Source: an uncultured Schlesneria sp. (lineage in GTDB: Bacteria > Planctomycetota > Planctomycetia > Planctomycetales > Planctomycetaceae). Taken from it: a stretch of DNA of 64,000 bases. Below, one piece after another: positions 1 to 64,000 of this stretch. Both the position numbers and the translations under genes were made by a program. Location: positions 1 through 64,000 of the forward strand of contig CAIOKO010000234.1 of assembly GCA_903858935.1 (NCBI GenBank). The letters run 5' to 3'. The notes under the pieces are model-generated. The model had not been told where the DNA came from. It worked only from the letters and a program-made list of their open reading frames with translations, and made no database searches. How positions within the stretch are numbered: the stretch's first letter is position 1; each line of letters opens with the position of its first letter.

Positions 1-36
1 ATGGACATCCAAACCAACGAATCGTAATGTACTCAT

Positions 37-126
37 GGACCAGTCCTCCCGTTGTGGCTCTGTGGAAAAAGGATCGAAACGCTCGATCCATTAAACACAA
101 CCCACGTATCCGTGGGCGACTGGTCC
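37..126. repeat. Structured palindromic intergenic element
   Basis: A 9-base inverted repeat (GGACCAGTC at 37-45 and GACTGGTCC at 118-126) encloses two further hairpins: GGATCGA/TCGATCC at 71-89 and CCCACG/CGTGGG at 101-116. The nested, cloverleaf-like plan resembles the other short dispersed palindromic elements in this window, but its sequence differs. No convincing gene is present in bases 1-293. The short open frame across it shows no protein-like features. Confidence 0.4.
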
Positions 127-159
127 TTCCATTATGTCTACAGAAAACAACCGCAATAG

Positions 160-262
160 AGTTGATCTGGTTGACCAACTTGGCCAACTTCAAACCTGGG
201 AAAAGCCTATGAAACAGGGAACTCGACCAACTTCACCAACTTTTTTCGATGCTTCGATGTGA
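160..262 (-). repeat. Single inverted copy of the 161-bp repeat family
   Basis: Read on the reverse strand, this stretch matches the core of the tandem repeat found at 29053-29842. Shared landmarks, in the same order, are the CATCGAAAAAA run, AGTTGG repeats, GAGTTCCCTGTTTCATAGGC and the GAAGTTGGCCAA arm. It shows that the repeat exists outside the array, in the opposite orientation, about 29 kb away. It lies just downstream of the stop of the DUF3299 lipoprotein gene. Confidence 0.65.
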
Positions 263-293
263 CGTATAAGACCGGTGAGTGAGGTTTTCAACA

Positions 294-1124
294 TCATCGG
301 TCGATCACGATGGCCTGATCGATGAGGTAGAGGCCGTAAGGCTTTCCGTCCTGGGCTAGCATCTGGATCTTGAGTGTTCCGACGACGTCGAAGGCGCGTG
401 TGGCCGGGATATAGCTGGTGGTTTTTCCAGGTTTCATGTCGATCTGGACCAGATCATAAACTTTGGGGTCGCGGCCGAAGCAGCAAATCTGATTGTCGCG
501 GGCCAGCACAAACCGTTCGATCCCTTCGGTCTCGTAGGTCGGGTACATGAAGCCGCGAATGCGAACGGTCTTCCCGTTTAAGCCCTTTAACCAGTCTGGC
601 ATCAGATCGACCGCGTTTTCGACGACCGGTTCCATGTTGCAGACTTTCAGCAGATCCAGATCGTCAAACGAAACTCGTAAGGCACCGGTCTTCGGTTCGG
701 TTTGAAATTTCTTGTCTTTGATCAGAATTTCGATCTGATTCGAAGGCTTGGCGGCGGCAGTCTCGGTTGTCGGCAGGCCAGATGGCGGCAAGCCTGAATC
801 GGGCTTTTGATCGCCGGCGGGGATACTCATCAAAGCACGAACGCTGGAGACCACATTAACCGGCACCAGAGCTGATGCTGGTAAGAGCTCGAACTCGTCC
901 ACTCGCTCGTCTGCAGCCAGCTCGGCTTCGAGAGGTTCTGTTTGGGATTCGGTTTCGGTCACGATGACGGCCTGTTTCGCCGCATCCGATGTTTCTGTTG
1001 CGTCGTGCTCACTTGCCGGACGGTAACCGGTGAGATTTGTCCCGCCACAACCAACGAAGAAAGGGGCGACAAGGGTGATGACCAACAGCAACGCCAGTCG
1101 TTTTTCGCGAGATAAACGTGTCAT
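294..1124 (-). CDS. DUF3299-like lipoprotein
   Basis: A predicted exported lipoprotein of 276 residues. The N-terminus has basic residues, a hydrophobic stretch (about residues 10-25) and a lipobox ending VGC before GGT. A low-complexity, acidic, Thr/Glu-rich linker follows (about 35-150). The C-terminal globular part (about 160-276) contains a QICCFGRDP motif and a VVGTLKI strand. The same pattern (DCCFGGQP, VAGTLRI) appears in the neighbour at 1161-1865, so the two are paralogues and probably co-transcribed. The C-terminal part resembles the DUF3299 family, which has no firmly established biochemical role; the adjacent cysteines might bind metal or form a disulphide, but that is inference. 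Start chosen at 1124 because the signal sequence begins there. Confidence 0.75.
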   Translation of the reverse strand: MTRLSREKRLALLLVITLVAPFFVGCGGTNLTGYRPASEHDATETSDAAKQAVIVTETESQTEPLEAELAADERVDEFELLPASALVPVNVVSSVRALMSIPAGDQKPDSGLPPSGLPTTETAAAKPSNQIEILIKDKKFQTEPKTGALRVSFDDLDLLKVCNMEPVVENAVDLMPDWLKGLNGKTVRIRGFMYPTYETEGIERFVLARDNQICCFGRDPKVYDLVQIDMKPGKTTSYIPATRAFDVVGTLKIQMLAQDGKPYGLYLIDQAIVIDR

Positions 1125-1160
1125 CGGATCGTCCTTGAAACCGCTTTTTGGCGGAAACCA

Positions 1161-1865
1161 TCAGTACCAGGTTTTTGCAGGCGCGAAGTAAGTGCAGTCC
1201 AACTGGTAGACCGGCATCAGGCCACTCTCATCAAGGGTAGGCTCGATGCGTAATGTTCCGGCGACACCGACCAATTGCTTTTCATGGTAATTGACGGTTT
1301 TTCCGCCTTTCATATGCACAAGAATCATATCGGTTGGTTTGGGTTGTCCGCCAAAGCAGCAATCTCCTGAGTCTTTACAGAGAACAAACTGCTTCAAATC
1401 CCGAGTTTCCCGAAAGGGGAACATATAACCCTTGAGGTAAATCTGCTTCTCTGCAAGCTTTGCGACGTCGGCGTGGACATTCTGGTTTGGAAAACCTTTC
1501 TGGGAAATGTCACTGTTGAAATTGACCCGCTGAAAACCGGGTGGAATTTCAGTTGCATAGCTGTGTAAGTGCAGACCTGCAAACGAGATGAAGATCGCCA
1601 GCATTAACACAAGGCTCGACAAAGCAATCGGCCCGCCGCTCAATTCGCCCTGAGATTTCGAAATCTGATAATACGCGATAAATGCCAACACAATACCGAC
1701 TAATGGCACGATCAGCAGCAGGTCCGATAGGCCCGCCAACATCGACAAGCAGACGAACGCCATGCTTACGGGAACCAGTGGCGGCATGGGCCGGTATTGG
1801 AATTCGTCCTGGCCAAATTCTGGTTGATTGAGGGATTCGGACATCATTTCTCGTACCACTGACAT
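1161..1865 (-). CDS. DUF3299-like membrane protein
   Basis: Predicted inner-membrane protein of 234 residues. Three hydrophobic segments lie in the first half: two close together after RPMPPLVPVS, and one around SSLVLMLAIFISFAGL. A globular C-terminal DUF3299-like domain then carries DCCFGGQP, equivalent to the CCFG motif of the paralogue downstream. The open frame extends upstream to 2024. The ATG at 1865 is preferred because AGGTGA lies about 7 bases before it and the upstream extension is not protein-like. The gap to the lipoprotein gene is about 36 bases, which suggests an operon. Function unknown; the pair could act together at the cytoplasmic membrane. Confidence 0.7.
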   Translation of the reverse strand: MSVVREMMSESLNQPEFGQDEFQYRPMPPLVPVSMAFVCLSMLAGLSDLLLIVPLVGIVLAFIAYYQISKSQGELSGGPIALSSLVLMLAIFISFAGLHLHSYATEIPPGFQRVNFNSDISQKGFPNQNVHADVAKLAEKQIYLKGYMFPFRETRDLKQFVLCKDSGDCCFGGQPKPTDMILVHMKGGKTVNYHEKQLVGVAGTLRIEPTLDESGLMPVYQLDCTYFAPAKTWY

Positions 1866-2295
1866 TTCGTTCACCTGAGTCACGTATGCCCAAAGAATCG
1901 CATTTAACAGAATTCTACCACAAGATATCGCTGCCGTGGCGGAGAATCGAGTCGCCTGGATCTTACGACATACTGACGGACGCCGTTGGTCAAGTCCAGA
2001 CTTCGCCGGACAATCCGTTCCCAATTGCGGACAATCGCAGCTCGGAAATTCGAAGTTGACGTTGATTTAGGTCATGGGAAATCGAAATGCTTTGGGTTGG
2101 CTCACGCGCCAAATGCAAAGACTGGTGGGCCTCGAAGACTCGACCGCACCCTACGTTAAGCAGATATCACATCAAAATTAACCAAATTTCAAATCACGAA
2201 TGGCGCCCGCGTTTGGGGCAAAAAGACTGCACAAAGCTTCATTCGCAGGGTAATCTTAACGAAGAGATCCGTGCCATCTGCCAGGAAAAAATTCG
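1866..2295. other. Divergent intergenic region
   Basis: This 430-base stretch separates the reverse-strand DUF3299 pair from the forward DUF1501 cluster and must carry both promoters. I see no RNA gene, strong hairpin or repeat in it. The open frame at 2087-2518 overlaps the DUF1501 gene in another frame and is not credible as a gene. Confidence 0.5.
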
Positions 2296-3714
2296 ATGCA
2301 CAAATCAACTGAACATCAATTCGATCCGAATCCGCGTGGTTGTGCCGGCTTTCGCTCGATGCTGCCACGGCGGCAGGCAATCCAGGCGGGTGTCTGTGGA
2401 GGGCTTGGGCTATCACTTGGCGATTTGCTTCGAATGGAAGCACGGGCTGATGATTCCACAACTCAAGCGTTTTCCGCAGCAGCAGGTTCGCGGGATAAAT
2501 TGCCAGGCAAGGCCTTGAGTGTCATTCAGTTGCACCTCGGTGGCGGGATGCCGCAACAGGAGTCGTTCGACCCGAAACCAGAAGCTCCCGTTGAATATCG
2601 AGGCTCATTCGGAGTCACCAGGACAAAATTGGGTGACGTCTTCAGCGACAATTTTCCGAAGACAGCGGCGATCGCCGACAAAGTCACCGTGATTCGCAGC
2701 CTTGTCGGACGAATTCCCGATCACCAGCAGGCGACGTACCACCTCTTTACCGGTTACACACCAACGGCGGTGATTGATTACCCTCAAATGGGTGCCGTTG
2801 TTTCGCACGAACTGGGGATTCGTGGAGACTTGCCTCCCTACATCGCGATTCCGAAAAACAACAGCTTTGCGGGCAATACGGGATTTCTCAGCAGCACATT
2901 CGGGCCATTTGATCTGAATGCAGATCCCGGTCAGGCCGGATTTAAAGTGCGGGACTTTTCCGTTCCAGAAGGGGTATCGACTGAAAGGTTTGAGCGTCGT
3001 CGTAGTGCTCGCGACATCGTTGAAAAGCAGATCCGCAAGTTGGAAGCCGATCCCTCAATACTCGACACGATGGACGACTTTTACAAGCGTGCCTACACGT
3101 TGCTGACGTCGTCGCAAGCGCAATCGGCGTTTACGCTCAATGGCGAGACGGAAGAGACGATGCAGCTTTACGGTCGGGATGTTGTTGGCCTTCGCGGTCC
3201 CGATAACAAATTCCACCCGAAAGGTCTCGCGGAACGACTGATACTGGCTCGCCGGCTGGTTCAGGCAGGGACGAGGTTTGTCACCGTCACCTACGGAGAA
3301 TGGGATTCGCACGTGGATACTCGCCGAAGCTGCCTCGACCAGATGCCGGCGCTCGACCATGCCATTGCTGGAATGGTGACCGATCTTGAACAGCGTGGGA
3401 TGCTCGACACAACGTTGTTCTGGGTGACGACGGAATTCGGACGGACTCCCAAGGTGAACGCCACCAGCGGTCGTGATCACTGGGCTCGCTGCTACTCCAA
3501 CTTGCTTGCCGGAGGTGGATTTGCGCGTGGATTGATTTACGGGGCGAGCGATGCCACGGCGGCCGAACCGGCTCGCGACGCTGTACCGCTCGAAGATCTG
3601 CTCTTCACGATCTATCACCAGCTGGGTATCGATGCTGACAAGGAACTGGTGGCATTTGGCACTCGGCCCATTGAAATCATCAAGGATGGAAAACTTGTGG
3701 CGGGACTGCTTTGA
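2296..3714 (+). CDS. DUF1501 domain-containing protein
   Basis: A 472-residue member of the DUF1501 family, which is very common in Planctomycetes and related to the alkaline phosphatase/sulfatase fold; the substrate is not known. A twin-arginine-like leader is visible near residue 24 (RRQAIQAG followed by a Gly/Leu-rich stretch), suggesting Tat export of a folded protein. Family landmarks include the early [17 protein letters not shown] segment, the central GEWDSHVDT segment and the late [20 protein letters not shown] segment. It is the first gene of a forward cluster with a PPC protein, a DUF1549/DUF1553 protein and a cytochrome-WD40 protein. DUF1501 and DUF1549/1553 genes are commonly paired in this phylum, which points to a shared but uncharacterised periplasmic process. 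Confidence 0.9.
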
Positions 3715-3746
3715 TTTTTCGGATGACGGAATGAATCGAGGGCTTT

Positions 3747-3840
3747 TGTGCCACTGCATGACCGTCTTCGGTCACGCAGTGCTTTTTGACCGAGAGAAGA
3801 AAAGACACTGCGTCTCCGAAGACTCCGATGCAGTGGCACA
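3747..3840. repeat. Dispersed 94-bp palindromic element, copy 1
   Basis: The ends are a perfect 13-base inverted repeat (TGTGCCACTGCAT and ATGCAGTGGCACA). Inside are the palindrome ACCGTCTTCGGT, a CAGTGCTTTTTGACC block and a CGAAGACTCCGA block. A clearly related copy lies at 50114-50210 and a more divergent one at 45486-45588. It sits between the stop of the DUF1501 gene and the start of the next gene. Non-autonomous mobile element or REP-like sequence is the likely class. Confidence 0.7.
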
Positions 3841-3879
3841 GATTCAACCCGATTTGAGATGACGGAAAGTGGTTTTGAA

Positions 3880-6381
3880 ATGAATAGGATTGGCTCACGA
3901 CATCGCATCTCGCTATTGCGACTTGTGTCACTCACCATGTTCGCGTTGGCAATCGGGTTCACCACAGCCGCTGATGCCGGAGCGATGCTGCTGCACATTG
4001 GATCGACGACTCCTCGGGTTGGTCAACAAGGAACGACAGTTGAAGTCACCATTCGGGGGATTTGTTTGAAAGACCCTCAGGAAGTCATTTTCTATCGACG
4101 TGGCATCAAAGCCGTCCGGATCGAAACCCTACCAAAGCTCTCTCAACCAATTGGCCTGGTCCACGGTGGTCGGATGGAAGAACAGGTTCGATGCCAGTTC
4201 GAGATTGCCGTCGACTGTCCGCCGGGAGAGCATCCGTTTCGCATCCGTACTGCCACCGAAATCTCGTCGCTGGGGACATTCCATGTTTCTCCCTTTCCTG
4301 TCATTGATGAAAATGAGCAGGGATACAACACAAATGACACTCCGCAAACGGCTCTGGCGGTGACTCCAAACGTCTCGGTTCGCGGACGAATGGGTCCGAG
4401 TGGTCGAGGAGACGTGGATGTTTATCGTGTTCCCGTGGTCGCGGGACAACGGTTGTCAGTCGAAGTCGATTCCGTTCGCATCGCGGATACGCATTACGGC
4501 GGTTCAGAATATGATCTGGCTCTGCGGATTCTGGATGACACCGGTCATGTCATTGCTGTTAACGACGATAATTCCTTGCATCTCCAGGATCCGATGGCGG
4601 CCGTCAAAATTCTTCGTGATGGCTTCGCGTTTGTTGAAGTTCGACGATCGACATTCGTCCAGAATGACAAGGATTACTGCGTCCATATTGGCACGAATCG
4701 TCGGCCACTGGTGGCGTTTCCACCGGGTGGCACGGCGGGAACAAGCCAGTTGTTCCAGATGACAGGTGACCCGCTTGGTGAATTCTCAGAGACACTGGTG
4801 ATCCCGGGCGAAGTTGGAAATTTCGAGTATTTCGGTGACGCTCCTTCGTCAGTTTTGCTCCGATCCAGCCCCTACGGAAACGTTGTTGAGGATTCGGCCG
4901 CGTCGAAGACACTTGTTGAACGACTGCCTGTCGCCCTGAATGGTCGGATTGACCAGCGCGATGACATCGATGAATTTCAAGTCTCCGTGAAGAAAGGTGA
5001 TCGCCTGCGCGTTCGTGTTTTTGCTGCATCGATTGGTTCACCGATCGATGCCATCTTGCGGATTCGACCGCTGCTTGCATCAGGAGAACCTGGCGAACCC
5101 GACCTTGAAGTTGACGACACACCGCTGCCGGAACATGATATTTTTGGAACGTCGTTTCGAGGTGGCGGCGGATTGAAAGAGATTCTTGATCCTTCCGTGA
5201 TCTGGGAGCCCAAGTCGGATGGAAACTACCTGATTCAAATTGCTGATCGAAGTGGCTCGAGTGGCCCCATGGCTGTCTATCGGATTGAAATTGAGCCAGC
5301 TCATGATGCGGTTCACACATTACTTTCCAGTACGGCATTCGACTGGGAAGAATGCATCAGGACGAGTGGCCTGGCGGTCCCGCAAGGGAGTCGCTGGACG
5401 GTCAACGTCAGTCTGCCGCAGGGACAAGGGAGCCGGTATCGCGGAGAACTGGAACTGGTTGCGAACGGTTTGCCGGAAGGGGTGACATTCGCTTCGCCAA
5501 AAGTTCCGGCAGGGCGAACGATCTGGCCAGTGCAGTTTATTGCTGACAAGTCTTTGAAGCCGTGCAGTGCGTTGGTCACACTTGTCGCGAGATCCGCTGA
5601 TGGCGGGGGGGCGATTGAAAGCCGATCACAGCAGAACATTCCTTTCATCAATCATTCTGGTGGTGATGCGTGGCGCACAGTCAGGCTCGATCGATTCGTG
5701 CTGGCTGTGACCGATGCGGCTCCATTTTCTGTCGAGATTAAATCACCTGCCGTAGCACTTGTGCGCGGTGGCGAGTTGGCAATTCCCGTGCGCGTTATCC
5801 GGCAAAGTGGATTCGAAGGACCGGTTGAATTTCAATGCGACTGGGTCTCGCCAGGAGTTTCCGTGCAGCCAACGACTACCATTCGCGCGGGTGAAAGTGA
5901 AGGTTTACTGCGAATTACGGGCGAAGCGAACGCACCCCTTGGAAGATGCCCGCTGGTCGTCACCGCCAGTACGACTCGCGACGACCTTGATCCCTATCTC
6001 GGAACCGGACGCATTCGCGTTTCGTCTGAAATCGTTGACCTGATGATTACCGAGCCTTATGTCGAGCTCGCAAGCCAGCCGGAAAGTGTCCGACGAGGCG
6101 AGCAAAAGCGATATGTCTGGTCCGTTCAGCAGAAGAGTTCGTTTGAAGGTGTCGCCAGCGTGAAGTTGCTTGGACTGCCCAAGGGAGTCACTGTCGTAGA
6201 ACCATTTCCAGTTCTCACAAACGTGTCGAAAGAAATCGCCTTCGACATCAAGGCGACTGACGAAGCCCTTTTAGGAAGCGTCCGTGGAATGTCTTGTGAA
6301 GTGATCGTTCACGCGGGTGGGCAAGAGATTCGTCAAAGAACCGGGAACGGTACTTTGAGGATTGATCCGGGGTTAAGGTGA
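3880..6381 (+). CDS. Exported PPC-domain protein
   Basis: A large exported protein, 833 residues from the chosen ATG at 3880 (an in-frame ATG also occurs at 3859). A signal peptide is clear: basic N-terminus, hydrophobic LVSLTMFALAIGF, then a cleavage-like TAADAGA. Two segments resemble bacterial pre-peptidase C-terminal (PPC) beta-sandwich domains: one around GRGDVDVYRVPVVAGQRLSV, and a second around IDEFQVSVKKGDRLRVRV. The rest appears to be further beta-rich, immunoglobulin-like modules with no catalytic motif I recognise. It lies between DUF1501 and DUF1549/1553 genes, an arrangement common in Planctomycetes, and is probably a secreted or periplasmic partner of them. The exact function is unknown. 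Confidence 0.8.
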   Translation: MNRIGSRHRISLLRLVSLTMFALAIGFTTAADAGAMLLHIGSTTPRVGQQGTTVEVTIRGICLKDPQEVIFYRRGIKAVRIETLPKLSQPIGLVHGGRMEEQVRCQFEIAVDCPPGEHPFRIRTATEISSLGTFHVSPFPVIDENEQGYNTNDTPQTALAVTPNVSVRGRMGPSGRGDVDVYRVPVVAGQRLSVEVDSVRIADTHYGGSEYDLALRILDDTGHVIAVNDDNSLHLQDPMAAVKILRDGFAFVEVRRSTFVQNDKDYCVHIGTNRRPLVAFPPGGTAGTSQLFQMTGDPLGEFSETLVIPGEVGNFEYFGDAPSSVLLRSSPYGNVVEDSAASKTLVERLPVALNGRIDQRDDIDEFQVSVKKGDRLRVRVFAASIGSPIDAILRIRPLLASGEPGEPDLEVDDTPLPEHDIFGTSFRGGGGLKEILDPSVIWEPKSDGNYLIQIADRSGSSGPMAVYRIEIEPAHDAVHTLLSSTAFDWEECIRTSGLAVPQGSRWTVNVSLPQGQGSRYRGELELVANGLPEGVTFASPKVPAGRTIWPVQFIADKSLKPCSALVTLVARSADGGGAIESRSQQNIPFINHSGGDAWRTVRLDRFVLAVTDAAPFSVEIKSPAVALVRGGELAIPVRVIRQSGFEGPVEFQCDWVSPGVSVQPTTTIRAGESEGLLRITGEANAPLGRCPLVVTASTTRDDLDPYLGTGRIRVSSEIVDLMITEPYVELASQPESVRRGEQKRYVWSVQQKSSFEGVASVKLLGLPKGVTVVEPFPVLTNVSKEIAFDIKATDEALLGSVRGMSCEVIVHAGGQEIRQRTGNGTLRIDPGLR

Positions 6382-6482
6382 AGGGCATGCAACCAAGTCA
6401 CTGAGGTGATTTCAGAATTGGTCATTATCGGCAAAGCAGACTCAAAGTGATAAAGACAAGAAAACCTGGGCCAAAACGTATC

Positions 6483-8699
6483 ATGCCAATCAATCGTTTT
6501 TCGATCGTTACGCTCGCGTTTTTCGCGTCGTTGTTTTTCCCGTTGACCGTCCGATCGTCGGAGCCGAGTTTTCGTCGGGATGTCATGCCCATTTTCTTTC
6601 GCGCGGGATGCAACGCGGGGACGTGTCATGGCTCGGCCCGAGGTAAAGATGGCTTCATGCTTTCGCTGTTTGGATATGATACGAAAGGGGACTACGAACG
6701 TGTTGTGAACGAGATGATCGGTCGTCGTGTCAATATCGCTGTTCCTGAAGAAAGCTTGCTCTTGCTGAAAGCCACTGGTGCTGTACCGCATACTGGTGGC
6801 AAACTCTTTGGTAAGGACAGTGAGTATTACAAGACCGTGTTGCAATGGATTGAAGCGGGTGCCCCCGATGACATCGGTCAGGTTCCCAGTACGGTGGAAG
6901 TCGTTCTTTCCAGAAAAGGACTGGTGTTCGAGAAAGCGGAATTGAGCGAGGCGTTGACGGTCACCGCGATTGCCAGTGATGGTTCGACACGAGACGTCTC
7001 GCGGCTTGCCCGCTTTTTCTCAAACAACGACAGCGTTGCCAGGATTGATGCCGACGGTCGAGTGACAGCCGTTGGATCGGGTGACACCAACGTTTTCGCG
7101 CGATTCAGTCGTTTCACGGTCGGAGCGGAAGTCATCGTGCTGCCGCCGGAAGCGAAGTTTCAATGGCCAGATCCCGTTGCCGTCAATTTCATTGATGAAC
7201 TTGTCTTCGACCGACTGAAGAAATTACGAGTGGTTCCTTCCGACCTTTGTGACGACGAGACTTTTCTACGACGAGTCACCCTCGATCTTGTTGCTCGACC
7301 TCCGACGCAGGGTGAGTATCGTGAGTTCATGGCGGATACTCGATCCGACAAGCGAGCCATCAAGATTGACCAGCTTCTTGATGACGACGCATTCGCAGAT
7401 TTCTGGACAGCGCTGTGGGCCGAGCAGCTTCGAGTGATCGGCGGCAATTACGCTCCGGTCGCAACTGATGTTAAAGCGGCTGACGCCTTCTACCAGTGGA
7501 TACGCACGCAAAAGCGGTCTCGACGACCACTGAATGAGTTCATCTCTGAGATGGTCGATGCATCAGGGAGCAATTTATCGAACGGACCCGTGAATCTTTA
7601 CACGATGCTGGTTCATAAGCCGCAGTTTGAGCCGAAAGCGTTTGCGGCCGATTTTTCGCAGGCCTTTCTTGGGGTGCAGATCCAATGTGCAGAGTGCCAT
7701 AACCATCCTTTTGATCGTTGGACTCAAGATGATTATTATGGGTTCGTCAGCTTTTTTACCGGGATGAAACGAAAGCCAGGAATTGAACCACGTGAACGAC
7801 GTATCTTTTGTGATACGTCCGCTCCCCCGGCGAAACATCTCGTCGACGGTCGGCCCATGCCCGCCAAGACGCTGGGAAGTGTCGAACCTGTCCCGGCTGG
7901 CGGTGATCCTCGCAAAGCACTGGCCCAGTGGCTCACATCACCGGAAAACGAGATGTTCAGTCGCAATCTTGCAAACCGTATCTGGGCTCAGTTACTTGGT
8001 CGGGGGATTATTGAACCGGTTGATGATGTGCGTGCGAGTAATCCCCCGGTGAACGGTCCGCTGCTGGATTCTCTGTCAAAGCGACTGGTGGAAGTGAAGT
8101 TCGATCTAAGAACTCTCGTTCGGGATATCTGTCACTCGCGAGTTTACCAATTGAGTGCCAGGCCGAATGAGTCAAATGTTCGCGACACCCGTCAGTTCTC
8201 ACATGCCCATTTGCGTCGCTTGCGCGCGGATGTCCTGCTGGATTCCATTGTCGCCGTGACGGGTGTTCCTCGTCGGTTTAGTGGCTTTCCGGATGGGACG
8301 CGAGCCATCGAGTATTATCCGCGCGAATCGGGCGACACGGAAGGGCCACATTTTGGTGACCCGTTTTTCGCGACGTTCGGTCGTTCAAGTCGGGCAACCG
8401 TTTGTGCGTGTGAAACCAAGCGAGAGCCAACCCTTTCGCAAACACTGCACATGGCGGTAGGCGACTCTGTTCGAGATCGACTCAGTGCAAATGGTGAGGT
8501 AAAGCGAGTGCTTGAATCAAAGTCGGGCCCGGAGGATGTCATTGAAGAGCTCTTTGTGAGAGCACTCGGACGGCAACCAAAAAGCGAAGAAACGGCAGCT
8601 ATGCGAGCCCTGATCGGGGATGCTGTGAAAGACCCAGCCGCGTACGAGGACATTCTCTGGAGTCTGCTCAATTCGACTGAGTTTGCGTTCAATCACTGA
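6483..8699 (+). CDS. DUF1549/DUF1553 protein with cytochrome-like motif
   Basis: A 738-residue exported planctomycete protein. After a signal peptide ending near VRSSEP comes a haem-binding-like CNAGTCHGS motif, a Big_2-like immunoglobulin segment (about residues 140-215, with [18 protein letters not shown]), a DUF1549 domain, and a C-terminal DUF1553 domain ([15 protein letters not shown]... and [14 protein letters not shown]). A second CAECH motif lies inside DUF1549. Such proteins are among the most amplified in Planctomycetes; a periplasmic redox or polysaccharide-related role has been suggested but not proven. A GTG at 6447 is in frame, but the ATG at 6483 gives the better signal peptide. 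It follows the PPC protein and precedes a cytochrome-WD40 gene, so all four genes are probably one operon. Confidence 0.9.
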
Positions 8700-8887
8700 C
8701 GTCATTCATCATGAAATCCGCGATGTTACTATCTGCCGCATGCAAATCTGTTGTCTTTCCGAAGCACGCACAGCTTGCCGTGTGCAGCGGTTGTGTAAGG
8801 CTGCTGTCAAAGTTAATCGCGCATGGGAGCAGAAGTTTGCTTGAGTCAGGATACGGAGAAATACGATCTCGCTTCAGGCGGAATTCG

Positions 8888-10312
8888 GTGAACCGGAGCG
8901 TCGTGACATCCGCGATCCTCTGGGCATTGTGTCTGACTGTTCACGCCGAAGACGCAAAGCCGGTCACTTACGATGATCACGTGGCGACAATATTCAAGAA
9001 GCATTGCCTGCAGTGTCATGGCGACTCGAAACAGGAAGCGGGATTGAATCTTGCCAGTTATTTGTCGATTCGAAAGGGTGGAAGTGGCGGAGAAGTTGTC
9101 GTTGCGGGGCGTTCAAGTTCCAGTCGACTTTTTAAAGCCATAACGGAAGAAGATCCCGAAGCTCGAATGCCACCCAAAAACGATCCATTGCCGAAAGAGC
9201 AGATTGCACTGATCCAGGCGTGGATTGACACTGGACTTCGGCAAAGTTCCGGCAGCAGCCCCGTGGCCGTGCGAAAGCTGGGCTTTACGCCAACTGCCGT
9301 CGACAAAAGTGACGGCCCGCCTCCCATGCCGCAGAATTTGACTGCGATCGAATCAGCCAGGTTGATTCGGCCGTTCCCGGTGATTGCACTTGCCGCCAGT
9401 CCGCGCGCACCGCTGATTGCCGTCTCATCCTATGAGCGAATCGACTTTGTGGACCCGTCAAGTCGGAACCTGATTGGTTCGGTTCCATTTCCAGAAGGCG
9501 AACCGCATCTCTTGCGTTTCAATCGATCGGGGTCAGTACTGCTAGCTGCAGGAGGGCGACCAGTTCAAAACGGCGTGGCCGTTCTTTACGACGTCAAAAC
9601 GGGAAGGCGACTTGCTGAAATTGGGAACGAGACCGATGTTGTCCTCGCTGCTGATTTGTCTGTTGATGAACAACAGATTGCCATCGGCGGTTCGTCCAGG
9701 GTTGTTAAAGTCTATTCAACGGAAACTGGTTCGCTGGTGCGCTCTCTCGTAAAACATACCGAGTGGATCACAGCAATCGCGTACAGCCCCGACGGCAAGC
9801 TCTTGGCGACTGGCGACCGCGTTGGAAATATTCATCTTTGGGACGCGGCCATCGGCGGTGTTGTGTTGCCGCTTTCCGAACACAAGGCTTCAATCACATC
9901 GCTTTCCTGGCGGTCGGACAGTCAGGTGCTGGCAAGCAGTGGTGAAGATGGGATGATCGTCTGGTGGGACGTCGCCAAGGGCTGGCCTGCGGTTTCAAAA
10001 GCCGACGCGCATCCGCCGCAACGCCCTGCCGGCGTTTTTGGGAAGATTGCAAATGGGGTGCTTGCTGCTTCCTTTGGTCCTGGCGGCGAACTCGTGACCT
10101 GCGGTCGTGACCGGACCGTACGGTTATGGGCGAGTGACGGAAATCTCCTAAAGGCCTTTGGTCCGGATTCGAACAAGGCTGGTGATTCTCAGATTTCCAG
10201 TATTCGAATTTTGCCTTTACAAGTTTCGCTGACTTTTGATGGCAGAATCGTTGTTTCGGGTGACTCCGCTGGGCAGCTGAATTCCTGGCCAATTGAATCA
10301 GTTCAAAAGTAG
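8888..10312 (+). CDS. Cytochrome c-like/WD40 repeat protein
   Basis: An exported protein of 474 residues from the GTG at 8888. The N-terminal planctomycete cytochrome c-like domain has the haem-binding motif CLQCH and the family ending [24 protein letters not shown] beta-propeller made of WD40 repeats follows, recognisable from units such as [20 protein letters not shown] and [17 protein letters not shown]. The open frame reaches back to 8711. The GTG at 8888 is preferred because AGGCGGA lies 5 bases upstream and a signal peptide ([15 protein letters not shown]) starts directly after it. As the last gene of the DUF1501 cluster, it may provide electron transfer or protein docking in the periplasm; this is inferred. 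Confidence 0.82.
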
Positions 10313-10384
10313 TCACCGTTTGAATCGGTTCAAACAGTAGTCAGTTTCCAGTCTGAATGTCGGGGTCCAGTCTGATCGTCGGGG

Positions 10385-11014
10385 TCATAGCGGCGATTCA
10401 GGAAGATTCGCCAGCCAGGTATTTCGAATAGGAATCAAGTGCTGCAGGACATCAACCAGGACTTCCGGTGGCGATTTCATTGCATCAACGCACTTGATCA
10501 GTTCTTTTGGATAGCAATTAATGACCGGCTCGGATTCAGCTCGGTAAACATTGAAGCGGGTGCGAATAATATCTTCGTTAGCATCATCAGCACGGTTGTC
10601 GCGGATTGCTCGGCGCTTGATACGATCGATCATTCGAGATTCATCAAGGCAGATTAAATGGATAATCGCCAGGACGTTGATCGTGTTTTTCAGCATTTCG
10701 ACCTGGTTTGGATTTCGCGGGATTCCGTCAAGGATCAGGAATTCGTCCGGTGGTCTGTAGCGTGAGACAGCAATGTGCCCGTGCAGCGCTTTTGTCCAGA
10801 TTCGTACCGTCAGTTCGTCCGGGACCAGTTGGCCGCGTGAACTGAACTGATAAATCTCTCGACCATCCGCGGAATTTATGTTGAGTGATCGAAAGACGTC
10901 ACCGCAGGAGAGGTGATAAAATCCCGGGATCTGCCCAAGAATAGTCCCTTGCGTACCCTTCCCGACACCAGGGGCGCCGAAAAGTAGCACCGTCGGAAAC
11001 CGTCCGTCAAACAT
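10385..11014 (-). CDS. Adenylate kinase family nucleotide kinase
   Basis: A cytoplasmic P-loop kinase of 209 residues, probably converting AMP and ATP to two ADP. The P-loop GAPGVGKGTQ is at about residues 13-22. The NMP-binding DGIPRNPNQ segment stands in place of the usual DGFPRT. The sequence IKRRAIRDNRADDANEDIIRTRF matches the lid and post-lid arginine region, where R..DD is conserved. The lid is short and lacks zinc-binding cysteines. Phe-to-Ile in DGFPR and the non-standard surroundings suggest a divergent or secondary adenylate kinase rather than the housekeeping Adk of a ribosomal protein operon. It is convergent with the cytochrome-WD40 gene. Confidence 0.8.
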   Translation of the reverse strand: MFDGRFPTVLLFGAPGVGKGTQGTILGQIPGFYHLSCGDVFRSLNINSADGREIYQFSSRGQLVPDELTVRIWTKALHGHIAVSRYRPPDEFLILDGIPRNPNQVEMLKNTINVLAIIHLICLDESRMIDRIKRRAIRDNRADDANEDIIRTRFNVYRAESEPVINCYPKELIKCVDAMKSPPEVLVDVLQHLIPIRNTWLANLPESPL

Positions 11015-11304
11015 GTCACATCCTTCGTTTGGTAAATCGAAACCTGACGGTATCTTAAACTGGCGGCCGGTGATGACTCAATGGATGCGGATCATACGTC
11101 GCCACATGCAACAACAAACGCGATTCCGGCCAGACGAATCGGTGTTTCAAAAACATTGGGCTTGATTTGCGTGAAATCTCTCGAAGTTGTTGACCTATTC
11201 AGATATTGATTGATAATGGTTGGAATTCGCCAATTCCTTGAAGTTTCAGGCGTTGGAAGTGGCATCCGGCGTGAAGTCCCCCTCTCACGCAAAGGAATTC
11301 GATT

Positions 11305-12219
11305 GTGGCACGATGCTCGCTGATATTGTTTGGCACTTTTTTTCTGTTACGTCCGCCGATCGCAGATGCTCAACATTGCTTTGGCCATTATGGTTTTCTG
11401 AGAAGTCCGCAACCGTTGTTAATCAATCCGGTGCTGGGGTATAGCGGATACGTTGGGCCGGGATACGTGCGATATCAACCGGTTAACCCGACTCCATATT
11501 TTCCATTCCAGAGAACGCAGGTGGTTTCAATTGGTGTTCCGGATATTCCTGAATTAGCACCCTTCGACCCATCGAAAGTCCCGGTGGTTCCCTCGAGTGC
11601 CGCAGCTCGGTTGAAAAGCCTGCAACACCAGACTCGGGGTGATCAGAAGCTGAGAGAGCAGAAGTGGGCAGATGCCTGGTCTGCCTACCGCAGTTCGGTT
11701 GATGCCGCGCCGGATCGCGCCGAAGCTCACCTCAGGTTAGGGATGTGTCTGGTGGCGATGCTACGTTATGAACCGGCAATTCGCGAGTTGAAACGTGCTT
11801 TGTATATCGATCCGACAATACCAAAGCTGGGCAAGATTTCTTCAACGTTGTTTGGGCCTGACAGCCAAATCGTCAGATCATCGATTGTCAGTAAGTTGGC
11901 CGATTGGGTCCAGGAAGACTATCGAGATCCTGATCGGCTGTTTTTGCTTGGTGTCGTCTTGCATTTTGAAGGGGATCCCCGCGGACAGGAAGTTTTTGAA
12001 GCGGCGATGCGGATGAAGAGAAAGGGTGATGCCAGCCATATTGCGTCGTTTTTGAATTCGCCACAAGGCGTTGCTAAAGGACCGCAACCAGTCGTAGTTC
12101 CTGCGATACCGAAATTGAATGCCGATCCAATTCCGATGCCGTTTGGTCCGCCCGTCGTTAATGTACCGAAACCAATCGGTCCGATTCCTGGTGCCCCAGT
12201 GCCGATGCCGGATCTGTAA
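11305..12219 (+). CDS. Exported TPR-containing protein
   Basis: A 304-residue protein starting at a GTG, with AAGGAA about 7 bases upstream. The N-terminus has a signal peptide (CSLILFGTFFLLRPPIADA) followed by a Tyr/Pro/Gly-rich stretch. The central part (about residues 110-170) holds one or two tetratricopeptide repeats, as in WADAWSAYRSSVDAAPDRAEAHLRLGMCLV followed by YEPAIRELKRALYIDP. The C-terminus is proline-rich, ending in PIGPIPGAPVPMPDL. Such proteins act as protein-interaction scaffolds; the partner is unknown. The 290 bases upstream contain no gene I can support. Confidence 0.72.
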   Translation: MARCSLILFGTFFLLRPPIADAQHCFGHYGFLRSPQPLLINPVLGYSGYVGPGYVRYQPVNPTPYFPFQRTQVVSIGVPDIPELAPFDPSKVPVVPSSAAARLKSLQHQTRGDQKLREQKWADAWSAYRSSVDAAPDRAEAHLRLGMCLVAMLRYEPAIRELKRALYIDPTIPKLGKISSTLFGPDSQIVRSSIVSKLADWVQEDYRDPDRLFLLGVVLHFEGDPRGQEVFEAAMRMKRKGDASHIASFLNSPQGVAKGPQPVVVPAIPKLNADPIPMPFGPPVVNVPKPIGPIPGAPVPMPDL

Positions 12220-12449
12220 ATTTAAAAATTCGTTTGGTGAGAATTCTGTGAAAAAGAGTAGGAAACTGGTTTTCCCTTTCCGATTCGATTACCGTAACGT
12301 TGAATTGATCGACAACAATTGATACGGATTGGATCGAAAATGAGTTGGGGCGTTCGCCCGTTGTTCTTGGTCCGTATTCGATTAGATCACATTTCAGCGC
12401 ATCGCAATTCGGCGATGCGCGAGTCATTCGACGAGTTAGGGTTGGTACG

Positions 12450-14114
12450 ATGAATGGTGAAGAGACGGTGCCTGTTGTTGCGCAAGGTCAGGCAGAACAG
12501 ACGGTCAGTCATGCTGTACATGGTGATGCAACTGCCAGCGAAACTGTGGTCGTATCCCCGGTTGCAAAGGTAATTGCATCAACGGACGCCCATTCTGATG
12601 TGGCTGTCGCGGCAGTTGAACCGATCGCAAAGCCTGTCGAAGCTGCCGCCGCAGCCGTCGAAGAAACTCGCAAACGTCCCGTTCTCAACCCTAATGTTGA
12701 CGAGCACCAGGCGCGTGCCGTGGGAAGTATCGGGGCCGAAGTCGAAACCGAAGCAGTTGCGGTTGCCGCTGCTGCTGCCGCACAAACTGAGGCAGCGATC
12801 ACATCCAGAGGACCCGTTGGACAAATCGAGCTTCCTCCGAAACAGGTGTCTCTGGATGACGGACTTGAGCAGGAAATCGAAGCTGCGATGTCCGGTGAGA
12901 TGACTGCACCGACGGCTCCTCCTGTCGGTGCCACAACACCCAATCCGTCATCAACCGCGGAAGAGCTTCCCGCCTCAGAAGAGCAATTGGAAGCCGGTAC
13001 GAAGCTGAAGGCCAAAGTGCAAAGTGTCACCGCTGACGACGTTTTCTGTGAAGTTGGATACCGCTCCCCGGGTGTCCTTCCGGCTCGACAATTTCCACAA
13101 GGAAAACAACCTCGTGTTGGCGAAGAGTTTCTTGTGATTGTTGAAAAATACGATCCTGAAAACAGCGTCATTCTTGTCAATCTACCCAAGGCAACTCGTA
13201 AAGCACGTGGAAATTGGGAAGAACTGACCGTCGGCCAGGTGACGGAATGTATCGTCAATAAGACGAATAAAGGTGGCTTAGAAGTCACTGTCGGTGGCTT
13301 GCGAGCATTCTTGCCCGCGAGTCAGGTTGATCTCGGTTTTGTGAACTCCATGGATGCACTGGTCGGTCAGAAGCTGGTTGTGCAAATCACGGAATTGAAC
13401 CCGGCCAAGCGGAACCTCGTGGTCAGCCGTCGATCGGTCATGATTGCGGAACGAAAAGAGCTTGCCGGAGCGTTCTGGGAAAAGGTTGAAGTCGGTCAGC
13501 AGTTTTCCGGAACCGTGAAGACGATCAAGGATTATGGTGTGTTTGTCGATTTGGGGGGGGCTGACGGCTTCCTGCACATCGGAGAAATGAGTTGGACACG
13601 GGTAAAACATCCGTCTGAAGTCTTGAACGAGGGACAGCAGTGCGACGTTGTCGTTTTGTCGCTTGACCGCGAAAAGCAGAAGATCGGCCTGGGAATGCGG
13701 CAGTTGTCCCACAATCCGTGGGGCAGTGTCGAATCCACTTATGCTGTCGGAAAAGAAGTCAAAGGCAAAGTGACGAGAATCACCGACTTCGGTGCCTTCG
13801 TCGAACTGGAGCCAGGCGTTGAAGGTCTGATTCACATCAGTGAGATGGACCATCAGCGAATTCGCAAAGTCACCGATGTCGTCAATGTCGGTCAAGATGT
13901 CCAGGCGCAGGTCCTTGAAGTTGCTCGTGATCGTCAGCGAATCAGCTTGTCATTGAAGGCCCTGAAGCAGAAGCCCGAAAAGCCGAAGGACGAAGATCTT
14001 GCACCGGGCAAGGGCGAGGCCTACGAGCGGAAGCGTAAAGAACCACTTCGTGGCGGAAAGACGATGGGGAGCGGCGGAGGACTCTTCGGCAACCCTGGTG
14101 ATTTCAACCGCTAA
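12450..14114 (+). CDS. rpsA: S1 RNA-binding domain protein (ribosomal protein S1-like)
   Basis: A protein of 554 residues from the ATG at 12450 (the frame is open back to 12345). The first ~180 residues are a low-complexity Ala/Val/Glu-rich extension. Four S1-type OB-fold repeats follow; the last two are canonical, with KTIKDYGVFVDLGGADGFLH and RITDFGAFVELEPGVEGLIH. The C-terminus is basic and glycine-rich. Ribosomal protein S1 binds mRNA on the 30S subunit and helps initiate translation. Four rather than six repeats plus a long Ala-rich N-terminus differs from the Escherichia coli protein but is compatible with S1 homologues from other phyla. A general S1-domain RNA-binding protein is the alternative. 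Confidence 0.82.
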   Translation: MNGEETVPVVAQGQAEQTVSHAVHGDATASETVVVSPVAKVIASTDAHSDVAVAAVEPIAKPVEAAAAAVEETRKRPVLNPNVDEHQARAVGSIGAEVETEAVAVAAAAAAQTEAAITSRGPVGQIELPPKQVSLDDGLEQEIEAAMSGEMTAPTAPPVGATTPNPSSTAEELPASEEQLEAGTKLKAKVQSVTADDVFCEVGYRSPGVLPARQFPQGKQPRVGEEFLVIVEKYDPENSVILVNLPKATRKARGNWEELTVGQVTECIVNKTNKGGLEVTVGGLRAFLPASQVDLGFVNSMDALVGQKLVVQITELNPAKRNLVVSRRSVMIAERKELAGAFWEKVEVGQQFSGTVKTIKDYGVFVDLGGADGFLHIGEMSWTRVKHPSEVLNEGQQCDVVVLSLDREKQKIGLGMRQLSHNPWGSVESTYAVGKEVKGKVTRITDFGAFVELEPGVEGLIHISEMDHQRIRKVTDVVNVGQDVQAQVLEVARDRQRISLSLKALKQKPEKPKDEDLAPGKGEAYERKRKEPLRGGKTMGSGGGLFGNPGDFNR

Positions 14115-14264
14115 TCGATATGGGCTGCGATTGGTGCATAGCTGCTTTTGGGTTTTCGTTTCCAGGGAAAGGCTGACAGGACGTTCGGGTCTTGTGGCAC
14201 TCGTTCTGTCCCGGGCGACGATCAAGAGCCTTCGGCTGCTTTTTCACACCGTGGAACCTCATTG

Positions 14265-15764
14265 ATGCAAATTCCGATTCGATTGACTGTGATTTGCCTC
14301 TGTCTCTTTGGATCTGGATGTGATTCGACGAGATCCTCGGATCGTAGTTCCTCAGTCGCCGTATCCAGCGAGGCCACGAAATCAAATGCAGTAAACGAGA
14401 CTGACAGTGCCCCAGTCACGTCTGACCGGTCCGGCCATGACTGGCCAGTTTTTCTTGGTCCTCACGGTACAGGCGTTTCCGATGAGACAGGATTGCTCGA
14501 CGAGTGGCCCGCGACAGGCCCACGCGTGCTTTGGGAAAAGCGGATCGGGAAGGGCTATAGTTCCCCCTCGATTCTTGACGGCCGGGTCGTCGTTCATCAT
14601 CGTCAACGTGATCTCGACGTCATCGAATGCTGTCACTTTGAAGATGGGGCGCAGATTTGGAAATACGACTATGAGACCGATTTTGCAGATCCGTATGGCT
14701 ATAACAATGGACCGCGCTGTTCACCTCTTCTGACGAAAACAAGGTGTTATACGTTTGGTGCTCAGGGACGACTGGTCTGCCTCGATCTTGAAACAGGAAA
14801 GCTTGTCTGGGAATGCGATACACCCAAAAAATGGAAGGTTCCTAATCACTTTTTTGGAGCCGGTTGCACCCCGATTATTGAAGGCAACTTGTTGATCGTT
14901 CTTGTTGGCGGGCAACCCGATTCTGGTGTCGTTGCCTTCAATGCCGAGACCGGCGCGACGGTTTGGGAGAGTGTCGGAGAAAAGACTTGGCATGGTGCCG
15001 ATACCGATCTGAATGGAAAGCCTTACAAATGGACCGGCGAAGAAATGGTAGTGAGTTACTCGTCGCCAATCGTTGCCACGATTAATCGTTCAAAACATTT
15101 GCTTTGTTTGGTGCGACAGGGATTAGTCTCGCTCGATCCTGAAAACGGAAATGTCCGTTTTAAATACTGGTTTCGATCTCGCATTAATGATTCTGTAAAC
15201 GCTGCCCGTCCCGTGGTGGTCGACGATCAGGTTTTCTTATCCGCTGCATACGAAACCGGCGCTGCGCTCCTTCGAATTCACCCTGATAATCAGAGTTACG
15301 ATGTTGTCTGGCGAAATAAACGAGGCATGTCGACGCATTGGTCGACCCCAATTTATCAAGATGGGTGTCTCTATGGCTTCAGCGGACGACATGAAGGCGA
15401 AGCAACGCTTCAATGTGTCGATCTCAAGACGGGAAAGCTGGAATGGGAAACGAATGGCTATAGCGGACCGGTCACCGACCTTCGAACGGGTACTAATGGT
15501 GAAATCGTCGATGCGGCAGGTAAACCAGCCACATTCTTCGGTCGTGGTTCAAAAATAGCCGTTGATGGCAAGTTTGTAATGCTGGGCGAACGAGGGATGC
15601 TTGTGCTGGCAAAACTCAGTCGTGAAAAGTACGAAGAGCTTAGTCGAGCAATTTATCCTCAAATTCATTATCCCGCCTGGGCAGCACCCGTCATTTCCCA
15701 CGGGCGGCTGTTTTTGCGAAGCGAAGACCACCTGCTTTGTCTCGACATTGCAAAGCCGCATTAA
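14265..15764 (+). CDS. PQQ-like beta-propeller lipoprotein
   Basis: A predicted lipoprotein of 499 residues. The ATG at 14265 gives a short signal sequence with lipobox FGSGC. The body is a PQQ-like/BamB-type beta-propeller, recognisable from repeats such as GRLVCLDLETGKLVWECDT, VVAFNAETGATVWESVG and QCVDLKTGKLEWETNG. It lacks obvious quinoprotein dehydrogenase catalytic residues, so a structural or binding role in the envelope is more likely than redox catalysis. The planctomycete PQQ-like family often starts with a WPxFLGPxGTG segment, seen here as DWPVFLGPHGTGVSDETG. The frame is open from 14148 but the upstream part is not protein-like. It is convergent with the ABC permease gene. Confidence 0.83.
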   Translation: MQIPIRLTVICLCLFGSGCDSTRSSDRSSSVAVSSEATKSNAVNETDSAPVTSDRSGHDWPVFLGPHGTGVSDETGLLDEWPATGPRVLWEKRIGKGYSSPSILDGRVVVHHRQRDLDVIECCHFEDGAQIWKYDYETDFADPYGYNNGPRCSPLLTKTRCYTFGAQGRLVCLDLETGKLVWECDTPKKWKVPNHFFGAGCTPIIEGNLLIVLVGGQPDSGVVAFNAETGATVWESVGEKTWHGADTDLNGKPYKWTGEEMVVSYSSPIVATINRSKHLLCLVRQGLVSLDPENGNVRFKYWFRSRINDSVNAARPVVVDDQVFLSAAYETGAALLRIHPDNQSYDVVWRNKRGMSTHWSTPIYQDGCLYGFSGRHEGEATLQCVDLKTGKLEWETNGYSGPVTDLRTGTNGEIVDAAGKPATFFGRGSKIAVDGKFVMLGERGMLVLAKLSREKYEELSRAIYPQIHYPAWAAPVISHGRLFLRSEDHLLCLDIAKPH

Positions 15765-15784
15765 TAACGCAAGATCAGAAGTGA

Positions 15785-16900
15785 TTAAGAATTGCTGCGG
15801 TGTTTAACCAGCCGTCCATGAATCACGAGCGCGAGTAAAAGCACAATTCCTAACAAGAACGGTCGAAGCAGATCAAACTGAGTAACCCAACTCGCTTTCA
15901 GCCAGACGTCCTTCAGGCCGGGCGAAAGCGGGGACTGCTTGATCAGTCGTTCCACATTCGTCAGGTTTAAGCCGACTTTGAGCACAGTAAAGCTGAGGAC
16001 ACCGACAAGAGTTCGGCCGATACTTCCTTCGCCACCGAACAGACTTGTACCACCCAGAACGACGCACGCCACCGCATCAAGTAACAAGTCGGCATTCTGG
16101 TCGAGGCTGACGCTATTCATGCGGCCTGAATTAACCATGCCTCCGCACGCGGCTGCTCCGGCGCAGATTGCCAGGCACGCGATCACGATCCGCTCGGTCC
16201 TGACTCCTGCCAGACGAGCTGCCTGGCGATTTCCACCAGTCATATAAACATACCGGCCGAACCGCGTATGTTGCAGTACCAGATGAGCGACAGTCATCAC
16301 CACAGCAGCCAGCACGGCGCTCTGCGGAATACTCAAGGTTCCAAGTCGATCAAAGGTCACTTCAAACAGCGAAGAATTTCCTACCTGCCCAAGGACAGGA
16401 GGAACGGCAAATTTCTGACTTCGAGTGAGAAACCGAGCAAGACCTAATGCGATATTCATCATGGCTAGTGTAATGATAAAACTCGGCAGCCCGGACGAAA
16501 TCGTCAGCCATCCCGATGAAAGACCCATCAGCAGGGCAATTAACAATGGGACAAGTATGACGATCATCGTCGCAAAGAACGAAACATTTGCAGTTCCGTT
16601 AACCTCTTTCGGGCCAGCTGCGAACGGCGATTCCCAAAGCACGCCGCACAAGCAGGCCGAAAGTAACGCTACCATTCCGACAGAGAGATCGATCTCTGCA
16701 CAGAGCAATACAAACGTCAGGCCTGTGGCAACAATCGCAAGGACCGCTCCCTGCTTCAAGATCAATGAAAGCGCACCGAAGCTCAGGAAGTCACTGGCAA
16801 CGACCGAGAACACCATGACAAGCGTTGCCAAGCTGATCAGAGGTGCAAAGTCGGCGAGTTGAAACCGTGGTGTAAGCGAAACTTCGGAATTACGGCTCAT
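15785..16900 (-). CDS. ABC transporter permease, ribose/xylose type (RbsC-like)
   Basis: An inner-membrane protein of 371 residues with about 8-10 hydrophobic segments, of the branched-chain/sugar permease family (BPD_transp_2). The family signatures are AEIDLSVGM near residue 70 and the loop VVLGGTSLFGGEGSIG near residue 270, which match RbsC/XylH-type sugar permeases. It starts 5 bases after the stop of the large PVC cytochrome gene, so the two are probably co-transcribed. No ATPase or substrate-binding protein is encoded nearby, so its partners would have to come from elsewhere. The substrate is probably a sugar, by family only. Confidence 0.85.
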   Translation of the reverse strand: MSRNSEVSLTPRFQLADFAPLISLATLVMVFSVVASDFLSFGALSLILKQGAVLAIVATGLTFVLLCAEIDLSVGMVALLSACLCGVLWESPFAAGPKEVNGTANVSFFATMIVILVPLLIALLMGLSSGWLTISSGLPSFIITLAMMNIALGLARFLTRSQKFAVPPVLGQVGNSSLFEVTFDRLGTLSIPQSAVLAAVVMTVAHLVLQHTRFGRYVYMTGGNRQAARLAGVRTERIVIACLAICAGAAACGGMVNSGRMNSVSLDQNADLLLDAVACVVLGGTSLFGGEGSIGRTLVGVLSFTVLKVGLNLTNVERLIKQSPLSPGLKDVWLKASWVTQFDLLRPFLLGIVLLLALVIHGRLVKHRSNS

Positions 16901-16905
16901 TTGGT

Positions 16906-19900
16906 CTACTTCTTTGCCTTCTTCAACGTCGTCAGGTACTCAACGACGTCCGCCATTTCTTCCTTCGAAAGCAGCTTCGCAAGGTCAGCAGGCATGAGCG
17001 AAATCTTTTGTTTGATTCGTTCATCAATCTCTTTAGTTGGGAACGAGCGAACGATTGCATCGATTCCTTTCAGGCTGACCTTCTCGGCGTCTTCGCTGAT
17101 GACGATGCCGGTTTGCGTTGTTCCATCGTGCAATGCAATCGTCCATGATTCATAGTTGTGACTGATTCCGGCGCTTGGGAAAATGATCGATTCGAACAGC
17201 GCCTGTTTGCTCAGCTTAGCACCAATTTCCGAAAGATTAGGCCCGACTTCCTTTCCTTCACCGTTCACAACATGGCAGGTGTTGCACTTACCGGTTGTGG
17301 CAAAGAGTTTCTGGCCGTTGCCGACATTCCCTTTAAGCTGAGCCAACTCTCCCAGCGACGGGAGCGGCTTGGAATCTTTTCCTGGTGGCAGAGGAAACAT
17401 CTGCGCCGCAACATTACGAACTTCGTTAAATGCCGAGCTATGAAGCGCAGCTGATAGCGCTGGTGCCAGTGACTCGTCATATGATTTGGATGTGGCCAGC
17501 TTCACAAGCTCGGCAGCACCCAGTTTCGATTGCGAGGCCCCCTTGATGGCCTCTCGTCGCAGATCAAGTGGAAGCTGATCGTTACTGACCAGCGGTATCA
17601 GCAACTCGGCGGCGTGTGCGTCGCCAGAATTACTAAGCGCCGTCGCGGTTGCTACAGCCGACTTGCCATCTTTTGTGTTAAGTCCCTTTTTCAACAATTC
17701 GGTCTGGCCCTTTTTGAGCAACACTCGAATGGCGTCGATACTCAATTGTTCATCAGGCTTTGCTTGAGCCAGCGTCAGCAGTTCCGGGAATCGACCCGAA
17801 ACATTGAACTTCTCGACTAGCGTCACGAATTGTGGCTGACCCTTCATGCCATCGAGAACTCGATTCATTGCCGCAAGATGATCGGAATTCTTTGTAACGT
17901 CAAAGGCTGGCAACCTGCTGATTGCTTCTGCGTTCACGTACTTTGTCTTCGCTTCGTCACCGAATTTACCAAACGCGAGATCGATAAGTGCTGCGTCTTT
18001 GCCAGGTCCCGATAAGAAATCGTAAGCTCTCAGATACCTCGGAGCGTCTGATTCAGAGACTCGGTCCGATTTGAGCAAATACGCCAATCCGACAGGCGCC
18101 AAGGTGCCTCGAGACCTCCAGATGATATCCCTCGCGATCGGACTGGCGGCAAGATCTGAAGGATCGGGATTCCCGACTTCGCCCCTGGCCGAGGCAAGAC
18201 AGGCGTCCCAGTCGTGATCAGCAGCGATGCCAAGTGCTTCCAGATACCAGCGATCCATGCCGTCATGCAGGACAGCAAGCTTGCCCCAGAGTTCAGCCTT
18301 CTGAGGTGAATTTAAAAGACGTAACGCGAGTGCACATTCTCGTCGGACTTGCGAAGAGGAATCGCTCACCAGCGTTTTGAGAACATTCACCAGCTCTTCG
18401 GTGTTTGACTTTTCTTCGACTACCGGGAGTTTCTGTCGAGCCAATCTGATTGCAGCAATTCGAATGTCGGGGTCCTTATCTTTTACAGCGGCGGCAATTG
18501 ACTTCTGCCGGTAGGCAGGAATTTTTGCAAGCACCCCCAATGCCCTTGCTCGATAACGTGGATTGCTGTCGCTTTCAAATAAAATCGTCAGTGCCACCCC
18601 GACTTTGTCCGGTTCGGTCGCCGCAAACGATTGAAGTTCTGTCCATGCCATATACCGTGCGACGAGATTCGGATTCTTTAACGCTTCGATCGCCCCGGCA
18701 ATCGTCGAGACATCGACCTTAGGGATCTTGTAAGGTGACTTGGGGGGGGCGACCCGGAACAACCGACCTTTATCGACATCACCCATTCGATGGCCGCCGA
18801 CGCCTGGGTCGTACCAGTCTGCAACGATCAGAGAACCATCCGGTGCGACACAGACGTCCGATGGCCGAAACCAGTTATCACGAGCTCCATACAGGATATC
18901 GACGATTTCGGCTTTGTAGCCGGCACCCGACTTCTTGGCAGGATAAGCCCGGACAACATTCGGGCCAGCATCACAATGAATAATCTGATTCTGAAAAATT
19001 TCGGGCAGCAGCGTCCCTTCGTAATAGCAGATCCCAGTTGGCGAGCCGGCTCCTGTTTGAATCAGATTCGGCACCACGCCAGGATCATTCTGGTGCCAGT
19101 GTCTTAATGGAATCTCGGTTTCCATATTTGTACGAGGTGTCTGCCAGCCTGCTCCGGTCACTTCATCCACATAACCGAAATTGCCACCTTCCATCACATA
19201 ATTGATTCGAACCCCTTTGTTTCCATCGTCGTCGTTATCCGACTGCCAGACCGTACCAAAACTATCGACAGTCAATTCGTAATTGTTTCGGAAGTTGTGG
19301 CCGAGCACTTCGAATTCCGAACCATCGATATTGCACCGGAATGCCATCCCCTGACGGTAGGGCTTGCCACCGTCATTGACTTCGTGGCCCGCAACGTCGA
19401 CGACCGGTTTGGCATTTTTGTCGTAAACCCGATGTCCCGTGTTGCCAACGTTCCAATAGAGTTTACCGTCGGGTCCGAAGATAAACGCGTGGGTCGAGTG
19501 GTCATGTTGAGGATCGCCGACGTTGGTGAAAAGGACTTCTTTCTTGTCTGCTTTCAGGTCTCCGTCTTCGTCAGTAAACACCCAGACATTGGGAGCGCAT
19601 GAAACGATGGCTTTGGTCCCTTTGCCTGATGGAGTTGGCAGAACGCAAATCCCGAGGGCGGAATCAACTTCGTGTCCCTGAAAAAACACGGTCTGTTTGT
19701 CAGAGATTCCGTCGCCGTTGGTATCCTCGACCACGAGGATTCGGTCACCTTCCTTCCGTTCACCCTGACGATGGCGGTAGTTTACGACTTCGCAGACCCA
19801 GACTCGACCGAGATGGTCAACGTCAATGTCTGAGGGACTGAGCATCCCGGATGACTCGGAAGCGAAAAGATTCGCTTCAAGTCCCTCCGCCACATCCAAA

Positions 19901-20472
19901 GCAGCGACAGCATCTTTAGGATCACGACTTCCTGGTGTGCCTGCAGGCGCAGTTAGATATTTCGCCGAAGGTTTTTGCGTGAAGACGAGGAATTGGACTG
20001 AGCTGGATGCTCCCTGGTCTGATCCGCCATTATCGATACCTGCTCGAGCCTTGAATCGTGTGACTCCTTGAGGAAGGTCGAATGCAAGAATCGAATTGGC
20101 ATGTACTCCGAAACCGTATTCCACAGCCTTTCCGGCGATCTTCATGGTGTCGCCGTTGGCGTTCTTATTCACATTGACCTGTCCCCAGTCGGTCGTCGCT
20201 GACGTCCATTTCAATTCAGTCAGTTTTTTCTCGCCCGCTGCTCCGAAAAGCCGAGGTTCGGCCCAATCAGCCCAGTCAGCGGTGAATCCATCACCCGCAT
20301 CGCGAACGACAAGGTACAGCTCTTTTGCTCCAGTCACATCGACGTCAACGTCAACGGAAAGCCCGGGAGTTGAAGTGTTGATCACTTTCGATTGAAACTT
20401 GGGTTCTTGAGCGAAAACGCCGGTACCAAGAGCCATAAGCAACGTGAGCGAGGCGAGTAAACGCTGATTCAT
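16906..20472 (-). CDS. PVC-type membrane-bound dehydrogenase with HEAT repeats and cytochrome c
   Basis: A 1188-residue exported protein with a signal peptide (LASLTLLMALGTGVFAQ). The domains in order are: an N-terminal NPCBM-like sugar-binding beta-sandwich (about residues 25-165, KELYLVVRDAGDGFTADWADW); a beta-propeller of the putative membrane-bound dehydrogenase type found in the PVC group (about 190-600, DVDHLGRVWVCEVVNYRHRQ, VSCAPNVWVFTDEDGD); an alpha-helical HEAT-like region (about 620-1000); and a C-terminal cytochrome c domain with haem motif CNTCH and GPNLSEIG. The combination suggests a periplasmic carbohydrate oxidoreductase that passes electrons to its own haem; the reaction is not established. 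The adjacent sugar-type permease and DUF1080/ThuA genes on the same strand fit carbohydrate use. Confidence 0.88.
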   Translation of the reverse strand: MNQRLLASLTLLMALGTGVFAQEPKFQSKVINTSTPGLSVDVDVDVTGAKELYLVVRDAGDGFTADWADWAEPRLFGAAGEKKLTELKWTSATTDWGQVNVNKNANGDTMKIAGKAVEYGFGVHANSILAFDLPQGVTRFKARAGIDNGGSDQGASSSVQFLVFTQKPSAKYLTAPAGTPGSRDPKDAVAALDVAEGLEANLFASESSGMLSPSDIDVDHLGRVWVCEVVNYRHRQGERKEGDRILVVEDTNGDGISDKQTVFFQGHEVDSALGICVLPTPSGKGTKAIVSCAPNVWVFTDEDGDLKADKKEVLFTNVGDPQHDHSTHAFIFGPDGKLYWNVGNTGHRVYDKNAKPVVDVAGHEVNDGGKPYRQGMAFRCNIDGSEFEVLGHNFRNNYELTVDSFGTVWQSDNDDDGNKGVRINYVMEGGNFGYVDEVTGAGWQTPRTNMETEIPLRHWHQNDPGVVPNLIQTGAGSPTGICYYEGTLLPEIFQNQIIHCDAGPNVVRAYPAKKSGAGYKAEIVDILYGARDNWFRPSDVCVAPDGSLIVADWYDPGVGGHRMGDVDKGRLFRVAPPKSPYKIPKVDVSTIAGAIEALKNPNLVARYMAWTELQSFAATEPDKVGVALTILFESDSNPRYRARALGVLAKIPAYRQKSIAAAVKDKDPDIRIAAIRLARQKLPVVEEKSNTEELVNVLKTLVSDSSSQVRRECALALRLLNSPQKAELWGKLAVLHDGMDRWYLEALGIAADHDWDACLASARGEVGNPDPSDLAASPIARDIIWRSRGTLAPVGLAYLLKSDRVSESDAPRYLRAYDFLSGPGKDAALIDLAFGKFGDEAKTKYVNAEAISRLPAFDVTKNSDHLAAMNRVLDGMKGQPQFVTLVEKFNVSGRFPELLTLAQAKPDEQLSIDAIRVLLKKGQTELLKKGLNTKDGKSAVATATALSNSGDAHAAELLIPLVSNDQLPLDLRREAIKGASQSKLGAAELVKLATSKSYDESLAPALSAALHSSAFNEVRNVAAQMFPLPPGKDSKPLPSLGELAQLKGNVGNGQKLFATTGKCNTCHVVNGEGKEVGPNLSEIGAKLSKQALFESIIFPSAGISHNYESWTIALHDGTTQTGIVISEDAEKVSLKGIDAIVRSFPTKEIDERIKQKISLMPADLAKLLSKEEMADVVEYLTTLKKAKK

Positions 20473-20657
20473 GAGAACGAAGCTCCGATTTTCGAAAGGG
20501 AGTATGTGGAACGCATTATGTCAACTGCGAGACACATGATCTGACTGGATAAAGAACCGTAAAATAATGGGTAGGAGAACAAGCCGACGTGCGCTGAACA
20601 GTTTTATCGCTCGTCTTATTCGAACTGTTGGAATTGTGCCCGCATCTCAAATGCATT

Positions 20658-20683
20658 AGGTGCAAGCTATTCGGCTTGCACCT
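20658..20683 (-). terminator. Hairpin downstream of the DUF1080-ThuA gene
   Basis: A perfect 10-base inverted repeat (AGGTGCAAGC and GCTTGCACCT) with a 6-base loop lies 19 bases past the stop codon of the gene at 20702-22303. On the reverse strand no run of Ts follows, so it may work as a processing or stability hairpin rather than a classical intrinsic terminator. Confidence 0.5.
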
Positions 20684-20701
20684 GAAGACAGAGTTACGCG
20701 A

Positions 20702-22303
20702 TCACTTCTTATTCCACTGATCCAGCATTGCCTGGACCGTTGCCGGATTGAAGTCATCAGGAATCTTTTCGTCGTGATTCTGAAGGAGATCATTGACTGT
20801 CACATAGCCGGCAGGAACCCCTTCTGATGGGATATCGGCACCGGCGGTCCAGACGATGGCGTTCAGGACCAGTTTTCTGAATTGATCGTTACCCCAGTTC
20901 CAGTGAACGTGTCCACCGCTGGTGCCGAATCCGCGTCCGCCATCGGACCGCTCACGAGCCCAGGCCATGTGCTGCGGCTCTTTGCGTTCCAGGACGGCCT
21001 TTCGAACTTCTGGGTTACCGCTGTGAGGACCATCGCCACGACTGAGTGATTCCTTTGGAGGAAGGTCGGTCAAAATCGGCGTCACGCCATCCATCTTTTC
21101 TCGAAACCGCATGTGATAATACCATTCGTCATTCGTCGAAAATGGCTTTACTCCGCGAGTCGTCGCGTGGACAGGAAGCTTTGTGTAATTGGCCACCCAG
21201 TGAGGGTTTACCGACCAGTTTGGTTCAAAGTAGCCACCGATCCAGTTAAGAAACGCGTCACCAGGCTTTCCGGCCGTTGTCTCGACACCGTAGTGAATAC
21301 AGACAATTCCGGCTCCTTTGGCGGCAAGTGCGTTAAGTTCGTCAAGATGGCTGTTAAAGGGATGCCCGCCTCCACCGTCGGAATAGATCAGGATCGTATT
21401 GGCAGAAGCCAGTTTCTCGGCGCTTGGCCAACCCTGTTTCTGAATCGAAAAAACTTCCGCTTCAACGGGAAGTCCGCTTTCGTTAATCAGCTTGGCCAGT
21501 AGCGAGCATCCAGCCAGATGGTCATGAGCACCAAACCCGTGACTCGGGTTTCCCGCGATCAACAAAGCTTTTTTTTTAGCCCCAGTGCTGGTGGTGCTTT
21601 CGCTTTTTAATTGCTTCAGCTTGATATTGCGGAACTGAACCTTCATCGGTGGACCAGCATGAAGCTGAAGAGCAAGCACACCCTTTGCGCGACGTTCGGC
21701 CTTGTCTTCGTCAATCACGACAGACGTGAGGACTCCGTTGATGCGGTGCTCAAACGTAAATCCTTTCGCACTGACGTGGTATTCGTTCCAGTCCTCTTTC
21801 TTAATCTTCTCTTGAATGGCGTTCGTATCGCCAAATGTTTCCAGAACCTTTGGCTTGTGATCAGCTCCGATTTCCGTTTTCTGACCCCTAAGAGCAAGAA
21901 TGCCACGGAATCGCTCACCATAATTGATACCAGAATACGTGTTGCCGGCTTCGAAGTCGGCCTGATAGCCACCGATCACCCACTTTTCGTTGGGGACTTC
22001 AAAACTGCGGTATTGGATGCCCGAGTTCCCGTTTACGATCTTGTATTCCAGTTTCAGTTCGAAGTCGGCCGTTTCACCGCCTCGCCAGATAATAAAGGTG
22101 TTGCCCTTTGTTACCTTGGCTTCGGTCGTCTGTCCGGTAATCGTCCCATCTTCTACTCGCCAGAATTCAGGATTGCCATCCCACTTGTCGAGGGTCTTTC
22201 CATCAAAGATCGTTTCCCAGCCATCCTGAGCCTGAACTGAACCGGCCACGCCGAGCATGGCAAACATCATCGAACAAAGTATCCATCCCATCCGAAATCG
22301 CAT
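20702..22303 (-). CDS. DUF1080 (3-keto-disaccharide hydrolase-like)/ThuA fusion
   Basis: A 533-residue exported protein. The ATG at 22303 is preferred over upstream in-frame starts because AGGAG lies about 6 bases before it and the signal peptide begins there (CSMMFAMLGVAGSVQA). The N-terminal half is a DUF1080 concanavalin-like domain: WETIFDGKTLDKWDGNPEFW, then GNSGIQYRS and LQLHAGPPMKVQFRNIKL. Characterised relatives cleave 3-keto-glycosides. The C-terminal half is a ThuA-like domain (ALLIAGNPSHGFGAHDH, IVCIHYGVE, GGHVHWNWG), a glutamine-amidotransferase-like fold linked to trehalose use and 3-ketosugar metabolism. Both halves point to periplasmic handling of oxidised sugars, matching the neighbouring dehydrogenase. 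Confidence 0.88.
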   Translation of the reverse strand: MRFRMGWILCSMMFAMLGVAGSVQAQDGWETIFDGKTLDKWDGNPEFWRVEDGTITGQTTEAKVTKGNTFIIWRGGETADFELKLEYKIVNGNSGIQYRSFEVPNEKWVIGGYQADFEAGNTYSGINYGERFRGILALRGQKTEIGADHKPKVLETFGDTNAIQEKIKKEDWNEYHVSAKGFTFEHRINGVLTSVVIDEDKAERRAKGVLALQLHAGPPMKVQFRNIKLKQLKSESTTSTGAKKKALLIAGNPSHGFGAHDHLAGCSLLAKLINESGLPVEAEVFSIQKQGWPSAEKLASANTILIYSDGGGGHPFNSHLDELNALAAKGAGIVCIHYGVETTAGKPGDAFLNWIGGYFEPNWSVNPHWVANYTKLPVHATTRGVKPFSTNDEWYYHMRFREKMDGVTPILTDLPPKESLSRGDGPHSGNPEVRKAVLERKEPQHMAWARERSDGGRGFGTSGGHVHWNWGNDQFRKLVLNAIVWTAGADIPSEGVPAGYVTVNDLLQNHDEKIPDDFNPATVQAMLDQWNKK

Positions 22304-22518
22304 TTGCATCTCCTGTTGAATCATCGAGAAGTGGTTTTGATGCTGACCGTCAATCCGCTGAAAGGCATGAATCAACGAAACCGTATTTGACCATATTCCA
22401 ATCGTAATTCGCAACTGCTACCCATCGCCGTGGCCGTCCCGTTCTTGGATTCTGGGTGAAGTGTGGATTAATCTTTTTGCCTCACAGAGTCCGAAATCTG
22501 AATTGTATTGCAAACAAG

Positions 22519-22848
22519 ATGAATAACGATCCCCCTCCGGTGTTTTCGACCTTCATCGTAATAACCGTCATGATCTGCATGTTTTCTTTGATGACCGAGG
22601 CGATTCTTGTCTGCTGCCATCTCTCCTCTGGAAAAATTCCCGGCGATAATCCGGTTGCTCATTACCTGCTGCTTGCAGTGGCGTGTCTCTCTTCAGGATT
22701 TGTGAGACTTTATGGATGGGACCAGTTTGTGCGAACTGGTCAACGTGAGCGTCCACTACATCCCACAAGTGTGCAGTCGGTACTTGTGACGATTTTGGTG
22801 ATAAGTTATTCGATTTTCGTAGGATGGACTCTTGGAGTATTCAACTGA
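22519..22848 (+). CDS. Small membrane protein, unknown function
   Basis: A 109-residue protein from the ATG at 22519 (the frame is open from 22456). It has three hydrophobic segments: FIVITVMICMFSLMTEAILV, HYLLLAVACLSSGFV and SVLVTILVISYSIFVGWTL. No conserved motif is recognised. It lies 28 bases upstream of an ankyrin-repeat gene on the same strand and may be co-transcribed with it. Divergent from the DUF1080-ThuA gene. Confidence 0.5.
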   Translation: MNNDPPPVFSTFIVITVMICMFSLMTEAILVCCHLSSGKIPGDNPVAHYLLLAVACLSSGFVRLYGWDQFVRTGQRERPLHPTSVQSVLVTILVISYSIFVGWTLGVFN

Positions 22849-22876
22849 TTCAATCTTTTAACGCAAAAGGGTCTCG

Positions 22877-23314
22877 ATGAGCACCATCTCAGAATTGTCC
22901 GCGATCTGTACCGAGAGGTGCCCCGATGAATTGGAACAGCGACACCGAATCGTCGAACTGATCTCTGGCGGGGCCGACGTCAATTCCTGTGATAAAAACG
23001 GAGTCACCGCACTTCATCATGCTGTGCGGTTTCGATTCCCATTTGCAGTACAAGCCCTGATTGAGCACGGTGCCGACGTGAATCAGGTTTGTCGAAAGTC
23101 TGGTTCGACGCCACTTCACCGTGCTGTGACGTCAACAGGTGCTCCAGGAACGGCAGGAAAACAACAGGAGGCGATCGAGATTATTCGACTACTGATTGCT
23201 GCAGGGGCTGACCCGCTCATTTCGAATAAATCTGGGGGAACCCCAGCCGACTACGTTAAGAATGAGGCCATCAAGCTGCTGCTCAAACCGAGAATAAAGA
23301 AACCCGGTTGGTAA
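22877..23314 (+). CDS. Ankyrin repeat protein
   Basis: A 145-residue cytoplasmic protein made of about three ankyrin repeats. They are recognised by GADVNSCDKNGVTALHHAVRF, then GADVNQVCRKSGSTPLHRAV, and a last unit with AGADPLISNKSGGTPADYV. No signal peptide or catalytic domain is present. Ankyrin repeats mediate protein binding; the partner is unknown. GGGTCTC-like purine-poor sequence precedes the ATG and no strong ribosome binding site is visible. Confidence 0.8.
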   Translation: MSTISELSAICTERCPDELEQRHRIVELISGGADVNSCDKNGVTALHHAVRFRFPFAVQALIEHGADVNQVCRKSGSTPLHRAVTSTGAPGTAGKQQEAIEIIRLLIAAGADPLISNKSGGTPADYVKNEAIKLLLKPRIKKPGW

Positions 23315-23405
23315 ACGCGCGACGACATATTCGACCGCAGACATATGGAAACGTGACGTAACGCGAATGAGATGCTCGTCGTCGTGAACTTCATACCCGG
23401 GTTCG

Positions 23406-24113
23406 TCAGGATTTCTTAATTCTTCCAGACCGAACTCCTGTAATTTTTGCTTTGCGAGGGTTGGCCACGTTGCGCTTGCTCGCTTCATGAGGAGCGAGTT
23501 CGGTGAGGGCCGCAAATCCGCCGTCTTTGCTTGAGTATGCGAGTACCTCGCCTGTTTCCATCTGATAGATCCAGGCGTGGAGTGTCAGTTCACCACGCTG
23601 CAGCTTGACGGCAACTGCCGGATGCGTCTGAAGATTCTCGATCTGAACCAGCACATGTTCGCGTACAGCAATCTCTAATTGTTCGTGACCATCGTATTTT
23701 GGATAGTTCTCGGTAACGATCAGGCGCGTCGCCTCGGCGTGACTCAGCCATCCTCTTACAAGCGGCAGATTGGTCATTTTTTCCGGGTGTAACATCGCCT
23801 GAATGGCACCACAACCGGAATGTCCGCAAACAATGATGTCTTTCACACCTAATGCCGTCACGGCATATTCGATTGTGGCTGGCTCGCCACCGTTCGAGGC
23901 TCCATGACACGGTACAATGTTGCCCGCATTGCGAAGGACAAATAGTTCGCCAAGTTGGGCCTGCATAATGATTGACGGATCAACGCGTGAGTCCGAACAG
24001 CCGATAAACAGCGCGCTTGGGTGTTGCCCCGACGCAAGCGTTTCGAAGAATTTTCGCTCATTCTGAAACACGTTCGTGCGGAACTGATGGATGCCGGTCA
24101 GAAGCTGGTCCAT
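23406..24113 (-). CDS. Beta-class carbonic anhydrase
   Basis: Interconverts CO2 and bicarbonate in the cytoplasm. The zinc ligands of the beta class are present: CSDSR (Cys, with the Asp-Arg dyad) about 40 residues in, and GHSGCGAIQAM (His and Cys) further on, with the NAGNIVP segment between. The chosen ATG at 24113 gives 235 residues beginning MDQLLTGIHQF, a normal beginning for this family; an in-frame ATG at 24170 would overlap the upstream gene by 14 bases. The C-terminus extends beyond a minimal domain, ending in a basic tail (VRSGRIKKS). It follows a small exported-protein gene on the same strand. Confidence 0.93.
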   Translation of the reverse strand: MDQLLTGIHQFRTNVFQNERKFFETLASGQHPSALFIGCSDSRVDPSIIMQAQLGELFVLRNAGNIVPCHGASNGGEPATIEYAVTALGVKDIIVCGHSGCGAIQAMLHPEKMTNLPLVRGWLSHAEATRLIVTENYPKYDGHEQLEIAVREHVLVQIENLQTHPAVAVKLQRGELTLHAWIYQMETGEVLAYSSKDGGFAALTELAPHEASKRNVANPRKAKITGVRSGRIKKS

Positions 24114-24156
24114 ATGACGCCTGCTTTCTTGAAATGGTTCGAATTGACCACGATGA

Positions 24157-24516
24157 CTACCGTGGCTCATCGGCTGAACGTCGATGACTTAGCATCCTGA
24201 TCCGCCACGTTTGACCATTCGTTTTGCTGGACCCTTCGTTATTCTCGTCGGTAACTTCCGGTGGAAGCGTTCCAGGTCTCGGAACATAGGGAATTTCTCG
24301 ATGATCCGCTTGCCTGACGGGTGTTTTTTCCGCTTCGAGTTTTTCGAGTCGCTTTTCGAGAGCGTTGATTCGTTCGATCAGTTCAAGCTGTTTCGAGGAT
24401 GCCTCGCTTCCAGCCGTCAAATCAGCTTTTTCGTCGTCGGCATTGGACGATTGCCAGGCGAAAGCGACTCCGAAAAGCGTGAAACTTATCGCGGCTAGTG
24501 CTAGTGAACGCTTCAT
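24157..24516 (-). CDS. Small exported coiled-coil protein
   Basis: A 119-residue protein starting at the ATG at 24516, with GAGG about 6 bases upstream. The frame continues to 24705, but that extension runs through a terminator hairpin and is not coding. A signal peptide (LALAAISFTLFGVAFA) is followed by a short heptad-like helix (SSKQLELIERINALEKRLEKLEAE) and a proline-rich, polar C-terminus (PYVPRPGTLPPEV). Probably periplasmic, with the helix mediating self-association. No family recognised. Confidence 0.6.
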   Translation of the reverse strand: MKRSLALAAISFTLFGVAFAWQSSNADDEKADLTAGSEASSKQLELIERINALEKRLEKLEAEKTPVRQADHREIPYVPRPGTLPPEVTDENNEGSSKTNGQTWRIRMLSHRRSADEPR

Positions 24517-24643
24517 TGATGACCTCGTGCCAGAGAACGAATACAGATGCAGACCTGCAGAAGTCGCGATCGTCGCGAATATTTCTGCTCTTAAAAATCT
24601 TGTCGCTTGAGGAAAACAGCGTTTCCGGTTACTCGAAAAAAGC

Positions 24644-24677
24644 CCCGGGCGCTGGCTGGACAGGCCCAGCGCCCGGG
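24644..24677 (-). terminator. Intrinsic terminator downstream of murE-murF
   Basis: A 12-base-pair GC-rich stem (CCCGGGCGCTGG and CCAGCGCCCGGG) has a 10-base loop. On the reverse strand it is followed by GC and six Ts, and on the forward strand by four Ts, so it may act in both directions. It lies about 280 bases downstream of the murF stop. The rest of the 24517-24957 gap holds a small GCGGCAAAGCCGC hairpin at about 24813 and no gene that I can support. Confidence 0.8.
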
Positions 24678-24957
24678 TTTTGGTCCCGTCACGACGTGAT
24701 GACAAGCAATCGACCCAGAGACCGCTTTATCACCGTGAACGTTAATGTCCGGCGCGACCCGGACGGACGATCGGCTTCCGCAAACCGATCGCACGTGACG
24801 GAACCTCACTGCGGCAAAGCCGCAGAATTCAGTCGAACAAACAGGCGAAAATACCGATCGAAGTCACGATTGATCCATTCGATCTCTAATCTTCACTGCC
24901 ATGTTCGAAATTTGAAATGACGCTCTCCTGTACTGATAACAATTCGTAAATTGACAC

Positions 24958-26379
24958 TTAAGCACAAATGCGATGTTGACCTGTCGGATAGAGTCGTTCC
25001 CGTAACTCGGCATGACCTTTCAACCAGTCAATGACTCGTTCCATTCGCGTCGACCGAGAGCCTTTCACCAGTAAAAGGTCACGTGGTTCGAGCCAGCAGT
25101 CGAGAATCGCCAGCAGCGTTTCTGTGTCGTTGGTGGCCGCGATCTGGTGTGACTTCATTCCATTTCGTTCGGCACCCCGGGCAACGTCGCCAGCGTAATC
25201 ACCGCAGACGAGCAAGCGATCCAGGCGAAGCTGGGCTGCCAGATTCCCGATTCGCTCGTGTTCAAAGGGAGCCGTTGGGCCCAGTTCCCGCATGTCTCCC
25301 AGGACGAGTAATCGCTGGCCGGCCCCCGGAACGACAATTTCTTTTAACAGGTTGCACGACGCAGCTACCGAAAGCGGGCTGGCATTGTAGGTGTCGTCAA
25401 TAACCGTCCACGGCCCGATCTGAACCAATCCGCCACGTCCAGGAGCCGGAGTGAATTTCGTCAGACCTGCTGCCAGAAACTTTGTGGAAACCCCAATCTC
25501 GAGGCCAATTGCGATCGCACACAATGCGTTGGAAAGAGTGTGTCGACCGTTAACCGGAATATCAAAATCAGCCCCTTCACAACGGAATCGTAAACTACCA
25601 GCGTGGGCTTCGACATGCGTGGCCTGGATCTGGTTGTCATCACCCTGACCAACAAAAATGACAGGGCAGGGTGCCCGATCTGCCATCTGGCGCAGGACGA
25701 GGTCGTCTCCTGGCAGCACTGCAAAACCGGTCGAAGGAAGTTGGTCGAGTAATTCACCCTTAGTTTGAATAATAGCAGCCAGTGAACCGAATGACTGAAG
25801 ATGTGCTGGACCAATGGCCGTGACAACACCAACTTCCGGACGAGCTACGTCACATAATTGTTGAATATCGCCGATTTGTGAAGCACCCATTTCCATGACG
25901 GCAAATTCGTGCGACGTGTCAAGATCGAGAAGGCTGAGCGGCAGGCCGATCAGATTATTAAAGTTCTTCCGACTGCGGATTCCGTGGTATTGACCACTGA
26001 GTGCCGCGAAAATCATTTCGCGAGTCGTCGTCTTGCCGACACTACCTGTGACTCCAATGACCAATGCGTCTAAACGACTACGATGCCAGCAGGCGAATCG
26101 TCCCAGTGCAGAAAGCGTTTCATCGACAATCAGACTGGCACCCGCGACGCAATTTGCACGGTCTGCGGAAATGACACAAAGCCGAGCGTGACGCCCCAAC
26201 GCCTCGTTCGCAAAATCATGTCCGTCGTGATTTTCACCTTGTAAGGCCCAGAAGATGTCACCCTGGCGAATCTCACGCGAATCAATCGAAATTCGATCAA
26301 ATCGTGCGTCTGCAGAATCGACCTCTCGCAGTCGACCTCCCGTGACCTGCATCAGGTCTCGCAGACTGAACCGTTCCAT
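24958..26379 (-). CDS. murF: UDP-N-acetylmuramoyl-tripeptide--D-alanyl-D-alanine ligase
   Basis: Adds D-Ala-D-Ala to the UDP-MurNAc tripeptide, the last cytoplasmic step of the peptidoglycan precursor. The protein is 473 residues, normal for MurF. The N-terminal Mur substrate-binding domain has SIDSREIRQGDIFWALQGE. The ATP-binding P-loop is GVTGSVGKTTTREM (about residues 110-123), and the central domain has NFNNLIGLPLSLL and MEMGASQIGDI. The C-terminal domain has DDTYNASP and LGDMRELGP. It starts one base after the murE stop, so the two are translationally coupled. Its presence fits with planctomycetes that make peptidoglycan. Confidence 0.96.
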   Translation of the reverse strand: MERFSLRDLMQVTGGRLREVDSADARFDRISIDSREIRQGDIFWALQGENHDGHDFANEALGRHARLCVISADRANCVAGASLIVDETLSALGRFACWHRSRLDALVIGVTGSVGKTTTREMIFAALSGQYHGIRSRKNFNNLIGLPLSLLDLDTSHEFAVMEMGASQIGDIQQLCDVARPEVGVVTAIGPAHLQSFGSLAAIIQTKGELLDQLPSTGFAVLPGDDLVLRQMADRAPCPVIFVGQGDDNQIQATHVEAHAGSLRFRCEGADFDIPVNGRHTLSNALCAIAIGLEIGVSTKFLAAGLTKFTPAPGRGGLVQIGPWTVIDDTYNASPLSVAASCNLLKEIVVPGAGQRLLVLGDMRELGPTAPFEHERIGNLAAQLRLDRLLVCGDYAGDVARGAERNGMKSHQIAATNDTETLLAILDCWLEPRDLLLVKGSRSTRMERVIDWLKGHAELRERLYPTGQHRICA

Positions 26380-26380
26380 G

Positions 26381-27895
26381 TCAGGCGCTCACTTTTTCGA
26401 ACGGTCGAGCGAGTGGCTGCCACCGATCTCGCAGGAATTCTCTGGCAACTTGCCGATCGTCGAAAGGAAATCGATCGGCCCCAATGATTTGTTCGTTTTC
26501 ATGCCCCTTGCCGGCGATCAGTACGCAGTCACCAGGGCCGGCCATCGATAAGGCCTGGGTAATGGCTTCGCGTCTGTCGGCTTCGACAACAGGAGGGGTC
26601 GTTGCATCGTGCATTCCGGCGAGGATTTCGTCGATGATCACCTTCGGATTCTCGCTGCGCGGATTGTCGCTTGTGACGATTCCGACATCGGCGAGTAAAG
26701 CCGCGTTTCCGAGCTTTGGTCGCTTCGTTCGGTCCCGATCACCTCCGGCCCCGAAGACGCAAATCACACGGCCAGGTGTCAAGCTCTTAAGACTGAGCAG
26801 GCAACGGCGCAGGGCATCGTCCGTATGAGCATAATCAACAAAAACATCAAACGGTTGACCGCACTCGACTTGTTCCAGTCTGCCGGGAACACAGCGAAAC
26901 GATTCGATCCCCGCGACAATTTCTTCCGGCGTCAGCCCCATGTGAGTGGCTGCCGTCGCTGCTGCCAGGATATTGGAAATGTTGTGACGACCGATCAATC
27001 GTGTCGCACAATCAATTGTTCTGCCGTGGATTCCCATTCGGAATCGAGTTCCCGAGAGTGATTCGTCACGGATTTGCGCGGTGATGTCAGCTGACGAATT
27101 CAATCCGAACGAGACGCATGACGACGGATCGCCAACGTGATCTCGAAGAGACCACGAGCCCGGGTCATCGTAGTTCAGCGCAACGATCCCTCCAGGTCGA
27201 ACGAGTTCGAGAATCTTCGATTTTGCTTTCAGGTAAGCGTCAAAGTTGTGATGATAATCGAAATGATCTTGCGTCACGTTGGTGACGACGGCGGCGGCGA
27301 GTTCAATTCCGGCTGGACGGCCTTGATGCAGTGCATGGCTGGATAACTCGATTGCAGCATGCGAGGAACCGGCCTGGACCATGCGGCCTAACCATTGTGC
27401 CATCGATCTCGAATCCGGCGTCGTTAGCGTCGATGGTCCTGTTCGCAGGCCGTCCGAGTATTCGACGGTCCCCAACAGGCCGCAGCGTCGACCCGATTTC
27501 TCCATTAAGCTGCGAATTAACCAGGCAGTTGTTGTTTTTCCGTTTGTTCCGGTCACACCAGCAACACTCAGTCGCCTGGACGGATCACCGGACAGCGACT
27601 CGCACACCCTGGCGAATGCTGATCGGACGTCGGTCACAACGCATTGTGGGATTGTCGAGTTCGCTACGGGGGTGTCGACCAGAAGGCCTGACGCACCGCG
27701 AGAGATCGCTTCATGAATGAATTCGCGTGCATCAACGCGTGTGCCGCGAATCACTGCGAACAGAGATCCCTCCTGAACCTCACTGCTTCTTTCAAATGCA
27801 TCGGTAATGCAGATGTTTGTACAGCCAACGAAGCTAGCCTGAGGCAATAAACGCCTCAAACTGACTGCGCACGGAAATGAAGCCATCTGTCGCAC
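26381..27895 (-). CDS. murE: UDP-N-acetylmuramoyl-L-alanyl-D-glutamate--2,6-diaminopimelate ligase
   Basis: Adds the third stem-peptide amino acid to UDP-MurNAc-L-Ala-D-Glu. The P-loop is GVTGTNGKTTT, followed by TTPDS and ELSSHALHQGR of the central domain, then DYAHTDDALRRCL and DNPRSENP in the C-terminal domain. The DNPR motif is the known specificity signature for meso-diaminopimelate rather than lysine. A GTG at 27895 with GGGAGG 5 bases upstream is the best start; ATGs at 27886 and 27931 are alternatives. First gene of the murE-murF operon and divergent from prs. Confidence 0.95.
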   Translation of the reverse strand: MRQMASFPCAVSLRRLLPQASFVGCTNICITDAFERSSEVQEGSLFAVIRGTRVDAREFIHEAISRGASGLLVDTPVANSTIPQCVVTDVRSAFARVCESLSGDPSRRLSVAGVTGTNGKTTTAWLIRSLMEKSGRRCGLLGTVEYSDGLRTGPSTLTTPDSRSMAQWLGRMVQAGSSHAAIELSSHALHQGRPAGIELAAAVVTNVTQDHFDYHHNFDAYLKAKSKILELVRPGGIVALNYDDPGSWSLRDHVGDPSSCVSFGLNSSADITAQIRDESLSGTRFRMGIHGRTIDCATRLIGRHNISNILAAATAATHMGLTPEEIVAGIESFRCVPGRLEQVECGQPFDVFVDYAHTDDALRRCLLSLKSLTPGRVICVFGAGGDRDRTKRPKLGNAALLADVGIVTSDNPRSENPKVIIDEILAGMHDATTPPVVEADRREAITQALSMAGPGDCVLIAGKGHENEQIIGADRFPFDDRQVAREFLRDRWQPLARPFEKVSA

Positions 27896-28093
27896 GAACG
27901 CCTCCCTGCGATCGTAAGGCCAATAGATCAACCGTCAGACTTGTCCTTGATTCGGGAAAAACGGTCAAGACGATTTGGTTTGTGACTGACATCGGGCTTG
28001 CTTCCGCACGAGGCTTCTTTCAGAATGCGGCGGCTAAGGGTTGACCCTGTTTGGGGACAACTATCACACGACTTCAGCCGAACGCCCGATTTC

Positions 28094-29041
28094 ATGTATG
28101 ACGAACTTTGTATTCTGAGTGGACGAGCAAATCCGAAACTTGCGGCTGAAATCGCATCGTATCTGAGCATTGGGCTGGGTTCCGTCACCCTCGATAATTT
28201 TCCCGATGGGGAAATTTCAGTCCGACTTGATACGAATGTGCGTGGTCGCGACGTCTTTCTCGTGCAACCGACGGGCCCGTCGGTAAACGAGAATCTGATG
28301 GAATTGCTGATTTTGATCGACACTTGCAAGCGGGCAAGTGCCGCACGCATCACTGCGGTCATTCCGTACTACGGATACGCGAGACAGGATCGTAAAGATA
28401 TGGGGCGAGTCCCCATTACGGCCAAGCTCGTCGCAAATCTCATTACAAAAGCGGGTGCCGATCGCGTTCTGGCGATGGACTTGCATGCCGCTCAGATTCA
28501 AGGCTTTTTTGACTGTCCCGTGGACCATTTGTACGCGTCACCAATTCTGGATGACTATTTCCGTACACTCAACTTCCCGACGGAAAATCTGGTGATTGTC
28601 AGTCCTGATGAAGGAAGCATCAAGCGTTCGTTGCAACACGTCGAGCATCTTGGTGGCAGTTTCGCGATTGTCGACAAACGTCGATCGAACGCATTTGAGA
28701 CGCGTCAAGAAAATCTGATCGGTGGTCCCATCGAAGGAAAGACCGCGATTATCTTCGACGATATGATTACGACGGCTGGATCAATGGTCGGGGCCGTCAA
28801 GACAGTTGCTCAGTTTGGAGCCAGCAAGATCTATGTGGGAGCCACCCACGCCGTCTTCTGCGGCGAAGCAGTGGAACGACTCAGGGCGGCCCAAATCGTC
28901 GAAATTGTCGTTTCTAACAGTCTTGCGCTTCGTCCCAATCAAATGCTGCCAAACCTTCGAGTCATTTCGGTGGCGCCATTACTTGGCGAAGCAATCCGCC
29001 GAATTCACCGCAACGAATCGGTCAGCTACCTGTTTGACTGA
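28094..29041 (+). CDS. prs: Ribose-phosphate pyrophosphokinase
   Basis: Makes phosphoribosyl pyrophosphate (PRPP) from ribose 5-phosphate and ATP for nucleotide, histidine and tryptophan synthesis. From the ATG at 28094 the protein is 315 residues, the usual length; the longer frame from 27998 adds an unlikely N-terminus. Motifs in order: FPDGEISVRL, PYYGYARQDRK (ATP-binding region), DLHAAQIQGFFD, VDKRR, and the PRPP-binding loop IIFDDMITTAGSM. Twelve bases after its stop codon the 161-bp repeat array begins, so transcription of prs would run into highly structured repeat RNA. Confidence 0.95.
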   Translation: MYDELCILSGRANPKLAAEIASYLSIGLGSVTLDNFPDGEISVRLDTNVRGRDVFLVQPTGPSVNENLMELLILIDTCKRASAARITAVIPYYGYARQDRKDMGRVPITAKLVANLITKAGADRVLAMDLHAAQIQGFFDCPVDHLYASPILDDYFRTLNFPTENLVIVSPDEGSIKRSLQHVEHLGGSFAIVDKRRSNAFETRQENLIGGPIEGKTAIIFDDMITTAGSMVGAVKTVAQFGASKIYVGATHAVFCGEAVERLRAAQIVEIVVSNSLALRPNQMLPNLRVISVAPLLGEAIRRIHRNESVSYLFD

Positions 29042-29052
29042 TGCGAAAAAGT

Positions 29053-29842
29053 CGCAGGGTGGGTCGATCTTCGAGTCCCACCAAAACCTCGCCAAAGCTT
29101 CATCGCAAACACCGAAAAAAAGTTGGTAAAGTTGGCCGAGTTCCTTTTTTCATAGGCTTTTTTGCCGTTTCGAAGTTGGCCAACTTGACCAAGTTCAATC
29201 AGAGTCGTCATCACGCAGGGCGGGTCGATCTTCGAACCCCACCAAAACCTCACCAAAGCTTCATCGAGAACATCGAAAAAAAGTTGGCCAAGTTGGCCAA
29301 GTTCCCTGTTTCATAGGCTTTTTTGCCGTTTCGAAGCTGGCCAACTTGACCAAGTTCAATCAGAGTCGTCATCACGCAGGGCGGGTCGATCTTCGGACCC
29401 CACCAAAACCTCGCCAAAACTTCATCGCGAACATCGAAAAAAAGTTGGCCAAGTTGGCCGAGTTCCTTTTTTCATAGGCTTTTTTGCCGTTTCGAAGTTG
29501 GCCAACTTGACCAAGTTCAATCAGAGTCGACATCACGAAGGATGGGTCGATCTTCGAACCCCACCAAAACCTCGCCAAAACTTCATCGCGAACATCGAAA
29601 AAAGTTGGCCAAGTTGGCCGAGTTCCCTGTTTCATAGGCTTTTTTGCCGTTTCGAAGTTGGCCAACTTGACCAAGTTCAATCAGAATCGCCATCACCCTG
29701 GGTGGGTCGATCTTCGAGGCTCGCAAAAACTTCCCAAAACCATCATCGCAATCATCGAAAAAAAGTTGATCAAGTTGGTAAAGATCCCTGTTTCATAGGT
29801 TTTTTGCAGGATTGAACTTGGCCAACTTGATCAACTTCGTTC
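29053..29842 (+). repeat. 161-bp tandem repeat array, five copies
   Basis: Five head-to-tail copies start at about 29053, 29214, 29375, 29536 and 29696, giving periods of 161, 161, 161 and 160 bases. Each unit starts near CGCAGGGCGGGTCGATCTTC, continues through CACCAAAACCTCGCCAAA, an A-run and AAGTTGGCCAAGTTGGCC, then TTTCATAGGCTTTTTTGCCG and GTTGGCCAACTTGACCAAGTT. The AAGTTGGCC block and the later GGCCAACTTGACCAA block are inverted with respect to each other, so each unit can fold into a stem of about 20 bases. The last copy is the most divergent. The period is not a multiple of three, so the repeats are not protein repeats. They have no conserved short repeat with unique spacers, so this is not a CRISPR array. 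Confidence 0.9.
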
Positions 29843-30558
29843 TTTCCTTTGTGACCTTCGTTTCCTTTTGTTCAAAGATCTTGTTCGCTGTTTCGCTATC
29901 TTCACGTCAGGGAAAAATTTGATCGAAAAGTTCGAGCAAGTTCGCGCGACTTCGACCATTACCCATAATTTATAGGCTTTATGCGGTCATTTTCCATTTT
30001 CTCTCGGTTCAAAGAGTTCACCTGAGTTCGCATGAGTTCGCGCGGCTTCACCCAAGTTCGATTCCGAGACAGCGTGGACAATCTCGATTCCCGGTTTGTT
30101 CGTACCGTCCCAGGCAAAAACTCCGGCTGAATTCTTCACCCATAAGCCTGTTTGTCGCATCAGTCCCATTCCCACATCACACAGCCTCAACCGCACCCGA
30201 CAGTCAAACATCGAACCGCCCTCGGATCGCCTTGTGCTTCAAGCGAACACCGGGGTGATCTGTGTTTAAAATTGTTTCCTAGATGTCAAAGATCAATTGT
30301 CATCGTAACCAGGTGTTGATTTCAGAAATTCCAGGCGAGCCGTCGATGTTCAATCCACGGAGACTTCCAGCCTCGATCACAACCTGCCCATCCAGTTTGA
30401 TGAACCACGCCGAATCCCAGCCCGGGGTCATCCCGCCATCACTGAAATCATCACAAAACAAAAACGGCGACATAAAAATACAAATACGCAAGTCGCTCGT
30501 CAAGGCAAAGATGGCATGCATTCTTAACGTTTGGGAGATGCTCACAAGAATTGGCTTT
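29843..30558. other. Non-coding region beyond the repeat array
   Basis: About 700 bases between the array and the last gene of the RNA-repair operon. It contains several scattered GAGTTCGC/CAAGTTCG words at about 29930-30060 that look like decayed repeat sequence. Two short reverse frames exist (29987-30211, 74 codons; 30300-30545, 81 codons, GTG start). The second starts 13 bases past the stop of the coupled gene upstream and ends in a protein-like LNIDGSPGISEINTWL stretch, but neither has a clear ribosome binding site. I do not call them genes. Confidence 0.4.
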
Positions 30559-30963
30559 TCATCGGATTAATAAAACCCGGAGTTCACCGCATTTATCGTA
30601 GTGGTAAGCCAATTGACCTGGAATGCAACTGATGATTGTTCCCCACCCTGCCAATTCGGTCTGTGAAATCGCCTCCGATAATTCCAATTGGCGGCCATCC
30701 AAGCCCAATGTGGATGTGAGTACATAACAAGACTCTGGTGCCCCATGAGATTTGAGCACACTTACGACGTCAGCTTTTGAAGACAACTGCGTCGCAAACC
30801 GATGATCCAGGTCTCGGCAGTGGTTCAGTTTGTCCAAGATCGTGCATCGGCGCTTGGGGGACGCAAGCGATTCCAGCCATCGTGAGCGACGTTGAGGATT
30901 GAAAAATGCACAAATTGTCGCTTCTTCGCGCGGATGCATTTTCAAAAAAACTTTGGATTTCAT
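30559..30963 (-). CDS. Uncharacterised protein coupled to rtcA
   Basis: A 134-residue, probably cytoplasmic protein with no signal peptide or membrane segment. Its ATG overlaps the TAA stop of rtcA by one base (TAATG), the arrangement of translational coupling, so it is the last gene of the Ro60-rtcB-rtcA operon. Features visible: a basic N-terminal half with FFNPQRRSRWLESLASPKRR and LNHCRDLDHRFA, a central predicted alpha/beta stretch with VVSVLKSHGAPESCYVL, and a C-terminal GTIISCIPGQLAYHY segment. I recognise no family or catalytic motif. Position suggests a role in RNA repair or quality control, for example binding of RNA ends or of Ro60/RtcB, but that is inference from context only. Confidence 0.72.
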   Translation of the reverse strand: MKSKVFLKMHPREEATICAFFNPQRRSRWLESLASPKRRCTILDKLNHCRDLDHRFATQLSSKADVVSVLKSHGAPESCYVLTSTLGLDGRQLELSEAISQTELAGWGTIISCIPGQLAYHYDKCGELRVLLIR

Positions 30964-32009
30964 TACTGGCGTTTCACGGAAACCTCAACCGTGTTGTGTT
31001 CCCCTAATCGAGTGACGTGCGTTGTCACTCCCAGGCATTGACGTAGAACGTCAATCTGCGTCGAGGAATGTCGAGTCAACGCAGTCGTACGAATCGTACT
31101 TTCTTCTCCCGACTGCCAGGCACTGATTCCCATGAGTAACAGCAACTGATCGGCGAGATACTCTCCGACGGGGACGTCTGACGCGAGGTACTTTCGCATT
31201 GCGTCGACCGCGCGGCGCGATACGGTTTCCGCTCTGACGCCGTGTTCGCCGACCCCTGTAAAAACTTCGGTGACCGCATCGAATTCAAGTTCGAGGACAA
31301 CAATGTTACCAGGTCCTTGCGCTGCCACTTGCTCGGTCGAAATCCGATCTTTTTCCCAACCCGTCAGCCGCAATAATTCTTCGGCCTCTCGAATGGCGAT
31401 TAGCTCCGGAAGATTCGACAACAGGATCCGGCACGTTCGCTGATTAAGCGATCCCCGTTGTAGCAAGGACAAACGTTGCAGTTTTCGTGTCGGTTCAATC
31501 TCGACGACAAAACGACCGCCCCCCGCGGGATAGAATCCCGGTCGTTCCAAAAATGAAGTCACTTTTGGACCCATCCGATTGACAATCGGGAGATACGATT
31601 TCAACAAAAAATCGAACGGCGGTGCCCAGGGATTATGAGTCCCGCCTTCCAGAATCAGACGTGATGGGCCGTCGGCGACCAGCAGTGCTGGAAGGACCGT
31701 TTGTAAAACCAGAGTTGCGCTTCCCGCTGTTCCGACACTGAAGGTGTAATCGCCAGGAGTCACCTGGCATGGACGAAACGTTAAGGACGTTGAACCAATC
31801 GAATCGCCGGTGATTTCGGCACCACTGATTTCCGCCGCCGCTCGAACGGCGGTCAGGTGTTGCCGCATTAAACCTGGCTTTGTTCGACCGGCTCGCAGTT
31901 TGTCGATCGAAACGCCCCGACCGGTGATCATCGCCAGTGCCAGCGATGACCGGACGATCTGGCCGCCTCCTTCACCTTGTGAACCATCAATGGAAATCAT
32001 GTCAGACAT
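30963..32009 (-). CDS. rtcA: RNA 3'-terminal phosphate cyclase
   Basis: Converts RNA 3'-phosphate to 2',3'-cyclic phosphate through a covalent AMP-histidine intermediate. The protein is 348 residues, the normal length. The N-terminus MISIDGSQGEGGGQIVRSSLAL is the family signature. Also seen: RAGRTKPGLMRQHL, the GTAGSATLVLQTVLPALL segment, GGTHNPWAPPFDFL and FYPAGGGRF. Near the C-terminus TRHSSTQIDVLRQCLG contains the histidine expected to carry AMP. It lies 56 bases downstream of rtcB and overlaps the next gene by one base. In enterobacteria rtcBA is switched on by RtcR, and an rtcR gene is present here at 35848. Confidence 0.96.
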   Translation of the reverse strand: MSDMISIDGSQGEGGGQIVRSSLALAMITGRGVSIDKLRAGRTKPGLMRQHLTAVRAAAEISGAEITGDSIGSTSLTFRPCQVTPGDYTFSVGTAGSATLVLQTVLPALLVADGPSRLILEGGTHNPWAPPFDFLLKSYLPIVNRMGPKVTSFLERPGFYPAGGGRFVVEIEPTRKLQRLSLLQRGSLNQRTCRILLSNLPELIAIREAEELLRLTGWEKDRISTEQVAAQGPGNIVVLELEFDAVTEVFTGVGEHGVRAETVSRRAVDAMRKYLASDVPVGEYLADQLLLLMGISAWQSGEESTIRTTALTRHSSTQIDVLRQCLGVTTHVTRLGEHNTVEVSVKRQ

Positions 32010-32065
32010 CGCGATTGGCCTTTTTCGATCAGACTGTTCATAACCATTGGTAGCACAATGTCGAT

Positions 32066-33550
32066 TCAGTCATCGGCCGAATCACCATCTTTAATAACAA
32101 ACCGAGCTTTCAATCGTGCGACTTCCGTTGCAAGACCTGCTGTCTTCACACTTCGAAGGACTTCTTCGAAATCCTTGTAGGCAGCCGGAGCTTCATCCTT
32201 GGGGTAAGATCGGCAATTGGTCAGGATATCGGCCTGATCAAATGACTGATCGATCGATGCCTGGTCCAGTTCCCGAATGGCTCGCTTGCGACCCAATGCC
32301 CGACCGGCGCCGTGATTCACACTGTAACAACTGATCGCCGCACCGGGGTCCGCCACCATGACACTCGATCCCGCCTGGGGGTTCCCTGGTAACAAAATAG
32401 GATTCCCAGTTTCGGCATAGATCGTTCCTTTCAACGCGTGATGTCCCGCCGGAAAGGCTCGAGTCGCCCCTTTTCGGTGAACCCACGCCACGCGGTTCTC
32501 AACGATTTCCTTTCGAGCAATATTGTGACTGATAAAGTACACGAGGTTTCCCGTGGTTCCTGGAATCACTTCCTGAAACGCATCTAGCACCAATGCATTG
32601 ATCAGCAGGTGGTTCACCGTCGCAAAATTGGCTCCGAGGGACATATCGTCAATGTAGGCATTCGCTTCGGCGGTTCCCAGTGGTGCATAAACCAGCTCAC
32701 GATCACCACCCGGTAATGGGATATCCCAGGTCGAGAATTTCTTCTGTAACGACTTGAATTGATGCTCAGCCAGAAAATGCCCAAGTCCGCGAGATCCACA
32801 GTGCGACAGAAACGCAACGTGGTTATCCCGCAGCCCGAAGACATCGGCGACCTGGCGTGCTCGGTCGTTGTCTTCAACATGGACGACCTCGCATTCTCCA
32901 AAGTGATTTCCGCCTCCGTAGGAGCCAAGCTGACGGATCTTGCCCTCAAACTTCGGAGATAATTCATGCTTCAGGTGTTGTGCCAAGCGAATCTCAAGCG
33001 AAGTAATCGTGTCGTCGTGCCCACGATGAACCGCATCTTCACAATGATTCGCCCATTCGGCAGGAATCCCGATCGCTTCGCAGACTTCTGCAGACGCTCC
33101 CTCAACGACGACTCGACGTCCCAGTTCAGCATCAACCCGGCGGGACTTCTTCACGTGCCGCTGGCCTCGACCGGCTCCGGTGGGAGTCCGTTCGCAGATC
33201 GCATTAATGAGTGCTCGACGGACACTTTTTTCGATGATGGCATCGGCCGGTAAATCCAGTTGAAGCAGGCTCATCGAACACTTGATGTCGACGCCAACGG
33301 GACCGGGATAGATATGTGTCGGTGAAACCATGACGCATCCGACAGGTGCACCGTATCCACAGTGGCCATCAGGATTCAGGACAAGGTCCGTCACACCGGG
33401 TGCCAGCCGGGAATTGACCGCTTGTTGCAAACAAACATCGTCAAAAGTGTCTCGGATGGCGGCCGTTCCAATCACCGTCACCGGTTTGGTATTGGCACCG
33501 GTTGGCAGGATTGCAGTTGCTTCGTCGGTGGGAATGATTTCGTAAACCAT
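32066..33550 (-). CDS. rtcB: RNA-splicing ligase RtcB
   Basis: Joins RNA ends carrying 2',3'-cyclic phosphate or 3'-phosphate to 5'-hydroxyl ends, using GTP and manganese. From the ATG at 33550 the protein has 494 residues. Motifs: PDGHCGYGAPVG (about 60-71), GPVGVDIKC with the metal-ligand Asp and Cys (about 83-91), GGGNHFGE, LSHCGSRGLGH, VHRKGATRAFPAG, and SVNHGAGRALGR containing the histidine that is guanylylated. The frame stays open to 33619, but that extension overlaps the end of the structured RNA at 33596-33774 and encodes an unlikely peptide, so the later ATG is used. No good Shine-Dalgarno sequence precedes it, which suggests coupling to processing of the upstream RNAs or a leader-dependent start. 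Confidence 0.96.
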   Translation of the reverse strand: MVYEIIPTDEATAILPTGANTKPVTVIGTAAIRDTFDDVCLQQAVNSRLAPGVTDLVLNPDGHCGYGAPVGCVMVSPTHIYPGPVGVDIKCSMSLLQLDLPADAIIEKSVRRALINAICERTPTGAGRGQRHVKKSRRVDAELGRRVVVEGASAEVCEAIGIPAEWANHCEDAVHRGHDDTITSLEIRLAQHLKHELSPKFEGKIRQLGSYGGGNHFGECEVVHVEDNDRARQVADVFGLRDNHVAFLSHCGSRGLGHFLAEHQFKSLQKKFSTWDIPLPGGDRELVYAPLGTAEANAYIDDMSLGANFATVNHLLINALVLDAFQEVIPGTTGNLVYFISHNIARKEIVENRVAWVHRKGATRAFPAGHHALKGTIYAETGNPILLPGNPQAGSSVMVADPGAAISCYSVNHGAGRALGRKRAIRELDQASIDQSFDQADILTNCRSYPKDEAPAAYKDFEEVLRSVKTAGLATEVARLKARFVIKDGDSADD

Positions 33551-33595
33551 GTTGGTGATATCCAATCGGGAAAAGTTATAAAAAAGACTGAAAAA

Positions 33596-33774
33596 CCAGC
33601 ACGAAGACAAGAGTGACAAAACGTTTAACGCGCTCTATCCGCTGAGCTACCGCCCCAGGTTTGTGACTGGCGTTAACCAGGCCGCGCGGCTTTGCCGCAA
33701 TAGGGCAGGTGGGAATCGAACCCACGACCTCGTGCTCCATAAGCATGTAGTTCTATCGGCATTCGTCGTGCTGG
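33596..33774 (-). ncRNA. YrlA-type bacterial Y RNA, copy 2 (permuted tRNA mimic)
   Basis: A structured RNA of about 179 bases in the Ro60-rtcB gap. The two ends pair (CCAGCACGA with TCGTGCTGG, then a mismatch and two more pairs). The 5' strand carries GACGAATG (33760-33767), a match to the Ro60-binding consensus GNCGAANG of bacterial Y RNAs. Next in transcription order come a T-arm (33709-33725, GTGGGTTCGATTCCCAC), the 3' acceptor strand CTGCCCT, a 40-45 base insert with GCGGC/GCCGC and CTGG/CCAG hairpins, the 5' acceptor strand GGGGCGG and a D-arm (33632-33647). T before D with the acceptor end closed is a tRNA opened at the anticodon. It shares a GAATGCCGAT...ACTACATG block with copy 1. Confidence 0.82.
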
Positions 33775-33785
33775 ATTGTGTTAAG

Positions 33786-33915
33786 ACGAGATCGACAAGG
33801 AGGCATGAGACGCTTCATTTGCTCTACCGCTGAGCTACGCATTCTTGGAAGAACACGGCGGGATTCGAACCCGCGACACAATGATCCATGTAGTCCCATC
33901 GGCATTCGACCTCGT
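33786..33915 (-). ncRNA. YrlA-type bacterial Y RNA, copy 1 (permuted tRNA mimic)
   Basis: A structured RNA of about 130 bases that starts 14 bases after the Ro60 stop codon. The ends form a 10-base-pair stem (ACGAGGTCGA with TCGATCTCGT, one G-U pair). The 5' strand contains GTCGAATG (33903-33910), matching the Ro60-binding consensus GNCGAANG. Then follow a T-arm (33858-33874, GCGGGTTCGAATCCCGC), acceptor strands CGTGTTC and GAATGCG joined by a short loop, and a D-arm (33821-33835, GCTCAGCGGTAGAGC). The acceptor stem has seven pairs including two G-U. Bacterial Y RNAs are known to tether Ro60 to the exoribonuclease PNPase and to mimic tRNA. No 3' CCA or anticodon arm is present, so this is not a functional tRNA. 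Confidence 0.86.
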
Positions 33916-33929
33916 TTTACTCCTTCATC

Positions 33930-35507
33930 TCAAATTGAGATCTTTTCGATCTCACGAACCCAGTGATTCTCGGTAAAGCAATTGCTCGCCACGTCTGAGA
34001 TCAGCTTAAAGACCTGGTCGCTGAATCCTCCGACATTCACGATGTCGTTCCGTTCGACAGTTTGAGTCGTTCCAGAAGGCTGAATGTCGATGCAAACCAT
34101 TTTTGCTTCAGGATTCCGTTGCTTGAACAGTTCCCATTGATTCATCGTTTCGGTGGCACTTCCACCCCATAGCCCGTATTGGAGTGAGTCGACCCAGGAT
34201 TCGTTATCTGAAACGTACACAATCAAATCTCCTTTCGCCTTTCGCCGGTTAAGTTCGTAAAGCGGCGCACTGCAATTCGTTCCTCCTGAAGGTAACTCGG
34301 ACAATTTCCGAGCATTCGTCATCACGGAATCCCGAGGATTCAATGGGCACTGCACCACATTGGATTCGAACGGAATCACTTCCGCCTGCGGGTTTTTCCG
34401 TAACATGGCTGCGGCAACGAGCGCTGCAATATCCAGGCAACGAACCTTCGACGTGGCCCCTTCTCGGACTCCCGTGACCGGAGAGCGCATCGAACCTGAG
34501 ACGTCAGGAAAAACATAAATCGGTCCTTCGAATGCGGGAACATTTTCAATCGCAATCTCCATCGCGTCCTGCAATGCTTCCCGGATTAGGTTTGGCAATG
34601 ACGAACTGATATTCAGATACGCAACCAGTAATTGATAAGGGAAAACTCGAGCTCGCGTAATTTGATCGCGGTCACGCAAACGGTCTGCCACGATTTGAAC
34701 CATTTCTGGCTGCTGAAATACGGCCTGCCGCTGAAACATATTCAAATTCATGCGTGTCGTTTGCCACGAAGCGTTTCGAGCGATCGTACGCCAGTCGTTC
34801 TTCGTTAATGGCAAGGCGGTCAACATCTGGAACGGAACATCCGGAACGGGAACCGCACCAGCGTTTGTATTCCGCTTGAATTTTTCATAAGCCTGAACTA
34901 CCGGCGGTAACATTGTTTTGTCATGTTCACGACCGATCAAATATCCGAGCAAGGCCGCTCGTGACGCATTTGCTGGCTTGGGGTGAACCATCTTGATCAC
35001 GTCAGCCAGCGATGGCGAATTTCCAATTGAGCCGTTGAATAACTGCTCATCGGATCGACCTTCCAACCACTGGCAGACAAGTCGTTTTGGCAAGGTTCCC
35101 AGGCTCTTTCGACCAATCACTCCCGAACGAATCATCTGTACGAAGTTGCGAAGCATCTTCGGGTTATCGATCACTCGGTCGAAAATCTCGGCCATCAAGC
35201 CAGGACTCTTCACCGAAAGCACGGCACACAAGAGTGCGGGCATATCTTTCATGTACCCTTTCTGGCGAACATAAAGAGCCGTGCGAGCGATAAATTCTGG
35301 CGAAACTTTTGAGCAGAGGGCGAGGACCTGGCCAAGTTGTTCCTCGGCGTTGGCATAGAATGTCTGGTTAAAACAACCCGTGCTTGCATACTGAGACAAA
35401 GCCTGCTCAGCCGACCGCTGATAAGCCTGTCCGCCCGCTTCATTCACAGCGTCGGTGTGCGGCAGAAATCGGCCAGCAATCGTCGAGAACAGGTTCTTGT
35501 TCGCCAT
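33930..35507 (-). CDS. rsr: Ro60/Rsr-like TROVE domain protein
   Basis: A 525-residue bacterial orthologue of the Ro60 autoantigen, a ring-shaped RNA-binding protein that holds Y RNA on its outer surface and the ends of misfolded RNA in its cavity. Residues about 20-320 are the helical TROVE domain (for example ARTALYVRQKGYMKDMPALL and ARNASWQTTRMNLNMFQR). The C-terminal part is a von Willebrand A-like domain with the metal-ion site DVSGS at 335-339. It is the first gene of the operon, followed at once by two Y RNA-like sequences and then rtcB and rtcA. This order matches the Salmonella rsr-yrl-rtcBA arrangement. The leader upstream contains a mobile-looking element and a sigma-54 promoter. 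Confidence 0.95.
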   Translation of the reverse strand: MANKNLFSTIAGRFLPHTDAVNEAGGQAYQRSAEQALSQYASTGCFNQTFYANAEEQLGQVLALCSKVSPEFIARTALYVRQKGYMKDMPALLCAVLSVKSPGLMAEIFDRVIDNPKMLRNFVQMIRSGVIGRKSLGTLPKRLVCQWLEGRSDEQLFNGSIGNSPSLADVIKMVHPKPANASRAALLGYLIGREHDKTMLPPVVQAYEKFKRNTNAGAVPVPDVPFQMLTALPLTKNDWRTIARNASWQTTRMNLNMFQRQAVFQQPEMVQIVADRLRDRDQITRARVFPYQLLVAYLNISSSLPNLIREALQDAMEIAIENVPAFEGPIYVFPDVSGSMRSPVTGVREGATSKVRCLDIAALVAAAMLRKNPQAEVIPFESNVVQCPLNPRDSVMTNARKLSELPSGGTNCSAPLYELNRRKAKGDLIVYVSDNESWVDSLQYGLWGGSATETMNQWELFKQRNPEAKMVCIDIQPSGTTQTVERNDIVNVGGFSDQVFKLISDVASNCFTENHWVREIEKISI

Positions 35508-35541
35508 GATGTTTCTCTCTTTTTAAAGCAACGCGATCCGT

Positions 35542-35677
35542 CGAAACCCCACCCCCCCCTGTGGGGGTGGTCATCGGGCCTTTGCGCCAGCAAGCGCCAA
35601 AATCCACCGATACGATGGAATCCAAATCCCTAGGGCAAAGCCCCGTTAACCACCCCCGCAGTGAGGGTGGGGTTTCG
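35542..35677. repeat. MITE-like inverted-repeat element, copy 1, in the Ro60 leader
   Basis: The ends CGAAACCCCACC and GGTGGGGTTTCG are inverted repeats. The interior carries GTGGGGGTGGTCATCGGGCC and the mirrored GGGCAAAGCCCCGTTAACCACCCCC. A second full copy lies at 38299-38432, and the right end recurs at 45711-45759. At 136 bases with no coding capacity it looks like a non-autonomous mobile element. It lies between the sigma-54 promoter and the Ro60 start codon, so it should be transcribed as part of the operon leader and can fold into a long hairpin there. Confidence 0.75.
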
Positions 35678-35698
35678 TTTCCGATGGAATCGCTAAAG

Positions 35699-35713
35699 GC
35701 ATTGCACGTGCCA
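35699..35713 (-). promoter_or_regulatory. Sigma-54 (-24/-12) promoter for the Ro60-rtcBA operon
   Basis: Read on the reverse strand the sequence is TGGCACGTGCAATGC. It matches the sigma-54 consensus TGGCACG-N4-TTGC with one mismatch, keeping GG and GC at the required spacing. The expected start of transcription is near 35687, about 180 bases before the Ro60 ATG. A sigma-54 promoter is what is expected for an operon controlled by RtcR, whose gene is divergent and starts 135 bases away. Confidence 0.7.
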
Positions 35714-35770
35714 AATGGACATTTGCCAAACAAAAATGTTCGCAGAGTCTTAAAAACAGGGGTTTTCTAT

Positions 35771-35828
35771 GATTTTCAGAAAATCTGACCGCCACCCTCA
35801 AAAACAGAATTGCGATATCAAAATATCG
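35771..35828. promoter_or_regulatory. Candidate RtcR upstream activating palindromes
   Basis: Two perfect palindromes lie upstream of the sigma-54 promoter. GATTTTC-A-GAAAATC spans 35771-35785, about 85-98 bases before the predicted start site, and CGATAT-CAAA-ATATCG spans 35813-35828, about 126-141 bases before it. Enhancer-binding activators of sigma-54 usually bind such sites at 80-150 bases upstream. They also lie just before rtcR, so autoregulation is possible. The assignment to RtcR is inference. Confidence 0.45.
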
Positions 35829-35847
35829 TGAATTATACTATGGGATA

Positions 35848-37452
35848 ATGTTGAAGCAGCGGCCGATCGTCGTGTTTGGAATCTTGGGAACTTTGCTCGA
35901 CCGAGCCAAAGCGGGGGAGGATCGTTGGCTGAAATGGAGGCCGAGTGTCGCCGTCTGTCAGCATGAAGATCTGCTGATTACGCGGTTTGAACTGTTTCAC
36001 GAACCGAAAGAGCTGCCACTAGCCCAGTCGGTGATCGCGGACATCCAATCGATTTCGCCCGAGACGGACGTTCGCTTACATAAGCTTCATCTGAGAGATC
36101 CCTGGGATTTTGAAGAAGTGTTTGGATCGTTCCACGACTTCTCGGGAAAATACCCATTTGCGACGGATGACGAAGATTATTTGATCCACATCACGACGGG
36201 GACTCACGTTGAACAGATCTGCCTGTTCCTGTTGGCCGAATCGCGGCATCTTCCCGGACGGCTTTTACAGTCATCTCCTCCACGACGTCACAACGTCGAT
36301 CCTGGTGGCTACAAGATTATCGATCTGGATCTTTCCCGTTACGACGCATTGGCCAAACGCTTTTTCACAGAGCGGCAGGAAGGACTCGTCTTTCTGAAGT
36401 CGGGGATTGCTACTCGCAACGCGGCCTTTAATGGACTGATCGAACGTATCGAACGCGTGGCGATTGCCAGTACGGCTCCGCTATTACTGACAGGCCCGAC
36501 CGGAGCGGGAAAATCACATCTGGCTCGCCGAATATACGATCTGAAACGTCGGCGCGAGCAAGTCGGCGGCGGTTTTGTGGAGGTTAACTGCGCCACATTG
36601 CGAGGGGATCAGGCGATGTCGGCTTTGTTTGGTCATATCAAAGGAGCTTTTACGGGTGCGACCGCTCAACGACCCGGTCTGTTAAAAACCGCTGACGGTG
36701 GTCTGTTGTTCCTGGACGAAATTGGAGAACTGGGGCTCGACGAACAGGCAGTGCTGTTACGCGCTATTGAAGAACATCGGTTTCTTCCCGTCGGAGCCGA
36801 CCACGAAGCCGAAAGCAATTTTCAGTTGATCGCGGGGACGAATCGTGACTTGCAGTCAGGCGTGGCCACGGGGAGATTTCGAGAAGACCTTTTAGCACGG
36901 ATCAACCTCTGGACATTCCGACTTCCCGGCCTGGCCGAACGCCGCGAGGATATCGCTCCGAATCTAGACTATGAACTCGAACGTCACGTTTCGTCCACAG
37001 GTCGCAAAGTGACAATGAACCAACAGGCGCGCGAGGCTTTCTTAAGATTCGCCGAATCGCCGACCACCCTCTGGTCGGCAAACTTTCGAGATCTCGGCGC
37101 GGCAGTCACTCGAATGGCAACAATGGCTTCTGGTGGCCGAATTGCCGTTGCCGAAGTTGAAGAGGAAATTGCCAGACTCAATTCGTCATGGCGACGGCAA
37201 CCGGATCAACAGTCGGACGTTTTGTCAGAAGTCCTCAGCGCGGAACAACTCGCTTCACTTGATCTGTTCGACCATGTCCAACTGGCGGAAGTCGTACGAG
37301 TGTGCCGTCAATCGGCCAACCTCTCGGCAGCAGGTCGAACCCTGTTCGCATCGTCACGAGCGAATAAGGCTCAACCCAACGACGCTGATCGCTTGAGAAA
37401 GTATTTAGCCCGGTTCGGTTTAAGCTGGGCTCAGATTCATCCGGAGGATTGA
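35848..37452 (+). CDS. rtcR: Sigma-54-dependent activator of RNA repair genes (RtcR)
   Basis: A 534-residue transcription activator. The N-terminal ~180 residues form the RtcR regulatory domain, a CARF-type ligand-binding fold (VVFGILGTLLDR at the start, HITTGTHVEQICLFLLAE in the middle). It is known to hold the AAA+ domain inactive until it senses RNA fragments such as those with cyclic-phosphate ends. The AAA+ domain follows: Walker A GPTGAGKS (216-223), sigma-54 contact motif GAFTGA (266-271), Walker B GGLLFLDEIGEL (284-295). The C-terminal region should carry the DNA-binding helices (LAEVVRVCRQSANLSAAGRTLF). It is divergent from the operon it is expected to control. Confidence 0.95.
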   Translation: MLKQRPIVVFGILGTLLDRAKAGEDRWLKWRPSVAVCQHEDLLITRFELFHEPKELPLAQSVIADIQSISPETDVRLHKLHLRDPWDFEEVFGSFHDFSGKYPFATDDEDYLIHITTGTHVEQICLFLLAESRHLPGRLLQSSPPRRHNVDPGGYKIIDLDLSRYDALAKRFFTERQEGLVFLKSGIATRNAAFNGLIERIERVAIASTAPLLLTGPTGAGKSHLARRIYDLKRRREQVGGGFVEVNCATLRGDQAMSALFGHIKGAFTGATAQRPGLLKTADGGLLFLDEIGELGLDEQAVLLRAIEEHRFLPVGADHEAESNFQLIAGTNRDLQSGVATGRFREDLLARINLWTFRLPGLAERREDIAPNLDYELERHVSSTGRKVTMNQQAREAFLRFAESPTTLWSANFRDLGAAVTRMATMASGGRIAVAEVEEEIARLNSSWRRQPDQQSDVLSEVLSAEQLASLDLFDHVQLAEVVRVCRQSANLSAAGRTLFASSRANKAQPNDADRLRKYLARFGLSWAQIHPED

Positions 37453-37488
37453 GGGATTTTGATAGTCGGAGTTGTGGCATCCCAGCTT

Positions 37489-38250
37489 TCATTCTTCCAG
37501 AAGATGCGAATCCTTTCGGATCAGTCGATCTCTTGCGACCGGTTCGTGTCCCGAAATTGTCGTGAGAGCCCGTAGCGTTATCGGGGTGATCGACGAATGC
37601 AGCCGAATACCGCTACAAACGTCGTGAAAGCAGACTGCAGGGCCTTTGGGATGGGGGCTGGAAATACTCGGCCGGTTCGGGTCGTTAAGTTGAAAGCTCA
37701 TGGTCTCGAAAGACAGGTCACGCGGTTCCATCCAGTGAATATCGGAATTGTTGATTTCCGCGATCAGGATTGTGTTCGCGTCACCATCTTCAAAATCCAT
37801 GGTGCGCGTCGATTGTGAGCCCGGAAAGGCCGTATCGGGACCAGCGATCACGACATAATTTGTGAAGAGAGACTGGCCAGGGTTAGAGCAACCGGGACAA
37901 CAGTACTGACGACGAGGGTGGTCGTATTGCAACTGAGAATTGTGAGGACTGTTCCAGGGTTCGTCGAACCGGTATTTCTTGTAGAGATCCTTACCATCCA
38001 TAAACGGCAGGATTAGCACCCGCCAGCTATGCATCGGATTTCCATCGGCATCGGCAACATACGCAGGTGGTAGCGAACCGTAAACTTCCTGATAGTTGGA
38101 CAGGGCCAGATTCAACTGACAGAAGTGACCTTGGCAAGCAGTTTGACGAGCCGCTTCCCGAGCATCCCTCACCGCCAAGACGAACTTTCCGACCAGCCCG
38201 ATGAATAGAATTGTGAGCCCGAAAATGATCAGCCAGCGTTTTTGCCGCAT
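37489..38250 (-). CDS. DUF1559-type exported protein
   Basis: A 253-residue protein of the DUF1559 family, which is greatly expanded in Planctomycetes and related to type II secretion pseudopilins. A single N-terminal membrane helix (WLIIFGLTILFIGLVGKFVLAV) is followed by REAARQTACQGHFCQLNLALSNYQEVYGSLPPAY, the family's first conserved segment, then MHSWRVLILPFMDG. The usual prepilin peptidase motif GFTLIELLVVIAI is missing, so it is not a standard pseudopilin. The ATG at 38250 is chosen because GAGG lies about 8 bases upstream; an ATG at 38271 is in frame. Function unknown. It is convergent with rtcR. Confidence 0.8.
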   Translation of the reverse strand: MRQKRWLIIFGLTILFIGLVGKFVLAVRDAREAARQTACQGHFCQLNLALSNYQEVYGSLPPAYVADADGNPMHSWRVLILPFMDGKDLYKKYRFDEPWNSPHNSQLQYDHPRRQYCCPGCSNPGQSLFTNYVVIAGPDTAFPGSQSTRTMDFEDGDANTILIAEINNSDIHWMEPRDLSFETMSFQLNDPNRPSISSPHPKGPAVCFHDVCSGIRLHSSITPITLRALTTISGHEPVARDRLIRKDSHLLEE

Positions 38251-38298
38251 CTTGAAATCCTCGCGAATCATGAGTGGTCTTGAGGCATCAGAGTTCGA

Positions 38299-38432
38299 CG
38301 AAACCCCACTGCACTGTGGCAGTGGTTAACGGGCCTTTCCACCAGCACCATCCATCATGCGCTTAAGGCATACAATCCAAATTTCCAGGGCAAAGGCCCG
38401 TTAACCACCCCCGCAGGGGAGGTGGGGTTTCG
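38299..38432. repeat. MITE-like inverted-repeat element, copy 2
   Basis: Same ends as the element at 35542-35677 (CGAAACCCC and GGGGTTTCG) and the same right-hand block GGGCAAAGGCCCGTTAACCA. The left side includes CAGTGGTTAACGGGCCTTTCC, which is inverted with respect to the right block. It is 134 bases long and lies in the gap between the DUF1559 gene and the BlaI-type repressor. Confidence 0.75.
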
Positions 38433-38471
38433 TATTATATCACAAAATTGATTTCCCGAATTTCGATTGCG

Positions 38472-38518
38472 GTAGCGAAGCCTTTCGCTATACTCGCCTT
38501 GGCGAAAGCTTTCGCTAC
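38472..38518. repeat. Imperfect inverted repeat upstream of the BlaI-type gene
   Basis: GTAGCGAAGCCTTTCGC (38472-38488) and GCGAAAGCTTTCGCTAC (38502-38518) are near-perfect inverted arms with 13 bases between them. They end 32 bases before the start codon of the repressor gene. This could be an operator for the BlaI-like protein or another dispersed palindromic element. It does not show the TACA/TGTA half-sites known for BlaI/MecI operators. Confidence 0.4.
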
Positions 38519-38550
38519 GTCGGGTTGGATTCGAAGGGACAGGTGCTGAC

Positions 38551-38937
38551 ATGCGTGAATTGGGTTCTACACAACCGACCGCCGTCGAGTTGGAAATTCT
38601 GCGGATTCTCTGGGAGATGGAACCATGCCCGGTGCGTGATATTCATGCCCGGTTGTCCGAGGCCAAAGGGACCAATTACTCCACGACCGTCAAAATGCTT
38701 TCGGTCATGCTGAATAAGGGACTCGTGACGCGCAACGAAAAGGCGACCCCGCATCTGTACCGTGCGGCGATCACGCGACATAAGGCCGCAAAAAAATTTC
38801 TCGGGGAACTGGTTGAGAAGGTCTATGACGGATCGGTGATGAGTCTCGTCCTGCAGGCTCTTTCATCCGGCAAAGTTTCGAAAGATGAGATCGATGAGGT
38901 CCGGAAGCTGCTCGACGAGATGGAAGGGAAACAATGA
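38551..38937 (+). CDS. BlaI/MecI/CopY family transcriptional repressor
   Basis: A 128-residue winged-helix repressor. The first ~80 residues have the family pattern: TAVELEILRILWEMEPCPVRDIHARL, then NYSTTVKMLSVMLNKGLVTRNEK and HLYRAAI. The C-terminal half is helical and serves for dimerisation and for proteolytic inactivation in characterised members. Its last four bases overlap the start of the giant M56 gene (ATGA), so the pair is translationally coupled like blaI-blaR1. The target is probably its own operon; beta-lactam sensing is not implied. Confidence 0.92.
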   Translation: MRELGSTQPTAVELEILRILWEMEPCPVRDIHARLSEAKGTNYSTTVKMLSVMLNKGLVTRNEKATPHLYRAAITRHKAAKKFLGELVEKVYDGSVMSLVLQALSSGKVSKDEIDEVRKLLDEMEGKQ

Positions 38938-41900
38938 ACACGATCCTGGCGTGGCAACGACCGTTCTCGGCAGATCTCGAAAGTGCGATTGAGCGACTCG
39001 GGTGGGTGCTGGTGCATTCCCTTTGGCAGTTCTTCTTTGTTGTGCTGATCACGATTTTCATGTTGCGTGTCATGCAGCGAAGTTCGGCCCGGGCACGGTA
39101 TGGATTTCTGGTCGGCGTTATGGGTTTTATGGTGACGATTCCGATCGTGACCTGGATGGTTTTACCTGGCCAAATCCGAATCGATTCGCCGGACCAGCCG
39201 TTGTTAGTCAACCAACTTGAAACAATCGCTCAACCGAACACTGAACTGAATTTCCCCGTTGTGATGAGAGACTCAGGCATTGGAAATGGCCGCGTCAATC
39301 CGTTGCCTGATTCGGACGTTGCCGTGTCGAAACTCGGGATCGAACAAGCATTGCCCGTCTCCAATCAGGATGCGACCGCACCAACCGACCTGACCTGGAC
39401 GGCACGTATCCAGTCCGCCGTGCAACCCTGGCTGATCTGGATTGTGTTGAGCTGGGTCGTTGGAGTCATTCTCTGTTCGCTTCGCCCAATCCTGGGATGG
39501 CGGATGTTACGGCGATTACGTCGAGAGGGTGTTTCGTCCGTATCTGAAGAGGTGCAGGCCACCGTCGGTCGACTTTCAAAACAACTTGGACTGCGACACG
39601 TCGTACATGTCATGCAATCGACCTTGATCAAGGTCCCGATAGTCGTCGGTTATCTGCGTCCGGTGATTCTGCTTCCTGTCAGCCTGTTAACAAGCATGCC
39701 TCCGGCACAGTTGGAAGCCATTCTGGCTCATGAATTGGCGCACATTCGACGACACGACTTCGTGATCAATCTGTTTCAGACAATGATCGAAACCCTCTTC
39801 TTTTATCATCCGGCAGTCTGGTGGCTTTCCAATCGTATCCGGGTTGAACGAGAGCATTGCTGTGACGACATTGTCGTGACGTGTATCGGCAACAACGTCG
39901 AGTACGGCCGGGCTCTGCTGGCCATCGCGGAACACAATGGCCGCTATTCGGTGATGGCGCTGGGCGTGGCTGATGGCTCATTACTTTCTCGAGTCCGCCG
40001 GATTGTCGGGGTCAGTTCCGACGGAACCCCGCAGCGTTGGATCGATCGCTGGCCAGCCGTGTTGTTCGTCTTCACACTGATCGGTGTGGCTGCCGGTCTG
40101 TTGATCTGGAAAGGGATGAAGCACGGAAACGAATTGCGAGATGGAGTGGCGGACGTCGGCCCAGAAATCAAAATTGAGTCGCCCTTAGTCACTTCGCCGA
40201 TGCTGAAAATATTGAACTTCGATGGGACACCGGCTCGATCCGTTAACGTATTGCTCGCCTCAATTGGATACCCGCGTGAGGCGACACCATACTGGTCTCA
40301 GTTCACCGATTCTGAAGGAATTGTCTCGGTAGAAAATGTCCGTTCCGGTGCGAATTGGCTGATAGCAAGTAGCAATCCTTCAGTAAGGACTGCTTTTCAA
40401 ATCACCCTTCCAACTCAGGACGCATTGATTGAACGAAGACTTCGAAAGCCGTCTGAAATTGGATTCAACGACGTGTCGGTCGTGGCGCGTGTTGAAGGTG
40501 AGTTTCCTGAAGAAGAAATCATTTTTGTTGAGATCACGAATAAGTCTTCGGAACCGATCGCCATTTCTTCATTGATGGATATCAGTTTCACAACGTATCC
40601 CGGCAGCTATCGCGCGCTCTTTCCTCCACAACACAATGATGAAGAATCGACGGGTGAGTTAAAGTTTGACGAGACACTCGCACTCTCCATCGAATGGCCG
40701 AAGTTGGTACGTGAAGGATTGTGGAAACGTCGGTTGGATGAAGGAGTCGATGAACCGCAGTCGGGGACGTCTGAATCAGGCAAAATCCAGATCCGAGTCG
40801 ATTTTGCCGGTCATGGCACTTCGCTCGGTTTCGTGACATCACCTGAAAAAATCATCGCCCAGACACCCGAAGAGAAAACAAAGTCAGAGACCTTCCACGC
40901 CAATGCCGTAGAAGATCTGCAAAAAACGATTGAAACGAGATTAGATACGGCTTTTAACAAAGAGATCGATGGCGTTCCGGTGAGCGAAGTTCTGGAGGAT
41001 ATTGCCCAACAATTGGGTGCGAAAGTGTATATCGATCACATAGAGATCTGGGCTGATGGAGGGAGTGAAGACGTTCTTTCGACAAACGTGACCCTGACAG
41101 ATGCCTACGAGCGCATGAAGCGTATCGAAGGTCATGGGTACCTTTCCGATTGGGTTTTGTCGATGCTGGCGCGAGGGGATGGGACCATCTCATGTCGTGA
41201 AGCTCTTTCCGCGATCCTTGAACCGTTAGGCTTGGATTTTCACGTCATTGGTGACACGCTTCAGATCAGTTCACGGGAACAGATTGAGTTGATGCGCAAG
41301 ACGAAATCGATTGCGAAGAAGAACTTTGATAACGAGGACGATCAAGGCCTGCGAACGCGCGTTGTCTCTGCTTGGCCACATCAGCTGGGGAAGCGGATAG
41401 CACTCAAGATCGAACTGCGAAATTTCGCAAACGTCGTTCGGCAAGTCTATCCACGGAGTATTAAACCATACGAATCGATTAGATGTGTCGGACCCGATGG
41501 AAAGCCTCTTCGCTTTCGTTCCCAAGAATTTCAACAGCCTGGTGAAGTAACATCGATCAAGCCGGGAGAAACGATCGCGCTGTTCGAAACCGACGATTTT
41601 GCGAAGTTTTGTGATCTTACTCAGGTTGGTCAGTACAGAATTCAATTTGCAGGCGATGATGACGTCCCGGGACGCCGCCTGCGAGGTGAACCGGATGTTT
41701 GTTCACTTCCTGCATCGCTGCCGCTATTTTTCGATTTAGTCGATGCTTCGCCTGAAGGTCGACTTGAATATGTGAATCTGAAAGCGGGAGCACGGGCATT
41801 TAATCTCTCGCCGGATAAGCGAAATCTCGCAGTCGATTTTCGGAAGGTACCGCTCAATGTAGCACTCGAACGAATTTGCAAAGAGGCGTTTCTCAATTTG

Positions 41901-44900
41901 GAACTCGATGGCGACGGGCTGAAGACGGCGGGGGTAGTGCAGAATGTCCCCGTGACGTTTTCCACACAGGATACGCTTCAGGAAGTACTAACGCTCGCAC
42001 TAAAACCCTTTGAAGGACTTTCGTTTACGATCGACAAAAATCGAGTTTTTGTCAGCAGTCGCGAGCGCGTTGCCGCTCGCGTAAAGGAATCTTCGATTGC
42101 AACTCGGATCGGCACCGTTGTCTCAACAGATAACATGCCAGTTGCGGGGATTGAAGTGCTGGTATTCGTGGGTGGTAATCAACTCGATCAAAAATTCGTG
42201 ACGGATGAACGTGGCCAGTTTCGGATTCCCCAGGTTTGGGGGGAATCGAGTCAGTTTCGGAAACTTGTAGTCCGCGATGGGAACCGGCGGCTGGGTTGGT
42301 ACGACTTCTTCTTTCATCGCCAGGATGGGACTGGTGAGTTGTCGAACGAAGATCCGTTCCTGATTGTTCTGCTTCCGATCAATCAGACCATTCGCGGCCG
42401 GGTCCTTGATGATCAAGGCAAGCCACTGGCTGGTGTCAAACTACCTGTCGAGTACCTCGACAACAAGTCGAATCACGCCTCGGTGACCTGGCGTTACTTC
42501 AAACCAATTGACAATCCCCAATTCCTTCGCGGCGTCACGAACGACGACGGGGAGTTCGAAATTCAGGTCCCCGTTGACTCGATGGCGATGTTCAGCACCA
42601 GGCACCCTGAATGGATGATGCAGCATATTTCTGTCATTCAAAATCTCAGAGACAAGATCCCCGACATTAAGTTGGCGCCTGCAGCCATTGTGGGTGGCCA
42701 GGTTATCGATTCACGAACGGGAACACCGTTGGCTGGTGCCCGGATTACGGCCCTGGCGGACGAGCCCAACCTCGCCATCGGTGGTTTTGGGGATGCCATT
42801 ACTGATGCTGACGGGAAATATCTGATCGGTGGGCTCAATCGTGGCAAGTTTCATATTTTTTTCGCCGAAGCGACCGAGCGTAAGCTGACGGCGGTTGCAC
42901 AGGAGGTGAACTTGGAAATCGGTAAGCCGGCGGAAGTGAATTTCTCTGCGATTGTTGGAAAGCGACTTTCTGGTCGCGTTGTCGACGCAAAATCCGGCCA
43001 GTCGATCTCGGGGCGGACGGTGACCTATACCGGTCCGGCGAGACTTGGCGGAAACAATTCCACAGCAGACACCGACGAAAACGGGGCGTTCGAATTCTTT
43101 GTCCCGCCAGGCCGAAGTAAAGTCGCTGCTGCTGAACGTGGTCTCGTGGGACTCGATTCATTTCGGGAATTTGACGTCCCTGCGGAAGGCGAGCTTGAGC
43201 CCCTGGTGCTGAAGGTGGGAACCCCGGCATTCGATGGTCCGCCGGAAAAGCGAATTGTCACTTTGGATTTTCAGAAGACGCCACTCAATGACGCATTAGA
43301 GAAACTCTGCAAATCGGCGGTTGTCACGTTGGAACTCGATGTCGAAGGGCTGAAGACACAGGGGATCACAAAGAATATGCTGGTGTCGGTCGGCACACAG
43401 GAACTACCGCTGCAAGAAGCGCTTACGCTCTTACTAAAACCGGTTGAAAGACTGTCATTCACAATCGACAAGAATCGAGTTTTTGTCAGCAGCCGTGAGC
43501 GCGTCGCGGCGCGGAATAAGGAACAAGTCACAGCGACAGCGCAGAGTGCTGAAGGCAATCGGGATCAACCGAATTCGAAGGAAGGGGACGCAGAACAGAA
43601 TTCGAAAGATCTCGAAACGGACAATATTCTTGGACGAATCGTTTCTCTGGATGCGAAGAAGTTACCGCTGCGTGAAGCCTTCATTCAGTTAGCATTAGCC
43701 GCAAAGGTTCCTCTCGAACTGGATGAGCCAGAACTGATCAGCGCGAAGGTCGATCTGAATGCGCCTGTTACGATCAAGATCGTTGACGAACAACTCTGGA
43801 CGGCAATCACTCAATTAATCGAATTGAATGATGATATCGACCTGCAACAAATCATCGCGTCACGACCGGGGAGTCGCAAACTGTTTCTCACCACTCTGAA
43901 TGGTTTTGTCAAACGCAACCTGGATGACTCGCCCGACTGGATGAAGCCGTCAGACATCACGGGTCTTCATCCGTCAATCGATGATGATGGGCAGGTTGTG
44001 AGTGTCATCGCAACGACTTTGACGGACGATTTATTGAAGCGTCTGACCGAATTGCCGAAACTGCGAGAACTGGACATCAGCGGTGAGACAAAGCTGACGG
44101 CCGAGGGGCTGGTCCATTTTGCGGATTTCCCTGTTCTTGAAGACATTTCGATCTCGGGGAGTGCCAATTTAGAAGCAGGTATTGCCGACGAAATCGTCAA
44201 GCAGATTGTCCGAGTGAAGTCGTTACGAACACTCCGTCTCTCGGAAACTGGAGTGACGGATGCTGGAATTCGAATGCTGAAAGGTTCGCCGCTGACCAGT
44301 CTCAGTCTATATCAGGAAGGGAGGATCACTGACGAAGCCCTGGCGGTTATCGTCACTCTGAATCGTCTGAAGCACCTCAGTCTGATGGTTTACGTCGGAA
44401 CCCAAAAACTGGGTTGGATGCGATTCTCGCCCACAGCGATGAATCAGTTATCGAGCATGAAAAACCTGGAGTCACTGACGATACCGGGCCTGCCAGGGTC
44501 TGTTGATATAAGTAGTTTTTCCAGGCTGACGACTCTCGATATGGGGGGCGAATTTATCGACGATGCCGCTGCCCAACGGATTTCAGAACTTAGTGGATTG
44601 AGGAATTTAACACTGGCAGACGTGCGAATGACCGAGGCTGGCTGGAAGAAGATCGCAACACTGACAGGACTTCAACGCATCTCCATCAGCCGAAGCCGGG
44701 TCTCAGATGAGGTTCTATCGGAGTTTCACGGGATGACAAAGCTGAACTTTCTTGAACTGAGAGCCTATGGTTTTTCGGATATCGGACTGGGGCATCTGGC
44801 GAAGGTCAAATCTCTGAATCGTCTCGACCTGTGGGGGGCGAATTTCACGGTGCAAGGGCTGCAACAGTTGCGCGATCTTCCCAGCTTGAGAACGCTTTAC

Positions 44901-45095
44901 TTGAGCGGTTTTCGAGATCAGGGAAGCTATCTTGGCCTCAAGGAACTGAAGCAGCTTCGCGAGCTGTCGTTTATGATGTCGAGTATTAATCAGGCGGAAT
45001 TTACAGAACTGGAGAAGGCACTGCCGAAGACAAAGATCACATCCATGACCGGTGGCGGATCGCTGAGGTCCATTCGCAACCCGAATGGATTTTAA
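38934..45095 (+). CDS. Giant BlaR1-like M56 metallopeptidase with STN-like and LRR regions
   Basis: A 2053-residue membrane protein. Residues 1-400 are a BlaR1-like M56 peptidase with membrane helices, the zinc motif HELAH at 266-270 and a last helix near 370-390 (WPAVLFVFTLIGVAAGLLIW). The remaining ~1650 residues should be extracytoplasmic. They include four STN-like segments at about 660-790, 955-1050, 1435-1530 and 1563-1660. Two of these share an almost identical DKNRVFVSSRERVAAR ending and are clear internal duplications. Carboxypeptidase-regulatory-like beta domains (about 1055-1430) and leucine-rich repeats (about 1690-2040) complete it. In BlaR1 an outer sensor activates the peptidase, which inactivates the repressor; a similar circuit is inferred. 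The ligand is unknown. Confidence 0.88.
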   Translation: MNTILAWQRPFSADLESAIERLGWVLVHSLWQFFFVVLITIFMLRVMQRSSARARYGFLVGVMGFMVTIPIVTWMVLPGQIRIDSPDQPLLVNQLETIAQPNTELNFPVVMRDSGIGNGRVNPLPDSDVAVSKLGIEQALPVSNQDATAPTDLTWTARIQSAVQPWLIWIVLSWVVGVILCSLRPILGWRMLRRLRREGVSSVSEEVQATVGRLSKQLGLRHVVHVMQSTLIKVPIVVGYLRPVILLPVSLLTSMPPAQLEAILAHELAHIRRHDFVINLFQTMIETLFFYHPAVWWLSNRIRVEREHCCDDIVVTCIGNNVEYGRALLAIAEHNGRYSVMALGVADGSLLSRVRRIVGVSSDGTPQRWIDRWPAVLFVFTLIGVAAGLLIWKGMKHGNELRDGVADVGPEIKIESPLVTSPMLKILNFDGTPARSVNVLLASIGYPREATPYWSQFTDSEGIVSVENVRSGANWLIASSNPSVRTAFQITLPTQDALIERRLRKPSEIGFNDVSVVARVEGEFPEEEIIFVEITNKSSEPIAISSLMDISFTTYPGSYRALFPPQHNDEESTGELKFDETLALSIEWPKLVREGLWKRRLDEGVDEPQSGTSESGKIQIRVDFAGHGTSLGFVTSPEKIIAQTPEEKTKSETFHANAVEDLQKTIETRLDTAFNKEIDGVPVSEVLEDIAQQLGAKVYIDHIEIWADGGSEDVLSTNVTLTDAYERMKRIEGHGYLSDWVLSMLARGDGTISCREALSAILEPLGLDFHVIGDTLQISSREQIELMRKTKSIAKKNFDNEDDQGLRTRVVSAWPHQLGKRIALKIELRNFANVVRQVYPRSIKPYESIRCVGPDGKPLRFRSQEFQQPGEVTSIKPGETIALFETDDFAKFCDLTQVGQYRIQFAGDDDVPGRRLRGEPDVCSLPASLPLFFDLVDASPEGRLEYVNLKAGARAFNLSPDKRNLAVDFRKVPLNVALERICKEAFLNLELDGDGLKTAGVVQNVPVTFSTQDTLQEVLTLALKPFEGLSFTIDKNRVFVSSRERVAARVKESSIATRIGTVVSTDNMPVAGIEVLVFVGGNQLDQKFVTDERGQFRIPQVWGESSQFRKLVVRDGNRRLGWYDFFFHRQDGTGELSNEDPFLIVLLPINQTIRGRVLDDQGKPLAGVKLPVEYLDNKSNHASVTWRYFKPIDNPQFLRGVTNDDGEFEIQVPVDSMAMFSTRHPEWMMQHISVIQNLRDKIPDIKLAPAAIVGGQVIDSRTGTPLAGARITALADEPNLAIGGFGDAITDADGKYLIGGLNRGKFHIFFAEATERKLTAVAQEVNLEIGKPAEVNFSAIVGKRLSGRVVDAKSGQSISGRTVTYTGPARLGGNNSTADTDENGAFEFFVPPGRSKVAAAERGLVGLDSFREFDVPAEGELEPLVLKVGTPAFDGPPEKRIVTLDFQKTPLNDALEKLCKSAVVTLELDVEGLKTQGITKNMLVSVGTQELPLQEALTLLLKPVERLSFTIDKNRVFVSSRERVAARNKEQVTATAQSAEGNRDQPNSKEGDAEQNSKDLETDNILGRIVSLDAKKLPLREAFIQLALAAKVPLELDEPELISAKVDLNAPVTIKIVDEQLWTAITQLIELNDDIDLQQIIASRPGSRKLFLTTLNGFVKRNLDDSPDWMKPSDITGLHPSIDDDGQVVSVIATTLTDDLLKRLTELPKLRELDISGETKLTAEGLVHFADFPVLEDISISGSANLEAGIADEIVKQIVRVKSLRTLRLSETGVTDAGIRMLKGSPLTSLSLYQEGRITDEALAVIVTLNRLKHLSLMVYVGTQKLGWMRFSPTAMNQLSSMKNLESLTIPGLPGSVDISSFSRLTTLDMGGEFIDDAAAQRISELSGLRNLTLADVRMTEAGWKKIATLTGLQRISISRSRVSDEVLSEFHGMTKLNFLELRAYGFSDIGLGHLAKVKSLNRLDLWGANFTVQGLQQLRDLPSLRTLYLSGFRDQGSYLGLKELKQLRELSFMMSSINQAEFTELEKALPKTKITSMTGGGSLRSIRNPNGF

Positions 45096-45155
45096 TTGCG
45101 GGAGGGCAAGGCTTCTGCCGAGCCGCTAACTCGATGCAGTTAACGACTTCGACGA

Positions 45156-45189
45156 TGCCACTGGCGTGCGTCGGGGCTCGCCAGTGGCA
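45156..45189 (+). terminator. Hairpin downstream of the M56 gene
   Basis: A perfect 11-base inverted repeat (TGCCACTGGCG and CGCCAGTGGCA) with a 12-base loop lies 60 bases past the stop codon of the M56 gene. No T-run follows. It may end or stabilise the transcript, or it may belong to the dispersed palindromic sequences that fill this gap. Confidence 0.45.
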
Positions 45190-45271
45190 CCCATCTTCGC
45201 AACTGTTTTCCAAACGACGAGCTGAATAGTAGTTGAAATACGGGTGCCGCGGTTTTGGACTTCTTCGGGTC

Positions 45272-45300
45272 TGAAACTTGACTCATTGAGTCAAGTTTCA
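45272..45300. repeat. Perfect 29-bp palindrome
   Basis: TGAAACTTGACTCA and TGAGTCAAGTTTCA are perfect 14-base inverted arms around one central T. A single-base loop makes it unlikely to be only an RNA hairpin; it looks more like a protein-binding site or a recombination junction. It stands in an 842-base gap (45096-45937) that holds no gene I can support, only this and the neighbouring repeats. Confidence 0.75.
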
Positions 45301-45309
45301 GGATTTCTT

Positions 45310-45482
45310 CCAAGGTAGCCATCATCGCTCCGCGTGATGAGCATGCGTCGGAAACGATTCAACCATTGCCGAAGCATCGGGACAGATATTCCGTTTGAAT
45401 TTCTGATTTGAGACCATGCGGATTGGAATTTGATAGGTTTTCGAACAATCCTCATCACGCGAAGCGATGATGGCTACCTTGG
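45310..45482. repeat. Long inverted repeat, 32-base arms
   Basis: CCAAGGTAGCCATCATCGCT followed by CCGCGTGATGAG (45310-45341) is matched, inverted, at 45451-45482 with one mismatch. The 109-base interior has no clear gene. The right arm abuts the dispersed element at 45486. The pair of arms could be the ends of a small transposable element or the result of an inverted duplication. Confidence 0.7.
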
Positions 45483-45485
45483 TCT

Positions 45486-45588
45486 GAGGCAAAGCCTCAC
45501 TGAAGTCTTCGATAAGGCCGTGTCTTCGAGATTCGCTAACCCGTTCGAAGAGCAAAGCCTTACCGAAGACGGTAAAACCGTGGCGCAC
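45486..45588 (-). repeat. Dispersed palindromic element, divergent copy 3
   Basis: On the reverse strand it has the same order of blocks as the elements at 3747 and 50114: a GCCACGG start, ACCGTCTTCGGT, a TTTGCTCTTCGAACG block, GAAGACACGG and a CGAAGACTTC block, ending in GAGGCTTTGCCTC. The ends are less well conserved. Read in one frame, this copy and copy 1 give similar peptides with a TVFGxA(V/L)LF core. Confidence 0.5.
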
Positions 45589-45710
45589 TTTATCGTGGCT
45601 GTCTGTTCCAAAAACAGATCCTCTCCAGCAAAGCTAACATCTTGAGTTAAGGTCGTTTGGTCAGGCCCTCAAGTCAATGGTTGGTAGGAAGACAGACTGA
45701 TTTCAGTCGT

Positions 45711-45759
45711 TAGGGCAAAGGCCCGTTAACCACCCCAGCAGGGGAGGTGGGGGTGCGTT
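45711..45759. repeat. Partial MITE-like element, right end
   Basis: TAGGGCAAAGGCCCGTTAACC through AGCAGGGGAGGTGGGGGTGCG matches the right end of the elements at 35542-35677 and 38299-38432. The left half is missing or has decayed. It is probably a truncated copy. It lies about 180 bases upstream of the PVC cytochrome gene. Confidence 0.6.
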
Positions 45760-45937
45760 TTGGTTGCGTTTGGCGCTAACTTGTGCGCGGCTGATTTCTT
45801 CTACGCTTAACAGGGCAGAGCTCCTTTGAAACCCGCTCCGATTCTCCCACTCTGGCGAATCCGATGTTATCGCTTTACGCTTACGCCACTGCCTGTCGTG
45901 GCGTTTCTGAACTTGCGTACCAAAGAAGATTTTCCGC

Positions 45938-48900
45938 ATGATTTCTCGCGTAATGATCGTCGTGCTTCTCGTCAGCGTTTGCGTGTTGACCTGCTTACAT
46001 GACGTCGATGTTCAGGCTCAAACTCAGGCCGAGAACTCTAGCGTACCGATGCCGCCTGCCGAAGCGGCTCGCACGATGGTGGTTCCTGATGGATTCCGCG
46101 TGACGCTGTTTGCCGGTGAACCTGATGTGCAGCAGCCGATCGGATTTTGTATCGATGACCGTGGCCGCCTGTGGGTGGCGGAAGCGTATAACTATCCTTT
46201 CAAAAACCGTCCGCCAGCGGATCGGATTATTATCCTCGAAGACACAGACGGTGACGGCCAGTTCGATAACCGCACTGTGTTTTGTGAGGGACTGACATAC
46301 GTCACGGGGATCGAAGTCGGGTTTGGTGGTGTCTGGGTGATGTCGCCACCGAATTTCTATTTCATCCCCGATAAGAACGGCGACGACAAGCCGGACGGTG
46401 AACCTGTCGTGCTGCTCGACGGATTTGGGATACATGCCAATTCTCATAATCTGGCCAACGGGTTTGCCTGGGGGCCGGACGGTTGGCTGTATGGCACACA
46501 TGGCCGGACGAACTGGTCGATGATTGGCAAGCCGGGGACCGCTGAGTCCGAACGAACTCGATTCGACGGCGGGGTCTATCGGTATCATCCGGTTCGAAAC
46601 GTTTGGGAACCATTCGCCGACGGAACAACGAACCCCTGGGGGATCGACTGGGACGATTATGGACAGGGCTTCGTCTGTAACTGCGTCGACCCGCATTTGT
46701 TTCACGTGATTCAAGGGGCTCATTACGAACCCTGGCGAAATCGCGAGTCGAGCCGTTTTGCTTATGAACGCATCGCAACAATTGCCGACCATTTTCATTT
46801 TGCGGGAACGAAAAGTGTTATGGGTGGCACGAGAACTCACGAAGAAGATGAAGCCGGTGGTGGTCATGCTCACTGCGGCACGATGGTCTATCTGGGTGAT
46901 TCATGGCCGGAAAAGTATCGCAACACCGTCTTCATGCATAATCTGCACGGGCATCGAATTAACAATGACATTTTACGACGTGTCGGCTCGGGATATACCG
47001 CATCGCATGGTCACGACCTGCTTCGAGCCAAAGACACGTGGTATATGGGAGTCACCTTGCAATACGGCCCGGATGGGTCAGTTTTTTCCAGCGACTGGAA
47101 CGATACGGGTGAATGCCACAGCATGGTGAATACTCAGCGGGGTACCGGTCGGATCTTCAAGATTTCCTATGGGGAATCGAAGGCTCAGAAAGTTGACTTG
47201 AAGCAACTGTCGGATCAGGAACTGGTTGAGTTGCAGTCGCATCGCAACGACTGGTTCGTTCGTCACGCACGTCGTTTGCTTCAGGAGCGGACTGCGCATG
47301 GTCAGGACATGACCGCCGCAGTGACCGAATTGAAACGGTTGCTGGGGAACGATCCTGCGGAACAGCCCGTTGCCAGACGACTTCGTTGGATCTGGGCGTT
47401 GAATGCTATTGGATCTGCGGACGACAACTTTTTGATAGGCCTGTTAGACGATCCTTCAGAGTACGTTCGGGCATGGTCGATACGGTTACTCAGTGACAAG
47501 CCGGAGAGATTCTTGTCGGCACAGGATCACTTGAATGAACTGGCTCGGAATGACTCGTCTGCTTTTGTCGGTCTGCATCTATCGAGTGCCCTGCAGCGAT
47601 TACCAAATAAAGACCGATGGTCTCTAGCCGCAGCGCTATCTGCTCGTACGGAATTTCAGAACGATGCAAATATTCCGCTTCTGATCTGGTATGGGATCGA
47701 ACCCCTGGCGCATGAGAATTTGTCCCGGTTTGTTGAACTGGCCAGCCGTACTGAAATGCCGTTGGTGTGCAAACTGATCAGCCGCCGGGTCGCTGCGATG
47801 TCCGACAACCGCGAGGGAATGAAACTGCTGGTTGATGCGCTGGCAAAAGAAGAATCGGCCGAACGACAACGAAAATTCCTCGAAGGAATCTTGCAAGGGC
47901 TTGAGGGGACGCGAAGCGTGCCGTTACCTGACTCATGGCCAGCAGTCTCAACCCGACTGCGTTCGTCGACAGATGAATCCGTCCGTGAACAGTCCGTGAG
48001 GCTGTCTTTGATATTCAATGATCCGATTGCCATCCGGTCCTTGATCGATTTGTCGTTAAACAAAAAGGCAAAGGCGATTGACCGCCAACGAGCGATTTCG
48101 GCACTGGTGGCAAAGCATGTTGACGGATTCGACTCGCAGCTCATCGGGCTGATTGACGATCCTGCCACGCAAAGTACCGCTCTGAAGGGACTGGCTGAGT
48201 ACAATCATCCTCAAACGGTTGCTGCGATTCTGCAGGCGTATCCCAAAGCAGACTCGTCGGCGCGTCAGGACGCAATTCAGACCCTGTCGGCGCGGCCAGC
48301 CTGGGCGAAATTACTACTCGATGCAGTCGAAGCGGATCGAATCAGTCGCACTGAATTGACGGCCTTCACGGCCCGGCAAATCCACAGTCTGGGTGATCAG
48401 CCGCTTTCGGCCCGGGTAGAAAAACTGTGGGGCCAGATTCGTGAAACTTCCAAGGACAAAGCCCGATTAATTACCGGATTGAAACAGCGGTTAACGGCTG
48501 ACACGATAAAGATCGGAGACCGACGAAATGGGCGTACGATCTTCGAAAAGACATGTGCCAATTGTCATCGACTATTCGACGCGGGGACCCCGATCGGTCC
48601 CGATCTGACCGGCGCGCAACGAACAAACATCGATTACCTGCTGCTCAATCTGATCGATCCGAGTGCCTCGATTTCCAAAGATTTTCAGATGCAGGTGATC
48701 GAAAAAACGGACGGACGAATCATTACCGGACTGGTCATTGCAGAAAGTGAAAACGCGATCACGATTCAGACGGCAAACGAAAAGGTCGCCGTACCACTGA
48801 AGGAAATCGAACACCGGGTCGCCTCAGGCGTGTCCATGATGCCGGAAGGCCTGTTGCAACGACTGAAGCCGGATGAAGTCCGAGATCTCTTCTCATACCT

Positions 48901-48943
48901 GACCGGATCAGCCCAGGTAATGCCTCGCGAGGCAACGCCGTGA
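45938..48943 (+). CDS. PVC-type membrane-bound dehydrogenase with HEAT repeats and cytochrome c
   Basis: A 1001-residue exported protein with a signal peptide (MIVVLLVSVCVLTCLHDVDVQA). The beta-propeller of the PVC putative dehydrogenase type covers about residues 40-430 (GFRVTLFAGEPDVQQPIGFC, RGRLWVAEAYNYPF, EDTDGDGQFDN). HEAT-like helices fill about 440-850 and a C-terminal cytochrome c domain has the haem motif CANCH with GPDLTG. Unlike the 1188-residue paralogue at 16906 it lacks the N-terminal sugar-binding domain. Probably periplasmic; the substrate is unknown. It follows a repeat-rich gap, is followed by a convergent DUF444 gene, and stands alone. Confidence 0.88.
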   Translation: MISRVMIVVLLVSVCVLTCLHDVDVQAQTQAENSSVPMPPAEAARTMVVPDGFRVTLFAGEPDVQQPIGFCIDDRGRLWVAEAYNYPFKNRPPADRIIILEDTDGDGQFDNRTVFCEGLTYVTGIEVGFGGVWVMSPPNFYFIPDKNGDDKPDGEPVVLLDGFGIHANSHNLANGFAWGPDGWLYGTHGRTNWSMIGKPGTAESERTRFDGGVYRYHPVRNVWEPFADGTTNPWGIDWDDYGQGFVCNCVDPHLFHVIQGAHYEPWRNRESSRFAYERIATIADHFHFAGTKSVMGGTRTHEEDEAGGGHAHCGTMVYLGDSWPEKYRNTVFMHNLHGHRINNDILRRVGSGYTASHGHDLLRAKDTWYMGVTLQYGPDGSVFSSDWNDTGECHSMVNTQRGTGRIFKISYGESKAQKVDLKQLSDQELVELQSHRNDWFVRHARRLLQERTAHGQDMTAAVTELKRLLGNDPAEQPVARRLRWIWALNAIGSADDNFLIGLLDDPSEYVRAWSIRLLSDKPERFLSAQDHLNELARNDSSAFVGLHLSSALQRLPNKDRWSLAAALSARTEFQNDANIPLLIWYGIEPLAHENLSRFVELASRTEMPLVCKLISRRVAAMSDNREGMKLLVDALAKEESAERQRKFLEGILQGLEGTRSVPLPDSWPAVSTRLRSSTDESVREQSVRLSLIFNDPIAIRSLIDLSLNKKAKAIDRQRAISALVAKHVDGFDSQLIGLIDDPATQSTALKGLAEYNHPQTVAAILQAYPKADSSARQDAIQTLSARPAWAKLLLDAVEADRISRTELTAFTARQIHSLGDQPLSARVEKLWGQIRETSKDKARLITGLKQRLTADTIKIGDRRNGRTIFEKTCANCHRLFDAGTPIGPDLTGAQRTNIDYLLLNLIDPSASISKDFQMQVIEKTDGRIITGLVIAESENAITIQTANEKVAVPLKEIEHRVASGVSMMPEGLLQRLKPDEVRDLFSYLTGSAQVMPREATP

Positions 48944-48964
48944 AAAAGGGATGTGGGCTCTCGA

Positions 48965-50071
48965 CTACTTCCCTTTACCAAGAAATGTTCTGATCGACTC
49001 GTAGATACCGTCTTTGTCTTTGATGTTTGACAGGATCAGGTTTTCATAGTTGTCGGCGAATTTTCTCAGTTCGCGGATGTAGTCGCCAGAGCCGTACGGG
49101 CTTTCCACCTGTCCGTAGCAGAAGAGATTGCAGATGGTCAGGAAGTCGTCCTGAAGGATCTTCAGACAGCTATTATTGTCTTCGCCCCAGTTGTCACCGT
49201 CAGAGAACTGGAAGATGTAGATGTTCCAGTCGGCTGGCGGGAAGTCTCGTTCGATGATCTTTTTACATTCGACATATGCAGACGAAATGCGAGTCCCGCC
49301 ACTCTCACGAACGCGATAGAATGTGTCTTCATCGACCTCATGAGCGACGGCGTCGTGAACGACATACCGACGCTGAAGGCCGTCGTATTGGCTTTTTAAC
49401 CAGGTGTCGATCCAGAACGATTCGGTTCGCACGATCTCTTTCTGGTCGTCGGTCATCGAACCTGACACATCCATAATGTAGATCACTGCTGCGTTGGCAT
49501 GAGGCAGAGGGACTTCGGTCCATGATCGGAATCGTTCATCTTCACGTGTCGGCACGACGATCGGTCGACTGGGGTCATATTCACTGGACGAGATCAGTCG
49601 GCGCAATGCTCGTTTATAGGTTCGTTTGAAGTGTCGTAGCGAATCAGGTCCGGTTTGACGGATGCTGTTGTACTTCGTCTTAACGGCTTTGATCGTATCT
49701 TGTCCCTTGGGCTTGATTGCCGGAAGTTGCAATTCATCACCCAGCATTTGAGCCAGTTCTTCAATCGTCAATTCGGCTTCACGGACGTGCTGGCCCTTTT
49801 GATCGCCCGGCTGGCCCTGTCCATCGCCGTCGTCTTCGCCTTTCCCGATTGGTTGACCTGGGTCACCTTCACCTTGACCAACCCCACCTGACCCTTTTTG
49901 ACCGTGACGGAAATGCGGAATCTCGATGTTTGGAACGGGGATGCTGACCGTCTCGCGCCCTTTACGGCCGAGAATCTCGCCATGCGTGATGTACTTTTTC
50001 AGGCCCTGTCGGACTTTTCCCCGGACGATCTCTTTGAATCGCTGGTTGTCCCGATCAATGGAGCGCGTCAT
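48965..50071 (-). CDS. DUF444 (YeaH-like) protein
   Basis: A 368-residue cytoplasmic protein of the UPF0229/DUF444 family, homologous to Escherichia coli YeaH. The N-terminus (DNQRFKEIVRGKVRQGLKKYI, then IPVPNIEIPHFRHG) leads into a Gly/Gln/Asp-rich low-complexity stretch (about 60-95). The second half is a von Willebrand A-like domain with the metal site DVSGSMTDDQ. Genes of this family accompany PrkA kinases (YeaG) and usually SpoVR (YcgB) in stress and stationary-phase modules; the kinase is upstream here, but I see no SpoVR gene. Its molecular activity is not settled. Confidence 0.92.
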   Translation of the reverse strand: MTRSIDRDNQRFKEIVRGKVRQGLKKYITHGEILGRKGRETVSIPVPNIEIPHFRHGQKGSGGVGQGEGDPGQPIGKGEDDGDGQGQPGDQKGQHVREAELTIEELAQMLGDELQLPAIKPKGQDTIKAVKTKYNSIRQTGPDSLRHFKRTYKRALRRLISSSEYDPSRPIVVPTREDERFRSWTEVPLPHANAAVIYIMDVSGSMTDDQKEIVRTESFWIDTWLKSQYDGLQRRYVVHDAVAHEVDEDTFYRVRESGGTRISSAYVECKKIIERDFPPADWNIYIFQFSDGDNWGEDNNSCLKILQDDFLTICNLFCYGQVESPYGSGDYIRELRKFADNYENLILSNIKDKDGIYESIRTFLGKGK

Positions 50072-50113
50072 GGCCGTGATCTTTCTCTTTACCGCTTTGT
50101 CACTGCTGAGCGG

Positions 50114-50210
50114 GTGCCACTGGATGACCGTCTTCGGTCACCCAGTGCTCTTTGACTGACGAATCACATGCGAAGACACTGCTTCTCCGAAGACTCCGAA
50201 GCAGTGGCAC
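50114..50210. repeat. Dispersed palindromic element, copy 2
   Basis: A 97-base element with ends GTGCCACTG and CAGTGGCAC and the internal ATGACCGTCTTCGGTCAC block. It is very similar to the element at 3747-3840. It lies in the gap between prkA and the DUF444 gene, so it would be part of their mRNA if they are co-transcribed and could form a stem there. Confidence 0.75.
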
Positions 50211-50240
50211 AGAACCTGAACCTTAGTCGTTGATATACGA

Positions 50241-52289
50241 TTAGTCTCGTTTTGCGTCTCCTCGGGCAAAAATGCTGGCGACGTACTGCAAGACGTCGGT
50301 CGCCGATTCGTCGTTGTAACCAAAGTTCTTGATCAGGCGGCCTTTAACGACGTCGATCTTTTCCTGCGTATCCTTGTCGACGACGTTTGAGACGAGGCTG
50401 GTCAGCTTGATCGTATCTTTCTGATCTTCGAACAGTTTCATTTCCAAAGCCTTATGCAGCCGCTCGTTCGTCTTGTAATCGAACTTCTTGCCGTCGAGTG
50501 ACAAGGCCCCGATGTAATTCATGATCTCACGTCGGAAATCATCTTTACGAGTCTCGGGGATATCGATTCGTTCTTCGATCGACCGCATCAGGCGTTCGTC
50601 CGGTTGTTCATCCTGACCGGTAAACTTGTTTCTCACCTTTTCTCGTTGCGTATAGGCTTTGACATTGTCGATGTAATTCGAACAGAGTCTCATCAACGCT
50701 TCTTCGTCTGCAGCAATCGCTCGCTGGACTTCGTTCTTGACGACATCGGTGTATTCGTCCTTCACGACCGAAATCAGCCGACGATAGCCTTCTCGCGTTT
50801 CTTCATTCGGGATCAGCGAGTGATGTTGCAGGCCATATTCCAGTTCATTCAAGACCATGAACGGGTTAATACACGTGGCATCGGTATTGTTAACCAGTGC
50901 GTTCGAGATCTTGTCTTGAACGTACCGGGGTGAAATTCCCTGCAGACCTTCGTGCTTGGCTTCTTTTCGGAGCTGCTCGATGTTTTCCGTAGTGAAGCCC
51001 GGCAGCGTTTTGCCGTTATACAGCTTCAGCTTCTGCAGCACGGTCAGCCCGTGATGCTTCGGTTCTTCGAGCCGGGTCAACACGGCCCATGTCGCGGCAA
51101 CTTCCAGCGTGTGCGGAGCAATATGCTTTCCGCGTACGCGTCGGTCGTTGTAGTCCTTTTCGTAAATTCGCAGCTCGTGTCCAAGCTTGGTAACATAAGG
51201 AACGTCGATCTTGACGGTTCGGTCACGTAACGCTTCCATGAATTCATTCGATTGCAGTTTGCGGAATTCCGGCTCGTTTGTGTGGCCGATGATGACCGTA
51301 TCGATGTCGGTCTGAGCAAACTTCTTCGGCTTGATCTTGTGCTCTTGCGAGGCACCAAGCAGATCGTAAAGGAACGCCACGTCCAGCTTCAGCACTTCGA
51401 TGAATTCGATCATACCGCGGTTAGAAACGTTGAACTCACCATCGAAGTTAAAGGCACGAGGATCGGATTCCGAACCGTACTCGGCGATCTTGCGATAATT
51501 GATGTCACCAGTCAGTTCGGTACTGTCCTGGTTCTTTTCGTCTTTGGGTTGGAACGTCCCGATCCCGATGCGGTCCTGTTCCGAGAGGAAGAACCGTTTC
51601 ACGACGACGCTTTGCAAGACCTTGGTCCAGTCTCCGTCGCATTTCTCAAGCCGTTCTTTGAAGACAAAGCGACTCAGCGGACAGACGTCGCCAGTGATCT
51701 CGACAGTAAACTGCTTGTTTCGATCGCGGCCTTCGTTCAGAGAGGCACAGACTTCTTCGCGGCAGGCATGCGGGATCAACTGCAGCGGTTCGCTGTTCAT
51801 CGGGTCCCACGTGATCGATCCGTCTTCTTCTTTCCAGCCAAACGTGTAGAGTGCCCCCTCGGGTTTGCGGCTGTATCGCTGCAGTCCCTTTTTCAGAAGT
51901 CTGGCGATAGTGCTTTTCGAACTTCCCACGGGCCCGTGCAGCAGCAACACGCGGCGTTCGCTGCCGTACTTCAATGCGGCCGACCGGAAAACGTGGACAA
52001 GCTGCGTCAGCGGTTCGGTCAGGCCGAAAATGGCATCTTCCCCGCCAGTGTCGGGATCGTCGAAGAACTTGTATCTCAGCAAACCGTCACGTCGACCTTC
52101 GTCCACCGGATAGGTGCCGTAGGTCATGATCATGTCGTACATCCGCTGATGAGCCGACCGGGTCACCTCGGGTGTCTTTCTCACCAGATCGAGGTACTCG
52201 TCGAACGTCCCTTGCCAGTGTTCCTGCCGATATGCATCCGCGTTCTGACGCGAAGAAAACTGTTGCAGTAAACTTTGCCCAGTAGCCAT
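50241..52289 (-). CDS. prkA: PrkA family serine protein kinase (YeaG-like)
   Basis: A 682-residue protein with an N-terminal AAA-type ATPase domain and a C-terminal PrkA kinase-like domain. Seen: [18 protein letters not shown] near the start, the P-loop [38 protein letters not shown] and [12 protein letters not shown] in the ATPase core, and [20 protein letters not shown] in the C-terminal part. Homologues phosphorylate proteins during sporulation, starvation or stress and work with the DUF444 partner encoded next. From the ATG at 52289 it begins [11 protein letters not shown]; the frame runs on to 52358. The two genes are separated by a palindromic element, with SpoVR absent from the window. 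Confidence 0.94.
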
Positions 52290-52798
52290 GTGACCGATCC
52301 TTGTGTCAAATGTCGATCGTGAAATGCACCATGCAACGAACACATGGTTGTGATTCACGCTCGCGACTGGAAGGCAATCTTTGGCACGTTTCGCAACGCC
52401 TTCTTGGCGTCCACCCCGTGCGAGCCGTCAGATGACCGCCCAGTCCTCACGATTCAGAAAGTGGTAAAGAACAGCCAATTCATATCGCTGCGGGCACAAA
52501 GTGCACCGAGGCGATCTCTGCAAGAACCTTTGACTTCTCAGGTCAATCAGTTCCCAATGCCGTCACCATCCGTTCGAAGTTCGACCCGTCTTTCGTGTCC
52601 AACCATTTCCTCGTTACGGATTTGATGTCGGATTCCCGTTTGACGAACATAACGAATTATCACAGCCAGACCCGTTCCGGCAAGACCAATGTTCGCAAAG
52701 TAGCTACTCTTTCGAGATACAGACTTCGGTTATTGGAATTGGACAGTGTGCGAACGGTCGATTTATCGTCGAATTCAGTGTAATAAAAAAAGTGGAAT
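52290..52798. other. Divergent intergenic region, prkA / ABC permease
   Basis: About 500 bases that must hold promoters for prkA (reverse) and the ABC permease-protease gene (forward). I see only one weak hairpin (ACGCC-TTCTT-GGCGT near 52400). The open frames here are short, lack protein-like composition and are not called. Confidence 0.45.
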
Positions 52799-55207
52799 AT
52801 GAACTGGCGAAACGTTACTCTCATTTTTCGACGCGAAGTTCTTGATCAATTGCGAGACAGGCGAACATTGTTCATGGTTGCCGTGCTGCCGATGCTGTTG
52901 TATCCGCTGATGGGTATCGGCACGGCACAAATGACCGCAATATTTACCGAACAGCCTCGAACAGTCGTGATCCTGGGGGCGGCAGATCTTCCCCCCCCGA
53001 CGCTGTTGGACGGGAATCGGTTTGCCTCAAAATGGTTCCATTCACCTGCAGACGTCGAAAAACTGATTGTTCTCGCAGATCTGATTGAACCGAACGATCC
53101 GACACTTTCGGATTCGAATCGTCACACCTCCGGTAAAGAGCAACGTATTGAATTCGCCAGGCAGCTTCGCGATCTTGTACTGGAACGGCAGCAGCTTAAA
53201 GCTGCGATTGCTTCAGGTAAGAACAGCAGCTCTGCAGGTTCGGTTGATGAACAGCTTGCGAGTTTGAACGCAAAGTTAATGAAGCAGTTTGAACAAAGCG
53301 GGATTCAGGTGCTGGTCATTATTCCGCCCGACTTCGGTCGCGACGTGGCCAGGCGACAAGCAGATCTGACCCGGCGGCGACCTGACGGTGAAATCGCCGA
53401 AATTATCACTCGACCGCTGATCGTACAAAACAGTTCGGATGAAAAGTCGGCCATCGCCCATCGTCGAGTAACCGACGCCATTCGAACATGGGAGCAATCA
53501 ATCCTGCAGGAACAGCTTCGAGAAAGCCAGCTTCCCAAGAGCCTGACGTCGCCGATCAACGTCGAAGACCTGGACCTGGCTGAAAGCGAAAACATTTCTG
53601 CAAACGTCTGGTCCAAAGTCTTTCCCGCACTGCTGGTGATCATGACGCTCACCGGCGCCTTTTATCCCGCCGTCGATTTGTGTGCCGGAGAGAAAGAGCG
53701 GGGAACAATGGAGACGTTGCTTATCTGCCCGGCGACTCGAACCGAAATTGTACTCGGCAAATTTTTCACGGTCTTGCTGTTCAGCATGGCGACAGCCCTG
53801 CTGAATCTGCTCAGTGTCGGGGTGACGGGAAAATACATGGCGTCGCTGACACTTGGGCAGGCGTCGTCGCGGCTGGGGGATTTGACGATGCCGCCGTTTA
53901 TCTCGCTGGTCTGGGTGATCGTCATTCTCGTTCCGCTGTCGACATTATTCAGTGCTCTTTGCCTGGCTCTGGCGACCTTTGCCCGCAGCAGTAAAGAAGG
54001 GCAGTATTACTTATCCCCCCTTCTGATTACATCGCTCGGCCTGACGATGTTCTGCCTGTCACCCGGCACGGAAATGCAGCCTTTCTATACCGTGTTACCG
54101 GTCATCGGCCCCGGACTGTTGCTGAAGGGATTGTTGAAGGCCAATGGTCCCGATGCGGCCATGTATGCCTATGTGATTCCGGTCTTGATCACATCGATTG
54201 GTTACAGCCTGCTGGCGTTGTGGTGGGCGATCGAGCAATTTGGCAGTGAAGAGGTCTTGTTCTGTGAGGCCGAACAAGTGGACCTGCGGCTTTGGGTCAA
54301 ACACCTGTTTCGGGATAAGTTGCCACTACCGACATTCGTCGAAGCATTATTCTGTTTTCTGTTGTTGATTCTGTTGCAGTTCGCATCCTGGAAGCCGTTC
54401 CAGTCAGCGATTCTGCAGACCCCCGCGTCGGAACAGGGGCTGCTGCAGATCAAGTTATTGATGGTTCAGCAATTCCTGCTGATGGCAGCACCAGCGTTGT
54501 TGCTGGGAGTGTTGCTGACCACCAGCCTGCGTCGAACGTTCTCGTTGCGATGGCCTGGTCTGCCGCGACTTCTGTTAGCGGTCTTATTGCCATTCGTGCT
54601 GCAGCCACTGGCGTTCGAACTGTTAGTGCGTCTGCAATGGTTTTTTCCTCCTGCACCTCAGGGCGTGGCAGGACTGATGCAGCAATTGAAAACGAGCAAC
54701 CTGTGGCTGATCATCCTGGCCTTCGCAGTGACACCAGCGATCTGTGAAGAGATCGCATTCCGGGGTTTTCTCTTGTCGGGGTTTCGTCAGTCGGGAAGGG
54801 TAGTATTGGCGGTTCTGTTGTCGAGTTTTACGTTTGGCATTATCCACGTGATTCCGCAACAAGTGTTCAATGCGATGCTGCTGGGGATCGTTCTCGGAGC
54901 GATGTGTGTTCGGACCGGAAGTCTGTTTCCAGGTATCGTCTACCACTTCATTCATAATTCGCTGAGTGTACTTCACGATCGATTCGGTAATGACATGCCA
55001 ACCGATCATGTATGGAGCTATTTCTTTCGCCACGAAGACGGCACGCTGCGATACCAGCCACTCATGCTTGGTCTCATGTTGTTGACTGCCGTCGGACTAC
55101 TTTATGGTTTGCTGCGACCCGTGACGAATTCCCTCGATGAACAACCGCGTGATCTGGTATCCGATTCGATCGGGCTTTCGAAGGTGAGTGACGATGCAGA
55201 ATCCTGA
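52799..55207 (+). CDS. ABC-2 type permease fused to a CPBP intramembrane protease
   Basis: An 802-residue inner-membrane protein. The N-terminal part is an ABC-2 permease of the NatB kind (first helix after IFRREVLDQLRDRRTLFMVAV, a long extracytoplasmic segment at about 50-270, then AGEKERGTMETLLICPATRTEIVLGKF before further helices). The C-terminal ~200 residues are a CPBP (CAAX protease/bacteriocin-processing) domain with EEIAFRGFLLSGFRQ and FGIIHVIPQQ, the two catalytic motifs, then YHFIHNSLS. No ATPase gene is adjacent, so the nucleotide-binding partner is elsewhere. In Na+ efflux systems NatA and NatB form the pump; combining the permease with a protease suggests coupled export and processing, but the substrate is unknown. 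Confidence 0.85.
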   Translation: MNWRNVTLIFRREVLDQLRDRRTLFMVAVLPMLLYPLMGIGTAQMTAIFTEQPRTVVILGAADLPPPTLLDGNRFASKWFHSPADVEKLIVLADLIEPNDPTLSDSNRHTSGKEQRIEFARQLRDLVLERQQLKAAIASGKNSSSAGSVDEQLASLNAKLMKQFEQSGIQVLVIIPPDFGRDVARRQADLTRRRPDGEIAEIITRPLIVQNSSDEKSAIAHRRVTDAIRTWEQSILQEQLRESQLPKSLTSPINVEDLDLAESENISANVWSKVFPALLVIMTLTGAFYPAVDLCAGEKERGTMETLLICPATRTEIVLGKFFTVLLFSMATALLNLLSVGVTGKYMASLTLGQASSRLGDLTMPPFISLVWVIVILVPLSTLFSALCLALATFARSSKEGQYYLSPLLITSLGLTMFCLSPGTEMQPFYTVLPVIGPGLLLKGLLKANGPDAAMYAYVIPVLITSIGYSLLALWWAIEQFGSEEVLFCEAEQVDLRLWVKHLFRDKLPLPTFVEALFCFLLLILLQFASWKPFQSAILQTPASEQGLLQIKLLMVQQFLLMAAPALLLGVLLTTSLRRTFSLRWPGLPRLLLAVLLPFVLQPLAFELLVRLQWFFPPAPQGVAGLMQQLKTSNLWLIILAFAVTPAICEEIAFRGFLLSGFRQSGRVVLAVLLSSFTFGIIHVIPQQVFNAMLLGIVLGAMCVRTGSLFPGIVYHFIHNSLSVLHDRFGNDMPTDHVWSYFFRHEDGTLRYQPLMLGLMLLTAVGLLYGLLRPVTNSLDEQPRDLVSDSIGLSKVSDDAES

Positions 55208-55430
55208 AAGCGATCGTCCGAAGGAATCAAACAGCAAGTGTCCCAACTGCGAGCGTCATTTTACTTGCGACGTCGCCAACGGTTGCACAAATTGCTGGTG
55301 TATGAGTTTGCCTGCCGTGCTGCCGGTTAGCGCCGAAGCCAAATGTCTTTGTGAGGAATGTCTGGAAAAAGCGATTGCCACTGGCATAGCCGGCTTGAGA
55401 GCGTCGGCCGATGAGTTTAGGACACAATGA
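55194..55430 (+). CDS. Cysteine-rich CWC family protein
   Basis: A 78-residue protein with the pattern CPNCERHFTCDVANGCTNCWC and CLCEECL. Eight or more cysteines in paired CxxC-like positions point to a small metal-binding module of the cysteine-rich CWC family. The ATG at 55194 follows AAGGTGA; a GTG at 55188 is possible. The start overlaps the end of the ABC-CPBP gene by about 14 bases, so translation is probably coupled. Function unknown. Confidence 0.8.
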   Translation: MQNPESDRPKESNSKCPNCERHFTCDVANGCTNCWCMSLPAVLPVSAEAKCLCEECLEKAIATGIAGLRASADEFRTQ

Positions 55431-55603
55431 TCGTTACCAGTGTGTCGTTCGGAAGAGCGATTCGACTAGTGAGCTTTCTGCGTAAAATAAGGCACGCCAT
55501 CGTCGTTGTTAGCCGTATCGAAGGGCTAAGCTCTTTTGACCTGCAGCGGTGGTTTTCCACTGCCGGTTTTTCAACTTCCTATTCAATGAAATTGGGTACT
55601 GTC

Positions 55604-56068
55604 CTAGATCTGTGTTGGTCCTAATTTCGGTTTCCGTGGCTTTACTAACAACAGGTAGGCCGAGAGCAGGGTTAACGGGATGACAATGGACCAATAAGGG
55701 ATAATCCACAAATCGACTCGTCCGTCAGGAAGATATGCCCTACCTAGTTCGTACCCCGCGGCAAAGCCACACCAACGGAATCTCCAGATCATTGGATCGT
55801 CTGCCGCAGCCGTTTTGTGCAGTTCAACAATAGACCACTTTGGGACCGCCCATTTAATCGGTTTAGGCGGAACCAGTGTCTCGACTTGCATAATGAGAAA
55901 GCCTTCAAAAGACCTGATATGTATATCCGTTGCCATATCTTCCTCAGAAGTAAGCTGAATTAAATCATCCACTCTCCAGCTACGAACCCACCCAGCAACA
56001 ACCACGCATGCCAGAACGAGTGCGACCCCTCCCGCCTTTCGTCGCCAGCCGTAGAAGAAGTCGCCCAT
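55604..56068 (-). CDS. Small membrane protein, unknown function
   Basis: A 154-residue protein with two hydrophobic helices, one near the start (GGVALVLACVVVAGWV) and one near the end (SIVIPLTLLSAYLLLV). A beta-rich segment of about 90 residues lies between them, probably outside the cytoplasm. The N-terminus FFYGWRRKAG and the C-terminal KPRKPK basic tail fit an N-in, C-in topology. No family name is recognised. The gene is isolated, with a strong inverted repeat just upstream at 56107-56193. Confidence 0.65.
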   Translation of the reverse strand: MGDFFYGWRRKAGGVALVLACVVVAGWVRSWRVDDLIQLTSEEDMATDIHIRSFEGFLIMQVETLVPPKPIKWAVPKWSIVELHKTAAADDPMIWRFRWCGFAAGYELGRAYLPDGRVDLWIIPYWSIVIPLTLLSAYLLLVKPRKPKLGPTQI

Positions 56069-56106
56069 GATTTGTGATGTCCAGACTGGATTGAGTGTTC
56101 TGGGGT

Positions 56107-56193
56107 CGGGCGTTCAAATTTCAAAATTGGCCGCACACGTCAAATTCTCAATGAAAACTGCCCGACCGTCCAATTTTGAAATTTGAACGCCCG
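56107..56193. repeat. Perfect 24-base inverted repeat
   Basis: CGGGCGTTCAAATTTCAAAATTGG (56107-56130; given here as its two halves CGGGCGTTCAAA and TTTCAAAATTGG) is exactly inverted at 56170-56193 with 39 bases between. Flanking GGGG and CCCC extend the pairing. It lies between two reverse-strand genes, downstream of the PEGA protein gene and upstream of the small membrane protein gene. It can be a strong terminator stem for the former or a small palindromic element. Confidence 0.8.
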
Positions 56194-56275
56194 CCCCCTC
56201 TGAGATCCCCATCAACGCGCGAGCGATTACCCTATTCTAAACCCATCATCGACGCGCATAAACCGGCTGCGCCGG

Positions 56276-56731
56276 CTAGGGGCCGATTTGGGCTTCGCTG
56301 CGAAGTTGTCGTGCGCGGGCACGAAGTTCTTCGTCGGGGATGATTTGCTTCGGCTGCAGGTCGAAGTTGAAGACTCGGCGATCTGTGACTCGCTTCGGCG
56401 AAAAGTTATCGGCGAAGAATTCAATCACCGGCCACTGATACCACGGTGCGGGAATCGTGACCAGATCCGTTTTGGTTTCGAAACCATCCTTAATCAGGGT
56501 GACCTGGCGCGTGCCGTACCAGATGAAGTCAGCCGAAGCAGGGGTGTAACCAATTTCGCGTCCGTCCAGTAATGTCATGGCCCCTGGCGGATTGGAAACG
56601 ATCGTCATCCGACGACTCACGCAACCGACGGACGAAAACGACAGGACTGCCAGCACAGCCAACAGGCCATGTCGAAGCGAGACCCGACTTATTCGCCGTG
56701 ATTGAACGTAACTCGTGATGAGCTGATCCAA
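56276..56731 (-). CDS. PEGA domain lipoprotein
   Basis: A 151-residue predicted lipoprotein. After a hydrophobic segment (LLAVLAVLSFSSVGC, lipobox SVGC) comes a PEGA-type beta domain: RRMTIVSNPPGAMTLLDGREIGYTPASADFIWYGTRQVTLIKDGFET. PEGA domains are found in surface and S-layer-associated bacterial proteins. The C-terminal third is helical and rich in Arg/Gln (DEELRARARQLRSEAQ). The ATG at 56731 places about 20 basic residues before the hydrophobic core; a later start is possible. Divergent from the CAP-domain gene. Confidence 0.78.
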   Translation of the reverse strand: MDQLITSYVQSRRISRVSLRHGLLAVLAVLSFSSVGCVSRRMTIVSNPPGAMTLLDGREIGYTPASADFIWYGTRQVTLIKDGFETKTDLVTIPAPWYQWPVIEFFADNFSPKRVTDRRVFNFDLQPKQIIPDEELRARARQLRSEAQIGP

Positions 56732-56984
56732 AAGAGACTCCTTAAGAATTGATCGACGGGGCGAGGAGTATAGAATCCGAAAGAAAATGAGCCAAGACCA
56801 GTTGTAAGTGTCTATTGCAGAATGGGTTCAGGCGAAATCCTGTTGCGAAAAAACCGGCCGACGTTGTCTCGAGATTTTGGGTTTCTTTGTTGATCGACGA
56901 TTTCTGGTATACTTCGCTGATGATCTAAACGATGGCTGTTCTGCCATCGAAAACCGCGGGCCGAATTTGGTGAAAGGCTCGAAA

Positions 56985-59531
56985 GTGGATTTCTGGGCAC
57001 AACTTAGTCGCTGGTATTTCCGTTGGAAAATGGGCAAGCGGGGGCGAAAGGTTCGCTCATTGATTTCGAATCAACCGTGTGCTGTTTCCATCGAGCGATT
57101 GGAAAAACGGATCGCTCTGACGAACGTGACCGCCTACGAAGAGTATTTTCTGGCGTTGATTAATCGAGCTCGTCAAGATCCCGTGGCCGAAGCGACGCGG
57201 CTGGGGACGACCCTGAACGAAGGTTTGCCCGCAGGAACGCTTGCACCGGGTGCTCGTCAGCCATTGGCATTGAATGACAATCTGCAAGCCGCGATCGAAG
57301 GACATATTGCTGACGAACTGGCAAATAACTATTTCTCTCACACCGGTTCGGACGGTTCCACGCCCGTACAACGAATTAATGCCTCCGGGTACACCGGTTG
57401 GACACGAGTTGGCGAGAACCTTGCCCTTCAGTACACATCGGGCGCCATCAACCTGCTTCAGTTCGTCACCGACGAGTACCAGAATCTTTTCATCGATACG
57501 AGCGAACCTGGTCGAGGCCACCGGGTGAATATGGTTGATGGGACCTTCTCAGAAGTTGGATCGGCAGTTCAGTCTGGGACATACACTGGTTTCAACGCAG
57601 TCGACACGGGTAACGATTTTGGAACCAGGCCCGGAAATTCATTTCTGACCGGCATTGCCTATACCGATTCGGTCAGCGCCAATAATTTCTATGACGTTGG
57701 AGAAGGGCTTGGTGGGGTTTCCATCGACATTACCGGTGCAGGAACCTACCACACAACCGCCAATTCCGCCGGCGGTTACCAGATTGCTCTTCCTGCCGGA
57801 TCTTATACCGTCACGTTTTCAGGGACGGGAATCAGTTCACCGATCATCAAGAATTTCACGATCGGGTCACAGAATGTCGAGGTCGACGCCAATACTCGAA
57901 CCAACGTCCCCCCCGTTTTATATTCGATCGAATCGACACCGCTGAGTGCGATCGGTGCGTTATCGACACCCGTCACATCGACACTTGCCGTCTACGACAA
58001 GAACTTAAACAACTGGACGTCAGCCACAATCTCGATCACGAGCAATTATCAGAGCAACCAGGATGTTCTAACCTTTACGAACACTGCAAATATCACAGGT
58101 TCGTGGAATTCGACGACGGGAACATTGACACTGACCGGAACCGACACGGTTTCAAATTATCGGGTCGCGTTACGCAATGTCATGTACCACAATACGAGTG
58201 CGTCACCAAACATGGCAGTGGCGCGGACGATCAGTTTTCAGGCGAACAACGGCCAGCAGCTTTCCAATATCGTGACGCGCAGCCTGATTGATCGGACAGG
58301 TGCGTCGCCGGCAATCTCGGGGTTCAGTGCGCCCCTGACCTATGTATTGAAGTCGGCCCCGCTGACGATCGCTCCGAGCTTGGTTGTGACGCATCCCGAT
58401 AGCCTGAATATTGCCAGTGCGACGGTCACGTTTGTGAACTGGCAGGGAGGCGACCGCCTGGATTTCTCGAACACTTTCGCTTTGCAGCATACCTTCACTG
58501 AGGATCTTGTCGCGAAGACTGCGGTTTTAACTTTGACAGGAACCGAGACCGTTGCACACTATCAGACGGAACTTCGTTCGGTCATCTTCTGGTGCCTCGC
58601 GGGTAATCCCGTGACCTGGTTGCCACAAGTCGCGACGTTTACCGTGACGGATATTCTGTCACACAGCGCTTCGGGAACTCAAAGTATTCGTATTAATCCT
58701 GTCGCGAACAGTGCGCCACCCGTGGTTTCCGGGGTTGGTAGCACGGTGACTTACTTTCAAGGTTCCGCACCGCTTACCGTCGCCCCGAATGTGGTGGTTT
58801 CGCAACCGTCGGGTTTGAATATCTACAGTGCGACCGTTTTGTTCGCCAACTGGCAGGACGGTGATCGGCTTGATTTCTATAACAGCTATGCGTTTCAGCA
58901 CACGTTCGTGGAAGATCTTGTTGGTCACACTGCCGTGTTGACTCTGACGGGTTTTGAAACAGCGGCTCACTATCAGACGGTTTTGCGATCAATCGTGTTT
59001 TATGCCGTTGCCGGGACCGTGAATCCGGTTACCCGAGTGGCCACGTTTACCGTTAACGACATTTACGCAAACAGCGGGTCAGGAACTCAGAATGTTTCTG
59101 TAAGTGGAATCGATGCGCCGCCGCTGGTGCAGGTAAATGATTCAACGGCGCTGACCTACAAGGCGAATAATTCAGCGATCGCGATTTTTGGGAATGCACT
59201 TGTCAGCGACCCTGACAGTAATAATCTGACAAGTCTGACTGTGCAGATCACTTCTGGCTACCAGAACAATTCCAGCGGTCACGATTTGCTTTCGTTTACC
59301 AATGCCTACGGGATCGTCGGTTCTTTCAACGCCGCCACGGGGACGTTGACGTTCACGGGGACCAGTTATGTCGGTTATTACCGTGAGGTTCTTCGATTGG
59401 TGACATTCAGCACATCAGGATCAGCGGTCAGCACGGCGACCCGGAGCTTCACCGTGATCGCGACCGACGACTTTGTTCCCACTTCAATGTCGAGTATTCC
59501 CGTCACGCGCAATGTCACTGTGACACCCTAG
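56985..59531 (+). CDS. CAP-domain surface protein with beta-sandwich repeats
   Basis: A large secreted protein, 848 residues from a GTG at 56985 (AAAGG 7 bases upstream); the frame is open from 56808. The N-terminus (DFWAQLSRWYFRWKMGKRGRK, then SIERLEKRIALT) resembles the planctomycete LEPR-XLL-type N-terminal signal. Residues after it form a CAP/SCP-like domain (EYFLALINRARQDPVAEATR, then ELANNYFSHTGSDGSTPVQR and WTRVGENLA). A SdrD B-like segment follows (YDVGEGLGGVSIDITGAG). Four cadherin-like or immunoglobulin-like beta repeats of about 120 residues each then run to the end, two of them (from 58300 and 58720) nearly the same in plan. Probably cell-surface or extracellular; role unknown. 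Confidence 0.8.
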   Translation: MDFWAQLSRWYFRWKMGKRGRKVRSLISNQPCAVSIERLEKRIALTNVTAYEEYFLALINRARQDPVAEATRLGTTLNEGLPAGTLAPGARQPLALNDNLQAAIEGHIADELANNYFSHTGSDGSTPVQRINASGYTGWTRVGENLALQYTSGAINLLQFVTDEYQNLFIDTSEPGRGHRVNMVDGTFSEVGSAVQSGTYTGFNAVDTGNDFGTRPGNSFLTGIAYTDSVSANNFYDVGEGLGGVSIDITGAGTYHTTANSAGGYQIALPAGSYTVTFSGTGISSPIIKNFTIGSQNVEVDANTRTNVPPVLYSIESTPLSAIGALSTPVTSTLAVYDKNLNNWTSATISITSNYQSNQDVLTFTNTANITGSWNSTTGTLTLTGTDTVSNYRVALRNVMYHNTSASPNMAVARTISFQANNGQQLSNIVTRSLIDRTGASPAISGFSAPLTYVLKSAPLTIAPSLVVTHPDSLNIASATVTFVNWQGGDRLDFSNTFALQHTFTEDLVAKTAVLTLTGTETVAHYQTELRSVIFWCLAGNPVTWLPQVATFTVTDILSHSASGTQSIRINPVANSAPPVVSGVGSTVTYFQGSAPLTVAPNVVVSQPSGLNIYSATVLFANWQDGDRLDFYNSYAFQHTFVEDLVGHTAVLTLTGFETAAHYQTVLRSIVFYAVAGTVNPVTRVATFTVNDIYANSGSGTQNVSVSGIDAPPLVQVNDSTALTYKANNSAIAIFGNALVSDPDSNNLTSLTVQITSGYQNNSSGHDLLSFTNAYGIVGSFNAATGTLTFTGTSYVGYYREVLRLVTFSTSGSAVSTATRSFTVIATDDFVPTSMSSIPVTRNVTVTP

Positions 59532-59654
59532 TCGGGTATGCTTCTCCGGCGTTCCCAGGAACGCCTGATATTCAATCCCGAGATTCGTATATTAACGGTG
59601 CCCCAGGTATCCTGAAGAATTGCCTGCGCCGTTGCACTGTGTGTTGGACCGTTC

Positions 59655-60824
59655 ATGAAGCTCAAGAGTTTGCCGGAAGATTTTGAAGTCGAGGAACTCA
59701 GTGATTTCCCGATGGACGGCGGCCCGTTTGCCGTCTATCTGTTAACCAAGCGTTCGCTGGGGACACCCGAGGCAATCACCGCGATATCCAGTCGATGGAA
59801 TTTTCCACGACGCGTCATCGGTTATGGAGGCCTGAAGGACAAGCATGCCATCACTCGACAATGGGTGACGATTCAACGGGGGCCAAGACGTGATTTCCGT
59901 GAAGAAAGTCTGTCACTTACCTATCAGGGGCAGGCGAATCGTCCATTTGGACCGCAAGACATCGTTGCCAACCGGTTTCATATCGTCTTGCGAAACCTGA
60001 CGGAAGAATCTTTGCAGCAAATCCTGAGTGTCCGGGAGTCGTTGTCCACATTTGGGATTCCCAATTATTACGATGATCAGCGGTTCGGTTCGCTCGGCGA
60101 ATCGGGTGAGTTCATCGGCCGTCCCTGGTGTCTTGGCAACTACGAACGGGCCTTGTGGCTGGCGATCGCGGAACCGAATTCGCACGATCGGCCCAATGAC
60201 CGGGACGAAAAAGAAATCATTCGTCGGCTGTGGGGTGATTGGGTTGCCTGCAAGAATTCGCTGCGAAAATCCTCCAGCCGCAGCATTATCACGTATCTCG
60301 TCGATCACCCCGAACGATTTCGCGAAGCATTTGCCTTGCAGCGACAAGACATGCGAAGTCTGTGGTTAGCTGCTTATCAAAGTGATCTTTGGAATCGATG
60401 CCTGGCGGCAAAGTTAACTGAATCCGTCGACGCAAGCCGTCTTTTTTCGGTCCAGCTGGCAACGGCAAAGGTTCCCTTTATCACAGAACTGAGTGACGAA
60501 GAGTCACAGAATCTGAACGAACTGAATTTGCCTCTTCCATCGGCACGACTGCACCTGGATGCCGGGCCGATTCTGGATCTTTACGAAAAAGTTCTCGGCG
60601 AACAGGGATTGTCATTGCGCGAATTACGAGTCAAATATCCGCGTGACAGCTTCTTCTCGAAAGGGGAGCGGCAAGCGATCATAAAACCTCGCAGTCTGAA
60701 GATGACTCGAACCGGCGACGATGATTTAAACGCCGGTCGTCATCGGATGGCGCTGGAATTTGTCCTGCCTCGCGGCTCGTATGCGACGATTCTGATCAAG
60801 CGACTGACGCTGTCGCCAGAATAA
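59655..60824 (+). CDS. truD: tRNA pseudouridine(13) synthase
   Basis: Isomerises uridine 13 of tRNA (notably tRNA-Glu) to pseudouridine. The protein has 389 residues. The hallmark motif GYGGLKDKHAITRQW holds the catalytic aspartate (KDKHA), and NYYDDQRFGSLGESGEFIGRP matches the second family motif. N-terminal LPEDFEVEELSDFPMDGGPFAVYLL is also typical. It ends 9 bases before the stop of the convergent metal-permease gene, with no room for a separate terminator. Confidence 0.94.
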   Translation: MKLKSLPEDFEVEELSDFPMDGGPFAVYLLTKRSLGTPEAITAISSRWNFPRRVIGYGGLKDKHAITRQWVTIQRGPRRDFREESLSLTYQGQANRPFGPQDIVANRFHIVLRNLTEESLQQILSVRESLSTFGIPNYYDDQRFGSLGESGEFIGRPWCLGNYERALWLAIAEPNSHDRPNDRDEKEIIRRLWGDWVACKNSLRKSSSRSIITYLVDHPERFREAFALQRQDMRSLWLAAYQSDLWNRCLAAKLTESVDASRLFSVQLATAKVPFITELSDEESQNLNELNLPLPSARLHLDAGPILDLYEKVLGEQGLSLRELRVKYPRDSFFSKGERQAIIKPRSLKMTRTGDDDLNAGRHRMALEFVLPRGSYATILIKRLTLSPE

Positions 60825-60833
60825 TCCGACGTG

Positions 60834-62249
60834 CTAATGCGGGCTGGCGGGTACCGAGCTACGCCGATCTTGTTCGAGAAGTTTTTCTAATTGATCGATC
60901 AGGCCCGGTTCAAGCACGTGTTCGATGAGGTCCGCTTCGCGATCCACACGACTTGGAGCCACTTCTGCATAGTGAATCAAATATAGTTCCCACAATCGGT
61001 GGTTTCGCACCGCACGGGCGGCAAGTCGCGTCCCGGCATGTGTCAACCGCAATTGTCCATTCGAGTCTTGCCTGAGCCATCCTTCGAGGATCGCCGAACG
61101 CAAAAGCTCGGCAACCCGTCCCGGTGACCAGGCCCGGGCGGCGACGATCGCATCCTGTTTGATCGGGTACTCCGTCAGGTCGGGTAATTCATGAGTCGTA
61201 TCATCGCGGACAAGCTCGTCCGGTGATAATTTTCCTTCCAGCTCTTCATAACAGGCACGCAAAAGGTCAAGTTGACCTTTGCGGCGGCTGGCTGTTCGTT
61301 GTCGCCACAGTTGCCAGAACGTCCCTCGAACGGTCCCGAACAACAGGCTGAACCCGAAGGCAAACGATCCGACCAGGACAATGATGGGACCGGCCGCAAG
61401 TTGAGTGATCGTCGCGCTGAGCAGCACACCGATCGACGAGCTTGCTCCGCCGATCACCCCGGCAATCAGCACCATCGGACCAAGTCGATTACTCCAGAAT
61501 CTCGCTGCTGTCGGTGGGATGATCAGCAATGCGACCACCAGCAGCAGGCCGACGCTTTGCATCCCGATCACCGTGACACCGACGACCAGTCCCGTGAGCA
61601 GCAGGTCGAGTCGTTTCACTGGCCAACCGAGCGCGGCCGCATATTCTTCGTCAAAACAAAGAACGGAAAATTCCTTGAACAACACAAAACAGACGACCAG
61701 TACGACCGCGCTGGCGATTGCAATCAAGGTCACATCCATCGCGGTCATGGCGGCTGCCTTACCGAAAATAAAATCGCCAAGCCCCGCCGCGCTTCCGGTT
61801 TTCATCCCTTGAATGATCGTCAGTAACACGATCCCGGCTCCGAAGAACAGGCTGAGGACGATTCCAAGTGCGGCATCCTCTTTGATCAGACGTGTCCGCT
61901 GAATCAAGTTTGTCACGATGACACCGCATGCCGCTGAAAGCGATGCTCCCGCCAGTAACCAGGGGAGCGATTTTCCGGCACCAGGTGAAACCGCTTCCAC
62001 GGCCAGGTATGCGATGCCGACCCCCGGCAGCGCTGCGTGGCTGGCGACATCGCCAACCAGCGCTTTTTTTCGCAACAGCATAAAAGCCCCGACGATCCCA
62101 CTGCACATCCCAAGCAGCAGTGTTCCCAGCAAAACGATTCGGGTGTTGTAGGCCATAAGTGATGTACGTACCGATTCGGTCGGATCAAGTAATCCGACGA
62201 CCCAGGCAAACTCGAAAAATTTGTTGTGCTCTAACAACGTTGTCAGCAT
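60834..62249 (-). CDS. ABC-3 metal permease fused to a DtxR-like C-terminal region
   Basis: A 471-residue inner-membrane protein. Residues ~1-310 are an ABC-3 family permease (MntB/ZnuB type) with about 8-9 helices, with GAFMLLRKKALVGDVASHAALPGVGIAYL early and SVGLLLVVALLIIPPTAARFW later. The cytoplasmic C-terminal ~150 residues look like part of a DtxR/MntR metal-dependent repressor: winged-helix-like WSPGRVAELLRSAILEGWL, then LTHAGTRLAARAVRNHRLWELYL and READLIEHVLEPGLIDQLEKLL, the last matching the metal-binding/dimerisation domain. It may let the transporter sense metal directly. The ATG at 62249 has AAGGG 6 bases upstream. No ATPase or binding protein lies in the window. Confidence 0.9.
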   Translation of the reverse strand: MLTTLLEHNKFFEFAWVVGLLDPTESVRTSLMAYNTRIVLLGTLLLGMCSGIVGAFMLLRKKALVGDVASHAALPGVGIAYLAVEAVSPGAGKSLPWLLAGASLSAACGVIVTNLIQRTRLIKEDAALGIVLSLFFGAGIVLLTIIQGMKTGSAAGLGDFIFGKAAAMTAMDVTLIAIASAVVLVVCFVLFKEFSVLCFDEEYAAALGWPVKRLDLLLTGLVVGVTVIGMQSVGLLLVVALLIIPPTAARFWSNRLGPMVLIAGVIGGASSSIGVLLSATITQLAAGPIIVLVGSFAFGFSLLFGTVRGTFWQLWRQRTASRRKGQLDLLRACYEELEGKLSPDELVRDDTTHELPDLTEYPIKQDAIVAARAWSPGRVAELLRSAILEGWLRQDSNGQLRLTHAGTRLAARAVRNHRLWELYLIHYAEVAPSRVDREADLIEHVLEPGLIDQLEKLLEQDRRSSVPASPH

Positions 62250-62568
62250 CGTGACCCTTATTGAAACCATGACGAACAACGGTTTATCAGTCGAAATCCA
62301 CATTCGCAAAATGTATTAAATTGTTGATACAGAGCTTCCCTGCGCAACACGAACGAAGCGTTGTGTCTGGCAGATTCCTGAGTCACGGGTTCCGGTCTCT
62401 GCCTGTCATATCTTACTGAAGTTGCGCTAAGTGTACCGGAATCGCAAGCCTGTTGATTTCCAGAAGAAACTTCTGGGAAAACGATGAAATTGTGGCTGGA
62501 AACGGCAGTGCCGCGTATTTTTGCGGTGAAATGTGTTGGCATAATTTATTTTGATGATTTTTCGACAC

Positions 62569-62597
62569 TTGACTTCACTTCGCACAACTCACATGAT
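62569..62597 (+). promoter_or_regulatory. Candidate sigma-70 promoter for the STAS gene
   Basis: TTGACT (62569-62574) and CATGAT (62592-62597) are separated by 17 bases, about 90 bases upstream of the STAS gene. A CGCGGG/CCCGCG hairpin followed by AAGGTTTTT (62625-62650) lies between this promoter and the gene and could act as an attenuator. The remainder of 62250-62683 shows no gene that I can support. Confidence 0.4.
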
Positions 62598-62683
62598 CAA
62601 ACAACCTTGAATTGATTGTGATCGCGCGGGCGAGACCCGCGAAGGTTTTTAGCGATAGATAGATATCGGACAGGAAACTGACT

Positions 62684-63037
62684 ATGGCACCGAGTCAACG
62701 ATTGGATATTGAAGAAGTTGGCGATGTAACAGTAGCCAAATTTGTCGACAAGAAGATTCTGGATGAGGCAAACATTCAGGCAATCGGCGCTAACCTTTTC
62801 GCGCTGATCGACGAGGATGGACGCAAAAAAATTGTTCTTGATTTCAGCCTCGTCGAATACCTGTCCAGTGCCGCACTCGGCAAATTGATTACGATGGATA
62901 AGAAAGCCAAAGCAGCCAAATCAAAACTGCGTCTTTGCTGCATTAAGCCAGAAATCTACGAAGTATTTGAGATCACCCGGTTGAACAAAATCTTCGATAT
63001 CAAGGCGACGCAAGAAGACGCTCTCCAAGGTTTTTGA
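62684..63037 (+). CDS. STAS domain anti-sigma factor antagonist (RsbV/SpoIIAA-like)
   Basis: A 117-residue single STAS domain. The regulatory serine region is VEYLSSAALGKLI, where the first or second Ser is the phosphorylation site in homologues. The N-terminal strand VGDVTVAKFVDKKILDEANI and the C-terminal FEITRLNKIFDI are typical. Unphosphorylated antagonists bind the anti-sigma kinase and release its target. The next gene, 4 bases away, codes for such a kinase, so the two form a partner-switching pair. Confidence 0.92.
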   Translation: MAPSQRLDIEEVGDVTVAKFVDKKILDEANIQAIGANLFALIDEDGRKKIVLDFSLVEYLSSAALGKLITMDKKAKAAKSKLRLCCIKPEIYEVFEITRLNKIFDIKATQEDALQGF

Positions 63038-63040
63038 GAC

Positions 63041-63457
63041 GTGATGTCACACAGCGATCAGTTCGAGGTTGTGATTCCGAGCGATTACGAATCCGGGCAG
63101 GCGGTCGTTGAGCGAATCATGACCGAGGTCGGGAAGGCCGGGTTTTCGTCGCGAGACGAGTTCGGTATCCGTCTTTCCGTCGATGAAGCGGTGACGAACG
63201 CGATCAAGCACGGAAATAAGTTAAGTCCCGACAAGACGGTTCGAATCGATTTTCTCCGAACAGACGCTGGAGTTCGGGTTGAGATCGAGGATCAAGGAAA
63301 CGGTTTTCGTCCGGAAGACGTTCCCGATTGCACAAAAGATGAAAATCTTGAAAGTCCCAGCGGGCGTGGATTGATGTTGATGCGTGAATTCATGACTCGA
63401 ATCGAATTCAGTCCCAAGGGAAATCGGGTCGTGCTGGAAAAGTTGCATCAACGCTGA
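63041..63457 (+). CDS. Anti-sigma factor/serine kinase (RsbW/SpoIIAB-like)
   Basis: A 138-residue GHKL-type ATP-binding protein. The N-box is SVDEAVTNAIKHGN, the G1-like region is VEIEDQGNGFRPEDVPD and the G2-like region is GRGLMLMREFM. The family phosphorylates STAS antagonists and holds its target (often an alternative sigma factor) inactive. No sigma factor gene is adjacent in the window. The gene follows the STAS gene by 3 bases and precedes a PAS-domain activator gene, which may be part of the same signalling circuit. Confidence 0.92.
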   Translation: MMSHSDQFEVVIPSDYESGQAVVERIMTEVGKAGFSSRDEFGIRLSVDEAVTNAIKHGNKLSPDKTVRIDFLRTDAGVRVEIEDQGNGFRPEDVPDCTKDENLESPSGRGLMLMREFMTRIEFSPKGNRVVLEKLHQR

Positions 63458-63486
63458 TTCGAACGTCATCGCTTCGTGAAAAAAAG

Positions 63487-64000
63487 ATGACCAAACGTGT
63501 TCGGACGACCCGCCGACTGGAAGTCTGGCTGAAAGACACTTCCGTTGCGTTGTTTGTGCTCAATGCCAATCGACGACTTGTGTTCTTCAACGCGGGTTGC
63601 CAGCAGTTGACTGGATGGACACCGCCTGATGTCCTGGGACAAGTCTGCGAATTCGTGACCGAAACGGATCCAAATTCATCGGCAGCGCTTCTGGCGTCTT
63701 TAACCCCTCCTTCAAACGTCTGGACAGGCGAGACCGTCACCGTTCCCGCGAGTATTTCGCACCGCGAGCGTGATCCGGTTACCAGTCATATTCATTTCTT
63801 TCCGTTGACCGATGTGGAACACAAGGTTCAGGCGGCACTCGGTGTTATTCAGCCTGCGTCTGCAGCCCTTCAGTCAGCAGAAGTTTCAGTTTCGCAGCGA
63901 CTCCATGTCGAACTGGCGGTATTGCGAGCATCAGTACTGCAGCAGATTGGAGAAGGTTTTTTGATCGGTCGCAGTCCCGGAATGCGGCGCGTGTCTGGAC
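63487..64000 (+). CDS. PAS-domain sigma-54 activator, partial
   Basis: The N-terminal 171 codons of a gene cut by the window end. AAAAAGATGACC gives a start 29 bases after the kinase gene. A PAS-like domain is visible (VALFVLNANRRLVFFNAGCQ and LTGWTPPDVLGQVCEFV). The last visible residues GEGFLIGRSPGMRRVSG resemble the beginning of the AAA+ region of NtrC-type sigma-54 activators, where a GxSPAMxxV segment leads into the Walker A. The activator assignment depends on the missing part. Confidence 0.65.
   Translation, partial: MTKRVRTTRRLEVWLKDTSVALFVLNANRRLVFFNAGCQQLTGWTPPDVLGQVCEFVTETDPNSSAALLASLTPPSNVWTGETVTVPASISHRERDPVTSHIHFFPLTDVEHKVQAALGVIQPASAALQSAEVSVSQRLHVELAVLRASVLQQIGEGFLIGRSPGMRRVSG

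Follow-up and report, generated by a model that had tools for sequence, protein, structure and literature searches.

Tandem repeat array downstream of prs

The window, a 64,000-nucleotide stretch of DNA from an uncultured Schlesneria sp., carries five tandem units of 160-161 bp (A units) that begin 12 bases after the prs stop at 29041. TRF detected this array as the only strong one found (29053-29838; period, 161; 4.9 copies; 90% matches; score, 1206), and a 47-nt core recurs in it at spacings of 161, 161, 160 and 161. The original prediction of a five-copy 161-bp array directly after prs is thereby confirmed. The internal inverted pair that it described in each unit is also present: AAGTTGGCC/GGCCAACTT arms occur in every array unit with some substitutions, and 9-bp arm units (AAGTTGGCC) flank the centre TTTCATAGGCTTTT. 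The array is not CRISPR-like, as had been stated, because whole 161-bp units are homologous (86-100%).

A lone inverted copy had been described near the other end of the window. A single A unit does exist at 170-243, recorded on the minus strand, but it is inverted relative to the window only, given that its orientation to the gene at 294-1124(-) equals that of the array to prs(+). A palindromic CCCACGTATCCGTGGG-type motif was seen by eye near lone or terminal A units (window 90-160, L064 and L067). No Rfam family matched the window, a permissive search of 28800-30600 gave a best E-value of 0.58, and no tRNA was found in the window. The window also holds a DUF1501 match, which we take as a hint of Planctomycetota.

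In our best reading, the array makes up the distal portion of a polar minus-strand unit of ~1.45 kb that would run from 30552 to ~29053. The second repeat type in this unit (B, 29914-30048) and the conserved modules up to ~30552 lie beyond the original description. The features of the locus are as follows.

27998..29041, plus strand: prs (PF13793/PF14572), the convergent neighbour of the minus-strand unit
29053..29842, minus strand: A-unit array, five 160-161-bp units, each of which reads on the minus strand as a hairpin and then a T-run
29119-29196, 29280-29356, 29441-29517, 29601-29677 and 29762-29838, minus strand: A-unit cores in the array
29914..30048, minus strand: B unit, 10-bp AGTTCGNNCG-type repeats on either side of a centre, TATAGGCTTTA, that is related to the A centre
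30221..30264, minus strand: C hairpin of the leader, with an outer helix that covaries (19 copies)
30281..30296, minus strand: boxA-like element, TTGATCTTTGACATCT
30475..30503, minus strand: putative promoter, -35 TTGACG (30503-30498), 17-bp spacer, -10 TATTTT (30480-30475)
30521..30536, minus strand: operator-like dyad, consensus TTCCAAACGTTAAGAA, with one mismatch near the 5' end in the window copy
170..243: lone A unit, which reads on the plus strand as a hairpin and then a T-run and is directed toward the 3' end of the gene at 294-1124(-)

Genome-wide family of A and B repeats

The A unit belongs to a genome-wide family of structured repeats, as had been suggested from the window. A blastn search with one unit gave 129 matches in the 7.93-Mb genome (280 contigs), with palindromic arms counted twice and 40 of 91 candidates scored. 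The core TTTCATAGGCTTTT was found 56 times in the genome at ≤1 mismatch, compared with 7 times for a reversed control, and a covariance model yielded 124 A-type copies (150 candidates scored). On stretches around matches, a biased sample picked for having them, nhmmer identified 83 A elements (strands merged) and 76 B matches. Control stretches (7 x 20 kb) contained no A element, and B occurred in them only at one contig start (L111). All 49 arrays were confined to one strand when weak matches were dropped before grouping.

B units consist of 10-bp repeats (AGTTCGATCG) around TCGTAATTCATAGGGTTTT, and these repeats are direct, not inverted. Several A copies have direct instead of inverted 3' arms, and the number of arm units varies among A copies. 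Because of this variation, RNAalifold recovered only five pairs on the A alignment, and we therefore do not claim that the A units covary. The fold z-score was -2.57 for RNA and only -1.08 for DNA. The repeats might act as DNA, with phased 9-bp and 10-bp repeats binding a nucleoid or partition-type protein and with an incidental hairpin potential. Such a reading would suit the direct B repeats with their helical 10-bp period, the variable number of arm units and the DNA z-score. It is nevertheless improbable, given the RNA z-score, the strict polarity of the units behind a conserved promoter and the polar T-runs described below, and it leaves the boxA and the leader hairpin unexplained.

REP/BIME repeats, which occur with RAYT transposases, are hairpin repeats that are scattered between genes and form mixed, oriented clusters. 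The Schlesneria repeats resemble them in these respects but differ in that they belong to a promoter-led composite. Y1 transposases are present in 15 of 15 genus genomes, nine of which have no A copies, and a REP/RAYT association was not found. By the listed coordinates, no Y1 gene is closer than 5 kb to an array on the shared contigs C82, C211 and C258.

Operator, promoter and polarity

On the array strand, a near-invariant 16-mer, TTCTTAACGTTTGGAA, follows downstream of the repeats, and two more conserved blocks lie between the array and the 16-mer. On the other strand, the 16-mer reads as the near-palindrome TTCCAAACGTTAAGAA, which is followed 18 nt on by TTGAC and then by TAtTTT (consensus -10, -12 TAtTTT -7). 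TT[GT]AC is present in 46 of 57 distinct operator copies and absent in 11. The gap from operator to -35 is 18 nt in 34 of the 46 copies, and the distance from -35 to a conserved TGTCG is 31 nt in 34 of 44. Given a conventional start, the dyad is centred near -61.5, the position of a class I activator. A promoter scan of 28900-30700 returned one promoter-like site, the one at the operator, and shuffled sequences averaged 1.4 sites, so that the conservation of the promoter alone carries weight. The consensus scan also gave four sites resembling terminators, of which one is on the plus strand, compared with 2.0 in shuffles.

The repeat units are strictly polar with respect to this promoter. A pattern scan for the operator and -35 was performed on one genome per species (84,980 species, among which the window's own records may be missing) and returned 71 stretches, all from three sister MAG assemblies named 'uncultured Schlesneria sp.'. 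Within 2.5 kb downstream of the operator at these 71 loci, 90 of 90 units (48 A and 42 B) share one orientation, and no repeat unit was found within 2.5 kb upstream. A repeat unit is present at 46 of the 71 loci, and fewer than 700 bases of contig are left at 20 of the 71. B is nearer to the promoter than A at all 14 loci that have both. Two operator copies outside the 71, L083:2613 and L168:1516, contradict the orientation relative to nearby A units; both are without a -35. ACAAAATGAAA follows in these two copies, and no clear ORF was seen by eye. The units are best read as the 3' part of opposite-strand transcription units, in the order promoter, B and A.

This reading modifies the proposal that the repeats lie at 3' ends of genes: it is retained for the predicted opposite-strand transcription units but does not apply to same-strand genes overall. 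Among the 49 arrays, the gene 5' of the array on the A strand is on the same strand in 24 and on the opposite strand in 19, and six have no called gene. These counts rule out a same-strand 3'-end model as a general rule. When only genes within 250 bp are considered, 20 of 26 are on the array strand and six are opposite; together with the 12-nt distance from the prs stop, this is what a terminator or mRNA-stabilizing repeat of prs and other same-strand genes would produce. Such a role is very improbable, however, considering the overall counts, the location of the T-runs on the other strand and the prs locus of the sister genome G142, which has no such array.

Leader with boxA and a conserved hairpin

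The leader contains a block, TTGATCTTTGACATCTTGG, which in 26 of 46 promoter copies is present within 500 nt of the predicted start, at 111-375 nt past it. Its boxA-like element reads TGATCTTTGACA in the unit and TGATCTTTGAAA in the rRNA leader of the sister genome G146, and the boxA core has one substitution in G146. The boxA follows the promoter as it does in rRNA leaders of the genus (G146, TGATCTTTGAAAA; G148, AGATCTTTGAAAA), where the element was found at -256 (TGATCTTTGAAAACA, G146) and -228 (AGATCTTTGAAAACA, G148) of the 16S gene. The 16S gene of the window's genome was not found in its assembly. The rRNA leaders are boxA-bearing untranslated operons that share with the unit a promoter, a boxA and a long untranslated repeated or structured RNA. 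The boxA core of the unit matches the one in the rRNA leader of its own genus, but the unit has no rRNA. CRISPR arrays are reportedly boxA-bearing untranslated operons as well; their repeat-spacer pattern was not found here, the whole 161-bp unit being repeated. For comparison, the gamma-proteobacterial boxA consensus is GYTCTTTAANA (PMC5725501).

The C hairpin was extracted 25 times, and the final alignment was made without L253 and L280. In its outer helix, 91.4% of cells are paired and five of eight pairs are changed on both sides; the inner helix is 68.3% paired. The covariation score of the whole structure was reached in 4 of 500 shuffles. At the same locus in G146, 12 of 200 sites in 30221-30420 are changed, compared with 45 of 204 fourfold sites in rtcA and 61 of 171 in prs (Fisher, 3e-6 and 4e-13, respectively). 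By this comparison, change in the leader is much slower than at synonymous sites, and purifying selection on it is strong. The promoter differs from that of G146 at 2 of 28 positions in the operator and hexamers and at 16 of 34 in the spacers.

Gaps between promoter and boxA are a multiple of three in 22 of 97 cases in the window's clade, and the leader has no coding signature there. A 43-aa ORF that precedes boxA in the window was rejected as a candidate, having no start codon in G146 (by eye) and no coding pattern in the gaps of paralogues. The product in this clade is probably a noncoding RNA.

Operator and repeats in related genomes

The exact 16-mer TTCTTAACGTTTGGAA occurs 34 times in this genome, 25 times in G142, 21 times in G145 and 45 times in G146, and was not found in the remaining 166 of the 170 family genomes. 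The degenerate operator TTCYWAACGTTWRGAA has 36 sites in this genome and is found in 5 of 14 congeners, including G144 (34 sites) and G135 (25 sites). Among the 155 family genomes outside the genus, one, G080, has a single site, making 7 of 170 overall. The G144 dyad is a perfect palindrome, with TTGG at an 18-nt gap in 12 of 14 sites and mostly with TATGTT. When gaps of 15-20 were allowed and the better-scoring strand was used, the top-scoring -35 in G135 was at a gap of 18 for 10 of 12 sites.

The number of A units at the prs locus varies, from five in the window's genome (G000) to at least six in G145 and two in G146, and no A array was found there in G142. Among operator-bearing sisters, the one prs locus examined that is without the element, and could serve as the empty site to look for in the case of a MITE, is that of G142; this locus bears a transposase-like insertion. 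The transposase-like sequence directly follows prs (L209:3771 onward; family by eye). In G145, the prs side and the rtcA side are split between two contig ends, one bearing six A units and the other two complete units and a partial one. In G146, rtcA is ~20 kb from the unit end (L207:4232 to L208:4409, C6), and the break comes immediately behind the operator.

ORFs of G144 contain the A' core in frame. All 14 ORFs chosen, from 24 loci for a common start motif and an open frame, are open. Gaps are a multiple of three in 158 of 180 cases in these ORFs, compared with 7 of 59 in the 5' UTR, and we make the coding claim because gaps stay in frame, dN/dS being only 0.67. The same architecture is protein-coding in G144 on this evidence, so that 'noncoding RNA' is not general. 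The G144 proteins form a dispersed, fast-evolving family (MLELAWPVDVELG... TANRQTLRNRELGQLGQTQ... KRYKTGMFANLANLA; L307, L311, L313, L315, L316, L318, L319, L322, L326-L330 and L334), which in most of the loci retrieved lies behind the palindromic operator. No Pfam family was above cut-off for the two members tested. Rickettsia palindromic elements are palindromic repeats that are read in frame inside ORFs. The G144 repeat resembles them in this respect, but in the window's clade the frame that is open in G144 holds a TGA and the leader has no coding pattern.

A second type of ORF is associated with the repeats. At L092, L094, L100 and L314, AAA_25 ATPase homologues have their ends within an A' or B' repeat or immediately ahead of one. 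The ORF enters the A' hairpin, which its stop codon overlaps, at three loci in two species (L092 and L094 in the window's genome and L314 in G148), and at L100 B' follows the ORF. The best operator candidates before these four ORFs have 5-6 mismatches, which is background, and were rejected. Two of the 12 operator sites fetched from G135 have an AAA_25 ORF behind them. The G135 ORFs, L354:2631-3974(+) and L356:551-2467(-), have weak similarity to phage primase/helicase families.

Could the units instead descend from a family of genes or mobile elements that was formerly autonomous and under operator control, with a primase/helicase-like AAA_25 ATPase at some loci and a different protein in G144? 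The ORF would have been lost in most copies, and the repeats would be leftover ends that were amplified by tandem duplication and have little present use. The AAA_25 ORFs behind operators, those that run into repeats and the varying array at the prs locus are in line with such an origin. However, the strong purifying selection on the leader and the promoter spacing kept in three lineages speak against it, AAA_25 was not matched in the 71 named operator loci, and phage and plasmid collections gave no match. We regard this explanation as rather unlikely.

Function of the A units and a proposed mechanism

What is the function of the A units? Transcription termination, RNA decay control and nucleoid protein binding had been put forward as candidates, and termination would survive best, judging from the polarity of the T-run side. 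An A-run of at least five lies beside the 5' arm of A in 52 of 74 copies, compared with 0 of 74 with a T-run of at least five after the 3' arm; a cruder, fold-based count of Ts gave 15 versus 9 of 74. Tandem intrinsic terminators between convergent genes consist of a hairpin and a T-run that face the 3' end of the neighbour. The A unit resembles them in this arrangement but differs in its 161-bp period, its long loops and its membership in a dispersed family of promoter-led units. The best hairpin of the G148 A copies is located upstream of the T-run. This placement, the direct-arm A copies and the non-inverted B units would all make poor terminators and count against a pure terminator role.

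With modest confidence, we propose that the locus encodes an operator-controlled and probably noncoding transcript in which the A units serve in tandem as terminator-like elements of the 3' end. The 16-bp dyad, with its centre near -61.5, would be bound by a regulator, probably an activator, that helps RNA polymerase to start near 30468. The resulting RNA would contain boxA ~170 nt from its start, and after it the C hairpin, the B unit and the five A units, each a hairpin with a U-run. The boxA may recruit Nus factors and thereby allow the polymerase to pass the untranslated stretch. The tandem A hairpins would function as stacked intrinsic terminators or 3'-end stabilizers and would stop the RNA before the stretch antisense to prs.

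A broader interpretation for the Schlesneria clade can be offered as a tentative possibility. Each genome may contain 20-45 dispersed long RNA genes that are governed by one dyad-binding regulator and carry a leader with a Nus boxA and an array of B and A hairpins that varies. Such genes would follow a CRISPR- or rRNA-like transcription logic, and their noncoding RNA would be derived from operator-controlled protein genes, of which coding versions persist in relatives. No prior description of the family was found in the literature covered, which leaves out most subscription journals. If this interpretation is true, dozens of loci would share a common switch and an antitermination signal and would produce RNAs without a described counterpart, and the regulator as well as the RNA product would be directly testable. 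It would also account for the contigs of these MAG assemblies often ending in such arrays. The repeat family appears to shift between coding and noncoding use inside one genus.

Follow-up and report, generated by a model that had tools for sequence, protein, structure and literature searches.

Why should one RNA-repair operon encode two RNAs shaped like circularly permuted tRNAs, and why should one of the two carry a long insert at its acceptor end? The question is raised by a locus in the window, the 64,000-nucleotide stretch of DNA from an uncultured Schlesneria sp. that we analysed, where the minus strand reads Ro60, Y RNA copy 1, Y RNA copy 2, rtcB, rtcA. The original prediction had named Ro60, RtcB, RtcA and RtcR as the neighbours of the RNAs, and Pfam and NCBIfam matches confirmed all four. 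Ro60/Rsr (33930..35507, minus strand) has TROVE and vWA_Ro60 domains; its Pfam matches were PF25045 (E 7e-16) and PF05731 (E 7e-8), and its match to NF041674 (E 2e-18) lies under that model's cut-off. The RNA ligase gene rtcB follows the RNAs (32066..33550, minus strand, ATG at 33550; PF01139, E 4e-100), then rtcA for the RNA 3'-terminal phosphate cyclase (30963..32009, minus strand; NF003246, above cut-off), and rtcR, encoding the sigma-54 activator of the RNA-repair operon, is divergent (35848..37452, plus strand; NF038308, 809 bits, above cut-off).

All the parts of an RtcR-controlled RNA-repair operon are thus present, namely rtcB, rtcA, a divergent rtcR and, as a pattern match only, a sigma-54 promoter. 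The candidate promoter TGGCACGTGCAATGC (35699..35713, minus strand) lies 206 bp upstream of the Ro60 start. A sigma-54-type site also stands upstream of Ro60, at a near-equal distance, in the two nearest relatives (L009 and L010), and this conserved position fits RtcR control; a similar site occurs in L013, L014, L016, L018 and L020. We looked for a sigma-70 promoter for the Y RNAs and found none, and only 14 nt separate the end of Ro60 from the start of copy 1. The Ro60 of the window is 88-91% identical to those of uncultured Schlesneria genomes. Ro60 is found in 53 of the family's 170 genomes and in 7 of the 15 listed for the genus, which makes the operon patchy. Two other features of the locus were seen. 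An ORF of 134 aa immediately 3' of rtcA (30559-30963, minus strand) had no match in Pfam or NCBIfam, and a large imperfect inverted repeat, GAAACCCCACC...GGTGGGGTTTC, lies between the Ro60 start and the sigma-54-type site (about 35540-35680), with similar elements near Ro60 in L009 and L010.

The two RNAs of the Ro60-rtcB gap belong to one known family. Rfam RF02553 (YrlA) matched both end to end (model positions 1-114 of 114), copy 1 with 63.3 bits (E 6.3e-14) and copy 2 with 51.5 bits (E 1.7e-10). Neither attains the gathering cut-off of 69 bits, a limit that reflects the curators' choice and not any property of the RNA; the Y RNAs at the corresponding locus of eight relatives score 69-73 bits. 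There was no further significant YrlA match in the 7.9 Mb genome. Both copies have the same architecture. A stem that joins the two ends of the RNA carries G-N-CGAAUG (copy 1: GTCGAATG; copy 2: GACGAATG), and with it come a T-arm, an acceptor of 7 bp and a D-arm, T standing before D. Copy 1, a short form of 130 nt (33786..33915, minus strand), has its end stem at 33915-33906 with 33795-33786, its T-arm at 33874-33858, its acceptor at 33857-33851 with 33844-33838, closed by the 6 nt TTCCAA (33850-33845), and its D-arm at 33837-33821. Copy 2, a long form of 175 nt (33598..33772, minus strand), has the corresponding end stem at 33772-33763 with 33607-33598, with one C-U mismatch, the T-arm at 33725-33709, an acceptor (33708-33702 with 33656-33650) that holds a 45-nt insert, and the D-arm at 33649-33632. 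The tandem YrlA-type pair, its permuted-tRNA architecture with a closed acceptor, and an acceptor-end insert in copy 2 that copy 1 lacks had all been predicted, and all were borne out.

The prediction had also held that pairing is kept where the stem bases differ, and compensatory changes among relatives agree with this. In 14 aligned short forms 93% of cells are paired and 19 of 32 pairs have changed on both sides; no shuffle equalled the observed covariation, and sliding the partners by one to three columns reduced pairing to 31-46%. The 14 aligned long forms have 96% of cells paired and 10 of 33 pairs changed on both sides, with 40-50% pairing in the slid controls. In both alignments the end-stem strands CGAAUG and UUGUCG are conserved columns flanked by compensatory changes. 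The folding energy of the single copies was not unusual against shuffles (z -1.0 and -0.6), so the evidence for the structure is covariance and homology and not stability.

The order of the arms invites comparison with permuted genes for functional tRNAs, since T precedes D and the acceptor contains an intervening sequence, both of which are found in the permuted tRNA genes of algae (PMC3978253). An anticodon loop is absent, the ends instead forming a Ro60-type stem, and ARAGORN found 0 tRNA genes in the window; we rejected this explanation, to which we give next to no chance. A two-piece tmRNA was rejected too: only T-arm fragments matched the tmRNA model and ARAGORN found 0 tmRNA genes.

At most of the Ro60 loci that we looked at, whether from Planctomycetota or from Variovorax and others, there are at least two Y RNAs; the motif scan behind these counts gave zero matches in shuffled sequence. 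We parsed the acceptor junction in 82 Y RNA modules and kept 74 after filtering and removal of duplicates. The acceptor loop is either 4-9 nt long, as in copy 1, or at least 12 nt, as in copy 2, and the inserts of the long class span 12-84 nt. Planctomycetota Y RNAs therefore form two classes, often at one locus, a division that we present as new. The number of short forms varies among relatives, and G109 has two short forms and one long. The earlier proposal that the two copies have different partners appears to gain support, since the two classes recur together at many planctomycete loci and differ in just those features of the acceptor end that the prediction had singled out.

The long inserts carry a processing signature. 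Of 38 inserts, 22 start A73-Y74-U75 (A-[C/T]-T), a triplet that stands at 24 of 807 internal positions (3%; p 4e-24, a value that, like our other p-values, overstates the evidence because the genomes are related). Host tRNAs look much the same at these positions, with Y74 in 47 and T75 in 45 of the 51 distinct genes found, and no encoded CCA. Comparison between the classes has a partial confounder, in that a tight loop limits which bases can close it. T75 occurs in 30 of 40 long forms and in 7 of 34 short ones, and the base ahead of the 5' acceptor strand (-1) is a pyrimidine in 32 of the long and 10 of the short. At 10 of the 12 loci with both classes there is a long form with an A-Y-T start, which no short form at these loci has. 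The comparisons with internal positions and with host tRNAs are unaffected by the confounder. A73 is missing from 12 of the 40 long forms. In the 14 aligned long forms, which come from several genera, A73 and U75 are invariant, although the remainder of the insert defies alignment from one genus to another.

The acceptors of the two classes also evolve differently. Six of seven acceptor pairs show compensatory changes in the short forms, where it is the pairing that is conserved and not the sequence. Only one of seven does so in the long forms, even though six of ten pairs of their end stem do, which implies that long acceptors are held in sequence. Of the covariation expected of both stems, that of the end stem was accordingly found in either class and that of the acceptor in the short class; the long-class acceptor always pairs and varies little. 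Taken with the processing signature, this suggests that the long acceptor and its junction are recognised as sequence, as in a precursor tRNA.

These observations bear on the simplest account of the locus, that of an ordinary YrlA pair in which both RNAs stay intact and tether Ro60 to PNPase or gate the ring, the insert being a neutral or protein-binding loop extension that is never processed. Closed acceptors are usual in YrlA (the Rfam consensus has 2 positions there), the host encodes a PNPase, and both insert hairpins are kept in four Schlesneria genomes. A mere loop extension would not be expected to hold its first three bases as in tRNA trailers while the remainder diverges, nor to sit on an acceptor conserved in sequence, and we think this account unlikely, if not greatly so.

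Where might such an insert come from? That of copy 2 (33657..33701, minus strand) opens with ATTGCGGC-AAA-GCCGC and in this resembles the trailer of the host's tRNA(CAU) gene; its second hairpin is CTGG-TTAACG-CCAG, and its hairpins are retained in L009, L010 and L022. Over 41 positions, made up of the 3' tRNA half, the first seven insert bases and the 5' acceptor of copy 2, the host tRNA(CAU) gene (G000:C127:4138-4210) is identical at 36, where the 51 host tRNAs average 23.7 (sd 3.3) and the second best reaches 29. No single parent tRNA stood out for copy 2 in a comparison without trailers; tRNA(CAU) was singled out once trailer and acceptor were added. Both copy 2 and the tRNA(CAU) gene run on into a hairpin, GCGGC-NNN-GCCGC, that occurs 13 times in the 7.9 Mb genome, including once after tRNA(CAU), once after another predicted tRNA (Lys) and once in copy 2. 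In G140 and G109 the hairpin is again common to the tRNA trailer and the Y RNA insert, and the start of the insert is the same. In G130 the hairpin is missing from the tRNA trailer; the insert of the long Y RNA there is unrelated, and the acceptor of that RNA is Ala-like. Our reading is that the tRNA-like half of copy 2 was replaced by a permuted copy of a host tRNA gene together with its trailer; the homology is good, though a stretch this short leaves some doubt, and the likeness looks recent in the Schlesneria group. Resemblance to one particular host gene for a tRNA, trailer included, offers a route to such mimics.

The same likeness opens the way to another explanation, as the processing signature could have been inherited from the captured tRNA and not kept for use. 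The A-Y-U of copy 2 would then be a relic of a tRNA(CAU) gene and trailer that recombined into the locus and were permuted, with nothing acting on the signature now. That the trailer hairpin is common to tRNA gene and Y RNA in the same three genomes, and not in G130, is what such a capture would leave; a relic would hardly persist as A73 and U75 in other genera, where the inserts have fully diverged and the acceptor is a different, Ala-like one. We consider a pure relic improbable.

Sister loci provide a second kind of likeness to host RNA. The family has a second Ro60 clade, about 45% identical, which is found where tRNA arrays end. In L081, L083, L084, L085 and L075 the array of tRNA genes is large and has Ro60 and a Y RNA array at its end, with 43 tRNA genes beside Ro60 in L083 and 35 in L084; such a set, which reaches 43 genes and includes almost every isoacceptor, looks like a tRNA-replacement island. 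A viral contig (L203, IMGVR_UViG_3300027917_000034) has a Ro60 flanked by 35 tRNA genes. Each second-clade locus has several Y RNAs, one type of which carries sequence of 23S rRNA H69-H71. We found this type on the plus strand in L083 (6708-6892), L082 (7400-7584), L084 (7991-8177), L079 (8447-8644) and L162 (about 1285-1472), on the minus strand in L169 (1974-2180) and L075 (about 12315-12492), and also in L081, L085 and L155. Its members have ATGACGGTCCTAAGGTAGCGA and an H71-like hairpin enclosed by Ro60-type end-stem strands; in G097, 29 of 29 nt of the Y RNA are identical to the genome's own 23S. Seven aligned members show compensatory changes in the Ro60-type stem and in the hairpin at the place of H71, and some members seem to have their rRNA piece in a form circularly permuted at H69, which places GGCCGUAA at the 3' end. 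A strict pattern matched 4 of 392 genomes across the phylum; since it overlooks members already known, it cannot serve to estimate how these RNAs are distributed. We found no description of a Y RNA imitating 23S in the open literature, whose coverage did not extend to the main bacterial Y RNA papers, and we know of no described Y RNA with H69-H71 sequence. The rRNA-imitating Y RNAs suggest that the principle of mimicry is wider than tRNA. Separately, the Y RNAs at the Ro60-rtcB locus of G145 have among them a tRNA-like gene (L088, 6500-6571, minus strand) that ARAGORN calls tRNA-Arg(TCG).

Does the acceptor of the long forms carry an amino-acid identity? Many long forms of the family have GGGGCCG/CGGCUCC-A, with the G3-U70 pair of tRNA-Ala. 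This pair is present in 8 of the 14 aligned long forms and not in copy 2, which has G3-C70 and G1-U72. As a rule for all long forms G3-U70 was rejected (9 of 40 long against 5 of 34 short, p 0.55); the pair marks one group of them. Fresh capture from tRNA-Ala in other genera found no support, as a pattern search returned Y RNAs, mostly with no near-identical tRNA. Pairs at 1-72 that are not Watson-Crick are more frequent in long forms (15 of 38) than in short ones (4 of 34; p 0.015). Bacterial initiator tRNAs have a mismatched 1-72 pair. The second-clade long Y RNAs L026, L027, L028, L031, L034, L036 and L169 have acceptors starting CGCG... and a mismatched 1-72 (C with A, C or U). Three other Y RNAs (L013 1207-1355, minus strand; L015 207-355, minus strand; L018 4228-4364, plus strand) have an acceptor and D-arm that read as tRNA-Gln-like (GGGGCG-TGGTGTAACGG) and not tRNA-Ala-like, a likeness seen on reading the sequence that a direct comparison with the tRNAs of the host did not bring out. 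Since copy 2 lacks the G3-U70 common to many long forms, no single amino-acid identity is conserved, and charging is at most a lineage-specific possibility.

How, then, might the two RNAs of the window work? To our mind it is an even call whether they are two types of effector, copy 1 a sealed mimic and copy 2 a permuted pre-tRNA-like RNA that RNase P and RNase Z can open. Both YrlA-type Y RNAs would be co-produced with Ro60, RtcB and RtcA from the RtcR/sigma-54-controlled operon. We infer that Ro60 grips each by its end stem (CGAAUG...CUUGUCG), which would take the place of the tRNA anticodon arm, and that the pair functions in a response to tRNA damage. The other end, a circularly permuted tRNA elbow with its acceptor, would be offered to tRNA-recognising enzymes such as PNPase. 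The acceptor of copy 1 ends in a tight loop that would leave no room for opening. The insert of copy 2 appears to retain the marks of tRNA-precursor processing, a discriminator-like A73, a Y74-U75 trailer and a pyrimidine at -1, so the host's RNase Z and RNase P could excise it, yielding a two-piece Y RNA with an open acceptor end, comparable to the outcome in permuted tRNAs and two-piece tmRNAs. The host encodes an RNase Z-like protein that scores under that model's cut-off. Work by Chen in 2014 reportedly found Y RNAs to be substrates of several tRNA enzymes, so an experiment on cleavage of a YrlA by RNase P may already exist. In permuted tRNA precursors, removal of the intervening sequence is ascribed to RNase P and tRNase Z, enzymes that recognise acceptor and T-arm (PMC3978253); copy 2 has both in the order of such a precursor and may likewise mature into two pieces.

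The company of RtcB, RtcA and RtcR in the operon could be read differently, with the permuted tRNAs mimicking a tRNA broken in the anticodon loop and so occupying anticodon nucleases, RtcB or the RtcR sensor, and not serving Ro60-PNPase. Both RNA ends do leave from the anticodon side, and YrlA was proposed as a competitive nuclease inhibitor in the Salmonella study (PMC7790460). A decoy of this kind would not need the Ro60-type stem motif, which is among the most conserved parts of these RNAs, and we regard it as very improbable.

The reading of one sealed and one openable effector has a bolder extension, which we offer tentatively and rather doubt: that copy 2 and the remaining long forms are split Y RNAs, the insert being cut out by RNase P and RNase Z, CCA added and the two-piece permuted tRNA carried by Ro60, chargeable in some lineages, and that Y RNAs are a platform onto which RNAs captured from host genes are grafted in permuted order. 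An Ala-like G3-U70 with A73 would then be the basis of chargeability in those lineages, and tRNA(CAU) here and 23S rRNA H69-H71 in the sister loci would be examples of grafts. If the open form is real, Ro60 would present a genuine tRNA acceptor end beside tRNA-repair enzymes. To our knowledge the division of Y RNAs into sealed and openable forms is new, and the mechanism can be tested: with a natural pair of both in one operon, the purpose of the tRNA-like end could be probed by deleting or swapping one module.

Several known systems can be set beside this locus. With YrlA (RF02553), whose structure 6CU1 is from Salmonella (as cited in PMC8394870), both copies have in common the end stem, T-arm, acceptor and D-arm in permuted order; in contrast to the tight acceptor closure of the YrlA consensus, copy 2 has a long insert with a pre-tRNA signature. 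Rsr binds the Y RNA end stem and the tRNA-like end can tether PNPase, a tethering demonstrated only in Deinococcus (reviewed in PMC8394870). The window has a Ro60 orthologue and Y RNA, and the host genome a PNPase gene, as in the Rsr-Y RNA-PNPase complex RYPER of Deinococcus radiodurans; unlike there, the genes sit in an rtcBA operon. Algal and archaeal permuted tRNA genes and two-piece tmRNA (PMC3978253) also place the 3' half first, and the intervening sequence at their acceptor can be taken out by RNase P and tRNase Z, but here there is no anticodon and no tag reading frame, and a Ro60-type stem replaces the anticodon arm. The closest parallel makes the arrangement less novel than it was originally scored, because Salmonella Typhimurium has an rsr-yrlBA-rtcBA operon with tandem Y RNAs and RtcR, which senses tRNA fragments (PMC7790460). 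Both loci have a Ro60 orthologue, tandem Y RNAs, rtcB and rtcA together, an adjacent divergent rtcR and sigma-54 control. What sets the present operon apart from that of Salmonella is that both copies have the T- and D-arm module and that copy 2 carries a 45-nt trailer-like insert.
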